A stretch of DNA of 64,000 bases, taken from positions 124,001 to 188,000 of the forward strand of contig DASRBN010000033.1 of assembly GCA_035653615.1 (NCBI GenBank), read 5' to 3'. Positions within the stretch are counted from its first letter, which is position 1, and each line of letters opens with the position of its first letter. Source of the DNA: Ktedonobacteraceae bacterium. GTDB lineage: Bacteria > Chloroflexota > Ktedonobacteria > Ktedonobacterales > Ktedonobacteraceae. Made by a program: the position numbers and the translations under genes. The notes below the pieces were generated by a model. That model ran no database searches. It worked only from the letters and a program-made list of their open reading frames with translations, and was not told the origin of the DNA. Below are positions 1-64,000 of this stretch, one piece after another.

Positions 1-1
1 C

Positions 2-904
2 AGTAACAAGCTCTATAGCGTAGCTGCCACCACAATGAACGATGTCTGGGCCGTGGGGTACTCGTATAATAGTCCTCCCCAGACCTTGATCCTGCATTAC
101 GATGGCACGCAATGGAGTGTAATCGCCAGTCCATCTCCCGGATCATTCAACAACCAGTTACTGAGCGTGTCCGCCATCTCCGCTCATGATGCCTGGGCTG
201 TAGGCTATGCCGCGAGCAATACGACGACCCAGGCATTGATCGAACACTACAATGGCAGTAGCTGGGAAGTTATTCCTGGCCCCGCGCTCAGCTCCTCGTA
301 TTATGAGCTGGATGCCGTAACCGCGCTCTCATCTACCAACGTCGTGGCTGTTGGAAGCTTTATCAATCAGCAAGGCAATTCACAGGCGTTGATTGAGCAT
401 TGGAACGGCTCGCGTTGGAAGGTGCTTTCCGGTCCAAATCCTGGTTCATCCAGCAGGCTGAATGGCGTGGTAGCCGTATCGTCCAGTGACATCTGGGCTG
501 TGGGCGAATTTACCCCTCCACAAAGTAATGCAGCAACGCTGATCGAACACTTTGACGGCAACACCTGGCAGGTCGTCTCCAGCCCAAACCGGTCGGCTTT
601 GAATTACAATGGCCTGGTGAGTGTGACTGCTCTTTCCGCCAGTGATGTCTGGGCTGTGGGTCAATCAGGCATTTCAAATGGAGATGCTCCACATGGCAGC
701 TTCTCTCAGAGCCAGGTTTTTCCCCGCACCCTGATCGAGCACTTTGATGGGAGCAAGTGGCGCATTGCGGCCAGTCCAAACCTCGGTACGAGTGATACGC
801 TTACAGGCGTCTCCAGCGTTTCCGGCACCGGCCATGCCTGGGCTGTAGGCTCCTACTATAATAGCGCGCCACCTGTGCAGACACTTACCGAGTTCTATGG
901 CTAG
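2..904 (+). CDS. WxVG-repeat beta-propeller protein, 3' part
   Basis: The reading frame is open from the window edge to a TAG, so the true start lies upstream. At least six tandem units of about 45-60 residues are visible. Each combines a Trp/Val-Ala-Val-Gly core with a pattern like LIEHxDGxxW and SPNPG. Such repeats normally build extracellular beta-propellers of the Kelch/YVTN kind. They are frequent in large-genome soil bacteria, including Ktedonobacteria (family knowledge). No catalytic motif is visible, and the signal peptide, if any, is outside the window. Function unknown; a surface or secreted binding protein is the best guess. Confidence 0.75.
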   Translation, partial: SNKLYSVAATTMNDVWAVGYSYNSPPQTLILHYDGTQWSVIASPSPGSFNNQLLSVSAISAHDAWAVGYAASNTTTQALIEHYNGSSWEVIPGPALSSSYYELDAVTALSSTNVVAVGSFINQQGNSQALIEHWNGSRWKVLSGPNPGSSSRLNGVVAVSSSDIWAVGEFTPPQSNAATLIEHFDGNTWQVVSSPNRSALNYNGLVSVTALSASDVWAVGQSGISNGDAPHGSFSQSQVFPRTLIEHFDGSKWRIAASPNLGTSDTLTGVSSVSGTGHAWAVGSYYNSAPPVQTLTEFYG

Positions 905-1024
905 CGGGCGGCTTTCTATTCCTTCAGATTGATTTCTGAGCAGTTCTCTACAGCGTACAATCAAACCGGCCATCCATTCTATCGAGTATTCCCCCGAAAG
1001 ATGGAGAGCAGGATTGAACGATTG

Positions 1025-1069
1025 CTAAAAATCGTCCTATTCAGCACAGTTATGCTAAATAGGACGATT
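1025..1069 (-). terminator. Intrinsic terminator of the mannose-1-P guanylyltransferase gene
   Basis: Perfect 12-bp inverted repeat (AATCGTCCTATT at 1030-1041 and its complement at 1058-1069), with an additional AGCA/TGCT pairing inside. On the minus strand it is followed by a run of five T. It lies between two convergent genes and could also slow plus-strand transcription. Confidence 0.7.
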
Positions 1070-1136
1070 CGCGTCAGCACTATCCTCTATACAATGAGAT
1101 CAGTTGACTGTAACAGTGTATCTGGTCGGAGTGCTA

Positions 1137-3638
1137 CTACTGTTGCAAGCCGCTCACAACGCGCGCGTATTTCTCCGCCAGCGCCTGGGCCTGTTCGTTG
1201 GAAACGGACTCGGCCACCACGTGGAACAATGGGCGGTCGGCATCGGGCAGCACCAGCACCCATTCTTTGCCTAGATCGATCTTGATGCCGTCAATCGGCT
1301 TCGTGCGCCTGTCTCGATATTGCTCGCTCAGGATGCGCATCACCTTGCCCTTGCTTTCCCAGGGGCAATTCACCATGGTCCTGCTGATGTAGTAAGACGG
1401 CAGGTCATCGACTACCTCTGAAAGGCGCATCTCGAACGTCGCCAGCAACTCGAGTAACTTTATGACGGCGAGCATGCCATCGAAAGCAGGTTGCATGGCC
1501 GGGAAGACAAACCCTCCTGTACCATCACCGGCCAGCACCACACCTTCGCGTCCCGCGGCGCTCAATATCGCGTAGGTCTGCACGCGCGTATGCTGGATAT
1601 GCCCTTCGTAGCGTTGCGCGATATGCTCTAACGCATTGGGAGCCGTCACCGGCGCCGCTACCGTCCCGCCGCGATATTTGCGCAAGAACAGGCTTGTCAT
1701 CACGGCCAGCATCTTTGTCCCGTCCAGGATGCGGCCCCGATCATCGACTACCGAAAGCCGTTCGCCACCTGGGTCGATGCGTATGCCCATATCGTTGTTC
1801 AATGTCGCGGTAATCGTTGCCAGGCGTTGCAGGTCTTTCTCTATTTCTTCCATGGGACGCGAGAAACGCGATTCGTCCGTATTGTTATTCAGCACGATCA
1901 CCTCGCAGCCAAGGCGATTGAAAAGCGCCGGCAGTATCTGCACGGTACTACCATTAGCGTAATCGACCACCAGTTGGAACCTGCGCTGCTGCACCAGCTG
2001 GGCATCAACGACTTTCGCTGTGCTGTCGATGTATGGATTGATGACATCTGAATTTTCCAGCACCTCGATTGATCCCAGGTCATCCAGGTACACGCGGCGG
2101 AAATCCTCCCGGAAGTAGAGATTTTCGATCTTGCGCTCGGTCGTCTTATTGATGTCAAGCCCATTCTGATCAAAGAACTTGATATCGACGATGCGCGGGT
2201 CATGCGGCGATAGCCGTACATGCACACCGCCAACCGCGTCGGTGGTACGCACAAAATAGCGCGCTACCGGTATCGGCACCTGGTTAATGTCATGTACATT
2301 AATCCCGGCAGAGGGTAAGCCCGCTACAATCGCGCGCTTGATCATGCGCGAGGTGCGATGCGATGAATCGCGGTTCAGGCAGACTGTAGAACCCTTGGGG
2401 AGAATTGCCCCATAAGCTGCCCCCAGCTTCGAGGCAAATTCAGGGGTAATATCGACATTGACCAGGCCCGTCACACCGAAGCGGCTGAACAGGCCGCGCC
2501 TCCCCTGCGACCCCCAGATGATGCTGCTATTGACCACAGCCCCGGATTCGATCTCCTTATCCGGCCAGATTTTCACGTTGGGCTGGATGATGGCCCCCTC
2601 CTGAACGATAGAGTTATCGCCGATGACCGAACCCTCAAACATAACCGCTTTACTCTTGATGTTCGTTGAGGAACCAACGATTGCTCCGCGCAGTTCGGCC
2701 CGTTCGCCAATGTACGAATTATTCCACACGATACTGCGATCTACCTGCGAGCGTTCGTCAAGGATGGTGTAGTGCCCAATCGTGCTTGGGCCATGCACGA
2801 TTGCTCCCGATTTAATCTTGCAATCATGTGCCAGGTAGATTGGGCCATACAGTTGAGCATCTTCGTCGATTTCGACGCCTTCCTCGCACCAGATGTTCCC
2901 GCCCATGTTTTTCGCGGGTATCTCAACATCAACACGTCCCTGCAACACATCGGCATTGGCGCGCATATACTCAGGCAGGTTCCCCACATCGCACCAGTAG
3001 CCATTCGCGATATAGCCATAGATGGGATCGCCTTTATTCAGCATGAGGGGGAATAATTCCTGGCTAAAATCGTATTGTTTATTCTTCTCAAAATATGCAA
3101 AAATCTGTGGGTCCAGCACATAGATGCCGGTATTGATGGTATCGCTGAAAACCTCGCCCCAACTTGGTTTCTCCAGAAATTGCGTAATGTGTCCCTCTTC
3201 ATTGGTAATAATCACGCCGTATTCCAATGGATTCGGTACATGGGCCAGCGTCAGTGTTGCCAGCGCCTTTTTCTCATGGTGATAGCGAATGATATCGGTC
3301 AGGTTGTAATCCGTCAGCGCATCGCCGCTGATGACCAGGAACGGCTCGGTCAACTGGTCCTCCGCGTTTTTCACGCTGCCGGCAGTACCCAGTGGCACAT
3401 CTTCCCGTGAATAGGTAATGCGCATACCGAATTGAGATCCGTTGCCGAAATAGTCTTCGATACTGCTTGCCAGGTACTGGACGGTGACAATAACCTCGGT
3501 GATACCATGGCGCTTGAGTAGATGCAGAATATGTTCCATCACCGGTTTCCCGGCGATAGGTACCATTGGTTTAGGGCGTCGAATCGTCAGTGGACGTAGC
3601 CTCGATCCTTCCCCACCGGCCATAACAACCGCTTTCAT
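1137..3638 (-). CDS. Mannose-1-phosphate guanylyltransferase fused to a phosphomannomutase-like domain
   Basis: 833 residues. Residues 1-230 are a nucleotidyltransferase domain with the GGEGSR loop (8-13) and a GD pair near 105. Residues 250-375 hold left-handed beta-helix hexapeptide repeats. Residues 380-830 have the fold pattern of alpha-phosphohexomutases. The first half should make GDP-mannose (or another NDP-sugar) for glycans. In the mutase half the usual Ser-His-Asn-Pro phosphoserine loop reads SPHDP (477-481), and the DGDGDR metal loop reads DPGGER (622-627). It may therefore be inactive or regulatory. The start is set by AAGGAGG upstream of MKAVVMAGG; an upstream 60-codon extension has no such site. 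manA, for the same pathway, is at 27.4 kb. Confidence 0.85.
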
Positions 3639-3730
3639 AGAGGCCTCCTTGCATGTATGGTGAACCAGAAATAAAAACTCAGGAATATCAGAAAAATGAA
3701 GACGGCGCGGCTTGCCGCCTCGCCGTCTCA

Positions 3731-3760
3731 ATTGTACAACAATGGTCAAATCAACTGCAA
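3731..3760 (-). promoter_or_regulatory. Putative sigma-70 promoter for the guanylyltransferase gene
   Basis: On the minus strand TTGCAG (3760-3755) is separated by 18 bases from TACAAT (3736-3731). It would start a transcript about 85 bases ahead of the start codon at 3638. Confidence 0.4.
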
Positions 3761-3804
3761 GTGAGCAAGAATACCTCACCCCATTGCAATCGGAGAAACT
3801 GGTT

Positions 3805-3987
3805 TCATCGCCAATCACTTATCCGGCCATGTTCGACAAGCCAGCGTACAAAACGATGATAATTCGTCTCTTCCGTGGCTTGCCTTTCTTCATACTCTTC
3901 GCGAAGTTGGATGAGCTTGCTGGCTTCTTCTACAGTAAAACCCTCGTCCAGGAGGGCGTCGATAAGCAGATCGATATACTGCTGCAT
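3805..3987 (-). CDS. Small acidic protein of unknown function
   Basis: 60 residues, rich in Glu and predicted mostly helical: residues 1-40 form an amphipathic stretch with EEASKL and REEYEER, followed by a Trp/His-containing tail. The start is well supported by AAAGGAGGA nine bases before ATG. I do not recognise a family. It is read toward the guanylyltransferase gene but a separate promoter-like sequence lies between them. A small regulatory or scaffold protein is possible; nothing in the sequence shows which. Confidence 0.55.
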
Positions 3988-4261
3988 ATTTTTGGGTCCT
4001 CCTTTGCTTATTTACTTTAAAAGTGCGAACAAACCGTCTAACGAGTACAATCTTATACAGCATCCATGTGAAAGAGCAGGCACCCTTGCAATCGATTTGG
4101 ATACTGATTAATTGACTGACCGAAACAGGAGTTCCGTAGGAGCTTCACTTCACCCAACCCTACCATCCAGTCGCTGATACCTCATTTTTGCTACCTACTA
4201 TAGATAGTATAGCGTGAAAGCAAATTTTTTTAAAGAGGAAAACGAACAAACTGCGCTTAAT

Positions 4262-4519
4262 TCATGCCCATGTCTCGTTGTGGATGTAGTGTTCGATCTC
4301 GGCATCGTTATCGTAGTAATAGCTCAGGGCATCGTAGACCTGTGCCAATGTCAGGCGATGAATATTAGCGATTTCCTCGGGGTCTTTTCCCGACTGGAAC
4401 AGTAGAATGACATGGCGCACACCGGTGCGCGTTCCCTCGATAATAGGTTCCCCACCGTAAATAGCCGAATCACGAATAATATGTGGATGAGGTGTTCGTT
4501 CGATTGCCATGGTCCGCAT
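4262..4519 (-). CDS. DUF433 family protein (antitoxin-like)
   Basis: 85 residues. The core GGEPIIEGTRTGVRHVI followed by GKDPEEIANIHRLTLAQVYDAL is the signature of DUF433. This is a small winged-helix-like domain often found as the antitoxin half of VapBC-type pairs or as a solitary DNA-binding protein (family knowledge). No toxin gene is adjacent. Two starts are possible, ATG 4519 and ATG 4510; GGAAG and AGGA sites fit one each. A good promoter lies directly upstream. Confidence 0.8.
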   Translation of the reverse strand: MRTMAIERTPHPHIIRDSAIYGGEPIIEGTRTGVRHVILLFQSGKDPEEIANIHRLTLAQVYDALSYYYDNDAEIEHYIHNETWA

Positions 4520-4553
4520 GTCCTTTCTTCCTTTGTTTGTTTCTCCTAATCGT

Positions 4554-4583
4554 AGTGTAGTCTTAAAAAGCGTCCAGCGTCAA
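4554..4583 (-). promoter_or_regulatory. Putative promoter for the DUF433 gene
   Basis: Minus strand TTGACG (4583-4578), 18-base spacer, TACACT (4559-4554). The start codon at 4519 is about 28 bases beyond the expected transcription start. Confidence 0.5.
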
Positions 4584-4763
4584 TCTATGCTATTCCCTAT
4601 CCCGAAATTCCTGGAAATTGCGTAGAAGAAGGTAAAAAACCCCTACCATATTTGCCTGTTTTCACAAAATATTCACAATGATGAGGTCGGCTTTATCCCA
4701 ACTCACAAGCCAATTGACCGCACTTGCATGTCTGCTTGCTGTCAGTGAATTTTCATCAAAACC

Positions 4764-4792
4764 TTGACAGAAAACGAAATGCAATGTACAAT
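4764..4792 (+). promoter_or_regulatory. Strong sigma-70 promoter of the structured RNA
   Basis: TTGACA (4764-4769), a 17-base spacer and TACAAT (4787-4792). The -35 box is perfect consensus and the -10 differs at one position. Transcription should begin near 4799. Confidence 0.75.
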
Positions 4793-4819
4793 AAACGCAA
4801 CGAAAGGAGGTGGTGTGTA

Positions 4820-4894
4820 ATGGACCAACGTAATCGCTGCACAGGCAGCGAGGTAATTTCCCACACCTTCCAGTTGAGAGGTGACCGGCGTTAA
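4820..4894 (+). CDS. Possible 24-residue peptide inside the structured RNA
   Basis: ATG at 4820 follows a near-perfect AAAGGAGGTGG ribosome site; 24 codons end in TAA. The SD can pair with CACACC-TTCC at 4862-4871, so its exposure would depend on RNA folding. The peptide has no amino-acid run typical of attenuation leaders. It may be a regulatory uORF, or the SD-like sequence may simply be part of an RNA structure. Confidence 0.3.
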   Translation: MDQRNRCTGSEVISHTFQLRGDRR

Positions 4895-4974
4895 GCTGGT
4901 TTTCTGCCGCTGGTAGGTGAATTTCTTTCTCGACAGAGATTGAAAGACTTTATAATCCCTACCTGTGCAGCGTT

Positions 4975-5021
4975 CCCCAGAGTAATAGCAAAATCAGAAT
5001 TGCCGTTACTCTGGGGTTTTT
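4975..5021 (+). terminator. Intrinsic terminator of the structured RNA
   Basis: CCCCAGAGTAA (4975-4985) pairs perfectly with TTACTCTGGGG (5006-5016), followed by five T. It lies upstream of birA, so it either ends an independent RNA or acts as an attenuator. Confidence 0.8.
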
Positions 5022-5152
5022 ATCCACGATTTACTTCCCCTCCATTGCTTGCGCTGCAATAGGGCACCTTTTCCCGTCTCTATTTCCCTTGGTTTTTGTT
5101 AGCACTTACGCATATTTATAAATCTATACATAAAGAAGCAGGATTGTTGAAC

Positions 5153-6010
5153 GTGCAGGGCGTTTCGCTCGCTTTAGGAACTCTTCAGCGTCATCTTACT
5201 ACTCATTTGATCGGAGTTGGAGACCGGTTGGTCTATCTTCCAACCGTAGCATCAACAAATTCGTTGGCTATGCAGCTGGCTTTTGAAAGGCCAGACGAAG
5301 GGCTGGTGGTGCTTACTGATAATCAAACCGCTGGAAAAGGCAGGCAAGGTCACCGGTGGGTAGATGTGCCAGGATGGAATATCCTTTCTTCCACTGTACT
5401 GCGACCAGAATTCCCGCCTCACTTGCTCATAATGGTTGCTTCGCTTGCTGTCGTTGACGCGATCGCTGAAACCGCTCATATAGCTGCCACTATCAAATGG
5501 CCTAACGATGTTCTCATTGGAGAGCGAAAAGTTGCCGGTATTTTGATTGAAACCAGCCGTGATCCCTGGGGCCGCGTGGTTGCCGTCGTCGGAATAGGAA
5601 TCAACGTCAACGGGCATATTCAGGATATGTCACAGAAGCTCTCTTCGCAGGCGTCTCTGCTGGTCAATGCAACCACCCTTGAGACAGAGTGCGGTCACCA
5701 GCTCAGCCGAGAGATTCTCCTGGCTCACCTGTTGCAGCATATTGAAAACGACTACCTTGCTTTGCAACAGGAAGCAGCAGGAACAAGTCCGGCGCAAATG
5801 CCAGCTTCTATGCCTTCCGCTCGGTTGCTTCGAGAGCGATGGAAAGGCCGATTATCAACCCTTGGACGCGCTATTACCGTCCGGCAAGGAGATTCCGTAA
5901 TCAACGGGATCGCTGAGAATGTGGATGAGAATGGAGAGCTGTTACTCCGTAACCATTCAGGAGCATTGATCAGTATTACCTGGGGAACATTGGAGTATGC
6001 TGCCAGGTAA
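5153..6010 (+). CDS. birA: Biotin--[acetyl-CoA-carboxylase] ligase
   Basis: Attaches biotin to carboxylase carrier domains through biotinyl-AMP. The ligase core is clear: STNS, the GKGRQGHRW adenylate loop, TIKWPNDVLIGERKVAGILIE and GIGINVN, followed by a small C-terminal SH3-like domain. The N-terminal winged helix of bifunctional BirA repressors is absent, so this is a monofunctional enzyme. The start is uncertain: GTG 5153 has AGGA nine bases upstream, while TTG 5144 and TTG 5147 are in frame with poorer spacing, and there is no suitable ATG. The structured RNA at 4.8-5.0 kb lies just upstream. Confidence 0.88.
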   Translation: MQGVSLALGTLQRHLTTHLIGVGDRLVYLPTVASTNSLAMQLAFERPDEGLVVLTDNQTAGKGRQGHRWVDVPGWNILSSTVLRPEFPPHLLIMVASLAVVDAIAETAHIAATIKWPNDVLIGERKVAGILIETSRDPWGRVVAVVGIGINVNGHIQDMSQKLSSQASLLVNATTLETECGHQLSREILLAHLLQHIENDYLALQQEAAGTSPAQMPASMPSARLLRERWKGRLSTLGRAITVRQGDSVINGIAENVDENGELLLRNHSGALISITWGTLEYAAR

Positions 6011-6087
6011 AACCTATCTTTAGAGATGGGCCTATAAGTTATGGTAGTGGAAGGAGCCCCTGCCATAGTAGAAGGGAAATATAGGAG

Positions 6088-6552
6088 ATGGAGACACAGA
6101 ACGTATTCCTAACAGATGACGGACGACAACGAGTACTCAATCAACTTGAGTTCCTGCGCACCGTGAGAAGGGCGGAAGTCGCTCAATATCTACATGATGC
6201 GAAGGAATCTGGCGATGTCATCGATAATGCCGCCTATGATGATGCAAAGAACGAGCAGGCCCGCCTGGAAGGGCGTATTATGGAGCTTGAGCAACTGCTG
6301 GCGAGGGCGATGCCGATCAGCAAGGTTGATACCGACGTCGTTTCGCTGGGGTCTGTTGTTCGCTTGCGCACCCCCGATGAGCGCGAGTATTGCTATACCA
6401 TCGTGGGCGCTTTCGAGGCCAATCCGACTGCCGGCCGCATTTCCAATGAATCTCCGGTGGGTAAAGCACTGCTGGGCCATAGAGTAGGCGATCTGGTGAT
6501 TGTATCTACGCCCGGCGGTGTGAAAGAATATACCATTATCTCCATCGAGTAA
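6088..6552 (+). CDS. greA: Transcription elongation factor GreA
   Basis: 154 residues, the usual GreA length. The N-terminal coiled coil carries the tip sequence GDVIDNAAYDDAK. The two acidic residues that reach the RNA polymerase active centre are Asp and Asp here (Asp and Glu in E. coli, from memory). The C-terminal FKBP-like domain contains TAGRISNESPVGKALLG. GreA rescues backtracked polymerase by stimulating transcript cleavage. AAGGGA lies ten bases before ATG. Its own terminator follows at 6591. Confidence 0.93.
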   Translation: METQNVFLTDDGRQRVLNQLEFLRTVRRAEVAQYLHDAKESGDVIDNAAYDDAKNEQARLEGRIMELEQLLARAMPISKVDTDVVSLGSVVRLRTPDEREYCYTIVGAFEANPTAGRISNESPVGKALLGHRVGDLVIVSTPGGVKEYTIISIE

Positions 6553-6590
6553 CCCTCCCGGCTTTCTGGGCATACATTCGTAAACCATCG

Positions 6591-6632
6591 ACCGACCTGT
6601 GGCTCACTTAAGGCAGCCGCAGGTCGGTTTTT
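6591..6632 (+). terminator. Intrinsic terminator after greA
   Basis: ACCGACCTG pairs with CAGGTCGGT around a GCT/AGC-containing loop, followed by five T. It separates greA from lysS. Confidence 0.85.
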
Positions 6633-6737
6633 GCTTTGAACAAGCTCACCCTGAACCTTTTGTATAGAGAGGATGCAAATTCCTGAAATCAATGTTACAA
6701 TAGGTGGCACAATTCTGGCAAAGAAATGAGGTAACAC

Positions 6738-8216
6738 ATGGCCGAAGAACGTGAAATACGATTACAGCGCCTGCGCGAGTTGCGCGAGCGGGGCATCAAC
6801 CCCTATCCCAACCGCGTTGAGCGCACGCACACTATCGCAGAAGTGCTGCGACATTTTGATGAATGGCAAGGACCCGAGGGTTCCTTTACCCTTGTTGGAC
6901 GCATCCGTTCCATGCGCGACCAGGGCAAGATTACCTTCGCGCATATCGAAGATGGCACCGGACGCATCCAGGTCTTCTTCCGCATTAACGACATTGGAGA
7001 AGATGCCTATAATACCCTGAAATTACTGGATATTGGTGACTTCGTGCAGGTGAGCGGTTTCCTTTTCACCACAAAGAGAGGCGAGCGCACCCTGCATGTG
7101 CGCGATTTTCGCATCATCAGCAAGGGGTTGCGCCCATTACCCGAAAAGTATCATGGGCTTGAGGACGTGGAACTGCGCCAGCGCAAGCGTTACCTGGATT
7201 TGATCGCCAATGGCGAAGAGGCCAGGCAGGTCTTCATTATTCGCAGTCGCACGATCTCTGCCATGCGCCGTTACCTGGACGATCATGGCTTCATCGAGGT
7301 CGAAACCCCCATCCTGCAGCCCCTTTATGGTGGCGCTACCGCCCGTCCTTTCATCACACATCATAATGCCTTAGATCGTGATTTATATCTGCGTATCGCT
7401 GTAGAGCTATATCTCAAACGCTTAATTATTGGTGGCTTTGAGCGCGTCTATGAAATTGGCCGTGATTTTCGCAATGAGGGTATCGACCGCAGCCATAACC
7501 CTGAATTTACAATGATGGAATGCTATCAAGCCTATGCTGACTATAACGATATCATGGATCTGGTCGAGAATATGATTTGCTCTATCGCCCAGGAAGTAAA
7601 GGGCTCGCCGCGCATCACGTACCAGGGAACCGAAATTGATCTTACCCCTCCCTGGCCGCGCTATCGCCTGCTCGACGCCATCGAGGAGTTTACAGGCATC
7701 GACGTCAATCGCTTCCAGACAAGGGAAAGTCTGGCGACAGAGATGCGCAAGCATGGCTACGAAGCTGACCCCAAAGTTGGCCGCGGTCGCTTGATCGACG
7801 ACCTCAAGAGCGCGATGTTCCGCAGCGGCATTCCGGTGTTGCGCCAGGCCCTGTTCCTGACCGATTATCCGCTGGATATCTCTCCCCTGGCCAAGCATCA
7901 CCGCGAGATTCCAGGGATGGTCGAGCGCTTCCAGCCCTTCATCGGCGGCCTGGAAATGGGCAATGCCTTTACCGAATTGAATGATCCACTCGATCAACGC
8001 ACTCGTTTCGAAGACCAGATGCGCCAGCGTGCCCAGGGCGACGATGAAGCCCAGGTGCTCGACGAAGATTACCTGGAGGCAATGGAGATTGGCATGCCCC
8101 CTACAGGCGGTCTAGGCATTGGCATCGACCGCCTGACCATGCTTCTTACCGATAAAGAGTCCATTCGCGACGTAATCCTGTTCCCGACGATGCGTAAGAC
8201 AGCAGAAGAGCAATAG
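6738..8216 (+). CDS. lysS: Lysine--tRNA ligase, class II
   Basis: 492 residues, the normal size. The N-terminal OB-fold that binds the anticodon spans about 50-150. Class II motif 2 is visible as FRNEGIDRSHNPEFTMMEC and motif 3 as GLGIGIDRL near the C-terminus. It charges tRNA-Lys with lysine. A GAGG site precedes ATG 6738. No T-box signature was found in the 105-base upstream region. Confidence 0.96.
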   Translation: MAEEREIRLQRLRELRERGINPYPNRVERTHTIAEVLRHFDEWQGPEGSFTLVGRIRSMRDQGKITFAHIEDGTGRIQVFFRINDIGEDAYNTLKLLDIGDFVQVSGFLFTTKRGERTLHVRDFRIISKGLRPLPEKYHGLEDVELRQRKRYLDLIANGEEARQVFIIRSRTISAMRRYLDDHGFIEVETPILQPLYGGATARPFITHHNALDRDLYLRIAVELYLKRLIIGGFERVYEIGRDFRNEGIDRSHNPEFTMMECYQAYADYNDIMDLVENMICSIAQEVKGSPRITYQGTEIDLTPPWPRYRLLDAIEEFTGIDVNRFQTRESLATEMRKHGYEADPKVGRGRLIDDLKSAMFRSGIPVLRQALFLTDYPLDISPLAKHHREIPGMVERFQPFIGGLEMGNAFTELNDPLDQRTRFEDQMRQRAQGDDEAQVLDEDYLEAMEIGMPPTGGLGIGIDRLTMLLTDKESIRDVILFPTMRKTAEEQ

Positions 8217-8273
8217 GAGCTTCCCTGGTAAGGGTCTGGCTTGGCAGGGTTTGCATCCCTTGGGAAGATAGAT

Positions 8274-8325
8274 GTGGGGCCGGTTCGCCGTACACACCGC
8301 CGATTGATCGACCCCACGTCCATTA
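8274..8325 (+). repeat. Copy 1 of a dispersed hairpin repeat
   Basis: GTGGGG at the left pairs with CCCCAC at the right; the right part ACCGCCGATTGATCG is shared with 61860-61889. Compared with that copy, outer stem bases have changed on both sides, which keeps the pairing. Other copies are at 45702, 49551 and 61837. Confidence 0.6.
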
Positions 8326-8370
8326 CCACCGCACTTTATTAAAGCGCATCATCTTTTGCAAAAAAGCGGT

Positions 8371-9102
8371 TCATGGCTTCCTCAACTTCAAATAAGCCCG
8401 CAGCGCCAGCGCTAACCCTGACCCGCCTAGCAGGTAGCCTCCCAGCACATCACTTACCCAATGGTCACCCAGGTAAACGCGCGAAGGGCCAACAAGGATT
8501 ATAATCACGGCCGGGACAGCTAACACAATTTTCTGCGCCCTGCCTTTCAAGTGTAGAAGGCCCAGGGCAAATAGCCATCCCCAAAAAGTGACCGATGATG
8601 CCACATTCCCACTGGGAAAACTCTTACCGCCCGCTCTTTTATAGACGCGCACAAGCGCCGGATTGGGGCGAGGACGGCCAACAAAATGTTTTATCGTCAA
8701 TTTGATTATCTCGTTCAGGAAAGAGTTTGCCGCGAATACGACCACAGCTAAACGCAGGTGCTTCTTCCAGAAAAAAAGCGAAACTGGAACCTGAATCGGC
8801 ATCATGATCTTGGGGCTACTGATATAACTACATATCAGCGCCGCATAGTGTAAGAAACGAGAATCCTTTTTTTGTAAAATATGCGTAATCCTCAAGTCCT
8901 GCACAGAAACTAAATGCTTACGAACCCACGCTGCTAGCAGGCCAAGGAGTGTAAGCTGTAAACTGGCCAGTGCCACCACTAATGCATCGGTCTTTCCAAA
9001 AACAAGATTCGAGGTGCGAACCTCAGAACCGATGCTTTTCAATACTTCAACAGGCTCTTGCCGAATTGCTTCAGCTTGTATACCGGGAATTATGCTTTTC
9101 AT
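8371..9102 (-). CDS. PAP2-family membrane phosphatase
   Basis: 243 residues with about five hydrophobic segments. The three phosphatase motifs are KHFVGRPRP, then PSGN, then SRVYLGDHWVSDVLGG. The family dephosphorylates lipids such as phosphatidate or undecaprenyl pyrophosphate at the membrane. The middle motif is normally PSGH; the His that assists catalysis is Asn here, so activity is uncertain. The N-terminal 50 residues are soluble and unlike the core family. GGAGG precedes ATG 9102. It is convergent with lysS. Confidence 0.8.
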   Translation of the reverse strand: MKSIIPGIQAEAIRQEPVEVLKSIGSEVRTSNLVFGKTDALVVALASLQLTLLGLLAAWVRKHLVSVQDLRITHILQKKDSRFLHYAALICSYISSPKIMMPIQVPVSLFFWKKHLRLAVVVFAANSFLNEIIKLTIKHFVGRPRPNPALVRVYKRAGGKSFPSGNVASSVTFWGWLFALGLLHLKGRAQKIVLAVPAVIIILVGPSRVYLGDHWVSDVLGGYLLGGSGLALALRAYLKLRKP

Positions 9103-9181
9103 ACCACCTCCAGGGGTCTAAACCTATCTATTTAGATACTAATAGCACGTTATAGATAGGCTTTTTGTTTCTGTAAAATCC

Positions 9182-9210
9182 TTGACAATATCCCTGTCTA
9201 ATGCTATAGT
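9182..9210 (+). promoter_or_regulatory. Promoter of tRNA-Val
   Basis: TTGACA (9182-9187), 17-base spacer, TATAGT (9205-9210), placed 15 bases before the tRNA 5' end. Confidence 0.75.
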
Positions 9211-9225
9211 TGCATGTGTCAGCAA

Positions 9226-9297
9226 GGGCGCTTAGCTCAGTGGAAGAGCGCTTCGTTCACACCGAAGAGGCCACTGGTTCGAGCCCAGTAGCGCCCA
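9226..9297 (+). tRNA. tRNA-Val (anticodon CAC)
   Basis: A complete cloverleaf: acceptor GGGCGCT/AGCGCCC, D arm GCTC/GAGC with a short loop, anticodon arm CTTCG-TTCACAC-CGAAG, and T arm ACTGG-TTCGAGC-CCAGT. The discriminator base is A, and CCA is not encoded. The CAC anticodon reads GUG codons. Confidence 0.95.
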
Positions 9298-9458
9298 CTT
9301 TTATCCCCCGCTGCTTGCTTCTCTTGACTATCTCCATTTCGCCAACTACACTACGTAACAAGAGCTTTCACTCGCAAGCACATTGTCCTTCGTACATTGA
9401 ACCAGGCAAACACCTATCAACCCCGGCGCCGGCATATAGCTGGATGGAAGAGTCCGGT

Positions 9459-10103
9459 ATGGCTGAAGACCTTGGAATACAACGCCAACAGATGATAGAA
9501 GCACTCCGCAAGTCAGGTGTGCATGATGAACGTCTTCTCTCCGTTATCGCAAGCACACCACGCGAGCTATTTGTCGATGAGGCGCAAGCTCGTCTCGCGT
9601 ATGAAGACCGCGCATTGCCCATTGCCATGGGCCAGACAATCTCTCAACCCTTGATGGTCGCTTTAATGACACAGGCCCTGCAACTGCGTGGCCATGAGCG
9701 TGTGCTGGAAATCGGCACCGGCTCTGGCTACCAGACGGCTATCCTGGCTCAGTTGGCAGCCCATATCTACAGCGTCGAGCGTTTCCCGCAGCTTGCTTAT
9801 ACGGCAGCTAAGCGCCTATCGCAGCTTGGAGTGCAAAACGTGTCTATCTTTGTTGGTGATGGTTCATTAGGCCGGCCCGAATCAGCACCCTATGATCGCA
9901 TTCTAGTCACCGCAGCTGCCCCGGAAATCCCTATGCACCTTTTGGCTCAGCTTGTGAACTGGGGGATCTTAGTAATACCTGTCGGCAGCCAGGAACGCCA
10001 GGAATTACTCGTCGTCCACCATGCACCCTGGGGCCCGGAGATACGCTCGTTAGGGACCTGCGTCTTTGTCCCTCTAGTCGGGGCAAAAGGCTGGAATAAG
10101 TAA
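9459..10103 (+). CDS. pcm: Protein-L-isoaspartate O-methyltransferase
   Basis: Repairs isoaspartyl residues in damaged proteins using S-adenosylmethionine. Visible signatures are STPRELFVDE, the substrate/active loop GQTISQPLMVALMTQAL, and the SAM-binding motif VLEIGTGSGYQTAILA. The open frame extends upstream through the tRNA, so the start must be internal. ATG 9459 has GGAAG eight bases before it; ATG 9444 is the alternative. It ends near residue 214 with a normal C-terminus. Confidence 0.92.
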   Translation: MAEDLGIQRQQMIEALRKSGVHDERLLSVIASTPRELFVDEAQARLAYEDRALPIAMGQTISQPLMVALMTQALQLRGHERVLEIGTGSGYQTAILAQLAAHIYSVERFPQLAYTAAKRLSQLGVQNVSIFVGDGSLGRPESAPYDRILVTAAAPEIPMHLLAQLVNWGILVIPVGSQERQELLVVHHAPWGPEIRSLGTCVFVPLVGAKGWNK

Positions 10104-10111
10104 ATGTACAG

Positions 10112-10139
10112 TTGCTGATTGGTAAAAAAAAGTTATAAT
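10112..10139 (+). promoter_or_regulatory. Putative promoter for the membrane protein at 10201
   Basis: TTGCTG (10112-10117), 16-base spacer, TATAAT (10134-10139). Confidence 0.5.
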
Positions 10140-10200
10140 ATAAGTAAGCGAAACTGTTTGCTCTCCAGGCTACGATGCACTCAGTGCAAGGAGAATTGAC

Positions 10201-10722
10201 ATGCCAACATCGATGACCGGCATTCATATCACAAATATTCTGGGGTTTATAGCTTTCCTGCTGGTATGGATTGTGCTGTGCGAGGTCGCCAAAATGCTGG
10301 TCCTATTGTTGCGCAATGACCCCTTGATTGGTTGGGGCATCGGCCCCCTGGGAATCTCGACCCTCTTTCTTTCCGAACCATCCGCCGCCTACATCATATT
10401 CAGGGCCCTGTTTCCCGCGCTCGTCTCAGGCTGCATACTCTACTTCGGCCTGTTCACCACATTTCCTGAGCCGGTCGTGATTCCGCACCACCCCTTTATC
10501 GAAATTCTCGTAGTTGCTGTCGGCGTGCTGCTGACCAGTACCGGGGATTTCCTGGATGCTCTGCGTGATATACGCTATCCTTTGTGGGGCGAGGCTCGTA
10601 TCCTGCGTACCCTGCAATCTATGCGCGCGAGCTGGGCCACCATCCACTTCACTGCATTCGGTCTCTCCTACCTGCGCGACCACTTTCATTCCACGCCGAC
10701 CGATATATTGCAGGCCTTCTAA
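10201..10722 (+). CDS. Integral membrane protein of unknown function
   Basis: 173 residues. Strong hydrophobic segments are at about 12-38, 60-84 and 96-115, the last followed by GDFLDALRDIRYPLWGEARIL. The C-terminal 60 residues are soluble and contain several His. I recognise no family. AAGGAG precedes ATG 10201, and its own promoter lies upstream. It converges with the histidine kinase gene, leaving only 15 bases between their ends. Confidence 0.6.
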   Translation: MPTSMTGIHITNILGFIAFLLVWIVLCEVAKMLVLLLRNDPLIGWGIGPLGISTLFLSEPSAAYIIFRALFPALVSGCILYFGLFTTFPEPVVIPHHPFIEILVVAVGVLLTSTGDFLDALRDIRYPLWGEARILRTLQSMRASWATIHFTAFGLSYLRDHFHSTPTDILQAF

Positions 10723-10737
10723 GTTTGTTCCCAGCAA

Positions 10738-12501
10738 TTAACCTAACTGCAACGTACTGGTCTTTGGAGCCCTTGGCAATGTAAAGTAAAAAGTGCTTCC
10801 CGCGCCTTGATTGCTCGAGAGCCAGATGCGCCCGCCGTGAGCCTCGACAATCGCGCGCGCGACAAACAGGCCCAGGCCGATGCCCGAATATTGCCGGCTG
10901 GCCGTATTGCGCACACGATAGAAACGCTCAAAAATGTGATCGAAATACTCCGGACTCACACCAATGCCCTCATCGATCACGCTGATCAGGTATTCGTTAT
11001 TTTGCTCTTCCAATTTGACCGTTACCTGCCGGCCCTGCGGTGAGAACTTCACCGCATTATCCAGGATATTGCCGACAACCTGGCTAATACGGGCCTGATC
11101 GGCCACCACTTTGCTATCAAGCACCTGGATATCAAGGTAAATAGTATGCTGCTCCGCGCTTACCTGGGCCTGTCGCACGCGCTCTGACAACAAATCGGCA
11201 AGGTGGAAGTTGGAATATTGCAGGTGCAGCTCCCCCCATTGTACTCGTGAAAGATCGAGCAGATCATTCACCAACCGCTCGAGATGCTCGGTCTGGCTCT
11301 GCACAATATGCAGGCTGCGCAGGTCATAGCTTTCCGGCGGCTCAGCCAGTGAACCCGACTTCTTCTGTACCTGCCGCACCTCGCGTAAGCGTCGCTCGAT
11401 GCGCCGCATTAGGTGCTGCGTGTAACCCTTGATGGCCGTTAATGGCGTGCGTAGCTCGTGTGAAACAACCGAGACAAACTCGTCCTTCAGTTTTTCGATC
11501 TGCTTATGATAGGTAATATCGTTTAGAACGGCCACCACACCCACAGGACGTATAGGAGAGACACTTGCATCGTGCAACGGCGCGGCGCTGATACTCAGCG
11601 TGAGCGGAACATTCTCCCCACTGATACCGGCGATCAACTCTCGATTCATCACCGTATTGCCTATCAAGGCCTGTTCAACAATTCCGGCCAGGTCAGATAA
11701 CCAGCTCACGTTACTGCTGGCGGCCAGTTCGCGTAATGAGGTTGGAGTTTCCTGCTCTACATCTATTTGCGTCTGCGCAAACAATTCACGGGCCGAGCGA
11801 TTCAAGGAAGTGATTGTACCCCTCGCATCGGTAATCAGCAATCCTTCCGCCATACTGCTGATAATGCGCTCGAGGCGATGACGTTCCAATTCCGCCGAGT
11901 GCCAGAGCGCCATCTCGCGTTCGTGCAGGCGCACATTCTCCAGGGCGACAGCAGCATAATCGGCAATCATCGTCGTGAGTTGTAGCAGATCTCTATCGAA
12001 AGCGCCCTCGCGCTCGTCAAAGAGGCTCAGCATGCCAATGATACGATTCTCCACGGTCAGGGGAATAGTGAGGGAATCACCGACGCTACTTGCTACGTGC
12101 GCAGCATCGGCATGTAAGGAGCTAAATTCATCCGGCGCATCCAGGTCGGCAACTGCGGCCAGTTCAGGGGCCGACACCTTTGGAAAATCGATCACACTGG
12201 CGGCACGTGCGAGCTTGGCAAAAATTTCTTGTAAAAATGTGCTGCTGAGGGGGTAACGAGGAATGATGGAGAGTTCTATCGGGTCGCCTTTTAACAGGAT
12301 GGAACAGGCCGAGAAACTGTAGAGTTCTTGTAAAGTGGCAAGGAGCGCACGATGAACCTGAAACCGATCAATCGCCGCGACAAAACGCTTCCCAATGGTA
12401 TTGAGAAATTCCATCTGGTGACGAAGAGCGCTGAGCCGATCCTCATCTTGTTCAATGAGGGGGTGATACGCGCTTTCCGTTACCCTCGATTCTGGCTGCA
12501 C
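10738..12501 (-). CDS. Soluble sensor histidine kinase with GAF and PAS domains
   Basis: 587 residues without membrane segments. Domains in order: GAF at about 30-195, PAS at about 205-325, a dimerisation/phosphoacceptor helix with SHELRTPL (His348), and an HATPase domain with N box NILDNAVKF (about 478-486), G1 DEGIGVSP and G2 GIGLGLFVARAIVEAHGG. It should autophosphorylate in response to a cytoplasmic ligand or redox cue. No response regulator is adjacent, so its partner is elsewhere. The start is GTG with GGGAG six bases upstream. It follows the small gene at 12523 by 21 bases and is probably co-transcribed with it. Confidence 0.88.
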   Translation of the reverse strand: MQPESRVTESAYHPLIEQDEDRLSALRHQMEFLNTIGKRFVAAIDRFQVHRALLATLQELYSFSACSILLKGDPIELSIIPRYPLSSTFLQEIFAKLARAASVIDFPKVSAPELAAVADLDAPDEFSSLHADAAHVASSVGDSLTIPLTVENRIIGMLSLFDEREGAFDRDLLQLTTMIADYAAVALENVRLHEREMALWHSAELERHRLERIISSMAEGLLITDARGTITSLNRSARELFAQTQIDVEQETPTSLRELAASSNVSWLSDLAGIVEQALIGNTVMNRELIAGISGENVPLTLSISAAPLHDASVSPIRPVGVVAVLNDITYHKQIEKLKDEFVSVVSHELRTPLTAIKGYTQHLMRRIERRLREVRQVQKKSGSLAEPPESYDLRSLHIVQSQTEHLERLVNDLLDLSRVQWGELHLQYSNFHLADLLSERVRQAQVSAEQHTIYLDIQVLDSKVVADQARISQVVGNILDNAVKFSPQGRQVTVKLEEQNNEYLISVIDEGIGVSPEYFDHIFERFYRVRNTASRQYSGIGLGLFVARAIVEAHGGRIWLSSNQGAGSTFYFTLPRAPKTSTLQLG

Positions 12502-12522
12502 GCTGCTCTCCCAATCCCTTTA

Positions 12523-12906
12523 TCAAGGTAACTGCCTCAACTGGCGCCTCACCTCGTCATGAAGTGGCGGCACGATCAGATCCCCGGTCAGTTCTTGTAA
12601 ACCGGCAAAGCATTCCTGCAATAGCGCATCCATACCGGCTGCAAGTTCCATAGGTGTGACACTGCTTAACTGCTCGCGCACTATCGCGGGAACAACTTCA
12701 GTATACGGCATCTTTTCCAGGAAATGCAAAAAAGGGTAATTGCCGGCCACTCGTCTCGCGGCGCCCTGCACCAGCACACGCGTGGTTGCTTTCCCTAAAA
12801 AAGGTGTGACGCGATCATCAATGAGTTGGATAGCCTTTAGATATGCCTCAGTAACTTGCTCATGGGAGAGGGAAGAAGGGTTATCGGACATATTTGGCAT
12901 ATACAT
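12523..12906 (-). CDS. Small protein of unknown function in a histidine kinase operon
   Basis: 127 residues, predicted helical, with segments TTRVLVQGAARRVAG and FLHFLEKMPY. No Cys, signal or membrane segment. I do not recognise the family. It is the first gene of a two-gene operon with the GAF-PAS kinase, so it may sense a signal or modulate the kinase (inference). The start is ATG 12906 with GGGAGAGG upstream; an ATG six codons earlier lacks a good site. Confidence 0.6.
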   Translation of the reverse strand: MYMPNMSDNPSSLSHEQVTEAYLKAIQLIDDRVTPFLGKATTRVLVQGAARRVAGNYPFLHFLEKMPYTEVVPAIVREQLSSVTPMELAAGMDALLQECFAGLQELTGDLIVPPLHDEVRRQLRQLP

Positions 12907-12950
12907 CGTTGCCTCTCCCTTCACTGCTTCGGCGAACTCTCTTACTCCCT

Positions 12951-12980
12951 ATTATAACATAGTTCCCTAGCAGATTGTAA
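12951..12980 (-). promoter_or_regulatory. Promoter of the histidine kinase operon
   Basis: Minus strand TTACAA (12980-12975), 18-base spacer, TATAAT (12956-12951). The expected transcription start is about 37 bases before ATG 12906. Confidence 0.6.
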
Positions 12981-13051
12981 GTGGATAACCGACCAGTAAT
13001 TACAAATTATGCAAATGTAGCAGGTAATACCATACCTTCGAATAACATTTA

Positions 13052-13087
13052 CAAACATTTGCGCTTATATTGTAACACAAATGTTTG
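13052..13087. repeat. Inverted repeat, possible operator
   Basis: CAAACATTTG (13052-13061) and CAAATGTTTG (13078-13087) are perfect inverted copies with a 16-base spacer. They lie about 75 bases upstream of the -35 box of the kinase operon, in the otherwise empty 390-base gap at 12907-13297. Confidence 0.4.
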
Positions 13088-13230
13088 GTAGGTCCCCTCT
13101 AATGGTAGCAACGATCTATGCCTCACATTGTAACCCACCGGCTCAGCAGTGATTGCCCCTGTCCCATCTGGCGCCGCTCGCAAATATCATTACATTTCAT
13201 GCACCAAAAAGTACTAATCGGATGAGCATA

Positions 13231-13267
13231 GAAAAAGGGATGAACTCTCAGCTTGCGTTCATCCCTT
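13231..13267 (-). terminator. Intrinsic terminator of the CDC48-like gene
   Basis: On the minus strand AAGGGATGAAC pairs with GTTCATCCCTT around an 11-base loop, followed by T residues. It lies 31 bases beyond the stop codon at 13298. Confidence 0.85.
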
Positions 13268-13297
13268 GCTACTTCATAAAAAGGTTCTATTGTGCTC

Positions 13298-15946
13298 TCA
13301 TGGAACCAGCCTGAAGAGACGTGCCAGCCACAGCCGGAATCCCCTCAACGCCGGTTTATTATTAGCAGCGCCGTAATTCGCTGCTATATCAAGTAAACGC
13401 TGGCGACCTGCTTCTTTACGTGCCCTTTCCTCTTCTGCCGCTTCCTGGATCGCGTAACGTTCGCGCTGCTCTTCAATAGCATGCTCAAAATGATCAAGAC
13501 GAATCTGGAAAAGCGATGTTGAGGCTTGACCAGGCGTATTTTGTGCCTGCGATACTGTATCATCCGCAGGCACAGCGGTAGCAGTATCTCCATTGTTCAT
13601 ATGTGCCGTTCCGTTAGTTGCAGTCTCGCCGCTCGCAGTCACCGGCTCCCCTATTTCTGTGACCTGCACGTGACCGGCGGTCAGCTTCGGAGCAATCCAC
13701 TCGCGCAATGCCAGTAGCGAGGCGCGCCGGCAGATCGCTTCGATATCCGCGCCACTACGTCCCCCGGTCATGCTGGCCAGCTTTTCCATCGTGATATCTG
13801 GAGCCAGAGGACGACCGCGTGTATGAACGGCGAAAATGGCCGCCCGTTCGATTTCATTAGGATACTCAAGCTCAACCACAAGATCAAAGCGACCGGGCCG
13901 CAGTAAGGCCGGATCGATCAGTTCAGGACGGTTGGTAGCCGCCACCACGATCACGCCGGTGCGCCCTTCGATGCCATCCATTTCAGTGAGCAGCTGCGCG
14001 ATGACCCTGTCACCGACATGACCATCTATATCACCGCCGCGGCGTGGCGCAAGCGAGTCAAGTTCATCAAAGAACACAATACAGGGCGCGGCCTGTTTCG
14101 CGCGCCGGAAGATTTCGCGTATGCCTTTTTCCGATTCGCCGACCCACTTTGAAAGCAGTTCCGGCCCCTTAATCGAGATGAAGCTCGCTTCGCATTGATT
14201 AGCAATTGCCCGCGCGATCAACGTTTTGCCCGACCCGGGAGGTCCTGATAGCAGCACGCCGCGTGGAGGCTCAACCCTGGCATGGCTATATATTTCCGGG
14301 AAGCGCAAAGGCCATTCTACACCCTCCGTCAACAATGTTTTCACCTTCTCCAGGCCGCCAATGTCATCCCAGGACGTTTCGCTGACCTCGACATACACCT
14401 CACGCGTCGTTGATGGCTCAACTTCGCGCAATGCTACCTGAAAATCGGCCATCGTTATATTCAGGTTTACCAACGTCTCATAGGGGATATATCCACGCTG
14501 GTAATCGATATGGGGAAGGACACGACGTAGCGCGATCATGGCCGCCTCGCGACACAATGCTTCCAGGTCTGCTCCAACGAAGCCAGGCGTCAATTGTGCC
14601 AGGCGCGCAAAGTCGATATCATTCGCCAGCGCCGCGTCGCGACTATGAATCTGCAATATCTCCATGCGCCCGCGTACATCAGGCACGCGCAGGGAGATTT
14701 CGCGGTCGAAACGACCGGGACGGCGTAGCGCCGGGTCGAGCGCATTAGGCTGGTTGGTAGCTCCAATCAGCACCACCTGGCCGCGTGAAGCCAGCCCATC
14801 CATTAATGCCAGCAATTGCCCCACGATACGCCGTTCAACCTCGCCGCCCGTCTCGGCACGTTTGGGAGCCAGCGCGTCCAGCTCATCGATAAAGATAATG
14901 CTGGGCGCGCGTCTTTGCGCTTCCTGGAAGACCGAACGTAGCCGCGATTCGCTTTCCCCGTAGAATTTGTTCATGATTTCAGGGCCATTAATGACGAAAA
15001 ATGCCGCATTCGTCTCAGAGGCGACGGCCCGTGCGATCAATGTCTTACCGGTGCCGGGAGGCCCATATAGCAGCACGCCTTTCGGTGGCTCGACGCCCAG
15101 CCGGTCGAAAACGGCAGGATATTTCAGCGGCAATTCGATCATCTCGCGGATGCGCTGTAATTCCTTGCCCAACCCGCCGATATCCTCATAGCTCACTCGC
15201 CCAAGACCACCGGGGCGTGTCGCCCCACGTGCCTGCGCTCGTACAACGGTGCCCGCATGCACCAGTACCGCTTCCGTGTCGGTCACCATCTGAGGTTGAA
15301 CAGGAGGCACAAGGTTTTCCAGTTCCCCCGTGTTGCGCTTTTGGATAGTATAGCTGGGAGTGGCAGGCGTGGTACTGATGATCAAAAATTCGCGCGGCGC
15401 GGCCCCCGGCGTACCCACGCGCAGTAAATCACCGATAGTCACAGGGAGACCCACCAGGTATCGAGCAATATATTGCAACTCGCTTTCCTGAATGGGAGCG
15501 CCACTGGTCAATGGGAGCAGCGTTATTTTTTCAGCATTGCTGACCCGTGCCTTACGAACGCTAACACGCTCACCCAATCCCGACGCGCTATTCTGCCGTA
15601 CCTGGCTATCCATCTGAATAGACTGCTTGCCACGATCTATAGTGCTGTTGGGGAGAACTTTGGCCGCCGTTGTGCGCGCCCCGGTAATCAGCACGATATC
15701 CCCAGGCTGGCAGCCAAGGCGCTCAATATCATTCGGGTCCACACGCGCGACGCCTCGTCCAACCTGAAAGCCCTCGACGACGACTAGTTGTAGCGTACTT
15801 GCATTTCCGCCCGGCTGGTTTCCTGAATTCTGCTGGCTGTTGTTATTTGGAGCTACAGTCGTATTGTCCGCAACATTCTCCGGTGGGAGTTTGCTGGTCG
15901 TTCTGCCCGTGTGCGGAGTGTCTCCCACGTTTCGAAATTCCTCCAT
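13298..15946 (-). CDS. CDC48/VCP-like AAA+ ATPase with two ATPase domains
   Basis: 882 residues. Residues 1-50 are a Gln/Asn-rich leader. Residues 52-240 match the CDC48 N-domain (VARVDPNDIERLGCQPGDIV). The first AAA domain has GPPGTGKT at 295-302 and FIDELDA near 353. The second has GPPGSGKT and FFDELDS. Both carry the RPGRFD segment. The C-terminal 90 residues are charged and coiled-coil-like. Family members unfold proteins for degradation or remodelling. Archaea and eukaryotes have them universally, bacteria only patchily. The gene stands alone with its own terminator. AGAAGG precedes ATG 15946. Confidence 0.9.
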   Translation of the reverse strand: MEEFRNVGDTPHTGRTTSKLPPENVADNTTVAPNNNSQQNSGNQPGGNASTLQLVVVEGFQVGRGVARVDPNDIERLGCQPGDIVLITGARTTAAKVLPNSTIDRGKQSIQMDSQVRQNSASGLGERVSVRKARVSNAEKITLLPLTSGAPIQESELQYIARYLVGLPVTIGDLLRVGTPGAAPREFLIISTTPATPSYTIQKRNTGELENLVPPVQPQMVTDTEAVLVHAGTVVRAQARGATRPGGLGRVSYEDIGGLGKELQRIREMIELPLKYPAVFDRLGVEPPKGVLLYGPPGTGKTLIARAVASETNAAFFVINGPEIMNKFYGESESRLRSVFQEAQRRAPSIIFIDELDALAPKRAETGGEVERRIVGQLLALMDGLASRGQVVLIGATNQPNALDPALRRPGRFDREISLRVPDVRGRMEILQIHSRDAALANDIDFARLAQLTPGFVGADLEALCREAAMIALRRVLPHIDYQRGYIPYETLVNLNITMADFQVALREVEPSTTREVYVEVSETSWDDIGGLEKVKTLLTEGVEWPLRFPEIYSHARVEPPRGVLLSGPPGSGKTLIARAIANQCEASFISIKGPELLSKWVGESEKGIREIFRRAKQAAPCIVFFDELDSLAPRRGGDIDGHVGDRVIAQLLTEMDGIEGRTGVIVVAATNRPELIDPALLRPGRFDLVVELEYPNEIERAAIFAVHTRGRPLAPDITMEKLASMTGGRSGADIEAICRRASLLALREWIAPKLTAGHVQVTEIGEPVTASGETATNGTAHMNNGDTATAVPADDTVSQAQNTPGQASTSLFQIRLDHFEHAIEEQRERYAIQEAAEEERARKEAGRQRLLDIAANYGAANNKPALRGFRLWLARLFRLVP

Positions 15947-16088
15947 GAGCCTTCTCTCTTCCGAATTTTTGATGAAGTGATGATACCTTCTCTTAGACTA
16001 TCACATGTACGAGAGGCGAGGGGAAAAGTTGAAGCTCCTGATTGTATCCTATTACGGCCAAAACGCCAAAAACATATGGGGTCCGATA

Positions 16089-17186
16089 TTATCGTTTCGC
16101 ATTCCACAACGTCGTTCTGGCGTCAGCACTCGAAGTGCGACCGGCCTCTATCATCGTGCGCCGTAAAAAGTAGCCCCCCACTAAAACCAGCAGCGATATG
16201 GCAATCCCTCTAGCATTTCTGGTCTTTCCCGGACGACGCTGCAACAGCGCAAGCGTCGTGAGCAGCCAGGGCAAAGCCAATCCGCTTCCAAATACAAACC
16301 GCCAGAATGTCATTCCATGTTGTGCAGGAGCGGTACCGACCAGGGGACGAGCCGCTCGCCCACCTCCTCGTAAGAAAGCGAACAACGCAGTCATCTCGAC
16401 AAGCAAAGCCGCCCATTCAAAACGCTCGAGTTTGTGTAGGGCCTGAGCTGGAGTTCCCGCCAGTCGCAGCACCAGCGAGATCAATGCACTGCTCGTTGAA
16501 ATAGCAGACGAGAGAAAAACTGCCCCCAGCACTTTACTGCGCGACCAGAGTGGAATGCTTGTCGCCGTCAACAGCACGCCGGTGTAACCACCCAGAAACA
16601 GGCCAAAAGCCGTTCCGGGCAGCGCAATCAATCGCTGCGGCAGTGCCGCCAGCATGCGAGCGCCCCACCAGCGTCCCAGTACTCCATCCCTTGCGGCCTG
16701 AATGACGGCCGTAACCCCGCTGAATAACGAGAAACTCAACAGGCCCCATGTGCCCATCGACATCGGTGATTTAACCTTGAAAATGCGCAGCATGTGCAGA
16801 AACCGCTCAGGCCTGCCCAGGTCTTTGATGAGCAAGATAGGACAGGGAATCAAGGCCAGCAATGAAAGATAATAGCCCGCGCGCGCAATAGCCCGGTCAT
16901 CCTGTCCGCCAAAAAGTGATACAAGGCTGGCAATCACATAGTTGCCCGCCGCCAATCCCCCAAAAAAGAAATACCAGATAATCTCCCAGCGCCACAGAGG
17001 CGCTTTCAATACGGGATAATCATAGTAGGATGGCTCTTCTAGCTCCTGCTCTATGTCAGGCTTATACCCCGTCGTCAACGTTGCCAGCCGCTCGGCCAGG
17101 TCAGTAAGCGCGAGACGTTCGCGCACAAATTGCAAGGGCATGCCTGTCCTCAACTGCGACCCAATTGGCACCCGTGTTTCTTGCAT
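16089..17186 (-). CDS. nrfD: NrfD/PsrC-type quinone-interacting membrane subunit of formate dehydrogenase
   Basis: 365 residues. A 70-residue cytoplasmic N-terminus precedes about eight hydrophobic segments, beginning WRWEIIWYFFFGGLAAGNYVI. That aromatic and Gly-rich first helix is typical of NrfD proteins, which pass electrons to or from quinone without haem. It is the last gene of the operon, 17 bases after the iron-sulfur subunit, and has GGGAGG before ATG. It replaces the cytochrome b subunit used by E. coli formate dehydrogenases N and O. Confidence 0.85.
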   Translation of the reverse strand: MQETRVPIGSQLRTGMPLQFVRERLALTDLAERLATLTTGYKPDIEQELEEPSYYDYPVLKAPLWRWEIIWYFFFGGLAAGNYVIASLVSLFGGQDDRAIARAGYYLSLLALIPCPILLIKDLGRPERFLHMLRIFKVKSPMSMGTWGLLSFSLFSGVTAVIQAARDGVLGRWWGARMLAALPQRLIALPGTAFGLFLGGYTGVLLTATSIPLWSRSKVLGAVFLSSAISTSSALISLVLRLAGTPAQALHKLERFEWAALLVEMTALFAFLRGGGRAARPLVGTAPAQHGMTFWRFVFGSGLALPWLLTTLALLQRRPGKTRNARGIAISLLVLVGGYFLRRTMIEAGRTSSADARTTLWNAKR

Positions 17187-17203
17187 TGCAAAAACCTCCC
17201 TAT

Positions 17204-18163
17204 TTACTCCTTAAAGAATAAAATACCGAGCAGCCCTAATACCATTGCCGCCACAATCGTCCAGAATGAGGCCGGTGCGACATTATTTGATGGCCGGGCC
17301 GGGTTCTCCGGCAGATTGTACACCTCCGGCGCATCCAGCAGCAAAAAGAACGCGTGCAGCCCACCCTCAAGAATATCATCATCGACACCATACAGGCGCG
17401 CCTCAGCAACGCCGCGCCTGTGTAAATCTCCCAGCCGTTCGCGCGCCCGCGCCTTCAGTTGATCGACCTCGCCAAATTGAATCGAGCCGGTCGGACAGGC
17501 CTTGGCGCAGGCCGGTTTCATATCATCTTTCAGGCGATCATAACAAAGCGTGCATTTATGGGCCATGCGATCACCCTCCTCGTCACGCGCAATAACGCCG
17601 AACGGACAGGCAACCACGCAATAACCACAGCCATTACAAATGTCTTGCTGGACATAAACTGTGTCGAACTCCGTACGAATAATCGCTCCTGTAGGGCATG
17701 CTTCCTGGCAGGGCGCATTCGCACAGTGCTTGCACACGTCGCTATGCATCAACCAGCGCTCGGAATTGAAAAAAGGAAGCGCCGTTCCTGGTGGCACAAA
17801 TGGGATAATTCCCTCGCTGCGCGCCTCCTCAATGCGGTCACGCAGGTCTTCCACATTGTGTCCATTCTGGAATCCAGCGCCAACGTGTTCAATGAACTGC
17901 ACGTGTCGCCAGGTACGCGCGCTCAACTGGCCGGTATTATCGTAGCTCGTACCTCTCCAGTCGGGCGCCTCCGCCGGTAACTGGTTCCACTGCTTGCAGG
18001 CCACCTCGCAGGCCTTACAGCCAATGCACAGGCTGGTATCGGTAAAGAAGCCCATAGCAGGCTGGGGCGGTAATGGAGCTTCTTTATTGCCCACCAGGGA
18101 AGATAGCCTCATCTGTAATGGCATTCCTCGTGTTTGCTTCGCTTCAGAAGATTCGATAGCCAT
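17204..18163 (-). CDS. fdhB: Formate dehydrogenase iron-sulfur (beta) subunit
   Basis: 319 residues with four Cys clusters for [4Fe-4S] centres: CIGCKACEVACKQW, CKHCANAPCQEACP, CNGCGYCVVACP, and CTLCYDRLKDDMKPACAKACP in order along the chain. The C-terminal 25 residues (SFWTIVAAMVLGLLGILFF) form one membrane anchor. It should conduct electrons from the selenium/molybdenum (or tungsten) site to the NrfD subunit. The start is ATG 18163 with GGAGG six bases upstream. It begins 14 bases after the catalytic gene's stop. Confidence 0.9.
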   Translation of the reverse strand: MAIESSEAKQTRGMPLQMRLSSLVGNKEAPLPPQPAMGFFTDTSLCIGCKACEVACKQWNQLPAEAPDWRGTSYDNTGQLSARTWRHVQFIEHVGAGFQNGHNVEDLRDRIEEARSEGIIPFVPPGTALPFFNSERWLMHSDVCKHCANAPCQEACPTGAIIRTEFDTVYVQQDICNGCGYCVVACPFGVIARDEEGDRMAHKCTLCYDRLKDDMKPACAKACPTGSIQFGEVDQLKARARERLGDLHRRGVAEARLYGVDDDILEGGLHAFFLLLDAPEVYNLPENPARPSNNVAPASFWTIVAAMVLGLLGILFFKE

Positions 18164-18177
18164 ACAATCCTCCATTT

Positions 18178-21100
18178 TCATGCCAGCCGGCCTGAGCGCA
18201 CATTGCACATGAACGCCTTTGCCTCTTCGATACTCACATTTGGCTCCAATACCATATGAGCCAGGTCATTCGTAATGCTGCCCGTCACCTTGCCCTGGAA
18301 GCCCCAGTGAAACGGCAAACCGATTTGATGTACCACGCGTCCCTTAATGCGCAATGGCCGCATGCGCCGTGTCACCATCGCTCGTGCCTCGATCTCGCCA
18401 CGCGGCGTGCTGATGATGATCCACTCTCCATGGCGAATCTTCCGTTCGGCGGCCAGTTCCGGGCTTAGCTCCGCGAAAAGAGATGGCTGCAGCGCGTTGA
18501 GCCAGGGCATCCAGCGCGTCATCGGACCGCTCACATGATGTTCCGTCAGCCGGTAAGTGGTAATTACAATCGGATAGCGTTCATCTCCTACCGGAGCGAG
18601 GGGATTATCAGGCCGGTCCTGGAAGTACTTTGCCGCGGGATTGCTCTGCTGGCTATATAACGCATTTGTTACCGGAGCCTCTACCGCTTCATAGTGGGCA
18701 GGTAAAGGTCCATCCTTGAGTCCCTTTGGCGCAAATAGCCAGCCCTTACCATCCGGCTTCATAATGAACGGATCGCTGCCCGAATGTGCATCTATCCCGA
18801 CTCCATCTGGAGGGGGTGTATAGCTCGGTGGTTTGTTCACGGGGAAATCAGGAACATCCACCCCGGTCCATTTCTGTTGCTCCTCGTCCCACCAGACATA
18901 CTTCTTGCGTTCCGACCACGGCCGTCCCTGCGGGTCAGCAGAGGCGCGATTATAGAGGATACGCCGGTTGGCGGGCCATGCAAATCCCCATTGCAGGAAC
19001 GTATATCCCTCCGGGTTGCGCGAAGCCGCCCGGTTATTGCCGGGTTCCGGGTACACACCGCTATAGATCCACGAGCCACAGGCCGTACTACCATCACTTT
19101 TTAGCACCGTAAAATTCGGCACGTGTGGGGCATCGCGCAGCGTGTATCTTCGCCCGTTACTATCATCCTTGCTTTCTGGCGGCAGCACGTAATAGCCGTT
19201 AATCTCTTTCAGTACTAACAGCACATCCGGCTCATCGGTAATGCGCGATCCCGGTTCAGGCTCCGTTCGTTCATAGTCCCATGTCAATGCCTGCAGCGCT
19301 CGATCTCCAGGCTCCTTGCTCTCGGCATACAGCTCTTTCAAACGCTTGCCCAGGTGGTAGACAAACCATAGATCAGAGCGGGCATCCAGCGGCGGATCAA
19401 CGGCCTTATCGCGCCATTGCAGCAGGCGCTGCGTGTTGGTGAAGCTACCCTCTTTTTCCGTCGAAGCGGCGGCAGGCAGTAGAAACACCTCCGTCTTAAT
19501 CTTGCTCGAATCCACCGGTTCCGTCTCCGGCCCAAATCCAGGTTGCTTGTACCAGAATGCCGCCGATTCGACTTCATACAGGTCGCGCACCACCATCCAG
19601 TCCAGTTGTTCAAGCGCCTTGCGCTGCATGCGCGCGTTCGTGCTGCCCGCCGCGGGGTTCTGCCCGAACAACAAATAGCCCTTGACCTTGCCATCCAGCA
19701 TCGCATAGCTCGTGGGCAGGTGTGAATGGTCGCCGGTAATCTTGGGCAGCCAGCGATACACGCAATTGCCGTCTTCCTCGTTGGCAGCATCTCCATACCA
19801 TGCCTGTAACAGGCTGCGAATATAAGCCGGAGTGTTTGACCACCAGCCCAGCTTCTGCCCTGTGCTGTCGATATATTCCTGCAAGGTCTGCTGCGACTGT
19901 ACATTTGAGGGTGTATCCCTCTTCTCGCCCCATGTGGTTGCATCAGGAGAATGTTCAGCGCGTGGCTGCGGCTGCACGAATGCTGCTGGCTGTGGCATGT
20001 AACCGGCCAGTAGATCGTACAAAGTCGGCACATCCGTCGAACCCTGGATCGAGGCATGCCCGCGCAAGGCCATGATACCACCACCAGGGCGACCAATATT
20101 GCCCAGCAGCAGTTGCAGCATTGCCGCCGCGCGAATGATCTGTACACCTTTCGATTGCTGCGTCCAGCCAACCGCGTAGCAGATGGCCGAAGTGCGTTCG
20201 CGCCCCGAGTTCTCGATCAGCGTCTGCGCAACCTTCAACCATTCCTCGCGTGGTACTCCACACACCTCCTCCACCATCTCCGGCGTGTAGCGAGCAAAGT
20301 GGCGCCGCATAATCTGGAAAACGCATCTTGGGTGCTGCAATGTAGGGTCGGTTAAAGGCCTCCCATGCTCATCGTACTGATAGTCCCAGCTGCTCTGGTC
20401 GGCATAAGTGCCCGTCTCGGGGTCATAACCGGAGAAGAGGCCATCCAGGTCCTCTGTATCGCGGTAATCCTCACGAATCAGCGTCGCCGCGTTCGTATAA
20501 TTCACCACATACTCATGAAAATAGCCACCGTTTTCAAGCAGGTGACGAATAATCGCACCGAGGAATACGATATCGCTGCCTGCGCGCGTCGCGACATACA
20601 GATTGGCCAGCGCCGATGTACGCGAGTAATGCGGGTCCACGTGTATCACCTTCGCCCCGCGTTCCTTCGCTTTCACGACATTTGCGAAAGCTACAGGATG
20701 CGCCTCCGCCATGTTGCTGCCCATAATCAGAATAGCATCGCTATTCACCAGGTCCTGTGGAAAGGTCGTAGCACCGCCACGTCCAAGCGATGTACCCAGA
20801 CCGGGTACCGTCGAACTGTGTCATATACGGGCCTGGTTCTCAATCGAGACAATCCCCAATCCGCCGCTGAAGAGCTTCTTCATTAAATAATTCTCTTCAA
20901 CATCCAGCGTGGCCCCGCCGAGCGATGCGATGCCCAGCGTATGATTCACCTCGCGACCATCGGGCAGGCGCTCCACAAACGTCTCATCGCGCGTCTTTTT
21001 GATGCGCTGCGCAATCTGCTCCATCGCCCAATCCAGCGACTTTACCTCCCAGTGATCGCTGTACGGCGCGCGATAAAGCACCTGTTTCAAACGACTCGGA

Positions 21101-21387
21101 TTGACTGTGTACTGGAAGGTCGCCGATCCTTTCGGGCAGAGCGTCCCATGATTAATCGGACTATCGGGATTGCCTTCAATATCAATCACCTCACCATCCT
21201 TCACGTACACATTCAAGCTGCAGCCTACCGCACAGTATGGGCACACGCTCTTCACCACCTTCGCATCTTGTATGCGAGGAGCTTTTGTCCGGCTCTCGCT
21301 GCTGAAAGGTTGTGTTCTGGAGCCGATCTGCATTACCTCGGAGACAGCATTTTGTACGGGTTTGGGTAGCATTGAAATCTCTTGCAT
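18178..21387 (-). CDS. fdhA: Selenocysteine-containing formate dehydrogenase, catalytic (alpha) subunit
   Basis: 1069 residues when the in-frame TGA at 20823-20821 is read as selenocysteine (residue 189). Context is ENQARI-U-HSSTV, matching the catalytic U-H of FdnG/FdoG. The frame is unchanged on both sides, family homology continues across it, and a SECIS hairpin follows at once. An N-terminal [4Fe-4S] site has Cys49, Cys52, Cys56 and Cys84. The rest is a molybdopterin bis-guanine dinucleotide domain (RGGATTFPQDLVNSDAILIMG, AEAHPV). It oxidises formate to CO2. No twin-arginine signal follows the chosen start ATG 21387 (GAGG upstream). The operon order is alpha, beta, NrfD. A gene caller would wrongly split it at 20821. 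Confidence 0.93.
20788..20820 (-). promoter_or_regulatory. SECIS element for UGA recoding
   Basis: Directly after the UGA, 18 bases lead to a loop GGTCT closed by a perfect 6-bp stem GTACCC/GGGTAC, extended by CGA/TCG across a small internal loop. From memory, E. coli fdhF has the same GGUCU loop at the same 18-base distance. This is the binding site of the elongation factor SelB. Confidence 0.9.
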
Positions 21388-21496
21388 AGTCCTCTTCTTT
21401 CTCTCTTGCGGCCGTCTAACTCCTCCTCCGCATGGGGCGTAGGGACAGGATACGATTGCTCCAACCAGATGACGGCGCAGCCGTAGTCGCGAGGTA

Positions 21497-21553
21497 GAGT
21501 GCGGATTGATCCGGCTCGCCGGCGTTTCCGGTCGGAATAAGATCATTGAGATC
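21497..21553. repeat. 57-base direct repeat, copy A
   Basis: Starts GAGTGCGGATTGATCCGGC and ends GATCATTGAGATC; copy B at 22065-22121 differs at only a few positions. The two copies are 568 bases apart in the same orientation and flank the long palindrome. Confidence 0.75.
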
Positions 21554-21582
21554 GCATCCGGAGGATGTCCGCTGGTAAAAGT

Positions 21583-21624
21583 AAAGGTGGCTAAAGTCCT
21601 TTATGGTAATATTTTACCACCTTT
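21583..21624. promoter_or_regulatory. Nested inverted repeat upstream of the formate dehydrogenase operon
   Basis: Outer arms AAAGGTGG (21583-21590) and CCACCTTT (21617-21624) enclose an inner palindrome TGGTAA-tatt-TTACCA (21604-21619). It lies about 200 bases upstream of the fdhA start. It could be an operator for the operon. Confidence 0.4.
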
Positions 21625-21664
21625 CGTCCATGATAGCCTCTGGTAATTCCCCCAGAGAAGGCGA

Positions 21665-21749
21665 GGATTCTTCGCTTCACTCAGAATGACAGGCCCCGGA
21701 CTGTCCAGACCCGCCCGGGGCCTGTCATTCTGAGTGAAGCGAAGAATCC
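21665..21749. repeat. Long perfect palindrome (35-bp arms)
   Basis: Arms 21665-21699 and 21715-21749 are exact reverse complements around a 15-base loop. The arm contains TTCGCTTCACTCAGAATGAC. It has the form of a mobile hairpin (REP/MITE-like) or two head-to-head repeat units. Confidence 0.8.
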
Positions 21750-22064
21750 CCCGTGCGAAGTTGTGCAATGGCCCCGCCTTCCGTTATCCAGACTACTTCT
21801 AGGGAATCACCCGTAAAGCCTCTCATTGCGCCTCGTGACCCCTATCCATCTATCGCAATCCATCATTTGCTATGAAAATTTCCGTTTGACAAAAATCAAC
21901 TAAACAATAGTCTTGATTACTTGTAGGGTTTGATATATACTTCCCAAAAGCCAATGTTTTGACACACTTAAATGTGCTCTGGCACACAATGAAGTACGCC
22001 AGCTAATTTTAATATGCAAGTCCACTCTTTCCGTCCTGCCAGAGTGCTTTGCAATGACCGCGTT

Positions 22065-22121
22065 GAGTGCGGATTGATCCGGCACGTGGGCGTTTCCGGT
22101 CGGCATAAGATCATTGAGATC
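22065..22121. repeat. 57-base direct repeat, copy B
   Basis: Second copy of the repeat at 21497-21553, same orientation, about 120 bases before the ftsH start codon. Confidence 0.75.
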
Positions 22122-22243
22122 AATATGCCGGCGTCGACTTGCCGGGAAGGAATCAGGTAGGACGGCCAGGTGCCTTTGTCTGGGGCAAAGGTCAGGTATA
22201 TCAATCGTGCATCCACAGCAATAGAAGGGGCTGACGACAATCC

Positions 22244-24091
22244 ATGCAACCACTGAAACAAGATAACCGGGAACAGAAAGTTCCTGATCCGGGCCGGCCC
22301 ACACCAAAAACAGCTAAGAAAAGACCCGGCTGGCTTCGTTTTGGCCTTCCTGCAATGCTCCTATTTGTAGGAATGATGATAGTTACGGCCATAGCGATTC
22401 GTGTCGTAGTCGGCAATGGCGGCCAGGCGAATACATTGGATGAACCAATTAGCTACGTGTTGAACCTCGCCGATCAGCATGCACTCCAATCCGTCACTAT
22501 TAGTGGCGATGATATTTACGCTACCGCTAAAAATGGCCAGCAGTATCATGCCGTAAAAGAAGACGGGCAATCTGTTACGGAAACTTTCCGTCATGATGGA
22601 GCCACGGTTACCGTAGACAATGGGCAGCCCAATGCCTGGGTTCAGGGCGTCATAGATGTTGTCTTCGTTGCACTTATTGCCGGCGTGCTGCTCTTCTTCT
22701 TGCGTCGTGGTGGATTGGGTGGCCAGCTCGGCACTTTTGCCCGCTCGAAAGCCAGGCGCTTCAATGAAACGCATCCTACCGTTCTCTTTAAGGATGTTGC
22801 CGGCGTCGATGAAGCCAAGACCGAGCTGCAGGAGATCGTTGAGTTCCTCAAATATCCCGAACGCTTTACTGCCATGGGAGCTCGTATCCCCAAAGGCGTC
22901 TTGCTCGTCGGAGCGCCCGGCACCGGCAAAACCCTCATCTCCCGTGCCGTCGCGGGCGAGGCCAATGTCGCTTTCTATAGCATCAGCGGCTCCGAATTTG
23001 TCGAAATGTTCGTCGGCGTTGGCGCATCGCGTGTTCGTGACCTCTTCAAAGAGGCCAAAGAACATACGCCCTGCATCGTCTTCATCGACGAAATCGACGC
23101 CGTAGGTCGCCAGCGTAACAACACCGGCACCGGTGGCAACGACGAGCGCGAGCAAACCCTCAACCAGCTCCTTGTTGAAATGGACGGCTTCGATAAACAA
23201 ACCAACATCGTCGTCATTGCTGCTACCAACCGTCCCGATGTACTCGACCCCGCTCTCCTGCGCCCCGGGCGCTTTGATCGCCAGGTCATGCTTGATAAAC
23301 CCGATATTCGCGGGCGTCTCGCCATTCTCGAAGTCCATGCCCAGGGCAAACCTTTTGCCGAAGACGTTACCCTCACCGGCCTCGCGCGTCAGACTGTCGG
23401 CTTCTCCGGCGCCGACCTCGCCAACCTGCTCAACGAGGCCGCCTTACTCGCCGCCAGGCGCGGCCAGGGCGTTATCTGCAAGCCGGAACTCGATGAGGCT
23501 ATCCTGCGCGTCATGGCCGGACCCGAACGCAAGAGCCGCGTGATTACCGAGGCTGAGAAAGCCATCATCGCCTATCACGAAGTTGGCCATGCTATCGTCA
23601 TGCGCTCCATTCCAGGCGCCGACCCCGTCCAGAAGGTGACCGCTATCGCGCGTGGTATGGCCCTCGGCATCACCGTCCAGGCCCCCAGCGAAGACCGTTA
23701 TCTCATGCGTCGTTCCGAACTGCTCGCCAAAATGGCCGGTGCCATGGGTGGGCGTGCCGCCGAAGAAATCATCTTTGGCGATATCACCACCGGCGCCAGC
23801 CAGGATATCGAATACGTCACCAACATTGCGCGCCGCATGGTCTGCGAATTTGGCATGAGTCCATTGGGCAACGTCGCCATCAAAAAAGATGCCGATGGCT
23901 CCGCTATGATTAGCGCCGAGACCGCCATGAAGATCGATAAAGAAATCTCTTTCCTCGTCGATCAGGCCTATGAAACGGCCCTCAACATCCTGCGCGAGAA
24001 AAAAGACAAATTGATCGAGATCGCTGAACATCTCATCGAGGTCGAAACTATCGACGGTTCAGAGCTCGATGCCATGCTCTTCGCCGCGTAA
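22244..24091 (+). CDS. ftsH: ATP-dependent zinc metalloprotease FtsH
   Basis: 615 residues, the normal size. Membrane segments lie at about 30-55 and 137-154, with an extracytoplasmic loop between. The AAA domain has GAPGTGKT (223-230), FIDEIDA (280-286) and the arginine-finger region RPGRFDRQ. The protease zinc site is HEVGH (445-449). FtsH degrades misfolded membrane proteins and selected regulators. It is followed after 5 bases by thpR. No strong ribosome site is visible before ATG 22244, only AAGGGG about 12 bases upstream. Confidence 0.96.
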
Positions 24092-24096
24092 TTTCT

Positions 24097-24699
24097 ATGA
24101 CACGTACATTTATTGCGCTTGAATTAGATGAATCCCTGCGGCATTTCCTGGGCCAGGTGATTGACCGCCTGGCCCGCCAGCTGCCTGCTGTGCGCTGGGT
24201 CGACCCCGCGGGGATTCATCTCACCCTCGCCTTTCTAGGTGAGCTTTCGGATGAACAATTGGCGGCAGCTGAACAGGCTGCCGCGGTGGCGGCACGACAA
24301 AGTATCCCATTTGAGCTACGTCTGAAAGACCTCGGCACCTTTGGTTTGCCTCGTCACCCACGCGTCATCTGGATGGGCATCGAAGAATCATCCGGTAACC
24401 TGGTTCGCCTGCATAGCACGCTGAATAGAGAACTGCTGCAGCGTGGATTCGAAGTCGATACGCGCCCATTCTCGCCTCACCTGACGCTCGCCCGTGTTAA
24501 ACAACCACTGAATCCTACCGAACTGCAAACCTTGCAGCGCCTGCTCGCCGGAAAAGAATCCGCATCATCCTCATCTCGCCAATACATCCAACATTTGAGC
24601 GTCATGAAAAGCGAATTATCGCGGTCAGGGGCAAAATATACCTGTTTGCAAGCATCTGTGCTGGGCAATCAATCAGATCGTTCAGGGGAGAGCAATTGA
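24097..24699 (+). CDS. thpR: RNA 2',3'-cyclic phosphodiesterase (LigT/2H family)
   Basis: 200 residues. The two HxTx motifs of the 2H phosphoesterase fold are HLTLAFLG (about 48-55) and HLTLARVK (about 128-135). The family opens 2',3'-cyclic phosphates on RNA and was first studied as a tRNA ligase. It starts 5 bases after ftsH and likely shares its transcript. The last 45 residues (Ser-rich, then HLSVMKSELSRSGAKYTCL) match the usual family end. Confidence 0.9.
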   Translation: MTRTFIALELDESLRHFLGQVIDRLARQLPAVRWVDPAGIHLTLAFLGELSDEQLAAAEQAAAVAARQSIPFELRLKDLGTFGLPRHPRVIWMGIEESSGNLVRLHSTLNRELLQRGFEVDTRPFSPHLTLARVKQPLNPTELQTLQRLLAGKESASSSSRQYIQHLSVMKSELSRSGAKYTCLQASVLGNQSDRSGESN

Positions 24700-24815
24700 A
24701 CCTTACCGTCTACGAAGTCGATGGAAGCCGCTCCCTTGAAGAGATGACAGCGCTGGTCGAGAAACATTTTGAACCATATCTCATCGAACGATTGAGACAG
24801 ATGGATCAACTATAA
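24696..24815 (+). CDS. 39-residue protein overlapping the end of thpR
   Basis: TTG at 24696 overlaps the thpR stop by four bases (TTGA). It follows GGGGAG, so translation could be coupled. The product begins MNLTVYEVDGSRSLEEMTAL and ends in a charged helix containing HFEPYLIERLRQMDQL. It has an acidic N-terminal half and no known family. Codon use resembles its neighbours, but its small size makes it only a candidate. Confidence 0.45.
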   Translation: MNLTVYEVDGSRSLEEMTALVEKHFEPYLIERLRQMDQL

Positions 24816-24852
24816 GCATTAGTTGTATGTTTCACGGAATAGATAGGTTACA

Positions 24853-24887
24853 AGGGCGACCGCAACGGTAGAACTTGCGGTCGCCCT
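24853..24887. terminator. Hairpin between convergent genes
   Basis: AGGGCGACCGCAA pairs perfectly with TTGCGGTCGCCCT around a 9-base loop. There is no long T-run, but position and strength suggest a terminator for the secreted protein gene (minus) and perhaps the ftsH unit (plus). Confidence 0.6.
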
Positions 24888-24910
24888 GATTTATCCTCAG
24901 ATCCAGATAA

Positions 24911-26470
24911 TCAATCGGTGTGCGGCACACATGGATTAGGCATAATACCACTGCTCGAATCGAGATAGCTCCATTGAATATTCGGCGCGCCATATTGCAG
25001 ATCGCGACCAAAATCATTCACTGTAGAGCCTCGAATATCGTTACCGAAGGTAAATGTACAACTGTCGCCATGCCCGGATTGCGCGAAAAATGGGTAGAAT
25101 TGTGACCCTGGCGGTGGAACGGTACACCTCGAAAGATGATCTCGCGTACACGTTTTTTCCGTGGCCAGCACTTCAGTATCGAACTGGAGTGAAGAGTAGG
25201 GATGCGTGTAGTCTGATTGACCGTCCGGAGAGCTGACAGGCCCAATACCATTGCCCAGCACCGAACTCATCACAACCGGCGTAGGCGTATGCCGCGTACC
25301 GTCGGGCCAATCGGGCAGGTAGGATGAGCCATCGAAATCAACATCTCCCCCTAGCTTGAAATCAAGGCAACCGGGCAGCGTCGGCCCCTTGAAGCAGGGT
25401 GCATCATCCTTGTCTCCATCTCCGCCGAGGCCAGGAGTGAAGTGGCCGATCTCGGTATCGTAACCAACATTGCCCTGTCCCAGCCCCCAGTTGAGGAAGT
25501 TTCCGAATTTCGTCGTCGAGTACTCAGGATGGAAGCTGAACTTCGTCGGTTTGCAGGTGTTCAGATCCAGGTCCTCGAAACCATTCTTGGCGCTGGCCAC
25601 CATGTAGCCCGATTTTCCCGTCGTGAGGTCTTCGATCTTGTTCAGCATACCATTAGAGGTATCTTTGACCGTTATCTTGAGCTTATCGCCCTGGTTCATG
25701 AGCAGGGTCTCTTTGTTGGGGGTAAACGTTGAGTTGTTAGCGTCAGCCGGCCCAGGAGGCCCGGGTGGGACACCATTCATCTGGATGAATGCAAAGTTGA
25801 CCGGCTCGGTGCAGTTTGGATTGCAGAAGGACATGTCCGGGTTGCATTCCAGGCTGTCGATGTTCAATGCCGCACACCAGTGCGTGCTATCGCAACTGAT
25901 CTTGTGAATGAACGGGTAGAAACCAGGAGGGTACAACTGCAACTCCAGGAAAGCAGAACCTGATGTGTTGGGGTCTCCAGCATAGCGCGCTGGATGGTTC
26001 TGATCGCTATCAGGGATGCAGGGCTTTTCTGGAAACGATCTGGGGTCGCAGATTACCATACCAACCCAGAGCGCAATGGTATTCTCAAAAGTCTGGGTTG
26101 CCGGTAATGCATGCTCGGTGGGCAGCGTAATTTGCCACTGTACATTATTGCCGGAACCGGGGGAATTCGAGAAGAAGTTGACCGTTGGCTCATCGTGGCC
26201 GATATAGTGACCGTTGTCGTAGAAACGCTCGCCATCGTAACCGATGGGATCAGTACATAGCATCGAATCCTTTATCAGCTTCTGGATGTTGCTGAAGCCG
26301 TTACAATCCAGGTCGCCTGTTGGGGCAAATTTGGGACTTGTCGAGTTTGTAGGTGAGGTGGATGCGGCATGCGCGCCTGCCCCTGAAACAGCTAATGGGA
26401 GAGCGATTACAGCCAGTATCACTGCCGCGACCAGTGTCAGGGTCAATCTTGACCTGGCGAATCCTTTCAT
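24911..26470 (-). CDS. Secreted Cys-rich protein of unknown function
   Basis: 519 residues. The N-terminus is a signal peptide: positive MKGFARSR, a hydrophobic core, and a likely cleavage after AGAHA (about 34-36). The mature chain has many Cys, aromatic and Asp-rich patches such as GDLDCNG and GGDVDFDG, which could bind calcium. No catalytic motif was recognised. AAGGAGA precedes ATG 26470, which fits better than an upstream TTG 26 codons earlier. It is probably released or held at the cell surface. Confidence 0.65.
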   Translation of the reverse strand: MKGFARSRLTLTLVAAVILAVIALPLAVSGAGAHAASTSPTNSTSPKFAPTGDLDCNGFSNIQKLIKDSMLCTDPIGYDGERFYDNGHYIGHDEPTVNFFSNSPGSGNNVQWQITLPTEHALPATQTFENTIALWVGMVICDPRSFPEKPCIPDSDQNHPARYAGDPNTSGSAFLELQLYPPGFYPFIHKISCDSTHWCAALNIDSLECNPDMSFCNPNCTEPVNFAFIQMNGVPPGPPGPADANNSTFTPNKETLLMNQGDKLKITVKDTSNGMLNKIEDLTTGKSGYMVASAKNGFEDLDLNTCKPTKFSFHPEYSTTKFGNFLNWGLGQGNVGYDTEIGHFTPGLGGDGDKDDAPCFKGPTLPGCLDFKLGGDVDFDGSSYLPDWPDGTRHTPTPVVMSSVLGNGIGPVSSPDGQSDYTHPYSSLQFDTEVLATEKTCTRDHLSRCTVPPPGSQFYPFFAQSGHGDSCTFTFGNDIRGSTVNDFGRDLQYGAPNIQWSYLDSSSGIMPNPCVPHTD

Positions 26471-26973
26471 GAACAAATCTCCTTTTTCGACAGAAATAAT
26501 GGTACGGTACGATGACGAGCAGATGGATATCCTGAGATTACTGAGCAAAGAAATGCAAAGGCCACTGCTTACAATTTAACCACAGAAATATTTCGCTGTA
26601 TCTATCCGGTTGGTTAAGACCTGGTGAAGAATCGGTGAAGAAATAGTATCCAGCATGATAAAAACTTTACTTTCTCTTCCCCAAGAAACGTTTTCTAAGC
26701 GCGGGGCGATTGAACAGTCGAGCGAACGCGAACAGCTCATGATGAAATTTGACGACCGAATGGGGTAATGGGAACGCCAGTAGGGACAGGGACGCAGAAC
26801 AGGCAGAAGAACCCCAGCCAGTACAGGGACAAGCCACTGTCCCTACTGGATGCGTAAATGGCCCTGTTCTAAGCGTAAAATGTAGTGACACCCAAAAGCA
26901 GGCATGATACAATATGCCGTAGAGATAGTTTGGCAGCGAACATCCGTAGGCGGCATTATAAGGAGTGCAGGCC
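26471..26973. other. 500-base divergent intergenic region
   Basis: No gene seen. It must hold the promoters of the secreted protein (minus) and the membrane protein (plus). A strong hairpin of GTAGGGACAG-type units occupies 26777-26849: CCAGTAGGGACAG and its exact complement CTGTCCCTACTGG, with a second nearer partner at 26818. The sequence AAAATGTAGTGACACCC at 26877-26893 belongs to a dispersed repeat also seen at 31663, 42004 and 42630. Confidence 0.5.
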
Positions 26974-27393
26974 GTGAGAAATTTAAGACCACGCCGTACA
27001 TTGATTCCACAGTGGGATATGCCTTCGGACCCCGTCAAGGCCGTCTTCTGGTTTTTACACTGGTCCTTGCGTGTGCTTGTCCGTTTCTTTTATATCCTCA
27101 TCATTGGCGCGGTCGTCTATGAAAGTATCGTCAATGGTCTCGTCGGCTTCGCCGGTACGCTCCTGGTTGGCCTTGGTGTCTGGCTGGGCCTGGCAGTTCT
27201 CCTGTTCTTCGTGAATGTCACCACCGGTGTCTCGCGCGTCTTTTCTGAGGTCAACCGCCTGCAGCAGAACTATCCGCCTCGCGCGCAGTCTCCTTTCTTC
27301 AATTTCACCGAACCCAAACAGGATCGCGTCGTCGAGGGCACCATTACCGACCTGGAAGAAGAACGTAAGAAGCGCAGGGGCGAGATGGGTTAG
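26974..27393 (+). CDS. Small membrane protein of unknown function
   Basis: 139 residues. Two or three hydrophobic segments span about 20-80, followed by a soluble charged tail ending in DLEEERKKRRGEMG. The start is GTG 26974 with AGGAG eight bases upstream; GTG 26965 overlaps that site. No known family recognised. It ends by overlapping the convergent manA stop by four bases. Confidence 0.6.
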   Translation: MRNLRPRRTLIPQWDMPSDPVKAVFWFLHWSLRVLVRFFYILIIGAVVYESIVNGLVGFAGTLLVGLGVWLGLAVLLFFVNVTTGVSRVFSEVNRLQQNYPPRAQSPFFNFTEPKQDRVVEGTITDLEEERKKRRGEMG

Positions 27394-28448
27394 CTTTCAG
27401 TGTTTCTGTCTCTCCACAACCTCCACGCCTCATCTTGCGCTTCCGGCACGTAAGAGAGCAACAGCCTTCCAGGCCCCTCGATGCAAAATTCACCCAGGCC
27501 AGCCGGCACTACTATTGTCTGTCCCGGCGAAAAAACCTCACCGTATTCAAAATTCTTCCCGTATCGTATCGCTCCTTGCGCGCCAAGCGAGGAAAGAATA
27601 ATGCAACTGCCCCGTGTCTTATCCTTCATATAGCCGTGAGGGGTATCGTGTTGAAAGATCAGTTCGCGAGTTACAAAATATGGACATGCTACCAGGCAGC
27701 GTTCGGTATAGCCTGTGCCACCCGCCATAATGGCAGGTTGTACCTTCACAGAGGGCGATTGTTCATAGCGGGAAACATTCAAAGCCTGTTCGATATGCAG
27801 TTCGCGCGTTTTACCCGCGGCATCTTTGCGCCCATAATCATACATGCGATAGGTGATATCAGAGTATTCCTGCACCTCGTACAGCAGCACGCCCGCGCCA
27901 ATCGCATGCACCGTCCCGGCTGGCACAAAGATCACATCGCCGGCTGCCACTGTTTCATGATGCAGCAGTTCCTCCAGCCTCACGCTTTCAATGGCCTGCT
28001 GCACCTCATCTCGTGATGTACGCGCCTTGAAGCCATGTACAACCGTCGCGCCCGGCTCCGCGTCCAGCACGTACCAGAACTCCGTCTTGCCCAGTTTGCC
28101 CTGCTCAAAACGCGCTGCATACTCATCATCCGGGTGTACCTGTACCGATAATTTATCGTTAGCATCGATAAACTTTGCCAGCAAGGGGAAACGCTTACCA
28201 ACCATCGCCACGCACTGCTCGCCCAGAAGGTCTGTGCCCAGTTCCTCCACCAGCGCCTTCAACGTCATTCCCGCGTATGGTTCGTTCTGCGCAATCGTAT
28301 TCAGTTCTGTTTCCCAGGATTCCCCAATTGCCTTATGGGCTGGAAGGCACTTCCAGCCATTCTGCTCCAGTCGTCTTCCACCCCAGATTGTCTCATGTAA
28401 AGAAGCTTCTAGCCGTATTGGATGTAAATAAAGATCATTAACTGGCAA
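27390..28448 (-). CDS. manA: Mannose-6-phosphate isomerase, class I
   Basis: Interconverts fructose-6-phosphate and mannose-6-phosphate. Zinc/active-site signatures visible are SVQVHPDDEYA, then KTEFWYVL, PAGTVHAIG and LLYEVQEYSDITYRMYD. The cupin fold covers the protein. Together with the guanylyltransferase at 1.1 kb it feeds GDP-mannose. The start is not certain: TTG 28448 has GAGGG eight bases before it and overlaps the thioredoxin stop, suggesting coupling; TTG 28463 is the alternative. Confidence 0.88.
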   Translation of the reverse strand: MPVNDLYLHPIRLEASLHETIWGGRRLEQNGWKCLPAHKAIGESWETELNTIAQNEPYAGMTLKALVEELGTDLLGEQCVAMVGKRFPLLAKFIDANDKLSVQVHPDDEYAARFEQGKLGKTEFWYVLDAEPGATVVHGFKARTSRDEVQQAIESVRLEELLHHETVAAGDVIFVPAGTVHAIGAGVLLYEVQEYSDITYRMYDYGRKDAAGKTRELHIEQALNVSRYEQSPSVKVQPAIMAGGTGYTERCLVACPYFVTRELIFQHDTPHGYMKDKTRGSCIILSSLGAQGAIRYGKNFEYGEVFSPGQTIVVPAGLGEFCIEGPGRLLLSYVPEAQDEAWRLWRDRNTES

Positions 28449-28791
28449 GCAAGGTACCCTCAACCTGGCGGCGTAGTTTATCGCGCATCACGATCCCCTT
28501 AATGCGATTGATCTCCTGCCCATTCTTGAAGAAGATCACCGTCGGGATGCCATCCACATTCCACTGATTGGTCACATCTTCATTAGTATCTACATCCAGC
28601 TTGGCAAAAGTCACGCGCCCCTGGTACTCCTTGCTGATCGCCGCGAATTCTGGATCAAATATCTGGCACGAGCCGCTCCTCCCTGAGGAAAAATCGACCA
28701 CCACCATTTGTTGCGAGCTGAGCACCTTTTCGGCAAAATCCTGGCTCGTTACATCAATGTAACTCTCTGCGGGGTCTTTAGGGTCTGCCAT
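28438..28791 (-). CDS. Thioredoxin-like protein lacking the first active-site Cys
   Basis: 117 residues with a full thioredoxin fold pattern: VVDFSS, KLDVDTNEDV, the cis-Pro segment GIPTVIFFKNGQE. The active site, normally W-C-G-P-C, reads R38-S39-G40-S41-C42, so only the second Cys remains. It cannot do ordinary dithiol reduction; a chaperone, glutathione-dependent or binding role is possible. It is upstream of and overlaps manA. Confidence 0.82.
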   Translation of the reverse strand: MADPKDPAESYIDVTSQDFAEKVLSSQQMVVVDFSSGRSGSCQIFDPEFAAISKEYQGRVTFAKLDVDTNEDVTNQWNVDGIPTVIFFKNGQEINRIKGIVMRDKLRRQVEGTLLAS

Positions 28792-28891
28792 GATGTCCTC
28801 TTCATACTCTAATCTATCAAATCGACCTATCGGCTACTGTGCTAAAAGGGTACCACCCATGCTTTAGGATGTCAAGAAAATTTTAACAGCC

Positions 28892-30616
28892 TCAGGCGTT
28901 CAGGAGCAATTCTTCCGCATCCTCTATTACATACCGGTATCCTTGCTCCGTCAAGAAGAGTTGGCGATTGGCCGAAAATTCCTGGTCGCGCGTATCGCGT
29001 GTCACGATAGAATAGAAGTAAGCCAGCCCACCATCCTGCTTCGGGCGCAGGATGCGCCCCAGCCGCTGTGCCTCCTCCTGGCGCGAGCCAAAAGTACCTG
29101 ATACCTGGATCGCGACATTCGCGTCGGGTAGATCGATGGCGAAATTTGCCACCTTGCTTACCACCATACGCTTGATTTCACCACGCCGGAATTGCTCATA
29201 CAGTTTTTCACGCTGCGCGTTGGTAGTCTTCCCGGTTAGCAGCGGCGCATCCAGTTCCTCCGCCAGCAGCTTCAACTGGTCAATATACTGACCAATAATC
29301 AGCACCTGGTCATCGATGTGTCGTTCCGCCAGGTGTCGTGTAATGCTCAGCTTGGCCGGATTCTCCGCGGCCAGCCGGTATTTTTCGCGTTCTTCCGCCA
29401 CTGCGTAATTCAGTTGTTCGTCCTCGTTCATGCCCACCCGAATCTCGTGGCATTCGGCAGTCGCGATCCATCCCTGCCGCTCTAATTCGCGCCAGGGCAC
29501 ATCATACTTCTTCGGCCCAATGAGGCTGAATACATCTGCCTCGCGCCCATCTTCACGCACCAGTGTCGCCGTCAGGCCGAGGCGGCGGCGTGCCTGGATT
29601 TCCGCCGTAATGCGGAAAACCGGTGCGGGCAGCAGGTGTACCTCGTCATAGATGATCAGGCCCCAATCGTAGCTGGTAAAGAGCGCGAAATGCGGGTAAT
29701 CATCCTCTGAAATCTCCTCACTCTCCGGCCCTTTCCTTTTACCATTCACGCCGTGCTTGCGATACGTCAGAATCTGGTAGGTGCTGACGGTAATCGGGCA
29801 TATTTCTTTGCGGTCTCCCGTATATTCGCCGACCAGCTCCGGCGGTATGTCGGTCTTGTCCAGGATTTCTTGAATCCACTGGCGTACCGCGATTGTATTG
29901 GGGGTAAGGATCAATGTGGCCCGCTGTATATCGCTCATCGTGGCCAGGCCCACAATCGTTTTGCCCGCACCACATGGCAGCACCACCACTCCGCTGCCGC
30001 CGCTAGGAGCGCCACCCGCGTAAAATGCCGCCGAGGCCGCGTACTGGTAGGCGCGCGGCGCGAAAGCTTTTCCCTCGGCTGTGACCGGCAGCAGTTTCAT
30101 AGGAAGCGGCGAGCCATCGGTATAGCCTGCCAGGTCTTCAGCCGGGAAACCAATATGAATCAGCGCCTGCTTGATATGCCCCCGCCGCGACGCATCGACC
30201 TGGATCGTATGGCTATTCAGCTGGCGCAGCAAGAAAGGTTGCGTGCGCCTGTGATGCATCACCTCAGCAATCAAGGCCGCATCTTCGGAAATCAGCAGCA
30301 GCGCCTCACCCTCACGAATCAATTTGAGACGCCCGTAGCGACTGATATATTCACGAATATCCACGATAATGTTTGAGGGAATATCATATTTGCTGTACTG
30401 CCGCAGCAATTCAAGAATTGTTTGCGCATTCATACCCCCGGCTGCAGCGTTCCAGAGCGAGAGGGGTGAAAGCCGGTAGGTATGGATGTGTTCGGGCGAT
30501 TTTTCCAGTTCCGCGAACTGTGCCAGCGCATCTCTTGCCTCGGCGTGTAATGGATGATCGACTTCCAACAAGATGGTGCGGTCGCTCTGTACAATGATAG
30601 GGTTATTTGGATTCAT
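28892..30616 (-). CDS. XPB/Rad25-family DNA helicase
   Basis: 574 residues. The N-terminal 190 residues form the XPB damage-recognition-like region. The ATPase core has PCGAGKT (214-220), IIYDEVHLLPA (DEVH box), LGLTATLVREDGRE including the RED motif, and motif VI QEEAQRLGRILRP. XPB opens DNA in nucleotide-excision repair and transcription in eukaryotes. Bacterial members, as in Mycobacterium, are 3'-5' helicases of unsettled role. GAGGAAGT precedes ATG. It follows the hydrolase-like gene by 7 bases on the same strand. Confidence 0.92.
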   Translation of the reverse strand: MNPNNPIIVQSDRTILLEVDHPLHAEARDALAQFAELEKSPEHIHTYRLSPLSLWNAAAGGMNAQTILELLRQYSKYDIPSNIIVDIREYISRYGRLKLIREGEALLLISEDAALIAEVMHHRRTQPFLLRQLNSHTIQVDASRRGHIKQALIHIGFPAEDLAGYTDGSPLPMKLLPVTAEGKAFAPRAYQYAASAAFYAGGAPSGGSGVVVLPCGAGKTIVGLATMSDIQRATLILTPNTIAVRQWIQEILDKTDIPPELVGEYTGDRKEICPITVSTYQILTYRKHGVNGKRKGPESEEISEDDYPHFALFTSYDWGLIIYDEVHLLPAPVFRITAEIQARRRLGLTATLVREDGREADVFSLIGPKKYDVPWRELERQGWIATAECHEIRVGMNEDEQLNYAVAEEREKYRLAAENPAKLSITRHLAERHIDDQVLIIGQYIDQLKLLAEELDAPLLTGKTTNAQREKLYEQFRRGEIKRMVVSKVANFAIDLPDANVAIQVSGTFGSRQEEAQRLGRILRPKQDGGLAYFYSIVTRDTRDQEFSANRQLFLTEQGYRYVIEDAEELLLNA

Positions 30617-30623
30617 ACTTCCT

Positions 30624-31316
30624 CTAGACTCCCGGCATATTCGCCCATGCCTGAATATATTTCAAAATGGTCGTTACTGCTGCCTCTTCATAATTGCGCA
30701 TCAGGTGGCGCGCCCCCATAATTACTTTAATACCCTTAGGACCTTTGAGTTGCTCGACAAACGGTTCCAGTTTATAGAGCGGGCAAAGCTCGTCAAATTC
30801 GCTCGTGACGAACAACTTCGGGCGCTCGAATGCTTTAGGAAGTCCACCCTCTGCCCTGAAAAGTGGCACGCTAATCGCTACAACCGTCCGTACGCGAACA
30901 TCGAATGGCGCGTAAAGAAGAGCGATATATGCGCCAAAACCGTGGCCAATAATGCCAACCTTGGCCGGATTTCCCCCCGGCTGTGCCAGTAGACAATCGA
31001 CCGCTCCGGCAAGGTCGAGTGGCTCCAGGCGTCCATCTGTTGGTTGCCCCTGGCTTTTGCCTACCCCACGAAAATTGAATCGCAACGCCATCATCCCGGC
31101 AGCAGCCAGCTGCCGTGCCAGTGCGACCGTCAATACATCGTTCATATCGCTGCTGGCCGGTTGCGGGTGGCACAAAACAATTAACGGCGCATTTTCCACC
31201 CGTGCAGCTTTATGGAGTACTCCTTCCAGGAGAAATGAAGGCTGGCCCTTACTCTGAAAGGTGATCGGTCTCTCCACAGGCTCTCCTGAAGCTTCCCCGG
31301 CTGGCAATGAGGTCAT
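30624..31316 (-). CDS. Alpha/beta-hydrolase-fold protein without the nucleophile Ser
   Basis: 230 residues. Resembles the dienelactone-hydrolase-like group: LCHPQPASSDMN near 48, RFNFRGVGKSQG near 79, and a His near the C-terminus. The nucleophile elbow reads GHGFG (124-128); Gly replaces the usual Ser or Cys. The protein is therefore unlikely to be a standard esterase. It lies directly upstream of XPB with a 7-base gap, so it may be a repair-linked binding protein or simply a passenger gene (inference). Confidence 0.78.
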   Translation of the reverse strand: MTSLPAGEASGEPVERPITFQSKGQPSFLLEGVLHKAARVENAPLIVLCHPQPASSDMNDVLTVALARQLAAAGMMALRFNFRGVGKSQGQPTDGRLEPLDLAGAVDCLLAQPGGNPAKVGIIGHGFGAYIALLYAPFDVRVRTVVAISVPLFRAEGGLPKAFERPKLFVTSEFDELCPLYKLEPFVEQLKGPKGIKVIMGARHLMRNYEEAAVTTILKYIQAWANMPGV

Positions 31317-32327
31317 CTACTCCCTTTCTTCTCACTTTACCCGTGTCATACTGTAACTCTGTTAATCTTATCGCAGCAAGCGCCATGCGTCAACTGGCAA
31401 CTGAGCCGTTCAAAATCCTGTAGGGACAGCGTCTGGTGCCTGTCTTCCTCAGGACTTAGAACATGTTAATAACAATACATGTTATTCGTTTGAATACATG
31501 TAACCTTAACAATTTTGTAGGAATGTGTTGAATTTGTATCGACAAAGCCTTTTCATATGCCTCTAAGGATGTTATACTGATTACTAAGTAGCGCGTTGCG
31601 TATTTTTTAACTACGATTTGTCTGAATTGTCTATCTCAGGCTCGCATCTCCTGCCCGGTACAGTGAAATGTAGCGGCACCCTTGTGAGAACCGTGTCCGA
31701 GCGACAGGTGATCAAGCAGGATGGCTAGATAAAGGCAAAGCGTAGATATCTGACAGCGCTGCATACCTGGATGTAGTACGATCGCTAAGAGAGGGTATTT
31801 ATAAAGGGCGGTGTGCAAGTCTAACACGCTTGTGCGCTCCATGCAGAAGGGGAATCCTTGTGTCGAACCCGGTTTTTTGATTCCCGATCCTCTCCCTGTG
31901 ATTTCTACCTGGGTGGCTCCTTTTGAGGGGTAAAAGGTCTCACCAGGTTTTGTACTGAAAGCATCGTACAAACAAGAGGCATCTCCTCTCGTTCTGCCTG
32001 AGTGCGCAGCACTCGATGTGACGGAGTGCGGATTCGCGTGGCGTGCAGATGTGGAGAGAGTCGATTCATCGCACTCGTGACTCCGGCGCTAGCCAGATGC
32101 GAAAGGACCAGGCAGAGTGGATAGATGCCGACCACCGACCTGCCGGGGATGATCCGCGCGTGGGAAGTTTTTAATAATCCGGATTCCTGTTGCTCAAAAG
32201 CCAGGATCATTAGATTTGTCCTGGCAAATCTTCTTCAGCAGCCGGTAGTTGTAAGGCGGTCAAGCCTACATCGCCTGTCAGAGATTGGGCCTGCGCAAGC
32301 GGTCGCCCTACAAGTGGAGGCAAGATA
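31317..32327 (+). other. Gene-free, strongly structured kilobase; candidate large RNA or long leader
   Basis: No credible gene. An extended -10 box (TGTTATACT, TATACT at 31573) could start a plus-strand transcript near 31585. Three ACATGTTA/ACATGTAA boxes at 31461, 31477 and 31496 lie upstream. Hairpins beyond include GTGTGCAAG/CTTGTGCGC (31811-31835), GGGAATC/GATTCCC (31850-31886), a multi-part domain closed by GGCATCT/AGATGCC and CTGCCTG/CAGGCAG (31978-32129), GAGTGC/GCACTC (31999-32014) and AGATTTG/CAAATCT (32212-32231). The downstream gene is a receiver-GGDEF protein. Confidence 0.4.
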
Positions 32328-33401
32328 TTGATAGCCAACATTTTAGTCGTCGAGGACGAGCAATTGATAGCTCGGTTGCTCAAGGAAACGCTGCAGATAG
32401 AAGGATATCAAGTCGTAACCGTCCAAAACGGCGAAGATGCTGTAACAATTGCTTTGCGAGAAACTCCTCATCTCATTATCCTGGATATGATGCTGCCTGG
32501 TATCGATGGCTATGAAGTCGCCCATCGTTTGCGCTCCCATCCTAAATGCATCCACATCCCTATTATCGTGCTCAGTGCTTTAAGCGAACCGGAAGATAAG
32601 GTACGAGCTTTTGAAATCGGCGTTGATGATTATGTTACAAAACCTTTCAATACCGATGAACTGCTTGCTCGTATCCGTTCGCAGCTGCGCCGCGTGCAGC
32701 AAAATTTCCTTTCCCCGCTGATCGGCCTGCCCGGTGGTTTTCAGGTCGAATTAGCCATCAATCACAAGCTCAATAGCCTGGAACCCTGGAGTATCCTCTA
32801 CCTGGACCTCGATAACTTCAAAGCTTTTAACGATGTCTATGGTTTTCTTACCGGCAACGATATGATTCGCCTCGTCGGGCGCATCTGCCAGCGCACAGTG
32901 CGCGAATATGGCAATCCCGATGATTTCGTCGGTCATATCGGCGGCGATGACTTCGTCATTGTAACTACTCCTGACCGCGTCAATACCCTCTGCCTGCACA
33001 TCAGCGCGCGCTACAAAGAAGAGAGCGCCATGTTCTATCATCCTGAAGATCTCAAACGTGGCTCAATTAGTGGTGTCGATCGGAAAGGCCGCTCCTACCA
33101 GTTTCCTCTGGTCTCGCTATCAATTGGCGTCGTCAATAATCCGCATACTATGCAGGAAGTCAGTTATCTGGCAGCCGAGGCCAAATATCATGCCAAGCAG
33201 TCCAGCGATAACGTCTACCATATCACGCCACGCCGCGATCCCATTAATCCCGAGCCCCCTAATGCTTCGCGTTTTTCATCATCGATGCACCTGCCGCCTT
33301 CTCTGGCGCAGTTTACATGCCCCCACTCTGAACGCGACTCCGGCCCCCTGTACGAAATCGAAGACAGCCCCCTCGCAAAATACGGCCAAAAAGTCTATTG
33401 A
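32328..33401 (+). CDS. Response regulator with GGDEF (diguanylate cyclase) domain
   Basis: 357 residues. The receiver domain (1-120) has the acidic pair at Glu9-Asp10, phosphoacceptor Asp53 in LDMMLPG, and Lys105 in TKPF. The GGDEF domain (140-310) has GGDDF at 205-209, an accepted active variant, and LDLDNFK for nucleotide and metal binding. No EAL domain. It should make cyclic di-GMP on phosphorylation. The last 45 residues are Pro/Ser-rich and probably disordered. Start TTG 32328 with GGAGG seven bases upstream. A long structured region precedes it. Confidence 0.88.
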   Translation: MIANILVVEDEQLIARLLKETLQIEGYQVVTVQNGEDAVTIALRETPHLIILDMMLPGIDGYEVAHRLRSHPKCIHIPIIVLSALSEPEDKVRAFEIGVDDYVTKPFNTDELLARIRSQLRRVQQNFLSPLIGLPGGFQVELAINHKLNSLEPWSILYLDLDNFKAFNDVYGFLTGNDMIRLVGRICQRTVREYGNPDDFVGHIGGDDFVIVTTPDRVNTLCLHISARYKEESAMFYHPEDLKRGSISGVDRKGRSYQFPLVSLSIGVVNNPHTMQEVSYLAAEAKYHAKQSSDNVYHITPRRDPINPEPPNASRFSSSMHLPPSLAQFTCPHSERDSGPLYEIEDSPLAKYGQKVY

Positions 33402-33490
33402 CCTGAAGGAACTGCTCCCTCCAAAAACCCTTGCGGTCGCCATGATTCCTGTGCTATCCTGGAATCAAGGCATTTTATTCACTCAGAAAA

Positions 33491-33916
33491 GTGGTGATCA
33501 TCACGGATTTACAAGACAAAGAAACAGAATTTATCTTCAGCGAGGAAGCGGATCAGGCCAGGCGTATGGCAGTGCGTGAAAATGCAAAACATATCATGCA
33601 GGAAAGTGGCCTCGCCGAAATGCTGAAAACCATCAATAGAAGCGCTCTTAAGGGCCGGGGGAATTTTGAGGAATTCGACTCCATGATCCTGCTCCGTTGG
33701 GGTACAGGCTACACGCGCCGTCATATGTGGATCGAAATCAACGGCAACACCATCCGCTTCAGGTTGACCCCGCATCGCAAATGTGACATCGCGGCCCCAT
33801 TGTGCGACGGCGAGTATCATACATTCACCACCGCCATGTGGGCCAATCGTACCCTCCTGCAAGCTGAACTGAATAAATACTACGCGAAGCCGGTACCTGA
33901 AACATCCTCAGATTAA
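33491..33916 (+). CDS. Conserved-looking protein of unknown function
   Basis: 141 residues, starting with GTG 33491 (a second GTG follows at once). There is no strong ribosome site. The N-terminal half is helical and charged (ENAKHIMQESGLAEMLKTIN); the C-terminal half has beta-strand patterns with WGTGYTRRHMWIEINGNTIRF. No family recognised, no signal or membrane segment. It is 89 bases after the GGDEF gene on the same strand. Confidence 0.5.
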   Translation: MVIITDLQDKETEFIFSEEADQARRMAVRENAKHIMQESGLAEMLKTINRSALKGRGNFEEFDSMILLRWGTGYTRRHMWIEINGNTIRFRLTPHRKCDIAAPLCDGEYHTFTTAMWANRTLLQAELNKYYAKPVPETSSD

Positions 33917-33925
33917 CCGAACGGC

Positions 33926-34624
33926 TCATGACAAAGGCTCCAGATCGAGTACCCGAACAGCACCAATACTGTGCAAAACAGTATTGATGGCTTTATAATT
34001 CTGATCGGCATAAAAATCCTGGCGATGCGTCTCGTCCGGCCAACTGAGGAGATTCAAGAAAACCTGGCCGTATGTGGGTAAAGACGATGCAGATTCCTCA
34101 TGCTCATCCTTCAGCCTTGACGACAGAACATCTGCCCCCGATAGAGAGTCTGGCAAGGAAGTATCTTCACTTCTGCCACGCGCTAAAAACGCAAAAGCCA
34201 GTACCGGTTCCATAGCCTGGCGGCGCAAGCTCTCAATCCAGGCGCGTTCTATACGATCGGCCTGCTCAGATCGTATAGTGGCAATATGCACTGCCGCAAT
34301 ATTGGGTTGCGCCGAGGGGCGACTATAGCCCCAAAGGTAATGCATCAACCATTGTTCTGGCGGTGCCGTCAGGAGTTCTCTATCTGATGCTAACAAAAGA
34401 TTGCGGGGGCTATAACGCGCCTGTGCTTTCTGCCACAATTCCTCGTCCTCCCAGCTCGTTAGTAGAGCATAATAAGAGTGCGCCTGCTCCCTGCTGTGAT
34501 AAAAGCGCGCATTCATCAGCCCCGGCGCGTTGCGTACCGTCTCTAAAATCAAGCGCATGCGCGTCGTGACATCTGCAGCCTTGTTTGGCGAGGTATGCGC
34601 TAATGTGACTATCAGTAATTCCAT
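33926..34624 (-). CDS. Duplicated antibiotic-biosynthesis-monooxygenase-like (dimeric alpha-beta barrel) protein
   Basis: 232 residues that appear to contain two ABM-like ferredoxin-fold halves. The first has NAPGLMNARFYHSREQAHSYYALLTSWED and the second GQVFLNLLSWPDE with YKAINTVLHSIGAVRVLDLEP. Such domains bind small ligands or haem or act as cofactor-free oxygenases, but no specific activity can be named. The start is ATG 34624; upstream in-frame codons lack a better site. It is convergent with the gene at 33491. Confidence 0.5.
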   Translation of the reverse strand: MELLIVTLAHTSPNKAADVTTRMRLILETVRNAPGLMNARFYHSREQAHSYYALLTSWEDEELWQKAQARYSPRNLLLASDRELLTAPPEQWLMHYLWGYSRPSAQPNIAAVHIATIRSEQADRIERAWIESLRRQAMEPVLAFAFLARGRSEDTSLPDSLSGADVLSSRLKDEHEESASSLPTYGQVFLNLLSWPDETHRQDFYADQNYKAINTVLHSIGAVRVLDLEPLS

Positions 34625-34795
34625 TGCTCGCTCACTCCGCTCGTTATTACTAATCTCTAGCATGACATAGCAAGACCTGGTTGTCAACGCTATCAGGCAA
34701 GATATTTATCGATTGCCGACCTTGAGTCTTCCCCCTCGCAGTGCGTATATTACGTGCATACAGGCATAAGTACTTTTGAGTACGAGATAAAAACT

Positions 34796-35839
34796 ATGAC
34801 AAACACCCGGCCGGATGAATTTGAACTCATAGCTCGCCTGACGCAAGGTCTTTCCTCGCGTCCAGATGTTGACCAATCGGTAGGCGACGATTGCGCCGTC
34901 CTCGACATGGGCGGAAATATGCAACTCCTGGCAACCTGCGACAGCCAGGTCGAGGATGTGCATTTCACCTTCGCGACCTCCAGCCCGCGGGATATTGGGC
35001 GCAAGGCGCTGGCGATCAACATCAGTGATATCGCTGCCATGGGCGGCGAACCACGCTACGCCCTCATCTCGCTGATCCTGCCATCAAGAAAAACCTTTCG
35101 CCTGGAAGTGCTGGATGCTATCTATAGCGGCTTGCGTCAGGAAGCTGAGCAATTTAACGTAGCCATCGTTGGTGGAAACGTTGCTGGTACAGCCAGGCAT
35201 GAACATGCATCTTTGATCATTGATATCTCCCTCCTTGGCGCCGTCGAGCGCGGGCACGCCCTCTTGCGCAGTGGAGCACGCGCGGGTGATACCCTGTTCG
35301 TCACAGGCGCGCCCGGTGAATCCGCCGCCGGGCTATTCACCCTGCTCCACCCTGAGCTACCCTATCCATCGCAGGCAAGAGAGACAGCGCGTGCTATCTT
35401 TCGCGTTCCTCGTCCCCGCGTGCGCGAGGGGCGCATTCTCAGCAGTTTTGGCCCATCCATTGTGACGGCCATGCTCGATATCAGCGATGGATTAAGTGGC
35501 GATCTCCAGCACATCTGTGAGCGCAGCGGTGTTGGAGCGCGCGTCGTCGTTGCCCAATTGCCCCAATCCTCTGCCCTGCGCTCCATAGCAACCGTCGCAT
35601 CCCATGATCCACTCGATTGGATTTTAAACGGCGGCGAAGACTACGAACTGCTCTTCAGCGTCTCGCCCGGCCACGAAGAGACAGTCGTGAAAGCAGTGCA
35701 ATCGGCAACTGGAACACCGGTAACCGCCATCGGCACTATCTGCCCTCCTGAAGAAGGTATGAAGCTGGTATGGCCCGGTGGTCGTGAAGAGACTCTGGTT
35801 CCCAAAAGTTGGGATCACCTGAGGTCATCGAGTACATAA
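34796..35839 (+). CDS. thiL: Thiamine-monophosphate kinase
   Basis: 347 residues. Phosphorylates thiamine monophosphate to the active diphosphate. Signatures are FELIARL at the start, GDDCAVLD, the metal-binding DSQVEDVHF, NISDIAAMGGEPRYALISL and MLDISDGLSGDL. These also exclude the related selenide kinase SelD, which needs a Cys/Sec-rich N-terminal loop not seen here. The start is ATG 34796; a GTG 14 codons upstream is possible. The stop codon lies inside a perfect palindrome. Confidence 0.92.
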   Translation: MTNTRPDEFELIARLTQGLSSRPDVDQSVGDDCAVLDMGGNMQLLATCDSQVEDVHFTFATSSPRDIGRKALAINISDIAAMGGEPRYALISLILPSRKTFRLEVLDAIYSGLRQEAEQFNVAIVGGNVAGTARHEHASLIIDISLLGAVERGHALLRSGARAGDTLFVTGAPGESAAGLFTLLHPELPYPSQARETARAIFRVPRPRVREGRILSSFGPSIVTAMLDISDGLSGDLQHICERSGVGARVVVAQLPQSSALRSIATVASHDPLDWILNGGEDYELLFSVSPGHEETVVKAVQSATGTPVTAIGTICPPEEGMKLVWPGGREETLVPKSWDHLRSSST

Positions 35840-35888
35840 AGAAAACAGGGATCGCGGAGTGGTTCCTGTTTTCTTTATGTACTCGATG
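35826..35888. terminator. Perfect 24-bp palindrome after thiL, bidirectional terminator
   Basis: Arms 35826-35849 and 35865-35888 are exact complements around a 15-base loop. Each strand has a T-rich segment (TTTTCTTTAT) within the arm. It includes the thiL stop codon and sits between convergent genes. Confidence 0.65.
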
Positions 35889-35990
35889 GCAATATCCTGG
35901 TGCCTTTCCACCGGACTTTTTCGGGGTTGCGAGGATATGCTCCCCAGGGAGAAGCGGCAGGAACCAGGCTCCCGCTGGGGATTGAAACAA

Positions 35991-38309
35991 CTATCCTACA
36001 ATTTGTACGCTGCCATCCGGCTGCATGCCCAGCATCACCGGCAGAGCTTGTGTGCTGGTTAGTAGCACGTTGTCCCATAGGCGTAGTGCGATAGGATCAC
36101 TTACACCTTCGAACTTCTCCCTGCTGATATTCAACAAGAGCTGTTTTGACGAAGGAAATTGGCCGGACGAGGAGACAGGCCCGATAGCATTCGTCACAAT
36201 CTTGATGCCATCCCCGAACAGCAACGCGCCCTGGTCAAGCGCCGCCGCGCCACTACAGAAATTGCCGGGAGTAGCAAACGAGGTGCAGAAACTCGCGTAA
36301 AACTGCTTCTGCCAGTCCGAGTTTGTGGGTGGACGCGCAGCTGACACCACTCCCACGTATATACGCGGCAGGCTCAATTGCTGCTGGCGCGCCCATAAGA
36401 CCAGGCTTTGTAATGCGGATGGCTGTACGAATTCCCCGCCGATAATTAAGACCGGTTGCTGGTTGGCGGGAAGTTGCGCGATTGCTTTTGCCAGCGTGAT
36501 TACATCATTGGTGAGCAGGGGAGCATAAATCACGTCTGGTTTTGCTTTCAACGCGTCATTCAAACCGGCAAGCAGATCATCAGGTGAAGCCTGTGGACGG
36601 CCATTTGCGGCGAGCAACCCGCTGGCAACCGCCGTCTCCTGCGCTACAATGCGCGCGCCTCGCTGCTTCACGAAATTGTTGATGAATCCTCCTGCCGAAC
36701 CCGATGAGGATGGATTGCTGGGATCATAAAAAACGGCCGCCCTGCGCAGGCGCAGGCGCTTATAAGCAAAATTGGCAGCCAGCTGGCTTTGTGCCGCGTC
36801 ATCCGGCGAAAAACGGATAAAGGCAAAGCCGGGTGCGCAATGACGATAGAGTGATGTACTCGCCAGCAGGTTAATAATAAATACCCCTGTCGCCGTCGGC
36901 GCAATTAAGGGCACTCCCGCCCGGCAAAAGACGGGCAAGGCTACCTGCACCAGGCTACTCGGCCCCAGCCCCAGCACTGCCAGCAGGTTGGAGCTATCCT
37001 GCGCCAGCAACCCGTAGTGTTGATAGTCCAGCTTTGACGATAGATCGGCAACCGAATTCGCTATCTGCAAAGCTCCTTGCTCGACGCCGGTAGTATTTGC
37101 CAGGACAAGGTAGAGCAGGGGAGCGCCGGGAGTCAATATCTGGGCCGCGTTATACTGCTGTTGCGCAATGAACGCGCCCACCAGTTCCTGCGTGTAAGCT
37201 GCGTAGAGAATGTGACGATCAGTGCCACCGGCGGGATCGGCATTCCCCGGCCCGCTGTCGAAGCTGACCACCATCACACCATAGGGCCGGCCAGATTGCC
37301 GCACATGGAGATCCTCGCGGTATATCGCTGCCTCCGCGCCGTTGCACCCCGTTGTATCTGTACTGGCTACACCTGTCCCAGAAGCCAGCAACGCATCCGC
37401 GCGCGAGAAATTATGCTGCAACATCGCCTGCGCCGCTTCTCGTTTGTATTGGTAGCTGCTCGTATTACATGCATCATAGACCTTCAGGCCATCGCTCAAA
37501 CCAATACCGTCGGGAGTAGGAATAGTGTGATGAACAATCGGCGGATGATAATAGCGCGCGTCATCCCAGCGGATAGAAAAATAGCTGGCCAGCGATGCCA
37601 CTACCAGCAAAAGCAACAGTGTACCATAAGATAAGGCCATAGGGGACACCGGCACCTGCCCACCGCGAAAGAACCCCGTCAACTCCCAGCCAATCGCGCT
37701 GAATGGATCGCGCACGGGCCGCCGCCGGTATTTGCGATTGGCCTTCGCCTCCTGCCGGAACAAATCAAGCAATACCAGGCAACCGCTTTCACAGTTAAGC
37801 AGGTGATCGTATACTTCTGTATACAAAGTCTGCACATTCTGCCCATTATCCATCGCCTCGGCGTACTCGCGCAATTGCTGGCGGCATTCGAGACATGAAA
37901 GCGGACCACCTGGCGGAGAATCTGAAGGCGCCGGTGCCTGCACGGGCCCTTGAGGAGCCGGTGGCGGCGTTGGCACAGATAAACTGCGCTCTGCCAGCAC
38001 AGCGGGTGATTCCGGCGCCTGTACTTGCGTCGCAAATGCCCCGGAAGCCGCCTGCTGCTGCCGGGTTTCTACAGTTGTATCAAAGATAATCGATGTGGTA
38101 TCAAACGTTCTCTCCGCCCGGCGCGCCTTTTTCTTTTTGCGAGGTGTACGAGCGATGGTGGCAGCATTCAGGCAGCGCGGGCATGTCGCCATATGATGTT
38201 GCGCGGCCTCTACCGCTTCCTCCGGTACCGCATCGGGATCGAGATCACGTTCCTCAAGTACTGAGATTGCGAAAGCGCACGCCGGCGGTAGTTGCTCATC
38301 GATGGCCAT
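35991..38309 (-). CDS. Membrane receptor: two zinc-finger motifs, one TM helix, extracellular ligand-binding domain
   Basis: 772 residues. The N-terminus has an anti-sigma-type zinc motif H39-x3-C43-x2-C46 and, after a Pro-rich linker (110-135), a second set: Cys139, Cys142, His169, Cys173 and Cys177. One membrane helix lies at about 224-246. The remaining 525 residues resemble a type I periplasmic binding protein of the branched-chain amino acid family (FDSGPGNADPAGG, VLGLGPSSLVQVALP, FAFIRFSPDDAAQSQLAANFAYKRL, AAVFYDP). The layout suggests an outside sensor linked to an inside zinc finger, possibly an anti-sigma factor. No sigma factor is adjacent. Start ATG 38309 has GGAGG six bases upstream. 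Confidence 0.75.
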   Translation of the reverse strand: MAIDEQLPPACAFAISVLEERDLDPDAVPEEAVEAAQHHMATCPRCLNAATIARTPRKKKKARRAERTFDTTSIIFDTTVETRQQQAASGAFATQVQAPESPAVLAERSLSVPTPPPAPQGPVQAPAPSDSPPGGPLSCLECRQQLREYAEAMDNGQNVQTLYTEVYDHLLNCESGCLVLLDLFRQEAKANRKYRRRPVRDPFSAIGWELTGFFRGGQVPVSPMALSYGTLLLLLVVASLASYFSIRWDDARYYHPPIVHHTIPTPDGIGLSDGLKVYDACNTSSYQYKREAAQAMLQHNFSRADALLASGTGVASTDTTGCNGAEAAIYREDLHVRQSGRPYGVMVVSFDSGPGNADPAGGTDRHILYAAYTQELVGAFIAQQQYNAAQILTPGAPLLYLVLANTTGVEQGALQIANSVADLSSKLDYQHYGLLAQDSSNLLAVLGLGPSSLVQVALPVFCRAGVPLIAPTATGVFIINLLASTSLYRHCAPGFAFIRFSPDDAAQSQLAANFAYKRLRLRRAAVFYDPSNPSSSGSAGGFINNFVKQRGARIVAQETAVASGLLAANGRPQASPDDLLAGLNDALKAKPDVIYAPLLTNDVITLAKAIAQLPANQQPVLIIGGEFVQPSALQSLVLWARQQQLSLPRIYVGVVSAARPPTNSDWQKQFYASFCTSFATPGNFCSGAAALDQGALLFGDGIKIVTNAIGPVSSSGQFPSSKQLLLNISREKFEGVSDPIALRLWDNVLLTSTQALPVMLGMQPDGSVQIVG

Positions 38310-38349
38310 GAGCATCCTCCATGATTAAAATAGTCCCGTCCCCAAATCC

Positions 38350-38943
38350 CTATTCGCGTCTGCTAAATGAGCGTAAGGCAAAGGTAATCTGCTCCTCTAG
38401 CGTCATGGGCCGGTCCTGCGGAATCTTCATCAACGCCGCCTGCGCCTCCGCCGCCGAGTAGCCCAGTCCCATCAATGCCTCCAACACCTCCGACTGCAAG
38501 CCCGCTGGAGAGCCGGTTGTTCCTGCCCCCAGACCGACCAGCGACGGAAGCTTCCCTTTCAGTTCAAGCACCAGCTTGGCCGCCAGGCGCTTCCCGACGC
38601 CAGGAGCCATCGCCAGGCGCTGTTGATCCTCATCGGCTATTGCTTTATAAAAAGTGCGCGCGTCCATCGCCGATAAAAGCGCCAGCCCAATCTTTGGACC
38701 AACCCCACTCACATTGATGAGCCTCTCGAATGCATCCCGGTCCTCTTCGCTGGAAAAACCATATAAGCTCATACCCTCTTCGCGCACGTGGAAATGCGTG
38801 TAGAGTGATACCTCTGCGCCTGGTTCACCCAGGCGGCTCAACGTTGAGGATGGAGCGAAGACACGCAGGCTGAATCCGCCTACCCGTATGATAGCTGAGT
38901 CCGCTCGCCGCGCTTCAAGAATACCATGAATGCTGGCAATCAT
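38350..38943 (-). CDS. ruvA: Holliday junction DNA helicase subunit RuvA
   Basis: 197 residues. N-terminal OB fold (MIASIHGILEARR), two helix-hairpin-helix motifs (LINVSGVGPKIGLALLS and MAPGVGKRLAAKLVLELK) and the C-terminal domain III (EALMGLGYSAAEAQAAL) that contacts RuvB. It binds four-way junctions. ruvC and yebC lie upstream on the same strand; ruvB is not in the window. Confidence 0.95.
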   Translation of the reverse strand: MIASIHGILEARRADSAIIRVGGFSLRVFAPSSTLSRLGEPGAEVSLYTHFHVREEGMSLYGFSSEEDRDAFERLINVSGVGPKIGLALLSAMDARTFYKAIADEDQQRLAMAPGVGKRLAAKLVLELKGKLPSLVGLGAGTTGSPAGLQSEVLEALMGLGYSAAEAQAALMKIPQDRPMTLEEQITFALRSFSRRE

Positions 38944-39044
38944 CGATTTGCCCTACCTCTTCTGTATTAGAGTAACGTCCAACATGAAAATGAGCATCTT
39001 GCATAGGAGATTTGGCTGAGAATCAATCGAGGATAAGGGCCGGT

Positions 39045-39578
39045 TTATCCCACTATCAGAGAACTTGCTCGGAGAAAAGGAACTGTGTGTAGATGGCAGA
39101 TAGCTACTGCTGCCGCGTCTGCCGCGTCATCTGGGCGAGGAATAGCTTTGAGACGTAGCAGGATGCGCACCATCTCGCCAACCTGTTGCTTGTCCGCTCC
39201 GCCGTAACCCGTCACCGCCTGCTTGACCTGCATTGGCGTATATTCGGCAATTGATAGGCCACCATTCGCCAGCGCCAGCATCGCTACACCCCGTGCCTGC
39301 CCAACTGATAAAGCAGTACGCGCATTTTTCGCGAAAAATAACTCCTCCATAGCTGCTTCGTTGGGCTTGTAAGTGGCGATGATTTCGCTCAGGCGCGTAT
39401 AAATGTGCTGCAAACGCTGTGCCAGCGGCATACCGGCAGGAGTAGTGATCACATCGCAGGCAATCATATTCAGTTCGCTCCCTCGCGCCGCGACCACCGC
39501 GTAGCCAACAATAGCTGTACCCGGATCAATGCCCAGGGCAATGCGAGGTGCCTGCGAGCCATCAGGCATATTACCCAT
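39045..39578 (-). CDS. ruvC: Crossover junction endodeoxyribonuclease RuvC
   Basis: Resolves Holliday junctions. Acidic catalytic residues are in LGIDPGTAIVGYAV, AMEELFFAKN and DDAADAAAVAICH, matching the RNase H-like fold. The usual KQAVTGYGGADKQQV DNA-binding segment is present. Starts at ATG 39578 (GGAGGAG 11 bases upstream) or 39608 are both possible. It lies 17-50 bases after yebC, forming the common yebC-ruvC-ruvA order. Confidence 0.94.
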   Translation of the reverse strand: MGNMPDGSQAPRIALGIDPGTAIVGYAVVAARGSELNMIACDVITTPAGMPLAQRLQHIYTRLSEIIATYKPNEAAMEELFFAKNARTALSVGQARGVAMLALANGGLSIAEYTPMQVKQAVTGYGGADKQQVGEMVRILLRLKAIPRPDDAADAAAVAICHLHTVPFLRASSLIVG

Positions 39579-39625
39579 CGCGCGATCTACTCCTCCTCTG
39601 CCGCTCATTGCTCATGATTGTTCGG

Positions 39626-40390
39626 CTAGCCTTCGAACGAAGCCGCGAACTCTTCAGGGAAGTCCGCGTTCGTATACACATTCTGCACGTCATCAAGCTC
39701 TTCGAACTTTTCAACCAGTCGCATTACCTGGTGTGCGACCTTCTCATCGGTCAGTTCGATCTTCGTCTTTGGCACCAGTGTGCTTTCGGCTTTGATCACG
39801 TGGTAATGTTTCGCTTCCAATCCCTGGCGCACCTTATCAACCTCTGCCGGATCGGTGTAAATAGTCAGAGTCTCATCATCCGGTCCAACAGGTTCAACGT
39901 CGTCCGCGCCCAGGTCTATGGCCTCCAGGCCGAGTTCATCCGGGTCGTGTCCTTCTAGCTCTACCTCAATGATGCCCTTGTTCTCGAAAAGCCAATCGAC
40001 GCAGCCGTTCTCACCCATGTTCCCGCCATTGCGGTTAAATACATTGCGCACCTCGGCAACCGTGCGGTTGCGGTTCTCGGTCAGCGTCTGTACCAGCATA
40101 GCAGTACCGCCTGGCCCATATCCCTCATACGTGATCTCTTCCAGCGCGGCACCCTCTGAGCCGCCCAGGGCCCGCTTGATAGTGCGTTCAATGTTATCCA
40201 TCGGCATATTGGCATCACGAGCGCGCTGCACAGCCATACGCAACCGGAAGTTGGCGTTGGGGTCGCCGCTGCCTCCCTCGCGTACAGCTACAACAATTTC
40301 ACGCCCCAGCCGGGTAAACAGTTGGCCCCTGCGAGCGTCATTCACGCCTTTCGACCGGCGAATTTGTGCCCATTTTGAATGACCTGACAT
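39626..40390 (-). CDS. yebC: YebC/PmpR-family protein
   Basis: 254 residues. Begins MSGHSKWAQIRRSKG, the family hallmark, followed by ARRGQLFTRLGREI, YEGYGPGGTAMLVQTLTENRNRT and the C-terminal domain with LVPKTKIELTDE. Members have been described as transcription regulators and, more recently, as ribosome-associated factors that relieve stalling at proline runs. It is first in the yebC-ruvC-ruvA operon. GGGAG lies eight bases before ATG. Confidence 0.94.
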   Translation of the reverse strand: MSGHSKWAQIRRSKGVNDARRGQLFTRLGREIVVAVREGGSGDPNANFRLRMAVQRARDANMPMDNIERTIKRALGGSEGAALEEITYEGYGPGGTAMLVQTLTENRNRTVAEVRNVFNRNGGNMGENGCVDWLFENKGIIEVELEGHDPDELGLEAIDLGADDVEPVGPDDETLTIYTDPAEVDKVRQGLEAKHYHVIKAESTLVPKTKIELTDEKVAHQVMRLVEKFEELDDVQNVYTNADFPEEFAASFEG

Positions 40391-40514
40391 AGTATCGCTC
40401 CCTATTTCATTATAGGCTAATCACAGGAAAAATAGCCCTCGTCTATGCGAGTTTCTTTGTGAAAGTCTTGTTGTACGCTATTGTAACATGAATGTGCATG
40501 AGGCGTCGAGGGGG

Positions 40515-41225
40515 TCAACTCTCCCGCATCCATTCCTCAATTGCCTTATTCACCGCTTCCGGTTGCTCGCGGAAAACGTAATGACCTGCCTGGGGAATGG
40601 TGATCAATGTCGAACCTGCGATGTGATTGTGCAGGTAGTCACTGTATTTCACCGGCGTTAAACGATCCTCGGTCCCGCAGATGATCAGCGTAGGCAAGTG
40701 GATTTCATCCAGGCGCGCCATCACGTCAAAAATATTGCACGCGGTCAGGTCGCGGTAGAGCATATTCGGCTCGGTTTTTGCCTGCTCATCCGCGGGACCG
40801 TTGAGAATTGCGGGATCGGTGGTTGTAGCAAGCGCCAGGCGCTGCATTTGCAGGTTAGTCTGCTGCGGCGTCTCCCTCGCCCCTTTCAGCAGATCGGGAT
40901 GCACGCGCAGCCGTGCCCCTGTGCCGATTAAGATCAGCCCCCCCAACTCAGAGCCATACTCCAGGCCCATTGCCAGGGCAATTGCACCCCCTAATGAATG
41001 GCCGGCAACAACAGGATGATCAAGCTGTAATTCATCAAAAATAGTATTGTGTGCCGCCCTGGCATAATCCATGACGCTGACCTCTTCCGGCAGACTATCG
41101 GGTCTTTTCCCATGCCCCGGTAGATCAATCGCGAAAGCCCTCTCTGTGCCAAAATAGTCAATCTGCGGACGCCAGATGCGGGCGCTATCGCCTGAACCGT
41201 GAATAAAGACGATAGGGTGGTTCAT
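40515..41225 (-). CDS. Alpha/beta hydrolase
   Basis: 236 residues. Complete catalytic set visible: HGSGDSARIW oxyanion region, GHSLGG nucleophile elbow (Ser about 97), Asp in CGTEDRLTP, and His in PQAGHYVF. The small lid domain is typical of esterases, lactonases and chloroperoxidase-like enzymes; the substrate cannot be told. AGGA lies eight bases before ATG 41225. It is a single gene with no clear functional link to yebC downstream. Confidence 0.85.
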   Translation of the reverse strand: MNHPIVFIHGSGDSARIWRPQIDYFGTERAFAIDLPGHGKRPDSLPEEVSVMDYARAAHNTIFDELQLDHPVVAGHSLGGAIALAMGLEYGSELGGLILIGTGARLRVHPDLLKGARETPQQTNLQMQRLALATTTDPAILNGPADEQAKTEPNMLYRDLTACNIFDVMARLDEIHLPTLIICGTEDRLTPVKYSDYLHNHIAGSTLITIPQAGHYVFREQPEAVNKAIEEWMRES

Positions 41226-41370
41226 ATGCTTGTCCTTTCAATACGTGGGAAACTCTCACTCCTCCAGCGCCAGCGTCAAATCAACCCGCCAGCCCTTCTG
41301 TGGAACCGAGGTAATTTCCAGATTTTTGCCTCTTGCAATGCCCCTCCCTTCTAGTATATGCTTGAGGCGA

Positions 41371-41407
41371 GCAGAAACGCCAGGTATCGGGCGTTCTTCC
41401 ACCTGGT
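41371..41407. repeat. 37-base direct repeat, unit 1
   Basis: Begins GCAGAAACGCCAGG and ends TTCCACCTGGT. Internally CCAGGT and ACCTGG form a 6-bp inverted repeat. Identical to 41444-41480; the spacer between them is 36 bases. The dimensions resemble a two-repeat CRISPR remnant, but no cas gene is in the window. Confidence 0.6.
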
Positions 41408-41443
41408 GGAGGTATAAGTGTTTCCTCCGACAATGATCCCTGC

Positions 41444-41480
41444 GCAGAAACGCCAGGTATCGGGCGTTCTTCCACCTGGT
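41444..41480. repeat. 37-base direct repeat, unit 2
   Basis: Exact copy of unit 1; flanking bases diverge immediately on both sides. Confidence 0.6.
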
Positions 41481-41536
41481 ACAACTCGATCAACAAAATG
41501 TCGTATTACGTAATAGCATAGCGAAAGCGGGATTTC

Positions 41537-41959
41537 GTGAACAATGCCTCTACTTCGGACCAGAGTTCTCCACCCGTCCAGGTAAAACTGAAGAAGACCG
41601 CCCGCCAGGGACTGGGTCGGACGGGCGAACGTATGGCGGGTGAGGCATTGCAGGCCCGCGGCTATTGCATCCTTGAACGCAACTTTCGCTGCCGGTATGG
41701 CGAAATCGATCTCGTGGCCGAACATGAGGGCGAACTGGTCTTTATAGAGGTGAAAACGCGTCGCGGGACTTCATTTGGCCGTCCAGAAGAGGCCGTGACA
41801 TTCCGCAAGCAACAAAAAATTCTTGAAGTAGCCGCTTTTTATCTCGATATGCATCATTGCTCGCAGCGCGCGTGGAGAATTGACGTTGTGGCGGTGCAGT
41901 TCAGCCAGGCCGGTAAATTCGAGGAAATACGCATTTACCAGCATGCTGTTACCGGTTGA
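41537..41959 (+). CDS. UPF0102 (YraN) family nuclease-like protein
   Basis: 140 residues. Family signature GRTGERMAGEALQARGYCILERNFRCRYGEIDLVAEHEGELVFIEVKTRRG, with the Asp, Glu and Lys that form a restriction-endonuclease-like metal site, is complete. Members are thought to act on DNA or RNA ends, but the biological role is not settled. Start GTG 41537 with only a weak GGGA site; the first 20 residues are Ser/Pro-rich and not conserved in the family. Confidence 0.85.
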   Translation: MNNASTSDQSSPPVQVKLKKTARQGLGRTGERMAGEALQARGYCILERNFRCRYGEIDLVAEHEGELVFIEVKTRRGTSFGRPEEAVTFRKQQKILEVAAFYLDMHHCSQRAWRIDVVAVQFSQAGKFEEIRIYQHAVTG

Positions 41960-42003
41960 AAGAATATCTTGCATGCAAGCAATATGAACAAATCCATTGA
42001 CCG

Positions 42004-42036
42004 GTGAAATGTAATGGCCCCCCCTTGTGGGTGTCA
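42004..42036 (+). repeat. Degenerate hairpin of the AAATGTAGTGGCACCC repeat family
   Basis: GTGAAATGTAATGG followed by a C-rich and GTGGGTGTCA segment forms an imperfect hairpin just after the UPF0102 gene and could terminate it. Confidence 0.35.
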
Positions 42037-42080
42037 GGTTCTTTTCCACCACATACATTTTGAAAAGGGAGGCGTAAGTC

Positions 42081-42578
42081 ATGTCAGACTTTGTAGAATC
42101 CGCGAAAAATATGGTCAGTGCCGCTGTCAGCCGTACCAGCTGGCAGGCTCAAAAACAACTCCGTATACGCAGCAAACAAACCGAAATTGATGAACTCTTT
42201 GAACAGCGCCAGAAATTGGTCGACGAACTCGCGCAGGTCGCGATGACTCTCTACCAGCAGAACAAATTGACCGACCAGCAGCTTACTCGCTTATGTGCCA
42301 GCATTCAGGAACTCGATCATGACATGCAGAACCGCGAAGCGCAGTTGCAGGAAATAAAAAATGAAGTCTACCCGGCGTCTCAGCTCGCCCCTACTCCAAC
42401 AACGAATTATACCCCGCCTCCCGCTTACGTTCCGCCTGCTCAAGGAGCGCAACAGGCTCCAGGAGCAGGACCGCAGCCGCGACCACAGCAGCCACAGCCG
42501 CAGATTTGTCCGAATTGTGGCAATCCCGTGCGTCCCAACGCCCTCTATTGCCGTACCTGCGGCGCAAAACTGCGCTAA
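42081..42578 (+). CDS. Coiled-coil protein with C-terminal zinc ribbon
   Basis: 165 residues. Residues 15-95 form a coiled coil rich in Gln and charged residues. Residues 98-138 are a Pro/Gln/Ala linker. The C-terminus ICPNCGNPVRPNALYCRTCGAKL is a four-Cys zinc ribbon. No membrane segment. Such proteins are usually adaptors; the partner is unknown. It has GGGAGG upstream of ATG 42081 and its own terminator at 42639. Confidence 0.7.
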   Translation: MSDFVESAKNMVSAAVSRTSWQAQKQLRIRSKQTEIDELFEQRQKLVDELAQVAMTLYQQNKLTDQQLTRLCASIQELDHDMQNREAQLQEIKNEVYPASQLAPTPTTNYTPPPAYVPPAQGAQQAPGAGPQPRPQQPQPQICPNCGNPVRPNALYCRTCGAKLR

Positions 42579-42638
42579 TTCATTGCATGATCGCGCAGCT
42601 CACAATAGTGGACAATACCATACGGCAACATGAAAAGT

Positions 42639-42666
42639 AGTGGCACCCACAAAGGGGTGCCACTTT
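42639..42666 (+). terminator. Terminator after the zinc-ribbon gene
   Basis: AGTGGCACCC (42639-42648) pairs with GGGTGCCACT (42655-42664), followed by TT. It is the best-formed copy of a repeat also seen at 26877, 31663 and 42004. Confidence 0.6.
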
Positions 42667-42728
42667 CCAGGCATAGTTTCGTTGCGCAACTCTGTCGTAC
42701 CCGCCTGTGGGAAAACACCGCGGCTATG

Positions 42729-42759
42729 TTGATTCCAATACAACGAACTGTGTTATAAT
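42729..42759 (+). promoter_or_regulatory. Putative promoter of the t6A gene cluster
   Basis: TTGATT (42729-42734) and perfect TATAAT (42754-42759) with a long 19-base spacer. Confidence 0.45.
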
Positions 42760-42767
42760 GGTTGTTA

Positions 42768-42803
42768 CCTTGAGAGTTCAACACTCAAGGGCTCAGGTTT
42801 TTT
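42768..42803 (+). promoter_or_regulatory. Possible attenuator hairpin before tsaE
   Basis: CCTTGAG (42768-42774) pairs with CTCAAGG (42784-42790); a second candidate partner CTCAGG and a run of six T follow (42792-42803). It would fold within the first bases of the transcript. Confidence 0.3.
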
Positions 42804-42828
42804 CGATTCGCAAAACAATACGAGACGA

Positions 42829-43464
42829 ATGCAGAACCATAGTAAGGGCGCACCCTTGCGGTTGCCCGCAGCAACACACGATAGGCAAGTTGGCGTGAAG
42901 GGCAGTATATTGATCAGGCATACTCAAGAGGAAGGCAGCCTCACCCTCGACATCATCAGCCATAGCGCGGCTCAGACACAAAGGCTGGGTATGCGATTAG
43001 GCGAAATAGTGCAGGGCGGAGAACTCATCTTGCTCAATGGCCAGCTGGGAACGGGCAAGACGACATTCACCCAGGGCTTAGCTCAAGGTATGGGCATCAC
43101 TGCGCCTGTCAATAGTCCGACATTTACCCTCCTCAAAGAATACCCTGGCCAGCCTCGTCCCAGCGGTGGGTCACCCGCTCGCTCTCGCGTCGGCCCCCCA
43201 CTCTACCACTTTGACTTGTATCGACTGGATGATCCTGAAGAGATTGTTGATCTCGGTTTTGAAGACTACTTTTATAGTAACGGCGTCTGTATTGTTGAAT
43301 GGGCCGATAAAGCCGATTTGTTGTGGCCGAGCGATCACCTGCGCATTCGCATGAAAATGATGAGCGAGACAAAGCGCGGCCTCTTATTCATCGCAACAGG
43401 AGCGCGTTATTGCGAGCTGTTGCGACAGTTTCAGAAAAATACCTATGCTACTACTGGCACTTGA
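42829..43464 (+). CDS. tsaE: tRNA t6A biosynthesis ATPase TsaE
   Basis: 211 residues. Walker A in LLNGQLGTGKTTFTQGLA (71-80 for the loop) and the family sequences NSPTFTLLKEY, YHFDLYRLDDPEEI, FEDYF and IVEWADKA are present. TsaE binds TsaB-TsaD and powers the cycle that makes threonylcarbamoyl-adenosine in tRNAs. An 18-residue Pro/Ser/Arg-rich insert (about 106-124) interrupts the normal LLKEY-YHFDLYR junction. ATG 42829 has a weak site; GTG 42895 would remove the non-conserved first 22 residues. It overlaps tsaB by 20 bases. Confidence 0.9.
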   Translation: MQNHSKGAPLRLPAATHDRQVGVKGSILIRHTQEEGSLTLDIISHSAAQTQRLGMRLGEIVQGGELILLNGQLGTGKTTFTQGLAQGMGITAPVNSPTFTLLKEYPGQPRPSGGSPARSRVGPPLYHFDLYRLDDPEEIVDLGFEDYFYSNGVCIVEWADKADLLWPSDHLRIRMKMMSETKRGLLFIATGARYCELLRQFQKNTYATTGT

Positions 43465-44275
43465 TACATCCACTCGCCAGGCAAGTGTCGCGCTTTGCAG
43501 CGAAGATACCTTGTTCGGCGAATATACCTGGCAGGTAGGCAACAACCACAGCGTGGAGTTGCTGGAACGCATTCAGCGCCTGTTGGCCGAATGCGGTAAT
43601 ACTATGCAGGATATCGATGGCGTGGCGGTTGCCACCGGGCCCGGCTCGTTCAATGGCTTGCGCGTAGCTGTAGCCTCGGCCAAAGCCCTTGCTTTCGCCC
43701 TGCAAAGGCCGCTTGTAGGGGTAAGTACGCTTGATATCATTGCCGCTCAACAGCAACAGTGGCATGGTCCGATCTGCTCTATCCTCGATGCAGGCCGGTC
43801 AGAGGTCTATGCCGCCTGTTATCTTTTTGATGCCATGGATCAGGACGGCGAGATCATCTATCAGATGCGCAGGCTCAGCGATTACCTGTTGCTCACGCCC
43901 CAGGACCTCAGCGCCTATCTCAAAGATCAACTGAGCGCCTGGGTTGGCATTCCCGGTGAACGAGACCTGCCGCCATTTCTATTTTGTGGCGAGATCACAC
44001 CGGCAGTGCGCGAAGCCCTGCATCAATTGTTGCCGGAGCATAGTTTCTTTGTCAATGCGCTTCAGGCGACCCGCCATGCCTCCACGCTGGCTATGTTTGC
44101 CGTGCAGCGCATACTCGATGGCCTGGTAGACGATCCTTTACTACTCGAGCCTATGTATTTACGACGACCTTCAATTACAACCAGTACTCGTAAGCAGCCG
44201 CTGCTTGGTAAGAAAACACAGCGATCTACTGATGCGAGCCTGACAGAAAGGGAACAGGGTGCGTTACGTCGTTGA
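43445..44275 (+). CDS. tsaB: tRNA t6A biosynthesis protein TsaB
   Basis: 276 residues, ASKHA fold. Hallmarks are LLALDTSTRQASVAL, GVAVATGPGSFNGLRV and LVGVSTLDIIA near residue 100. TsaB is the non-catalytic partner that dimerises with TsaD. The gene overlaps tsaE at its start and rimI at its end, indicating a tightly coupled operon. The C-terminal 35 residues are Ser/Thr/Arg-rich and extend beyond the usual family end. Confidence 0.92.
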   Translation: MLLLALDTSTRQASVALCSEDTLFGEYTWQVGNNHSVELLERIQRLLAECGNTMQDIDGVAVATGPGSFNGLRVAVASAKALAFALQRPLVGVSTLDIIAAQQQQWHGPICSILDAGRSEVYAACYLFDAMDQDGEIIYQMRRLSDYLLLTPQDLSAYLKDQLSAWVGIPGERDLPPFLFCGEITPAVREALHQLLPEHSFFVNALQATRHASTLAMFAVQRILDGLVDDPLLLEPMYLRRPSITTSTRKQPLLGKKTQRSTDASLTEREQGALRR

Positions 44276-44900
44276 TCGCATGACAATGTCAGACGTGCCT
44301 CGTGTCATCGAGATCGAGCGCCTGGCTTATCCATCCACCTGGCCTCCCAGCGCCTACCGCAAAGAGTTACAGGATAACCGCTGGGCACACTACATTGTAT
44401 TGCGCGATAAAAAAATTTCTGATGAGCGGGTGGCTGCTCAATCCAGACCGGCCCAGGATTCTGACAAATCACGTCGTTTCTTCCCGCTCTCATTATTGCC
44501 GGGCCGCTCGACCGCTACGGCTTCGTCACCTGACCTGGCTTCGATTATTGGCTTTGCCGGCCTGTGGCTGATGGTTGATGAGGCGCATATCACGACGATT
44601 GCCATGCATCCCGATTATCGCCGCCTGGGATTGGGAGAACTGATGCTGGCCAGCCTGGTCGATATCGCCTATGAGATCGGCGCGAAGTGGGTCACCCTCG
44701 AAGTTCGCGTCTCCAACTATGCCGCGCAAAACCTTTACCGCAAGTATGGCTTCCGCGAAGCAGGACTGCGCCATCGTTACTACAGCGATAACCAGGAAGA
44801 CGCCCTGATTATGTGGACCGAAGAGATAAACTCTCCCGCCTACAAACAAAGATTCCAGGAATTGAAAGCCGCGCTTTATAAAAAACTTGAGGCACAATAG
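44259..44900 (+). CDS. rimI: RimI-like ribosomal-protein/N-terminal acetyltransferase
   Basis: 213 residues, GNAT fold. Acetyl-CoA site HPDYRRLGLGELML, then VTLEVRVSNYAAQNLYRKYGF and RYYSDNQEDALIMW as in RimI. A low-complexity insert of about 35 residues (about 55-90, Ser/Arg/Ala-rich) separates the first strands from SIIGFAGLWLM. In many bacteria rimI sits between tsaB and tsaD, as here. GTG start at 44259, overlapping tsaB by 17 bases. Confidence 0.88.
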   Translation: MRYVVDRMTMSDVPRVIEIERLAYPSTWPPSAYRKELQDNRWAHYIVLRDKKISDERVAAQSRPAQDSDKSRRFFPLSLLPGRSTATASSPDLASIIGFAGLWLMVDEAHITTIAMHPDYRRLGLGELMLASLVDIAYEIGAKWVTLEVRVSNYAAQNLYRKYGFREAGLRHRYYSDNQEDALIMWTEEINSPAYKQRFQELKAALYKKLEAQ

Positions 44901-44904
44901 GTAA

Positions 44905-46140
44905 ATGCTCATATTAGGTATTGAAAGTTCATGTGATGAAACGGGAGCCGCCATCGTCAAAGATGGACGTTTTCTGCTCTCAAATGTGGTCGCCTCTCAG
45001 ATAGAGATACATAATCGCTACGGGGGGGTGGTACCCGAAGTTGCCTCGCGCCAACAACTTACCACCATCATACCGGTAATAGAAACAGCAATGGAACAGG
45101 CCGGGTGTAACTGGGAACATATCGATGCCATCGCCGCTACCTATGGTCCTGGCCTTGCCGGATCGCTCCTGGTTGGTCTCACCGTTGGTAAGGCCCTGGC
45201 CCTCGCGCATAATCTCCCATTCCTGGGCGTCAATCATCTTGAAGCGCATATTTACGCCAACTGGCTGCGCAAACCCGGTACGCCTTCAATGCAAGACGTG
45301 GCCGATGCCGCCTGGGAATATCAAGAGGGCGATCCGATCTTCCCCTTGATTTGTCTCGTCATCTCAGGCGCCCACAGCGAACTCGTACTCGTGCGCGGTC
45401 ATGGACAATACGAGTTGCTCGGCCATACCCGTGATGATGCCGCCGGGGAGGCATTTGACAAAGTCGCCCGCATTTTAGGGCTGGGCTATCCGGGTGGTCC
45501 TGCTATTCAAAAGGCCGCTCAGCAGGCTGAAGAGGAATTCGAGCGCCATGGCAAATCTCCCGCATTGGCCCGCAATACGTACCGCCTGCCACGCGCCTGG
45601 CTGCGCGGCACCTACGATTTCAGCTTCAGTGGACTGAAAACAGCCGTCCTGCACCTGGCGGAAGGCGCCACCGCGGACCCCCAGGAAATATCCGAGGCGG
45701 CGGTGCCGCGTAGGGGCCGATTGGTCGCGCCCAGCGCCGATTCACCGGCCTCGCGTGATCGCCACCAGGTCAGCCAGTATACACGCATGGGCGCGCAATC
45801 TGCTCAAAAAGGTAATATCAGCATCCCCTTACTTTCGTCCAGTTTTCAGGAGGCCGTTGTCGACGTGCTGGCAGTTAAGACCCGCCTTGCCGCGCAGGAA
45901 TATCATGTGAAGCAGGTACTCCTTGCAGGGGGAGTAGCCGCCAATGCCAGCCTGAGAGCACGCCTGGAGCAGGAACTACGCCCGCTCAATATTCGTCTCG
46001 ATTATCCGCCGGTAGAATTCTGCACCGATAATGCTGCCATGATTGGCAGTGCGGCCTTTTTTCACCTGCTTCGAGGCGAACAACATGGCCTCGATCTGGA
46101 TGTTGATCCCGGATTGAGCTTACCGTTTTCAAAAAAGTGA
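44905..46140 (+). CDS. tsaD: tRNA N6-adenosine threonylcarbamoyltransferase TsaD
   Basis: 411 residues versus about 335-345 in most bacteria. Catalytic features are [10 protein letters not shown], metal-binding His111 and His115 in [52 protein letters not shown] and [10 protein letters not shown]. It transfers threonylcarbamoyl to A37 of tRNAs reading ANN codons. Extra length comes from an insert at about 130-143 and one at about 254-308. The latter contains residues 267-285 encoded by a dispersed hairpin repeat. The insert falls between conserved elements, so the enzyme may still work. Confidence 0.93.
45702..45759 (+). repeat. Hairpin repeat copy inside tsaD
   Basis: GTGCCG-GTAGGGGCCGATTGGTCGCGCCC and following bases align with 61831-61889 with few changes. 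It keeps the tsaD frame open and encodes [19 protein letters not shown]. Confidence 0.6.
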
Positions 46141-46155
46141 GAAGTGAGGTTTGTC

Positions 46156-47163
46156 ATGCCCAAACAGCCAGTATTTGCCCTCGGTATCGACCTTGGTGGA
46201 ACCAAAACGCTTGCCGCAGTTGTTGACATAACTACGGGAGAAGTCATCGCCTCTGCGCGCAAACGCACGCGTGCCGAAAGAGGACAGGATTTCGTAGAAA
46301 AGCGTACCATCGAGCTGGCTACCGCTGCAATTAATGCCGCTAAGCTGCCATCGAATGCTTCTATTGTTGCTATTGGTGTGGGAGCTGCCGGCCAGATTGA
46401 TCGCAAGGCGGGCGTTGTGGTGGATGCTCCTAACCTGGGCGTCAAGGATTTTCCTTTAGGAACCATCCTCGGCAATCAGTTCAGCAAGCCGGTCGCGGTT
46501 GGCAACGATGTCGAGGTGGCCGCGCTGGGCGAATACCTCTATGGAGCCGGGCAGGGCTACAGTAACTTCGTTTGTGTCTTCGTTGGTACTGGCATTGGTG
46601 CGGGTGTCGTGCAGAATGGGCGCATGTACACCGGACTCACAGGCACGGCAGGTGAAGTTGGGCATATGACCATCGTAGCAAACGGTCGCATCTGTGGCTG
46701 CGGCTCGCGTGGTTGCCTCGAAGCCTATGCCTCGCGCACCGCCATCACCAAAGCCATCATGGCGGAAATACATCATGGTCGCAGTTCGGTGCTGGCTGAG
46801 GATGCGGAGCTCCAGTTGAAGGAGGGTGAAACAATCATCCGTTCGGGCCTGCTCGCCCAGGCGCTGGCGCATGGTGATGCGCTGGTTCAGGAGATCATTA
46901 CCGAGGCCGCCGACTACCTGGGTTATGGCCTGGCTTCCGTTATCAATTTCTATAATCCTGAATGCATCATCCTGGGCGGCGGTGTTATCGAGGCCATTGA
47001 TTTACTCTTTCAGCGGGCCATTCACCGCGCACGCATAACGGCTCTGGCCGCACCTGCTGCCCAGACAAAAATCCTACGCGCCAAATTGGGAGATTTCTCC
47101 GGCGTCGTCGGAGCGGCTTGCCTTGGGGCGCAGGCGGCAGGATACACATTCCCGGTACGTTAG
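46156..47163 (+). CDS. glk: ROK-family glucokinase
   Basis: 335 residues. ATP-binding GIDLGGTKTLAAV, catalytic Asp in VGNDVEVAALGEY, FVGTGIGAGVV and the ROK zinc motif GHMTI followed by CGCGSRGCLEAYAS. It phosphorylates glucose or a related hexose. There is no N-terminal winged helix, so it is a kinase and not a ROK repressor. GAGG lies six bases before ATG 46156. It follows tsaD by 15 bases and probably shares its transcript. Confidence 0.9.
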   Translation: MPKQPVFALGIDLGGTKTLAAVVDITTGEVIASARKRTRAERGQDFVEKRTIELATAAINAAKLPSNASIVAIGVGAAGQIDRKAGVVVDAPNLGVKDFPLGTILGNQFSKPVAVGNDVEVAALGEYLYGAGQGYSNFVCVFVGTGIGAGVVQNGRMYTGLTGTAGEVGHMTIVANGRICGCGSRGCLEAYASRTAITKAIMAEIHHGRSSVLAEDAELQLKEGETIIRSGLLAQALAHGDALVQEIITEAADYLGYGLASVINFYNPECIILGGGVIEAIDLLFQRAIHRARITALAAPAAQTKILRAKLGDFSGVVGAACLGAQAAGYTFPVR

Positions 47164-47209
47164 ATCTTGCCTCTTGCGTCGTGAATTAATTGCGAAAGAA
47201 GGGAAAGAT

Positions 47210-47818
47210 ATGGACGGTGCATTACCTCACATCAATGTACGTGCCGTACATGTCGATGATGCTCATGCTCTACATGAACTCGACAACAGTTTCGAGACGG
47301 ATCGGATTTATACCTTGCGTGTGCATGGGCACCTGGCGCAGGGCGATAATAATGCGCCTATCGTAGACAAACCCGCGCTGGCATTTGAGCTTGTCGAAAC
47401 AACCATCGAACCCCCCCTCTACAAGGATTATTGTAAATTTGAGGGCACATCGGAGAAGGTCGAGGCCAGATTAGGGAAAATCGACGGCGGTTATGTAGCC
47501 CTCGCCGATGACCAGGTAGCAGGGGTAGTCCTGTTGAACGTGGAAGAATGGCGATCGGTAGCCCGTGTTGAGGAGCTTATTGTTGGCCGCCAGTTTCGTC
47601 GCTATGGCATCGGCTCCCTGCTGCTGAACTGCGCCTCCGACTGGGCGCGCAAGCATGGCTGCTGGGCCATTGTGCTGGAGACGCAGAATGTAAATTATCC
47701 CGCCATCCAGTTCTACCTGCGCAATGGCCTGGAAATCTGGAGCATTCAGCAGCATTTCTACCCTCCCGGCCCCAATGAACACGAGGTCGCGATTTTTATG
47801 GGAAAGAAATTGCGCTAA
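47210..47818 (+). CDS. GNAT-family acetyltransferase
   Basis: 202 residues. The acetyl-CoA loop RVEELIVGRQFRRYGIGSLLLN and the downstream ETQNVNYPAIQFYLRNGLE are typical of streptothricin-acetyltransferase-like GNATs. The first 100 residues are a family-variable region. The substrate is unknown. The start is ATG 47210 with GAAGGGA upstream; the open frame extends into the kinase gene but without a start. Its stop is next to the convergent metG stop. Confidence 0.8.
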   Translation: MDGALPHINVRAVHVDDAHALHELDNSFETDRIYTLRVHGHLAQGDNNAPIVDKPALAFELVETTIEPPLYKDYCKFEGTSEKVEARLGKIDGGYVALADDQVAGVVLLNVEEWRSVARVEELIVGRQFRRYGIGSLLLNCASDWARKHGCWAIVLETQNVNYPAIQFYLRNGLEIWSIQQHFYPPGPNEHEVAIFMGKKLR

Positions 47819-47819
47819 C

Positions 47820-49487
47820 TTACTCTACAACCGCGACCTCCTCCAACTTCGGGAACAATGGAGACGGCACAGGCAGCCTGATTCCCTCCGGTACGCTTGT
47901 CAATCGCCAGCCGGCAGCTGTCACATCGCCCTCGAAGCCAAGGTAATGGTGCAGCTTTTGTGATGAGAATGGCAGATAGGGGCTGAAAAGGATGTGCAAA
48001 CCGCTGATTACCTGCAACATCACATAGATGGTTGTACCGGCTGACTCGCGGTCGGTCTTGATCTGTTTCCAGGGCGCCTGCTCGTCGAGGTACCGATTTG
48101 CCGCACGCGCCACCGCCATCGCCGCGTTGATGCCGTCTTTGAAATGGCAGTTCGCGATATTGTGCCCTACCACCTCGAAGCCTCCCTCCACCTCGGCCAA
48201 TATTTCGCGGTCCGCCTCGCGCAGCGCCTGGGGATTGGGCACAACTCCACCAAACTTGCTCTGCAAGAAGGTCAACGTGCGATGCACGGCATTTCCATAA
48301 GTTGCCACCAGCTCATCATTATTGCGTCGAATCATTTCCTCGTAGGTGAAATCAGTATCTCGCCCTTCGGGAGCGGTGACCGACAGGTAGTAGCGCAGTG
48401 CATCGGCGCTATACCTGTCCAGCACATCCTTCGTCCAGATCACGTTGCCCCGGCTGCTCGAAGCCTTGGCCCCGCTCATCGTCATAAACTCGTTGGCAGG
48501 CACATCATAGGGCAGGTTGCGGTTGCCGTAACCCATCAGCATGGCAGGCCAGATAATCGCATGGAACGGGATGTTATCTTTGCCAATGAAGTAATACGAC
48601 TTCACCGGTGGATCGGTCTGATCCGGCACCCACCACGTCTTCCAGGCCTCCGGTGTCCCCTGCCGCTCCGCCCACTCGACCGTGGCGGAAAAGTAGCCGA
48701 TGACCGCGTCGAACCAGACATAGATACGCTTATCCTCGTATCCCTCAATCGGTATCGGCACGCCCCAATCCAGGTCGCGCGTGATTGCTCTTGGGCGCAG
48801 ACCCTCTTTGAGCCAGTTCATCGCGAAGGCCAGCGTATTCGGTCGCCAGAAATCTTTGCCATGCGATAACCATTCCATCAAAGGTTCCTGCAATTTGGGT
48901 AAATCCAGGAAAAAGTGTTCCGTCTGGCGAATCTCCAGGGCCTTTTCCTTGCTCCCGCACAGACGGCAGCGCGGATCGATCAATTCAACAGGATCGAGCG
49001 TGCGTCCGCAATTATCGCACTGGTCGCCGCGCGCTGATGTATAGCCGCAGTGCGGGCATGTTCCCTCCACGTAGCGGTCGGGCAGGAAGCGGCGATCAGT
49101 TGGGCAATAGGGAGATTCCATCGTATCTTTGAAGATATACCCCTTATCACAGAGCGTGAGAAAGAAATCCTGCGTAATGCGATAATGATTTTCTGTTCCT
49201 GTCTCGGTATACAAATCCCAGGATATACCCAGCCTGTCCCATACCTCGCAAATTTGCCGGTGATAGCGCGCCACGAACTCACGTGGCGTAATGCCTTCGC
49301 GTTCTGAATCGACGAGAATCGGTGTTCCATGCTCATCGCTGCCCGAAACCATCAAGACATGATTGCCTTTCAAACGATGATAGCGCGCGAAGGTATCGGC
49401 GGGCAGATAAGCGCCAACAATCTGGCCCACGTGCGTCGAACTTTTCGCGTAGGGCCATGCCACACATACCAGAATATGTTCGCTCAT
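47820..49487 (-). CDS. metG: Methionine--tRNA ligase
   Basis: 555 residues. Class I Rossmann signature VAWPYAKSSTHVGQIVGAYLPAD, the zinc knuckle with CPHCGYTSARGDQCDNCG and CRLCGSKE, and the KMSKS-equivalent KASSSRGN. The anticodon-binding helical domain is C-terminal; the extra tRNA-binding Trbp111-like domain found in some species is absent. It charges initiator and elongator tRNA-Met. AGGGAG lies about 11 bases before ATG. Confidence 0.95.
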   Translation of the reverse strand: MSEHILVCVAWPYAKSSTHVGQIVGAYLPADTFARYHRLKGNHVLMVSGSDEHGTPILVDSEREGITPREFVARYHRQICEVWDRLGISWDLYTETGTENHYRITQDFFLTLCDKGYIFKDTMESPYCPTDRRFLPDRYVEGTCPHCGYTSARGDQCDNCGRTLDPVELIDPRCRLCGSKEKALEIRQTEHFFLDLPKLQEPLMEWLSHGKDFWRPNTLAFAMNWLKEGLRPRAITRDLDWGVPIPIEGYEDKRIYVWFDAVIGYFSATVEWAERQGTPEAWKTWWVPDQTDPPVKSYYFIGKDNIPFHAIIWPAMLMGYGNRNLPYDVPANEFMTMSGAKASSSRGNVIWTKDVLDRYSADALRYYLSVTAPEGRDTDFTYEEMIRRNNDELVATYGNAVHRTLTFLQSKFGGVVPNPQALREADREILAEVEGGFEVVGHNIANCHFKDGINAAMAVARAANRYLDEQAPWKQIKTDRESAGTTIYVMLQVISGLHILFSPYLPFSSQKLHHYLGFEGDVTAAGWRLTSVPEGIRLPVPSPLFPKLEEVAVVE

Positions 49488-49550
49488 TCTATAAAAATCT
49501 CCCTTAAATGAAAGTAGTAAAGATAAAGCTCTTTATCCTCTGGGGTAGGC

Positions 49551-49574
49551 GTAGGGGCCATATTGATCGCGCCT
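49551..49574. repeat. Partial copy of the hairpin repeat
   Basis: GTAGGGGCCATATTGATCGCGCC aligns with the left half of the copies at 45709 and 61837. It lies in the metG 5' untranslated region. Confidence 0.4.
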
Positions 49575-49639
49575 TGAGCAGGGCTTCCCCGGTCACTCCG
49601 AAGGTGTGAGAACTAGATAGATTGCACGTAACCGTGGCT

Positions 49640-49667
49640 ATTATAACATAGCCTGCGAGGAGTACAA
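49640..49667 (-). promoter_or_regulatory. Promoter of metG
   Basis: Minus strand TTGTAC (49667-49662), 16-base spacer, perfect TATAAT (49645-49640). The resulting leader is about 145 bases; no T-box core sequence was found in it. Confidence 0.55.
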
Positions 49668-49673
49668 CATTTC

Positions 49674-50696
49674 CTACATCCCCACGTAGCGCGCATAGAC
49701 TGAACGTGCCACCTGCTCATCATCCGTGCCTTTAATAATAGCGCGCGCATCGGGGAAAACGGTTAGCTCGTAGCCATCGACAAGGAAACGCAGCAAGAAC
49801 TCGTTATAGGATACCTCTCCAACCGGTTGTAAGCGTTCGGCCAGGGTTGGCAGATCAATGCGATCTCCCCGTTTCCCGCCACGCACCTGTACGGCATTGC
49901 GCCCGCACAGGCTTGTGCTGTTCATACCACTCAGTGAATCGAGGAACTCGTAATGATGCTGGCCGCACGCGGGGCAATCGGGCTGGCGAGGCAGTTCAAT
50001 CCTCTCGCTGGTATTCTCCCACAGATCCATCCAGAACATTGCCCGGCTCACCCTGTCGCTCCTCAACAGCAGTTTGATTGCCTCGGTCGAGGCAACACCG
50101 GCAATCGCTCCAACGATACCGTTCAGAACACCAGCCGTATCGCAGGTAGGAGTCGTGCCTGGCATAGGCATCTCAGGAAAAACGCAGCGCAGGCAAGGAG
50201 TATCACCCGGAATAATATTCATCGTCACACCATAAGACGCGATAACGCCACTATAAATCCAGGGTCGCGAGTACTTTATGCTAACATCATTGAGCAGATA
50301 GCGCGTCTCAAAATTGTCCGTTGCATCCAGCACCAGGTCTGCATTTTGTACCAATGCCTCGATGCCATCGGCATTGATATCTTCCACCAGTGCCTCTATC
50401 TTTGTATCGCTATTCACACGCCCCAGCTTCTCGGCGGCAGCAATGGCTTTCGGCAAATGCCGGGCAATGTCATCCTCGTCGAAAAGTATCTGGCGCTGCA
50501 GGTTATTCAATTCGATATAGTCGCGATCCGCGATGATCAAGTGTCCAATGCCGGCGCGACACAGATTGCTGGCAAGCACGGTTCCCAGTGCGCCGCAACC
50601 GATAATAGCAACTGAGGAAGATAGTAATTGCTCCTGCCCCTTTTTTCCTATAGGGCCGAATAAGGTTTGCCTCGAATAGCGCTCAAGTGTGGACAT
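49674..50696 (-). CDS. moeB: ThiF/MoeB/HesA-type adenylyltransferase
   Basis: 340 residues. E1-like fold: RYSRQTLFGPIGKKGQEQL, nucleotide loop VAIIGCGALGTVLASNLCRAGIG, DATDNFETRYLLND, and zinc-binding Cys pairs in CLRCVFP and CPACGQHH. It should adenylate the C-terminal Gly of a small sulfur-carrier protein for molybdopterin or thiamine synthesis. The C-terminal 80 residues resemble a carrier-like beta-grasp region more than a rhodanese. MoeB versus ThiF cannot be decided. ATG 50696 has AGGAG nine bases upstream. Confidence 0.85.
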   Translation of the reverse strand: MSTLERYSRQTLFGPIGKKGQEQLLSSSVAIIGCGALGTVLASNLCRAGIGHLIIADRDYIELNNLQRQILFDEDDIARHLPKAIAAAEKLGRVNSDTKIEALVEDINADGIEALVQNADLVLDATDNFETRYLLNDVSIKYSRPWIYSGVIASYGVTMNIIPGDTPCLRCVFPEMPMPGTTPTCDTAGVLNGIVGAIAGVASTEAIKLLLRSDRVSRAMFWMDLWENTSERIELPRQPDCPACGQHHYEFLDSLSGMNSTSLCGRNAVQVRGGKRGDRIDLPTLAERLQPVGEVSYNEFLLRFLVDGYELTVFPDARAIIKGTDDEQVARSVYARYVGM

Positions 50697-50977
50697 GAAA
50701 AGCATCTCCTGAACTGGCGTTCTGCAACTTTTTCTTGTATTCTAGCACAAATATGGCGGGCGATTCGACTATCCGGGCGCAGCCGGTAAGAATAAAAGTG
50801 GGACAAACCTCATGCCTCTATTGAATCCAGTAGCCCATCCGATAAAAGTAGTGTGAATATCGTGTAATACTATGAGTTGGCACTTCAGTGGAACTGTGCT
50901 ACAATGCAGGAAAGTGGGTGACCATCTTTTCTGGCGGCCAGTACGTTGATGATGTAGCCAGGCAGTGCAGGGAAACA

Positions 50978-51406
50978 ATGAAAAAAGTATTGGTGATTGA
51001 CGACAATCCAACCATCGTGGAACTTATTAAGTACGCAGTCAATCTGCAGAGCAGCTATCAGGTATTTGTTGCTTATGATGGCGTACAGGGGTTAGAGCGT
51101 GTTTACGCTGAACGGCCCGACTGCGTCATCATCGATGTCAAGATGCCTCGCATGGACGGCTATCAATTGGTACGTTGCCTGCGCGGCGATCCTCGCACAG
51201 CTAATACTCCCTTGATTATTCTCAGCGCCATGACCCGTGAAGAAGATCAGATGATCGGCCTGCTCTCTGGTGTCGATGAATACCTCACCAAGCCCTTTAA
51301 GCCCAGCGCGCTCAATGCAGCAATCGAACGTGTGCTGCGCCTTTCACCGGATGAACGCCGCCGGCGTATGGACTACCTGGTGCAAACACAGGCTGATCGA
51401 GAATAA
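50978..51406 (+). CDS. Single-domain response regulator
   Basis: 142 residues, CheY-like. Acidic pocket Asp8-Asp9, phosphoacceptor Asp53 in IIDVKMPRMDG, conserved Lys in TKPFKPS. No output domain, so it acts through a partner. The start is ATG 50978 with AGGGA upstream; the 30 residues before it in the open frame are not receiver-like. Its stop is directly followed by the next receiver gene's GTG. Confidence 0.88.
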   Translation: MKKVLVIDDNPTIVELIKYAVNLQSSYQVFVAYDGVQGLERVYAERPDCVIIDVKMPRMDGYQLVRCLRGDPRTANTPLIILSAMTREEDQMIGLLSGVDEYLTKPFKPSALNAAIERVLRLSPDERRRRMDYLVQTQADRE

Positions 51407-51802
51407 GTGCGTAGATTACACATTCTTTTAGTAGACGGCGATCCCAATGCGTGTATCAGAATGCAGCACTCTTTGGGAAACGAGTTCTTGCTGCAACAGG
51501 TTGTATCTCTGTCGCAGGCCAGGCGCTTTCTTGCTGAGGCCCTGCCTGACATTTTGATCTGTGAGGTAATGTTTGGCAATGAAAGCGGCCTGGACCTTTG
51601 CCGCTTTGTCCGGCGCTCGCCTGAATTATGTCACCTCCCTATCATACTCCTGACCAATCTCTCCACAATACAGGACAAAGTCGCCGGATTTGATGCCGGG
51701 GCGGATGATTACATCGTCAAACCATTTGATGCGCGCCATTTAGCGGCGCGCATCCGTCTATTGTGGCGTATTAAACGCCTTCAACAATTTGACTCTATCT
51801 AA
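51407..51802 (+). CDS. Receiver-domain protein with Glu at the phosphorylation site
   Basis: 131 residues, CheY-like fold: ILLVDGDPN at the start and VKPFDARHLAARI with the conserved Lys near the end. The phosphoacceptor position reads Glu53 (ILICEVMFGNES), where receivers normally have Asp. It would mimic the phosphorylated state or have another role. The GTG start touches the stop of the preceding receiver gene, so the two are translated together. Confidence 0.82.
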   Translation: MRRLHILLVDGDPNACIRMQHSLGNEFLLQQVVSLSQARRFLAEALPDILICEVMFGNESGLDLCRFVRRSPELCHLPIILLTNLSTIQDKVAGFDAGADDYIVKPFDARHLAARIRLLWRIKRLQQFDSI

Positions 51803-51816
51803 CTTATACCCATTCC

Positions 51817-52821
51817 CTATCCTGGGAAGTGACAGGCCGCGAAATGATTCGACTGCTTCTCTTCCAGGGGTGGGATGACTTCGCGGCAAATCTCCTGAGC
51901 TTTCCAGCAGCGGGGGTGGAAATTACAGCCACTCGGTGGATTGACAGGGCTTGGCACATCGCCTTCAAGAATGATACGTTTGCGCCGTGCCTCAACATTC
52001 GGATCAGGCACAGGAATGGCCGAAAGAAGTGCCTGCGTGTAAGGATGCAGCGGCAATTCGTAGAGGTCCTCACTGTCTGCCAGTTCCACGACACGCCCTA
52101 GATACATAACCGCTACTCTATCGCTGATGTGTTTCACTACTGACAGGTTGTGAGCAACGAACAGATAGGTGAGATTGAACTCTTCCTGCAAATCTTCCAG
52201 CAGGTTCAATACCTGTGCCTGAATGGAGACATCCAGTGCTGAAACAGGCTCGTCAGCTACGATGAACGAGGGTCGCAGGGCCAGAGCGCGCGCAATACCG
52301 ATACGCTGTCGTTGACCTCCACTGAACTCATGCGCGAAACGATTCACAAATGCTGGATTGAGGCCTACGACTTCCAGCAGGTGCGCGACCTCGTCTCTGA
52401 TTGCTTTTTCGTTGCCCTTATGGAAATTGACAAGCGGCTCAGAGATAGACTGACCAACCGTGAAACGCGGATTGAGCGAACCGTAAGGATCCTGGAAAAC
52501 CATTTGCATTTCTGCGCGCTTTTTTCGTACTTCGCCAGGTGGAAGTGTCGTCAGTTCAACGCCATTCAGCTTCACACTCCCTGCTGTCGGTTTGATCAAC
52601 TGCAAGATAGCGCGTCCCGTTGTTGATTTGCCACAGCCACTTTCGCCCACCAGCCCTAGCGTCTCGCCCTTGCGGACAAACAGGTCGACACCATCCACCG
52701 CCTTGACGTGAGCTACTGTGCGGCCCAACAATCCCCCTTTGATGGGGAAATGGACTTTTAAGCCTTTGACATCAATCAGAGTTGTTCCTGTCGCCACTGG
52801 CGTCTCTATTTGTTGTGTCAT
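51817..52821 (-). CDS. oppF: Oligopeptide ABC transporter ATP-binding protein (OppF-type)
   Basis: 334 residues. Walker [10 protein letters not shown], signature [15 protein letters not shown], Walker [13 protein letters not shown], and the C-terminal oligopeptide/dipeptide extension with [19 protein letters not shown], whose Cys may bind a cofactor. It powers uptake with the OppD paralogue. Last gene of the cluster on this strand. Confidence 0.93.
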
Positions 52822-52840
52822 AGCACCAACCCTTTCCCCT

Positions 52841-53815
52841 TTAATCTGGATAGAAGCAGGCAGCTACCTGTTCACCACGACCTACGGGCTTCAATTCCGG
52901 ACGTTCTTGTCGACAACGCAGCTGCACTTTCGGACAGCGCGGCGCATATGGGCAACCAGGAGGAGGGTTTAACAAATCGGGCGGCTGGCCAGCAATGGGA
53001 TTAAGCCTTACACCACGTTGATCATCCAGGCGCGGAATAGAGTGCAGGAGACCGACGGTATAAGGATGAGCCGGAGTCTCAAAAATTTGCTTGACCGGCG
53101 CAGACTCCACGATGTGTCCGGCATACATCACATTCACATACTCGCATGTTGCCGCAACCACTCCAAGGTCGTGCGTAATCAGCATTACCGCGGTACCGAA
53201 TTCTTTTGAGAGGCCTTTCATCAGTTCGAGCACCTGTGCCTGGATCGTCACATCCAGAGCGGTCGTGGGCTCATCCGCGATCAACAACTGCGGGTTACAG
53301 GCCAGTGCGATTGCAATCATCACACGCTGGCGCATGCCGCCACTGAATTCATGCGGAAAGTTCCTGGCACGGCGCTTGGCATCTGGTATGCGCACCAGGT
53401 CGAGCATTTCAATGGCCCTTTTCCAGGCCTGATCATTGCTCAGGTCTTTGCGGTGCCGTTTGACCGTCTCTGCGATCTGGTAGCCAATGGTAAAGACCGG
53501 ATTGAGCGAGGTCATCGGATCCTGGAAAATCATGGAGATTTTACTGCCGCGCAGTTCCGTCAGTTCGTCTCTATTCTTATCCATGATATTATCACCGTTG
53601 AAAAGAATATCACCGGTGATTTTACCTGGAGGGGTCGCTACCAGGCGCATTACAGAAAGCGCCGTCACGCTTTTGCCGCAGCCGCTCTCGCCTACCACTC
53701 CTAATGTTTCACCAGGCTGCATGCTAAATGAGACATCATCAACGGCTTTCACTACTCCTGCGCGCGTGAAGAAGTAGGTCTTGAGATTATTGACTTCAAG
53801 CAGATTCTCTGCCAT
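52841..53815 (-). CDS. oppD: Oligopeptide ABC transporter ATP-binding protein (OppD-type)
   Basis: 324 residues. Walker [10 protein letters not shown], signature [15 protein letters not shown], Walker [13 protein letters not shown], and a C-terminal [19 protein letters not shown]. It forms the ATPase heterodimer with OppF, 19 bases downstream. GGAGTG lies nine bases before ATG. Confidence 0.93.
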
Positions 53816-53831
53816 TTTTTATTACACTCCA

Positions 53832-54938
53832 CTAATCTTTTGATCGAGGATCGAAAGCATCACGCAGGCCATCGCCAAAGAAGGAGAATGTCAGCACGAT
53901 AATTGCCAGCGTGACAGAGGGAACGAGTACCTCCCAGGGATGCGTATTCACGAATTGCGCTCCATCTGCAATCATGAGGCCAAGACTTGATCCCGGCGCC
54001 TGCACCCCCAGACCCAACAGGCTAATACCTGCCTCGCCGATAATTGTATTCGAAATGTCAAGCGTTGCCGCGACAACCACAATGCTGAATAAATTGGGGA
54101 TGATGTGCCGCAGGATGATGTGTACATCCGTCGTGCCGGAGGTTCGCGCCGCTTCAATAAACTGTTGCTCTTTCAACTGCAGCGTCTGGCCGCGTACATA
54201 ACGTGCCATCAATGGCCAGATGGTAAATGCCAGCGCCAGCGAGACCAGCAGCAGGCGCGCATTGCCATTAGGACCGATCACCGGAATGTGGCTGAAGAAG
54301 CTATCAGCGCTGGTTCCGAAAATACCGGTGAGCAGGATGACGAAGAGCAGGCCGGGGAAAGCAAACATCAAGTCCGTGAAGCGGGCAAGCAGTTGATCGA
54401 TCCAGCCTCCAAAATATCCTGCCAGCACACCTATAAGAATGCCCAGCACAATATCCATGATCTCAACCACAACAGCCACTGACAGCGAGACCAGTATGCC
54501 CTGCATCAGGCGAGCCAGAATATCTTGTCCGATTTCATTCGTGCCCAGCCAGTACTGGTTTGATGGCAATTCGTCCTGCCGGTCGAGTTCTGAATGATAG
54601 TAGCTGCGATAGACGGTCCCAGGATAGGTGTTGCCATCAATGTTACTTTTATAGAGCGGAGCGTCTACATGCTGGTAGATGAATGGCCCAACGATGGCGA
54701 CCAGCACAAAGAAAGCAATGATGCCGATACTTATCATGGCACGCTTATCACGCCGCAAGCGCTGCAATGATTCACGGAATGGCGAAACCGGCGGCTTCTG
54801 CAGTTTCTTTTCGTCCACGGCAGCAGGAGCCGGCAAATCCAGACTCTGGGCCGGGTTTGTTATATCCGGCGAGATCGGAATCGCTCCCGTATCCGGCATG
54901 ATCGCCTCTGGCGGGTTAAATTGATCCTTTGTGTCCAT
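53832..54938 (-). CDS. oppC: Oligopeptide ABC transporter permease (OppC-type)
   Basis: 368 residues. A 75-residue Pro-rich cytoplasmic N-terminus precedes six membrane helices. The EAA loop that docks the ATPases is EAARTSGTTDVHIILRHIIPN. It ends 16 bases before oppD begins. AGGAGGG lies seven bases before ATG. Confidence 0.92.
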   Translation of the reverse strand: MDTKDQFNPPEAIMPDTGAIPISPDITNPAQSLDLPAPAAVDEKKLQKPPVSPFRESLQRLRRDKRAMISIGIIAFFVLVAIVGPFIYQHVDAPLYKSNIDGNTYPGTVYRSYYHSELDRQDELPSNQYWLGTNEIGQDILARLMQGILVSLSVAVVVEIMDIVLGILIGVLAGYFGGWIDQLLARFTDLMFAFPGLLFVILLTGIFGTSADSFFSHIPVIGPNGNARLLLVSLALAFTIWPLMARYVRGQTLQLKEQQFIEAARTSGTTDVHIILRHIIPNLFSIVVVAATLDISNTIIGEAGISLLGLGVQAPGSSLGLMIADGAQFVNTHPWEVLVPSVTLAIIVLTFSFFGDGLRDAFDPRSKD

Positions 54939-54949
54939 TCGTAGCCCTC

Positions 54950-55909
54950 CTAAGCAAGTTTAATGCGTGGATCAACAATCGTATACAGGATGTCCGACAC
55001 GAGATTGGCCAGCACGACGGCAATCGCCAGCATCACCGTGGTTGCCTGGATCACCGGGTAGTCGCGCGAGGAGATGGAAGCGATCGTGATGTCCGCAATG
55101 CCGGGGATGTTGAAGATCTGCTCGATGAAAAAGGCCCCCGTCACCAGGAAGCCGACCGAGACGCCGATGACGGTCACCAGGGGAATCATGGCATTGCGCA
55201 ACGCATGGCGGTAGATGACCACCCGTTCGCGCATGCCCTTGGCGCGTGCCGTGCGCACATAATCCTGGCGTAACACCTCCAACATGGTGGTGCGCGACAG
55301 ACGCGCGAAGTAGGCGATGCCGATGGCGGCATACACCAGGATGGGCACCAGCTTGAATTGGATATCGCTCCACGAATACTGCCAGGGGGTGCCCCATTGC
55401 GAGACCGGCCAGTTGATGCCGGTACCTTGATCGAGGGCGATGATGATCACCTGGGCGAAGACGGCCAGCACAAACGAGGGAATGGCGTACATGAACAGCA
55501 CAATGCCCTGGTTGGTGGTATCAATCCAGGTATTGGCTTTGAGCGCCGAGAAAATCCCCACCGGCACACCAATGATGACCTGCAAGAACAAGGCCCACAA
55601 GCCCAACTCCAGCGAGATAGGCACTCCATCCTTCAAAATATCGATCACCGCCCGGCCCTTGATCTCATAGGAGAGGCCGAAATTGAGCGTGACCAGGTTC
55701 TTCAAGAAGTTGAAGTACTGTTGATACCAGGGCAGGTCGAGCCCATAATAATGTCTGAGCGAGACATATTGCGCCGTGGTAAAATGTTGGCCCAGCATAA
55801 AGGCGATGGGATCGCCTGGGGCGAAATAGCCCATGATAAAGGTGATAAAGGTGACGCCAATGATGACAAAAATCAAACCGATGAATCGCTTGATCAGAAA
55901 CTGTATCAT
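54950..55909 (-). CDS. oppB: Oligopeptide ABC transporter permease (OppB-type)
   Basis: 319 residues, six membrane helices beginning at MIQFLIKRFIGLIFVI. The EAA-type loop is VRTARAKGMRERVVIYRHALRN. It pairs with OppC, 11 bases downstream, to form the channel. GAGGG lies six bases before ATG. The region reads more GC-rich than oppC and oppD, but no break in gene order suggests transfer. Confidence 0.93.
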   Translation of the reverse strand: MIQFLIKRFIGLIFVIIGVTFITFIMGYFAPGDPIAFMLGQHFTTAQYVSLRHYYGLDLPWYQQYFNFLKNLVTLNFGLSYEIKGRAVIDILKDGVPISLELGLWALFLQVIIGVPVGIFSALKANTWIDTTNQGIVLFMYAIPSFVLAVFAQVIIIALDQGTGINWPVSQWGTPWQYSWSDIQFKLVPILVYAAIGIAYFARLSRTTMLEVLRQDYVRTARAKGMRERVVIYRHALRNAMIPLVTVIGVSVGFLVTGAFFIEQIFNIPGIADITIASISSRDYPVIQATTVMLAIAVVLANLVSDILYTIVDPRIKLA

Positions 55910-56355
55910 ATCGTGCCCTCACTCCCTTGCTTTGTTCAAGGTTGCAATCACATGAGAGATAGCCTTCAACTTCCCTCTTTGCTGCGGTTCGTACCTGATG
56001 CGTGTACACCTGCGTAAAGACACCTACGAAACGGCACCATTCCATAGAAAATTCCTACAACCCGTAAAAACAGGTGTTACATAGGTCGATTTCTACTAAT
56101 TGTAAGTGACATTCCAAGCCTTGTCAAGCAAATTGCTAGCATCATTTCTTAGTTCTGCTCTTAGTTCTGCAACCCGACTTCCAATCTCACGTCTTTTTTG
56201 GGATATCGTAAGCTTGATAAAGCAGATGAGATAGACAGTGCGGTCGAAGAAAAGTGAAGAGGGACAGGACTCGTACTGAATCCTGTCCCTATCTGGCCTG
56301 TGAGCCAGAGCGCATCAGATAAACGCTCCTCGCGACACACAGGCCTCTCTAGCTA
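55910..56355. other. Intergenic region between oppA and oppB
   Basis: 446 bases without a gene. GGGACAGGA (56261-56269) and TCCTGTCCC (56281-56289) form a hairpin that could terminate or partly attenuate transcription from oppA into the permease genes; the same GGGACAG core occurs at 26781 and 31423. A T/A-rich stretch at 56060-56110 may hold the oppB promoter. Confidence 0.45.
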
Positions 56356-58128
56356 TCAATGAACCGCGATGTACACATTGGCCCAGTCATCGGCTGGGAC
56401 GATGGCCTGTGCGTTGAAGACGCGGCCAATGACATAGGTCTTCAGCAGGTGAGTGCCGAAGCGCTGATCCATAGGCAGCCAGGCCACATCGTTGACCAAC
56501 TGCTGCTCAGCCTGGTTGTACATCTGGATACGCTTGGTCTGATCCAGCGTCACGTCGGCCTGTTCCAACAACTGCTGCGTCTGCACTTGCTGGGCGGCAT
56601 CGGTGCTGCCATTCTGCCCATAGTTCCAGTCATTGTTAGGCGCACCCTTGTCGAACTGCAACGTCGTCCAGTCCTGCGGATCAGGATAGTCGGCAATCCA
56701 GCCCAGTTCCCACATCTGCAAGCCCTGGTTCAAGCAGGAATGGTAATCCGGCTTGGTACAGAGGGTATTGGTGACATCGGTCAGCAAGGTCGGGAAATCG
56801 ACGATCTGGGTCTGAACGGTGATGCCCAGCACAGTCTGGATCTCCTGACGCACCTCGGTGATCTCGTTCTGCAGGGTAGCAGCGTTGCTCTCGAAGGTGA
56901 TCTTGATTGGCGGGATCTGCGAGACGCTCGTCCAGCCCTCTTGCTGCATGCCTTGCTGGAGCAACTGCTTGGCCAGGCTGGGATTACCAGAGGTAGACGC
57001 TCCACCTGGACACTTGAGACCTGCGTAGTAGCCCGGCATACCCTGCGGTATGATGTGGCAGGTGGCAGGGCGCGTGCCATGGTAGAGGGCATTCATGATC
57101 GCATCTTTGTTGATGGCCAGCTCGAATGCCTGGCGAATATCGATGTTATCAAATGGCTTGTACAGGTAGTTCATGGCAAAGTAGTCAATCGTCAGCTCAG
57201 GCTGCTGGCCGTATTCCTTAGTCTTTGTCCTGGCTACCTGGATATCCTCTGCTGGGACGGAGGTGATATCGACCTGGTTGGCCTGGTAGGCGGCATAGGC
57301 GCTCTCAGCTGTCTTGTAGAAGTCGAAATCGACCTCCTGCAACTGGGGCTTGGCATTGTAATAAAACGTATTGGGCACGAACACGATGCCGGTGGTGTGG
57401 CTGTAGCTCTTCACTTTGAACGGCCCGGCTCCGCCCTGACCGCCATTGTCGGCCAGGTGATCGGTCCACTTGAGACCCCACTTATCGATGACGCTCTTCT
57501 CAACCACGTAGGCGGTCGGATACGAGAGCGCCTCCAGGAAGTAACCAGTCTCTTTGTTCACCTTGATGACGACGGTGTTGGGATCGGGAGTCAGCAGGCT
57601 ATCACCGATCAAGGTCGAGATTTTCCCGTTGACGCGCTTGTCCGAATCCTGGATGAGACCCAGGTAGGTCAAGGAAACGCCATTGAGCGAGGAAATCTGT
57701 GGCGAGAGGGCACGGTCGATGCTATAGACCACATCCTGCGAGGTGAGTGTCGAGCCATCACTGAAGTGGAGATTCGGTTTGAGTTTGAAGGTCCAGGTCA
57801 GGCCGTCAGATGAGACGGTGGGTAGGGCCGCGGCCAGTTGGGGTACGACCTGCAAGTTATCGTTCAACGCGACCAGGCCGGTGAAAGCCATATCGATGGC
57901 CTCAATAGAGGGCGCGTCGGTGGCCTGGCCCGGGTCAAAGGTGGCGATATCAGCGGCGCCAATCGCATCGCCATAGCGATAAATCTGCTGCGATGCAGGG
58001 GCCTTGGCCGGCTTGTTAGAGCCAGTGTTGCCAGGTGTAGTTGAGCTACCGCAGCTCGCGAGTAACATTGCTACCAGGCAAAGCAGGGTCGGCAGAAACC
58101 CGATGGTGAATTTCTTGCCAGATCTCAT
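56356..58128 (-). CDS. oppA: Oligopeptide ABC transporter substrate-binding lipoprotein, copy 1
   Basis: 590 residues. Lipoprotein signal: MRSGKKFTIGF, hydrophobic core, lipobox LLASC near residue 26. The mature protein is an SBP_bac_5 type binder: LTWTFKLKPNLHFSDGSTLTSQDVVYSIDRAL and IRQAFELAINKDAIM. It should deliver peptides or similar compounds to OppBC. AAGGAG precedes ATG. It is paralogous to the gene at 58461. Confidence 0.92.
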   Translation of the reverse strand: MRSGKKFTIGFLPTLLCLVAMLLASCGSSTTPGNTGSNKPAKAPASQQIYRYGDAIGAADIATFDPGQATDAPSIEAIDMAFTGLVALNDNLQVVPQLAAALPTVSSDGLTWTFKLKPNLHFSDGSTLTSQDVVYSIDRALSPQISSLNGVSLTYLGLIQDSDKRVNGKISTLIGDSLLTPDPNTVVIKVNKETGYFLEALSYPTAYVVEKSVIDKWGLKWTDHLADNGGQGGAGPFKVKSYSHTTGIVFVPNTFYYNAKPQLQEVDFDFYKTAESAYAAYQANQVDITSVPAEDIQVARTKTKEYGQQPELTIDYFAMNYLYKPFDNIDIRQAFELAINKDAIMNALYHGTRPATCHIIPQGMPGYYAGLKCPGGASTSGNPSLAKQLLQQGMQQEGWTSVSQIPPIKITFESNAATLQNEITEVRQEIQTVLGITVQTQIVDFPTLLTDVTNTLCTKPDYHSCLNQGLQMWELGWIADYPDPQDWTTLQFDKGAPNNDWNYGQNGSTDAAQQVQTQQLLEQADVTLDQTKRIQMYNQAEQQLVNDVAWLPMDQRFGTHLLKTYVIGRVFNAQAIVPADDWANVYIAVH

Positions 58129-58423
58129 GTCAAAACTCTCCTTATGTAACGAGAAACAGTAAATAAACCACTATATACAGGGCAATGATGCCCCTGTACC
58201 GGAATTACCTTTTTGTGCTTCGTTTGCGATAAAACCTCCTTTCGCCTCAGGAATTGAACACTATCTTCCTGGCATCTGTTATCAACTTCTATGCAGCGGT
58301 TCGTCTGTATGAGAGCGGAAAGACTCACGCGTCGAAAGGCAACAGCATAGAAAGGCCGCTGGCGAATGAATCCGCTGCACACGGTGGCATATAATACTAC
58401 GACTGCTAGTAGTTGAATCTCTC

Positions 58424-58457
58424 AAAAAGACCACCAGAAAGGGAAAAATGTCTTTGC
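58424..58457 (-). terminator. Weak terminator-like hairpin after the second substrate-binding gene
   Basis: Minus strand AAAGAC and GTCTTT pair around an 18-base loop and are followed by TTTTTGAG. The rest of the 58129-58460 gap shows no gene; it probably contains the promoter of the first oppA copy. Confidence 0.4.
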
Positions 58458-58460
58458 GGG

Positions 58461-60170
58461 TTAATGTTGCAAGATGTAGATATTGGCCCAGTCATCGGGC
58501 GGAATCTGCCCCATCTCATTTTCCACCACTCCAACGACATAAGGCTTGAGTAAAAAGACCTCAGTTACCTGGCTCATAGGCATCCAGGCCACATCATTGA
58601 CCAGCTGCTGCTCCGCCTTCTGATAGGTTTGAAAGCGCGCACCCGGCGATGACATGCTATCCGCGCTTTCCAATTGTTGTTGTGTCAACTGTTGCAGGGC
58701 CGCGTCGTTGCTGGTATTCTGTCCATAGTTCATATTATTATTGGGTACACCACTATCAAATTGCCGTGTCAGCCAATCCTGTGGATCAGGATATTCGCCA
58801 ACCCAGGCCAGACCCCAGAACTGCAGTCCTTGAGCATTGCCGGTTGCCGCGGTCACTTCGTCGAGGAGTGTATTATAGTCAACCGGGTCTGGTGTCACTG
58901 TAACGCCCAGCACCTTCTGCCACATCCCGACCATAGCCGTCACTTCCTGCCCAAAACTGCTGATATTGCTGGCATAGGTCAATTTAATTGGCGGCATTTG
59001 TGAAACGCTCTTCCAGCCCTCTTCTTGCAAGCCTTTCTGTAATAGCGCCTGCGCTTTTTGTGACTCCCCTTTAAGACTTTGTGTCCCATCCGGGCCTGTC
59101 AATTGTGGATTATAGCCGGGCATACCCTGAGGTACGATATGGTTGGTTGGTATCACCGTCCCTTTCCACACGTTATTCGCGAGGGCCGTTTTATCGATGG
59201 CGAGCGCGAACGCCTGGCGAATCTGTATATTATCGAACGGCTTGACCAGGTAGTTCATCGTGTAGTAGTTGATCCACAACTGGGGTACCTGGTGGAAATC
59301 CGGGCGATTTTTATCGTTAGCAAAGGTAGAAACAGGAATGCCCGTCGTATCGACTCGTCCCCTCTGGTAGTCATTATAGGCTGCCACCGCCTGCGGATAA
59401 AATGGGAAAATGACCTTGCGTAGTTGTGGTCGCGGGCCAGCATAGTTCGCGTTGGGCGCGAAATCGATCTCCTTACCAGGAGTGTACTGGGTCACCTTGA
59501 ATGGACCCGTGCCGCCTCCCTCGCTCAGATGAGCGGTGAAATTCTCTCCGTAGGCATCAATCAAATTCTTTTCCACGACATAAGAACACGGATGGGTGAG
59601 CATCGCCAGGAAATAAGGAGCTTTCTTTTTTGTGATGATAACTACAGTATTATCATCAGGAGCCAGCAAGCTATCATTGATGAGGGTGGTGATTGTGCCT
59701 CCCAACAACTTGTCCGAGTCTTTGATGAGGGACAGGTAGATGGGAGCAACGCTCGACTTCGTGGCCGGCTGCAGCGCCCGGTCGATGCTATAGATCACAT
59801 CGTGCGAGGTGAGCTGAGTTCCATCGCTGAACTTCAAGTGCTGCTTCAGGTGAAATGTCCATGTCAGGCCATCGTCGCTTATCTGCCACGATTCTGCAAG
59901 CTGCGGGACGACCTGCAATTTATCGTTCAACTGCACCAGTCCCGTGAAGACCATCTGAATGGCGCTGATTGAAGATGCGTCATATGCCAGTGCCGGGTCA
60001 AATGTTTGAAGATCGGAAATTCCTTCCAGGGGAGAAATATATACCTGCTGGTTTGGCGGAGCCTTCACCGGTTTAGCCGGCTGGCTATTGCCTCCAAAGA
60101 GATTGCAGGCAGAAAGCAGTATGGCTATAAAGCACAGCAATGCTATGCTCGATTTCTTCCCTGGATGCAT
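58461..60170 (-). CDS. oppA: Oligopeptide ABC transporter substrate-binding lipoprotein, copy 2
   Basis: 569 residues. Signal MHPGKKSSIALLCFIAILLSAC with lipobox LSAC (Cys about 22). SBP_bac_5 fold: LTWTFHLKQHLKFSDGTQLTSHDVIYSIDRAL and IRQAFALAIDKTALA. It aligns along its full length with copy 1 and is the more distal gene of the cluster. AAGGAG precedes ATG. Two receptors could widen the substrate range of one transporter. Confidence 0.92.
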   Translation of the reverse strand: MHPGKKSSIALLCFIAILLSACNLFGGNSQPAKPVKAPPNQQVYISPLEGISDLQTFDPALAYDASSISAIQMVFTGLVQLNDKLQVVPQLAESWQISDDGLTWTFHLKQHLKFSDGTQLTSHDVIYSIDRALQPATKSSVAPIYLSLIKDSDKLLGGTITTLINDSLLAPDDNTVVIITKKKAPYFLAMLTHPCSYVVEKNLIDAYGENFTAHLSEGGGTGPFKVTQYTPGKEIDFAPNANYAGPRPQLRKVIFPFYPQAVAAYNDYQRGRVDTTGIPVSTFANDKNRPDFHQVPQLWINYYTMNYLVKPFDNIQIRQAFALAIDKTALANNVWKGTVIPTNHIVPQGMPGYNPQLTGPDGTQSLKGESQKAQALLQKGLQEEGWKSVSQMPPIKLTYASNISSFGQEVTAMVGMWQKVLGVTVTPDPVDYNTLLDEVTAATGNAQGLQFWGLAWVGEYPDPQDWLTRQFDSGVPNNNMNYGQNTSNDAALQQLTQQQLESADSMSSPGARFQTYQKAEQQLVNDVAWMPMSQVTEVFLLKPYVVGVVENEMGQIPPDDWANIYILQH

Positions 60171-60338
60171 TTCGGCAACTCCTTATAATGAGTCTTGATA
60201 GCCAGCGTCAGGACGCCTCTTGCGGTTCTGACAGGGGTAGGTTTTTACTAAGAATCCTTGCATTCGTCCTGGCTTCTGCCCCCGGCCCTTTGTTAAGCCC
60301 GTCCAGCCAGTAAGGGCTGGCTGAACGAGATCACACTC

Positions 60339-61784
60339 TTATAAATTCCTGACCAGGTCATTATGTTTCGCGAAAGCGATTGCGCGCAGTGCTACATGTA
60401 AAAATCCCTCGATATTGGTATCGCTGAGGGAGACAGGCCAGCCCATATATTCTTCGCAGGCCGCCTGCACGATTTGCAGCGTGTGTCCCTGGTCGGTGGA
60501 TGGATCGGTATTCGCGCTTGCCAGGGCCATAGATGCGAATAACGAACGCACATCATGCCCATGCAGAATATACCGGCGAGCCGTCGCAAAAGCCCCATTC
60601 AGATCTTGCGCATCCAATTGTTCGCGCAGTGTATCCAGTAATGCGGGCGCGATTAAACCTCCACCCAGAATAGGGCTGCGCGTGCTGGTCTGAGCAGGTG
60701 CTTGAGCTTGCTGCTGTTCCCCAATCTCCTTATGCAGCGCGTTGATATAGCAGGCCGAGGTGAACAGTAGTGGCAGCGCCTCCACATCCTGTATCTCCGT
60801 GAAAGCAATACGTACCGCCGAGGCGAAGAGTAGCCCGTGCGCCGCCTGTATAAATGCCTCACGGTCACCATCGCCAACTCGCGTCATCAGGTCGGTAGCG
60901 GCCAGCGCAATCACCGAGGCGATACCCCGCGACGAAGCGCCTTTCGAAATCAAAGCATCGAATACGCCTGAGCAAATTTGTGGCGCATCGACATCGCTGA
61001 GGATGAGCTTGTGTAGGGGAAGCGCATTTTCGTTCTTCGGCGCAGCCAGGCGCGTGCGATAACTATCGAGGCTATGATGCTCATCGGAAAGAAACGCGCG
61101 TACCGTATCGACCCAGGCAGGCTCTTCTGTCGTGATTGGCAGGTGCGGCGCGAGCCAGTGTACGATGTTCGGGACGCGATCCCCCCACTCGACCGCATCC
61201 AGTAATTGCGTACCGCGTACCGCGAACATCATTGGATGCCCGGCATTGTGAAAGGTGGTAGAAATACCATCGTATGAACGAATCTGTATCGTCCGGTAAT
61301 CGGCCCCTGTAGAATAAAGACCCAGCAGCAAACGCTCGACCAGCAAGGGATCATTACCATAAATAGCCTTGTGCATTTCCGAATTGACCGTTTGTCCCTC
61401 GGATAGTTCGCCAGGAACGAGCGGGTCCGGGTAATTGGGATGGGCGAAATTTTCTCGCCCGGCGCGCAACTGCGGAATGACCGCCACGGTAGATTGAATC
61501 AAAAGCGGAAAAGCGCGTTTCTGGGTTTGCCGCCATTCTTCTCCCAGCGTATATTGAAGCGCAATCAGCCAGCGGCACATCATACTCGCCGCTGCCAGCA
61601 TAATGGTTGGATGGCCATCGCTATCCCCATGGGCTACGATCATGCCTACGCGCCCTATTAGCTCGCTGGGATCGGCGCCCTGCTCTACAAGCTGGCCGGC
61701 AGTATCGATAATCTGGTTAGTATCCCCGGATGCCAGCGCATCCACAAAAGCAGAAATATCGGTATTCAATCCAATTGATGGCAT
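60339..61784 (-). CDS. Large helical protein of unknown function
   Basis: 481 residues, predicted all-helical, no signal or membrane segment. The segments FHNAGHPMMFAVRGTQLLDAVEWG and NIVHWLAPHLP, with clustered His, suggest a metal or cofactor pocket. A Gln/Ala-rich linker (about 355-370) divides it. I recognise no family with confidence. The start is ATG 61784; GGAGG is 12 bases upstream. A hairpin repeat copy lies just before it. Confidence 0.55.
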   Translation of the reverse strand: MPSIGLNTDISAFVDALASGDTNQIIDTAGQLVEQGADPSELIGRVGMIVAHGDSDGHPTIMLAAASMMCRWLIALQYTLGEEWRQTQKRAFPLLIQSTVAVIPQLRAGRENFAHPNYPDPLVPGELSEGQTVNSEMHKAIYGNDPLLVERLLLGLYSTGADYRTIQIRSYDGISTTFHNAGHPMMFAVRGTQLLDAVEWGDRVPNIVHWLAPHLPITTEEPAWVDTVRAFLSDEHHSLDSYRTRLAAPKNENALPLHKLILSDVDAPQICSGVFDALISKGASSRGIASVIALAATDLMTRVGDGDREAFIQAAHGLLFASAVRIAFTEIQDVEALPLLFTSACYINALHKEIGEQQQAQAPAQTSTRSPILGGGLIAPALLDTLREQLDAQDLNGAFATARRYILHGHDVRSLFASMALASANTDPSTDQGHTLQIVQAACEEYMGWPVSLSDTNIEGFLHVALRAIAFAKHNDLVRNL

Positions 61785-61836
61785 AACTTTTTCAATCCTC
61801 CAGGTGGGCACAATAGTGAGTGTCACGGCTGTGCCG

Positions 61837-61889
61837 GTCGGGGCCGATTGATCGCGCCCACCGCCGATTGATCGGCCCCGCGTCCATTA
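61837..61889. repeat. Best copy of the dispersed hairpin repeat
   Basis: CGGGGCCGATTGATCG at the left and CGATTGATCGGCCCCG at the right form a near-palindrome about 50 bases long. Related copies are at 8274, 45702 (inside tsaD) and 49551. Confidence 0.65.
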
Positions 61890-61971
61890 TCGTATTATGT
61901 TGTCAAACCCCATAACTCCGCCCTGAAATTATAGATTTCCGGTGCATTCGCATATGTATATCGTGATAGCG

Positions 61972-62745
61972 CTATGTCTGTTGCAACTCTCGAATAGCGC
62001 GTTCGATGCGTGGAATTTCCGCGTATTCCTCATCGAGCAATTTGTATCCTCGCTCCAGGTATAATTCTGCCAGTCTGGCCCCCTTCTCGCTTGGATCAAC
62101 CGCAGCTGTTATTAGTTCGGTGCTGCGATATTTTTCAGGCAAGGGCGAGGTGATCCGCTGCATGCGCCGCTTCGTATCCTGCAGCAATTGAGTATCGTGT
62201 CCCTCAAGCGCGTAACGTGCCACACCTATCAATTTGCCCAGCTCCGCCAGGCGCTGCCGCTCGGTCATCGTTTGTATCAGCAATTCTTCCGCGTCCAGAT
62301 CATCCAGTGCCTCTTCATCCTCGGCCGGTTCAATAGAGGGAGTGGTAGCAAAAGCCGAAGCGTAGGTCACATAGTATTGTCCATATTCCTGGCATGCCTG
62401 CGCTACCAGTTGCATGCGTTGCGGTTCGTCACGCGGATTGACGGTTCCAATTTCGCACAGATCATCATCACGTCGTTCCGCCAGCACCTGCAAATGCTCC
62501 AGCGCGCTTCCTTCCTCCAGCATAGGAGGAATGGGCATCACGGGAACATTCGTCGCATCCTGCAGTTCCTCTTGCGATAATTGGGAAGCTAAAAAAGATG
62601 GAAGGTATTTTGCAAGAGAGAGCGGTATCGGTGGAACAACGCAATAGGTGGAGAGAATCGTGCGCGAATTATTAGTGCTGCGTGCCACAAAGATGGCGTG
62701 CCCCTTTGGTGCCTGTGGATCACCACGCAAGAAACGTATACTCAT
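61972..62745 (-). CDS. Protein of unknown function
   Basis: 257 residues, soluble. It begins MSIRFLRGDPQAPKGHAIFVAR, a beta-rich N-terminus, continues with a Pro-rich middle (FLASQLSQEELQDATNVPV, MPIPPMLEEG), an acidic patch EPAEDEEALDDLDAEE and a long C-terminal helix region. No family recognised. AAGGAAAATGTT precedes ATG. It lies between the helical protein and the TPR protein on the same strand and may belong to the same unit. Confidence 0.55.
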   Translation of the reverse strand: MSIRFLRGDPQAPKGHAIFVARSTNNSRTILSTYCVVPPIPLSLAKYLPSFLASQLSQEELQDATNVPVMPIPPMLEEGSALEHLQVLAERRDDDLCEIGTVNPRDEPQRMQLVAQACQEYGQYYVTYASAFATTPSIEPAEDEEALDDLDAEELLIQTMTERQRLAELGKLIGVARYALEGHDTQLLQDTKRRMQRITSPLPEKYRSTELITAAVDPSEKGARLAELYLERGYKLLDEEYAEIPRIERAIRELQQT

Positions 62746-62861
62746 AACATTTTCCTTCCTGCCATATCATAAGGCGGTTCTCCTCATCGTCCGCCATCAA
62801 AATCAGCAACCTATCTTTGCCCTCTAATAATATCCCGTTTCGTCACACATGTACATAGTAG

Positions 62862-64000
62862 TCATAATCCTTTTCGTACCTGCCTGAGTCGTTTGATCAA
62901 ATCTTTGTTCGCGCGTATCTCCTCGTCGGTCAAATCTTCCCCGCTGGTCGGGAGCGAATCCTCGTAGGCTTTCAATTGCTGCTCGATTGCTGGCATCCCT
63001 GCTATACGCACAAACGATGTGAGAATCGCTCGCCCCTGCTCATCCTCCTGCTGGCGCACCGCTGTAATGATTGCCTGCGTATACAATTCGGCATATTGGT
63101 GCAGGAACGTACTCCATTGCTGAGGTGTACTCAACGTCTTGACTACCTGTTCTACCAGCGCGATGGCCTTCCTGAATTCATTCATGGCCGCATTCAGGTC
63201 TCCGCGTGCCAGGAAAACGCCGCCGTGTTCATAACGCGCGTCGGATTCGCCCAGCAGTTGCCGCTGTTCCTGATATAGCGTCAATGCCTGGTCAAAGCAA
63301 TTGAGCGCCTCATCCACTTCATCATTTCCTGCTCGCGCCATTCCCAGTGCCAGCAGGGCATCGGCCTGCCCCACCTGGTCATCGGCCTGCTTGAAGCGCA
63401 GGATCGCCCCCTCACAATGCTCAATCGCCTCATCCCATTGTTCCCGTCCCACCAGCGTTTGTCCTACGCCAAGCATTGCGGCAGCATCACCATCAGTGCT
63501 CTCGATCAGTTGAAACTGCCGTCCCGCTTCCAGAAATGTTGTCGAGGCTGCTTCAAGATTGCTCTGCGAAAGATATGCGCGAGCCATGCCCAGCAGGGCT
63601 TCCGCCGCGTAATATGGCTCCTGTATGCCCTCTGCCTGGTTGTGAGCGTCACTAAAACGCTTTTCGGCCTGCGCGAAATCTCCCTGCGTCAATAGCAATT
63701 GACCCTCCACCACCAGCATCAGGGGTACCAGGTGAGCAGCCAGTTCATTCCCTGTGACTATTCGCTGCGCAGTTGCCAGGTATGATTCCGCTTCATCCAG
63801 CCTGGCAGTAAGCACTGCCAATCGCGCCCTGCGTGCCGCGGCCTCTGCCACGCCCAAAACATGATCTGGCTCCTTGCTCCGTTCCATGCCCGCCTGGACC
63901 TCACTATAATTGCGTTCTGCCTGCGCAACTTTCCCCTGCTTGTAATAAATGTCACCCAAGCCCAGCAGCGCCCGATACTCGACACGAGTGTCAGACAACG
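62862..64000 (-). CDS. Tetratricopeptide-repeat protein, 5' end outside the window
   Basis: At least 378 residues, the frame being open to the window edge. About seven TPR units of 34-40 residues are visible, with patterns such as LGLGDIYYKQGKVAQAERNY, ALLGMARAYLSQSNLEAAST and ALGMARAGNDEVDEALNCF. The C-terminus is charged (DLTDEEIRANKDLIKRLRQVRKGL). TPR arrays bind partner proteins; in soil bacteria they often form the C-terminal part of transcription regulators or CHAT proteins, so the missing N-terminus decides the role. Confidence 0.75.
   Translation of the reverse strand, partial: LSDTRVEYRALLGLGDIYYKQGKVAQAERNYSEVQAGMERSKEPDHVLGVAEAAARRARLAVLTARLDEAESYLATAQRIVTGNELAAHLVPLMLVVEGQLLLTQGDFAQAEKRFSDAHNQAEGIQEPYYAAEALLGMARAYLSQSNLEAASTTFLEAGRQFQLIESTDGDAAAMLGVGQTLVGREQWDEAIEHCEGAILRFKQADDQVGQADALLALGMARAGNDEVDEALNCFDQALTLYQEQRQLLGESDARYEHGGVFLARGDLNAAMNEFRKAIALVEQVVKTLSTPQQWSTFLHQYAELYTQAIITAVRQQEDEQGRAILTSFVRIAGMPAIEQQLKAYEDSLPTSGEDLTDEEIRANKDLIKRLRQVRKGL

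Follow-up and report, generated by a model that had tools for sequence, protein, structure and literature searches.

A structured RNA of about 220 nt, encoded upstream of the biotin protein ligase gene birA, was characterized in a 64,000-nucleotide stretch of DNA from a Ktedonobacteraceae bacterium (the window). This RNA is real and conserved and is absent from Rfam 15 and from the literature searches made, which yielded no account of it at the record level; its function we can only infer. The promoter is followed by a Shine-Dalgarno (SD) stretch, a 24-codon ORF, a spacer and a terminator, all upstream of birA (Table 1). A sequence-only reading of the window had proposed a structured RNA outside the known families, in which helices exclude one another and the SD can be buried, and its fold, its covariation and the Rfam scans all support that proposal.

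Table 1. Features of the RNA gene and of birA, in positions of the window.
Feature	Position	Strand	Basis or remark
Sigma-70-type promoter, TTGACA-17-TACAAT	4764..4792	+	11/12 consensus matches
SD stretch GAAAGGAGGTG, 11 nt	4802..4812	+	Sequence; almost at the predicted RNA 5' end
Helix S, 5' arm GGTGTG, able to bury the SD	4812..4817	+	Pairs with 4862-4867 in 33/33
24-codon ORF MDQRNRCTGSEVISHTFQLRGDRR	4820..4894	+	Open in homologues
Helix B, 5' arm, usual position of the family's 13-bp helix	4836..4848	+	Covariation, contiguous helix length
Hairpin A, GCTGC (4836-4840)/GCAGC (4845-4849), excludes B	4836..4849	+	Covaries in 33
Helix S, 3' arm CACACC, within the ORF	4862..4867	+	Pairs with 4812-4817
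Helix E, 5' arm CACCTTCCAG, excludes S	4864..4873	+	Minimum-energy fold; pairs with 4910-4919
Helix E, 3' arm CTGGTAGGTG, beyond the ORF stop	4910..4919	+	Minimum-energy fold
Helix B, 3' arm	4959..4971	+	Covariation; 3 nt from the terminator stem
Intrinsic terminator	4975..5021	+	Stem 4975-5016, then TTTTT (T run 5017-5021)
birA, biotin protein ligase	5156..6010	+	TIGR00121, 142.3 bits (cut-off 83.1); start uncertain, TTG 5147 or GTG 5156

Both ends of the transcription unit were as the sequence-only reading had described them, a near-consensus promoter and a strong terminator. The promoter was the top-scoring site within positions 3500-6500, and a promoter-like site (at least 9/12) was present in the matching position in 42 of 46 homologues. 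A terminator was found in 40 of the 46: the script detected strong hairpins trailed by a T run in 39, a weak one was recognized in L108 by eye, and the same 46-locus scan found it missing in all six g13 loci. The stretch between the two, 4799-5021, had a folding energy of -90.6 kcal/mol (z -6.6), and none of 200 shuffles was equally stable. At the gathering cut-off, the single Rfam 15 match in the whole window was one tRNA and the region itself gave none; when the region was scanned to E 10, only DUF3577 (E 0.19) and CRISPR-DR25 (E 4.4) appeared, both on the opposite strand and taken as chance. In 14 related loci nothing matched over the element, the sole match being a tmRNA elsewhere in L181. 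The claim that no known family explains the locus thus withstood a search with all Rfam models; SRP and RNase P were covered by these whole-Rfam scans only.

The main comparative evidence concerned the long-range helix B. An exact 11-bp inverted repeat is present in the window at 4835-4845/4962-4972, as had been claimed, and 3 of 200 shuffles of this single RNA sequence gave an equal or better helix; it is the comparative evidence, and not the single sequence, that places helix B beyond chance. Unguided RNAalifold analysis of 33 homologues (alignment A1) predicted helix B and nothing else, with 12 pairs, of which 6 had two-sided changes. Scored together over the 33 rows, B (13 pairs) and S (6 pairs) were paired in 98.1% of 627 cells, a level reached by 0/500 shuffles, and two-sided changes occurred in 7 pairs; these amounted to 33 two-sided cells against a shuffled mean of 8.8, again with no shuffle of 500 as high. 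Sliding the partner strand reduced the pairing to 25-51%. Helix B thus covaries among homologous loci, the very point on which the sequence-only reading had said that it could fail. Deep relatives retain B in different letters, such as CAACCGTATAAGCA/TGCTTATGCGGTTG in L082, and L141 carries it in a 6+13-bp version. Duplex-energy z-scores for B are diluted by other pairing, and contiguous helix length was used instead. By this measure B reached at least 9 bp in 44/46 loci by script; in nine loci (the six g13 loci, L076, L084 and L108) B did not appear in its usual position without a mismatch or internal loop. The g13 loci (L017-L020, L023 and L026) thus combine the lack of a terminator with a mismatch in B, and most of the six gain an extra 9-bp block such as GAGTTAACC/GGTTAGCTC.

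Hairpin A was paired in 98.8% of its 165 cells in A1, with 14 two-sided cells. Since its arms are mutually complementary and both lie within B, A and B do not provide independent evidence. The proposed competition between this local hairpin and the long helix is real in the window and in the 33 aligned homologues, but it does not extend to L079, L081, L082 and L083, in which A was missing by eye. The competition seen most widely is instead one predicted by folding, in which the 3' segment vies with the helix that covers the SD.

The small ORF was open in 46/46 homologues, with a length of 20-26 codons (exactly 24 in 29 of them) and a fixed stop position, and alternative frames were open in 3/46 and 2/46. 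As the 46 loci had been selected for an ORF of 19-27 codons after an SD, this openness is partly built in; the whole-codon length changes and the fixed stop are not. Starts were ATG (32), GTG (13) and TTG (1), and stops TAG (28), TAA (14) and TGA (4). SD columns 3-13 were invariant across the 33 homologues of A1. Judged by its substitutions, the peptide seems weakly constrained, with a pooled within-group pS of 0.203 and pN of 0.152, giving a pN/pS of about 0.75 overall and 1.17 in the codons of helix B. Since frame and stop are kept at such a ratio, the passage of ribosomes seems more important than the peptide. No run of residues, and with it no shared set of tandem regulatory codons, was common to all 46 peptides by eye. 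Amino-acid attenuation based on cysteine was rejected, the CC/RC motif being frequent yet missing in L020, L028, L082 and L083.

Burial of the SD by CACACC had also been suggested, and here the outcome was mixed. Helix S was paired in every row of A1, with little variation and one two-sided change (L011). In single sequences, however, it was not above chance (mean 7.7 bp vs 7.2 shuffled, n=51), so the helix rests on its conservation and on that one double change. The accessibility of the SD was followed by a partition-function calculation on the 46 homologues, which are related and not independent, the unpaired probability from GGAGG to the start codon being measured; the model ignores pseudoknots, and S and B could in principle coexist. 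The mean unpaired probability was 0.32 after 18 codons and 0.31 at the ORF end, rising to 0.53 once the whole RNA as far as the terminator was included, against 0.28 when the 3' part was shuffled. With a margin of more than 0.1, the full RNA lay above its own shuffled-3' control in 35/46 homologues and below it in 1; in L016 and L038 the SD was not opened in the prediction. The calculation thus predicts that the ribosome site is closed while the RNA is incomplete and that the 3' segment opens it.

The distance between helix B and the terminator stem was short and nearly constant, with a median of 3 nt and quartiles of 2.25-4 in the 38 loci in which B was placed by script, whereas the distance from the stop codon to B varied from 1 to 86 in these loci. 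The outlier L076 (56) reflects a misplaced helix, and L084 was skipped. An antiterminator was not found: pairing of the terminator 5' arm with upstream RNA gave a mean z of +0.40, with 0/39 loci below -2. This candidate was rejected, the pairing being no better than in shuffles in 39 loci. In g10 and its relatives, GCTTTGGAG could pair with CCCCAGAGC, and this is restricted to one lineage. To judge from the sequences, the link between fold and terminator appears to consist of their fixed adjacency alone.

BLAST with the 262-base stretch gave matches in 35/61 genomes, the window's own counted. A covariance search across Ktedonobacteria, proposed by the sequence-only reading as a check, brought out relatives widely: model R1, built on the 5' part, matched 39/47 genomes of the class and 14/14 of those with a completeness of 90% or more and a contamination of 5% or less, and of the eight misses G008, G019 and G043 have partial copies at contig ends. 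A pattern scan of 84,980 species genomes returned 27 stretches, 24 in Ktedonobacteria (among them Ktedonobacter racemifer, Dictyobacter, Ktedonosporobacter and Ktedonospora), 2 in other Chloroflexi MAGs and 1 in Syntrophaceae; the last (L094), which falls within the start of a coding sequence, was attributed to chance. In phylum samples of 400 genomes, two different patterns matched 25 and 9 genomes. Matches outside the class belonged to f5 (G059, G069), f41 (G224), f40 (G182) and f12 (G054, G066, G083, G247). Loci L181-L185 stand outside the 46-locus set; the ORF has 20 codons in L185 and 13 in the four f12 loci, and in f12 helix B is weak, at 7-9 bp. Because of the short ORF and weak helix, we grade the f12 form as a probable relative only.

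In the window, birA is followed on the same strand by GreA and by a class II (D, K and N) tRNA synthetase, which by its place and length is lysS. birA was directly downstream of the RNA in 32/46 loci, across families f1, f2, f3, f4, f5 and f41; in f5 and f41 it could start 9-72 nt past the terminator, and in G182 (f40, outside the 46) the gap from the terminator stem to the start of birA (PF03099, 67.4 bits) is about 22 nt. Promoter-like sites in the spacer before birA were at chance (3/18 vs 3.4 expected; 17 of the 18 spacers were soundly measured, L004 being mis-measured). The RNA is thus free-standing, as the sequence-only reading had called it, in having its own promoter and terminator, but not in its neighbourhood. 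In twelve loci birA was not next (L021, L022, L024, L028, L030, L033-L035, L078, L082-L084), and in L030, L034 and L078 the gene that was next had the opposed orientation; the remaining two, L081 and L142, were too short to tell. Copies without birA occurred in Ktedonobacter, G033, G039, G029, G038 and G046, and Dictyobacter and Ktedonospora have such copies as paralogues; conversely, in three g8 genomes out of four the RNA does not precede birA. In f12 it was smpB that followed the RNA (SmpB, 207.5 bits in L181; the other three by eye); the element of L181-L184 is flanked by a peptidase-like gene and smpB, and a tmRNA lies further downstream in L181 and L184. A second kind of copy, whose ORF starts MYEQ or MYEP, is found apart from birA in L033, L034, L035, L021, L022, L024 and L030; it occurs in Dictyobacter, Ktedonobacter and Ktedonospora and is the only copy found in three Ktedonobacter genomes.

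The gene parts, the neighbourhood and the preservation of both helix B and the ORF are shown by the results above, and the working of the RNA can be put forward as a model. We tentatively favour, at a little less than an even chance, a ribosome-gated leader in which translation lets polymerases into birA. Transcription would begin at the 4764 promoter, and in the emerging RNA the SD of the small ORF would be held in helix S, together with hairpin A. The 3' segment just before the terminator would then fold back onto the ORF through helices B and E, freeing the SD, so that, from the opening predicted by folding, the ORF would become translatable only once the RNA is nearly finished. Ribosomes on the ORF would in turn break B. 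Given the gap of about 3 nt between B and the terminator, we infer that B favours termination and release of the RNA of about 220 nt, and translation of the ORF would then give more read-through into birA, which greA and lysS follow. A signal could conceivably act through the leader. Most likely, the RNA is the leader of birA and is mostly released as a small RNA, both roles holding; the alternative of the sequence-only reading, a switching RNA or a small RNA, may thus be answered by both.

The covarying helix B, the predicted rise in SD access from 0.31 to 0.53, the ORF open throughout, the short gap to the terminator, the link to birA over several lineages and the chance level of spacer promoters are consistent with the leader model. 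The missing antiterminator speaks against it, as do the birA-less copies (three of them with opposed next genes), birA without the RNA in g8, smpB in f12, the terminator-less g13 loci and the unopened SD of L016 and L038. The main rival is an autonomous two-role small RNA gene that would act by trans base pairing or ribosome binding and be translated on the side, birA being an inherited neighbourhood such as that of 6S RNA and ygfA. This is the less likely reading, though one with substance: promoter and terminator are the RNA's own in 42/46 and 40/46 homologues, paralogues and the Ktedonobacter copies persist off birA, and related species have differing or opposed genes downstream, and f12 has smpB there rather than birA. 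It fits poorly, however, with the recurrence of the birA link in several deep lineages, with the closeness of birA to the terminator in f5, f41 and f40, and with spacers in which no promoters above chance were seen. If instead the 20-26-residue peptide were the product of a tiny mRNA whose helices merely regulate its translation, the preserved frame and stop would be expected, and peptides outside the class start similarly (MDSSCC, MGSSCC, VSSSCH). The pN/pS values, higher in the codons of helix B than overall, make this improbable; the helices force many of the common residues, an NCBIfam search gave no match and some peptides, such as those of L028 and L020, have no cysteine.

A metabolite riboswitch controlling birA, for instance one for biotin, is suggested by the position ahead of birA and by the compact folded RNA with its terminator and alternative helices. 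It is very unlikely, as copies precede smpB and unrelated genes, no antiterminator was found, and the sequence from the stop codon to B is unconserved in A1, with no conserved unpaired core, so that no conserved ligand pocket is visible. We give hardly any credence to a divergent 6S RNA. The RNA resembles 6S RNA in size, in transcription from a strong promoter of its own and in class-wide occurrence, and with E up to 1 the 6S model (RF00013) matched 0/12 Ktedonobacteria genomes, among them that of the window; the same model matched 6/14 control genomes. 6S RNA may be lacking in Ktedonobacteria or be highly divergent there. Yet the RNA described here has a conserved SD and an open reading frame, its region gave no 6S score even to E 10, and its helix encloses a variable middle and not a conserved bubble. 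With the scans of region and genomes both negative, 6S identity was rejected.

Known systems offer partial parallels. Leader-peptide attenuators of the trp type join a short leader, a small ORF, exclusive helices and a terminator to a downstream operon. The RNA shares the small ORF with its SD in the 5' leader, the exclusive helices overlapping it, the terminator and the operon; in contrast, the search of 39 loci gave no terminator-overlapping antiterminator, the 46 peptides no shared regulatory codons, and some copies have no downstream target. The resistance genes ermC, vmlR and bmrB have translation-sensing leaders, likewise with a strong SD and a short ORF and with a fold that would change with ribosome occupancy, but here birA or smpB lies downstream and no exchange between terminator and antiterminator was found. 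In hok mRNA (hok/Sok), access to the SD depends on whether the transcript is complete and on base pairing with its own 3' part. The same elements recur here, except that the 3' part is predicted to open the SD rather than close it, and no toxin-like peptide or antisense RNA was seen. The dual-function sRNAs SR1 and SgrS are similar in length (about 200 nt), in promoter and terminator of their own and in a small ORF, and differ from the present RNA in its link to birA and its weakly conserved peptide. A broader proposal, which we regard as speculative and rather doubtful, is a class of ribosome-sensing RNAs in several Chloroflexota groups, attached to birA, smpB and other loci, in which a tiny ORF has its ribosome site opened by the 3' end of the RNA and translation, not the peptide, sets passage of the adjoining terminator without an antiterminator.

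The RNA adds a class-wide element missing from Rfam to large-genome bacteria with little RNA biology. If a leader, it would be a translation-reading regulator of biotin ligase, possibly of smpB too, and a clean case for asking whether termination at a separate hairpin can be governed, without an antiterminator, by a ribosome translating a short ORF; if a small RNA, it would be a candidate housekeeping RNA of a class in which the 6S model gave no match. Elsewhere in the window, two ORFs on the minus strand have look-alikes in related loci: one of 85 codons (4262-4519), possibly resembling a DUF433-type antitoxin, is matched by look-alikes that precede the RNA in L019 and L036, and one of 60 residues (3805-3987), a small conserved unknown protein, has a look-alike in L013.

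Follow-up and report, generated by a model that had tools for sequence, protein, structure and literature searches.

The formate dehydrogenase (FDH) complexes FdnGHI and FdoGHI of Escherichia coli have a selenocysteine (Sec) alpha subunit, an iron-sulfur beta subunit with a C-terminal hydrophobic helix, and a cytochrome b subunit (FdnI). The SECIS hairpin of E. coli MG1655 fdhF has a GGUCU loop 18 nt past the UGA, and that of fdnG, which we read directly, has its loop at the same distance but with the sequence AGTCT. In Chloroflexi, comparative genomics has already listed the phylum as Sec-decoding (PMC5322559), and a Chloroflexi genome from sediment was reported to contain selenocysteine formate dehydrogenases (PMC3971608). 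Two papers annotated formate dehydrogenases in Ktedonobacteria with selenium unmentioned (PMC7761526, PMC13374853). NCBIfam already models the alpha family, as NF041513 (Sec formate dehydrogenases, named for Actinobacteria) and TIGR01553 (formate dehydrogenase-N alpha).

A formate dehydrogenase gene with an in-frame TGA

We analyzed a 64,000-nucleotide stretch of Ktedonobacteraceae DNA (the window), which contains an FDH locus with these features:

18178..21387, minus strand: fdhA, formate dehydrogenase alpha subunit, 1069 amino acids including one predicted Sec (from ORF reading, family profiles and a structure-relative search)
20821..20823, minus strand: in-frame TGA, predicted Sec codon 189 (from translation and relatives)
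20792..20808, minus strand: SECIS hairpin, GTACCC 20808-20803, loop GGTCT 20802-20798, GGGTAC 20797-20792 (from sequence reading and comparison)
17204..18208, minus strand: fdhB, iron-sulfur (4Fe-4S) beta subunit with a C-terminal hydrophobic helix, overlapping the end of fdhA (from family profiles)
16089..17186, minus strand: NrfD-type membrane subunit (from family profiles)

On the minus strand, fdhA runs from an ATG at 21387-21385 to a TGA terminator at 18180-18178, with a single internal in-frame TGA in the peptide context NQARI-U-HSSTVPGLG. The ORF list breaks the gene at this codon into 20821..21546 and 18178..20748, and gene callers that halt at TGA would likewise cut it in two. The alpha subunit scores above the curated cut-offs of both NCBIfam models (1011 versus 814.2 for TIGR01553, 1482 versus 1400 for NF041513), and among solved structures it lies closest to 1h0h, a tungsten formate dehydrogenase, to the 6sdr/8cm4 group of Sec formate dehydrogenases, and to 1kqf, which is E. 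coli FdnG. The initial annotation, made from the raw sequence, had described one in-frame TGA in a formate dehydrogenase catalytic gene at the Sec position of FdnG/FdoG, and its coordinates were right. It also gave NQARI-U-H as the FdnG/FdoG context–the position is correct and the motif is that of fdhA here, but E. coli FdnG reads NQARV-U-H.

The hairpin begins after a gap of 12 nt from the TGA, and 18 nt separate the TGA from its loop. Its GTACCC/GGGTAC stem and GGTCT loop had been proposed from the sequence and likened to E. coli fdhF in loop and distance, and our reading of NC_000913.3 bears this out; the fdhF stem has another sequence and a bulge that is absent here. The hairpin works like SECIS_3 but falls below membership in that Rfam family (RF01989): its match to the full model scores 34 bits (E = 5.3e-5), whereas the gathering threshold is 63 bits. 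Folded by itself, the sequence does not stand out (-14.0 kcal/mol, z = -1.2, with 24 of 200 shuffles as good), and the support for the hairpin beyond chance is comparative and does not come from single-sequence fold energy.

Selenocysteine machinery in the genome

The initial annotation predicted SelA, SelB, SelC and SelD in this genome, and held that a genome lacking selB and tRNA-Sec would speak against it. Searching the genome (6.59 Mb, 44 contigs), we found selA (contig C26, 577 bits), selB (C32, 362 bits, both parts present; its 668-residue product includes the C-terminal part), a tRNA-Sec with anticodon TCA (C31, 65.8 bits, confirmed by ARAGORN), and selD (C33, 381 bits, some 61 kb away from fdhA), as well as fdhD (C27). 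The Sec-machinery genes are scattered and form no operon. The selD gene carries an in-frame TGA of its own (ASCAG-U-ASKMG), followed by a GGGGCC-GGA-GGCCCT hairpin:

L018:2445-1387 = contig C33:206603-207526, outside the window, minus strand: selD (from in-frame TGA and hairpin)

On these features, selD is the second predicted selenoprotein gene of the genome. Among 26 matches in a search of the AhpC-TSA family for further selenoproteins, none has a TGA, and in a search of the molybdopterin oxidoreductase family a TGA was found only in fdhA. Across the class, selD has a TGA in many genomes and is without one in about a dozen genomes of the window's family; the FDH gene has TGA throughout.

Distribution in Ktedonobacteria and other phyla

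Ktedonobacteria are largely aerobic Chloroflexota. In a sample of 47 genomes of the class we found the FDH in 36, including all 29 from the window's own family, and every FDH copy that reaches the site has TGA, with none having Cys. Scores over the cut-off were obtained for selB in 41 of the 47 genomes, and tRNA-Sec and selD were each present in 40; several of the genomes lacking Sec genes are incomplete assemblies. Sec decoding is thus close to universal across Ktedonobacteria, contrary to the hint in the initial annotation that it is patchy in Chloroflexota, where it had in any case been published (PMC5322559). Because Sec use in Chloroflexi is published and an NCBIfam model of the alpha family exists, the Sec formate dehydrogenase gene found here, which is a correct and well-supported call, is an ordinary case of a known phenomenon.

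FDH loci of the window's family coincide with those of Ktedonobacter racemifer, Thermogemmatispora carboxidivorans and Dictyobacter aurantiacus, and this puts the window in Ktedonobacteria. The K. racemifer and T. carboxidivorans genes are orthologs at about 80% identity; they share the UGA and the hairpin and show no notable difference. Named relatives in Actinomycetota, Myxococcota, Planctomycetota and Eremiobacterota, at about 52-62% identity, also have this UGA and hairpin. The ktedonobacterial copies form their own clades, and a switch to Cys was seen in none of them, in contrast to some Actinomycetota.

Several genomes of the family have a second, more distant FDH paralog (about 58% identical) with its own covarying SECIS. 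In one genome the matched stretch of this paralog (L092; genome G033, C2:2463207-2465497) contains three TGA codons, and this copy is probably decaying. In four genomes of families f2 and f3 (G001, G002, G004 and G005) we found selB and a TGA-containing selD but not this FDH, with tRNA-Sec present in the three f3 genomes. These lineages might have unrecognized selenoproteins, or keep Sec decoding mainly for SelD itself, but we consider this rather unlikely.

Conservation of the hairpin as RNA

The 42 class loci (36 distinct) show several versions of the stem: GTACCC/GGGTAC in 12, GTGCCC/GGGTAC, with a G-U pair, in 9, GTGCCC/GGGCAC in 8, and GTGCCG/CGGCGC and similar stems in 8. The change from CCC...CTG to CCG...CTC in the stem is a double synonymous compensatory change, in a Pro and a Leu codon. 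Together with 80 named loci from many phyla, the class loci form a broader set with 92 distinct Sec rows; its 7 Cys rows are homologs with Cys (TGC) at the Sec codon site. All six stem pairs are present in 91 of the 92 Sec rows. The loop is GGTCT in 84 of them and AGT[CT]T in the other 8, and wherever a Sec row has Gly in the loop (84 of 84), its codon is GGT. None of the seven Cys rows has an intact stem and loop together. Sec and Cys homologs provide a clean natural control for SECIS constraint. In a quick tree, whose root is uncertain, the Cys rows sit at two separate positions within Sec groups, which suggests Sec-to-Cys switches accompanied by hairpin decay. Taken as sequence comparisons, these data indicate that the hairpin is conserved as RNA, in the pattern that SelB-dependent selection predicts.

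Alternative explanations

Could the hairpin be a by-product of the conserved peptide VPGLGT and codon bias, and not a selected RNA element? The encoded peptide does go a long way by itself: in an amino-acid-preserving shuffle that keeps the codons of each column and the peptide of each row, 86.8% of cells are paired (sd 0.9, maximum 89.9, 2000 shuffles), compared with 99.8% in the real alignment, a comparison uncorrected for shared ancestry. We nevertheless regard a by-product as very improbable, given that Pro CCC goes with Leu CTG and Pro CCG with Leu CTC in compensating synonymous changes, that the loop GGT is fixed even among high-GC actinobacteria, and that the stem or loop is lost in Cys homologs.

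The TGA itself might be a sequencing error or a nonsense mutation, the true gene having Cys (TGC or TGT) or being a pseudogene, since TGA is only one base away from either Cys codon. The initial annotation had named TGC or TGT at 20821-20823 as the contrary outcome; examined through relatives, all class copies reaching the site have TGA, in many independent assemblies, so a sequencing error for TGC or TGT is very unlikely. Moreover, the conserved hairpin is confined to TGA versions and the remaining fdhA frame is open and highly conserved, and we give the error or pseudogene reading almost no weight. It is also extremely unlikely that UGA is read in another way–by reassignment, a suppressor tRNA or near-cognate readthrough–as UGA serves as a normal stop elsewhere, fdhA's own terminator included, and the full Sec machinery and a SECIS are present; we found no support for reading without Sec insertion.

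The best explanation is that fdhA is a genuine selenoprotein gene whose UGA 189 is decoded as Sec via SelB, and we consider this almost certain. The support, all at the level of sequence, consists of the gene, the UGA, the hairpin and its conservation as RNA, and the complete Sec machinery. The gene has the characteristics of SelB-dependent selenoprotein genes–a UGA at a Cys-equivalent site, a SECIS at SelB distance, and selA, selB, selC and selD in the genome. What began as a guess from raw sequence is now a well-supported fdhA annotation.

Partner subunits and proposed electron path

The beta subunit scores 168.5 bits against TIGR01582, below the cut-off of 334.7, and cytochrome b FdnI was not found among the genes tested at the locus, where the third gene is NrfD. 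In these two respects the locus departs from the canonical FDH-N complex (FdnGHI), and we therefore describe it as pairing FdnG-like catalysis with a membrane partner of the NrfD type. Unlike in FdnGHI and FdoGHI, no twin-arginine signal was seen by eye at the N terminus of alpha; the Sec alpha subunit, the Sec position, and a beta subunit with a C-terminal hydrophobic helix are shared with them. In TBLASTN searches, 74 of the 80 named loci have a relative of beta and 67 a relative of NrfD (contig ends truncate some of these loci), so the alpha/beta/NrfD arrangement is common; in the four phyla listed above, most of the named relatives have both neighbors.

In the mechanism we propose, SelB with Sec-tRNA(Sec) would bind the GGUCU hairpin just 3' of the UGA on the alpha-subunit mRNA and deliver selenocysteine at codon 189, where it would become the ligand of the Mo/W-bisPGD center. 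Electrons from formate would pass through the Fe-S clusters of alpha and then beta to the NrfD-type protein, which is probably the quinone-facing subunit, and from there most likely to the quinone pool. From homology we infer Sec incorporation, formate oxidation, the metal and the electron acceptor; homology and the lack of a visible twin-arginine signal also suggest that alpha is on the cytoplasmic side.

A long perfect inverted repeat at 21666-21748 of the window (GTCATTCTGAGTGAAGCGAAGAATC) lies upstream of fdhA, separating it from ftsH; the repeat resembles a repetitive intergenic palindrome and attracts false miRNA hits in Rfam. Immediately downstream of the FDH genes, at 13298-15946 on the minus strand of the window, is a gene for a CDC48-type double AAA ATPase with a CDC48 N domain, scoring above the TIGR01243 cut-off; ATPases of this type are better known in archaea and eukaryotes.
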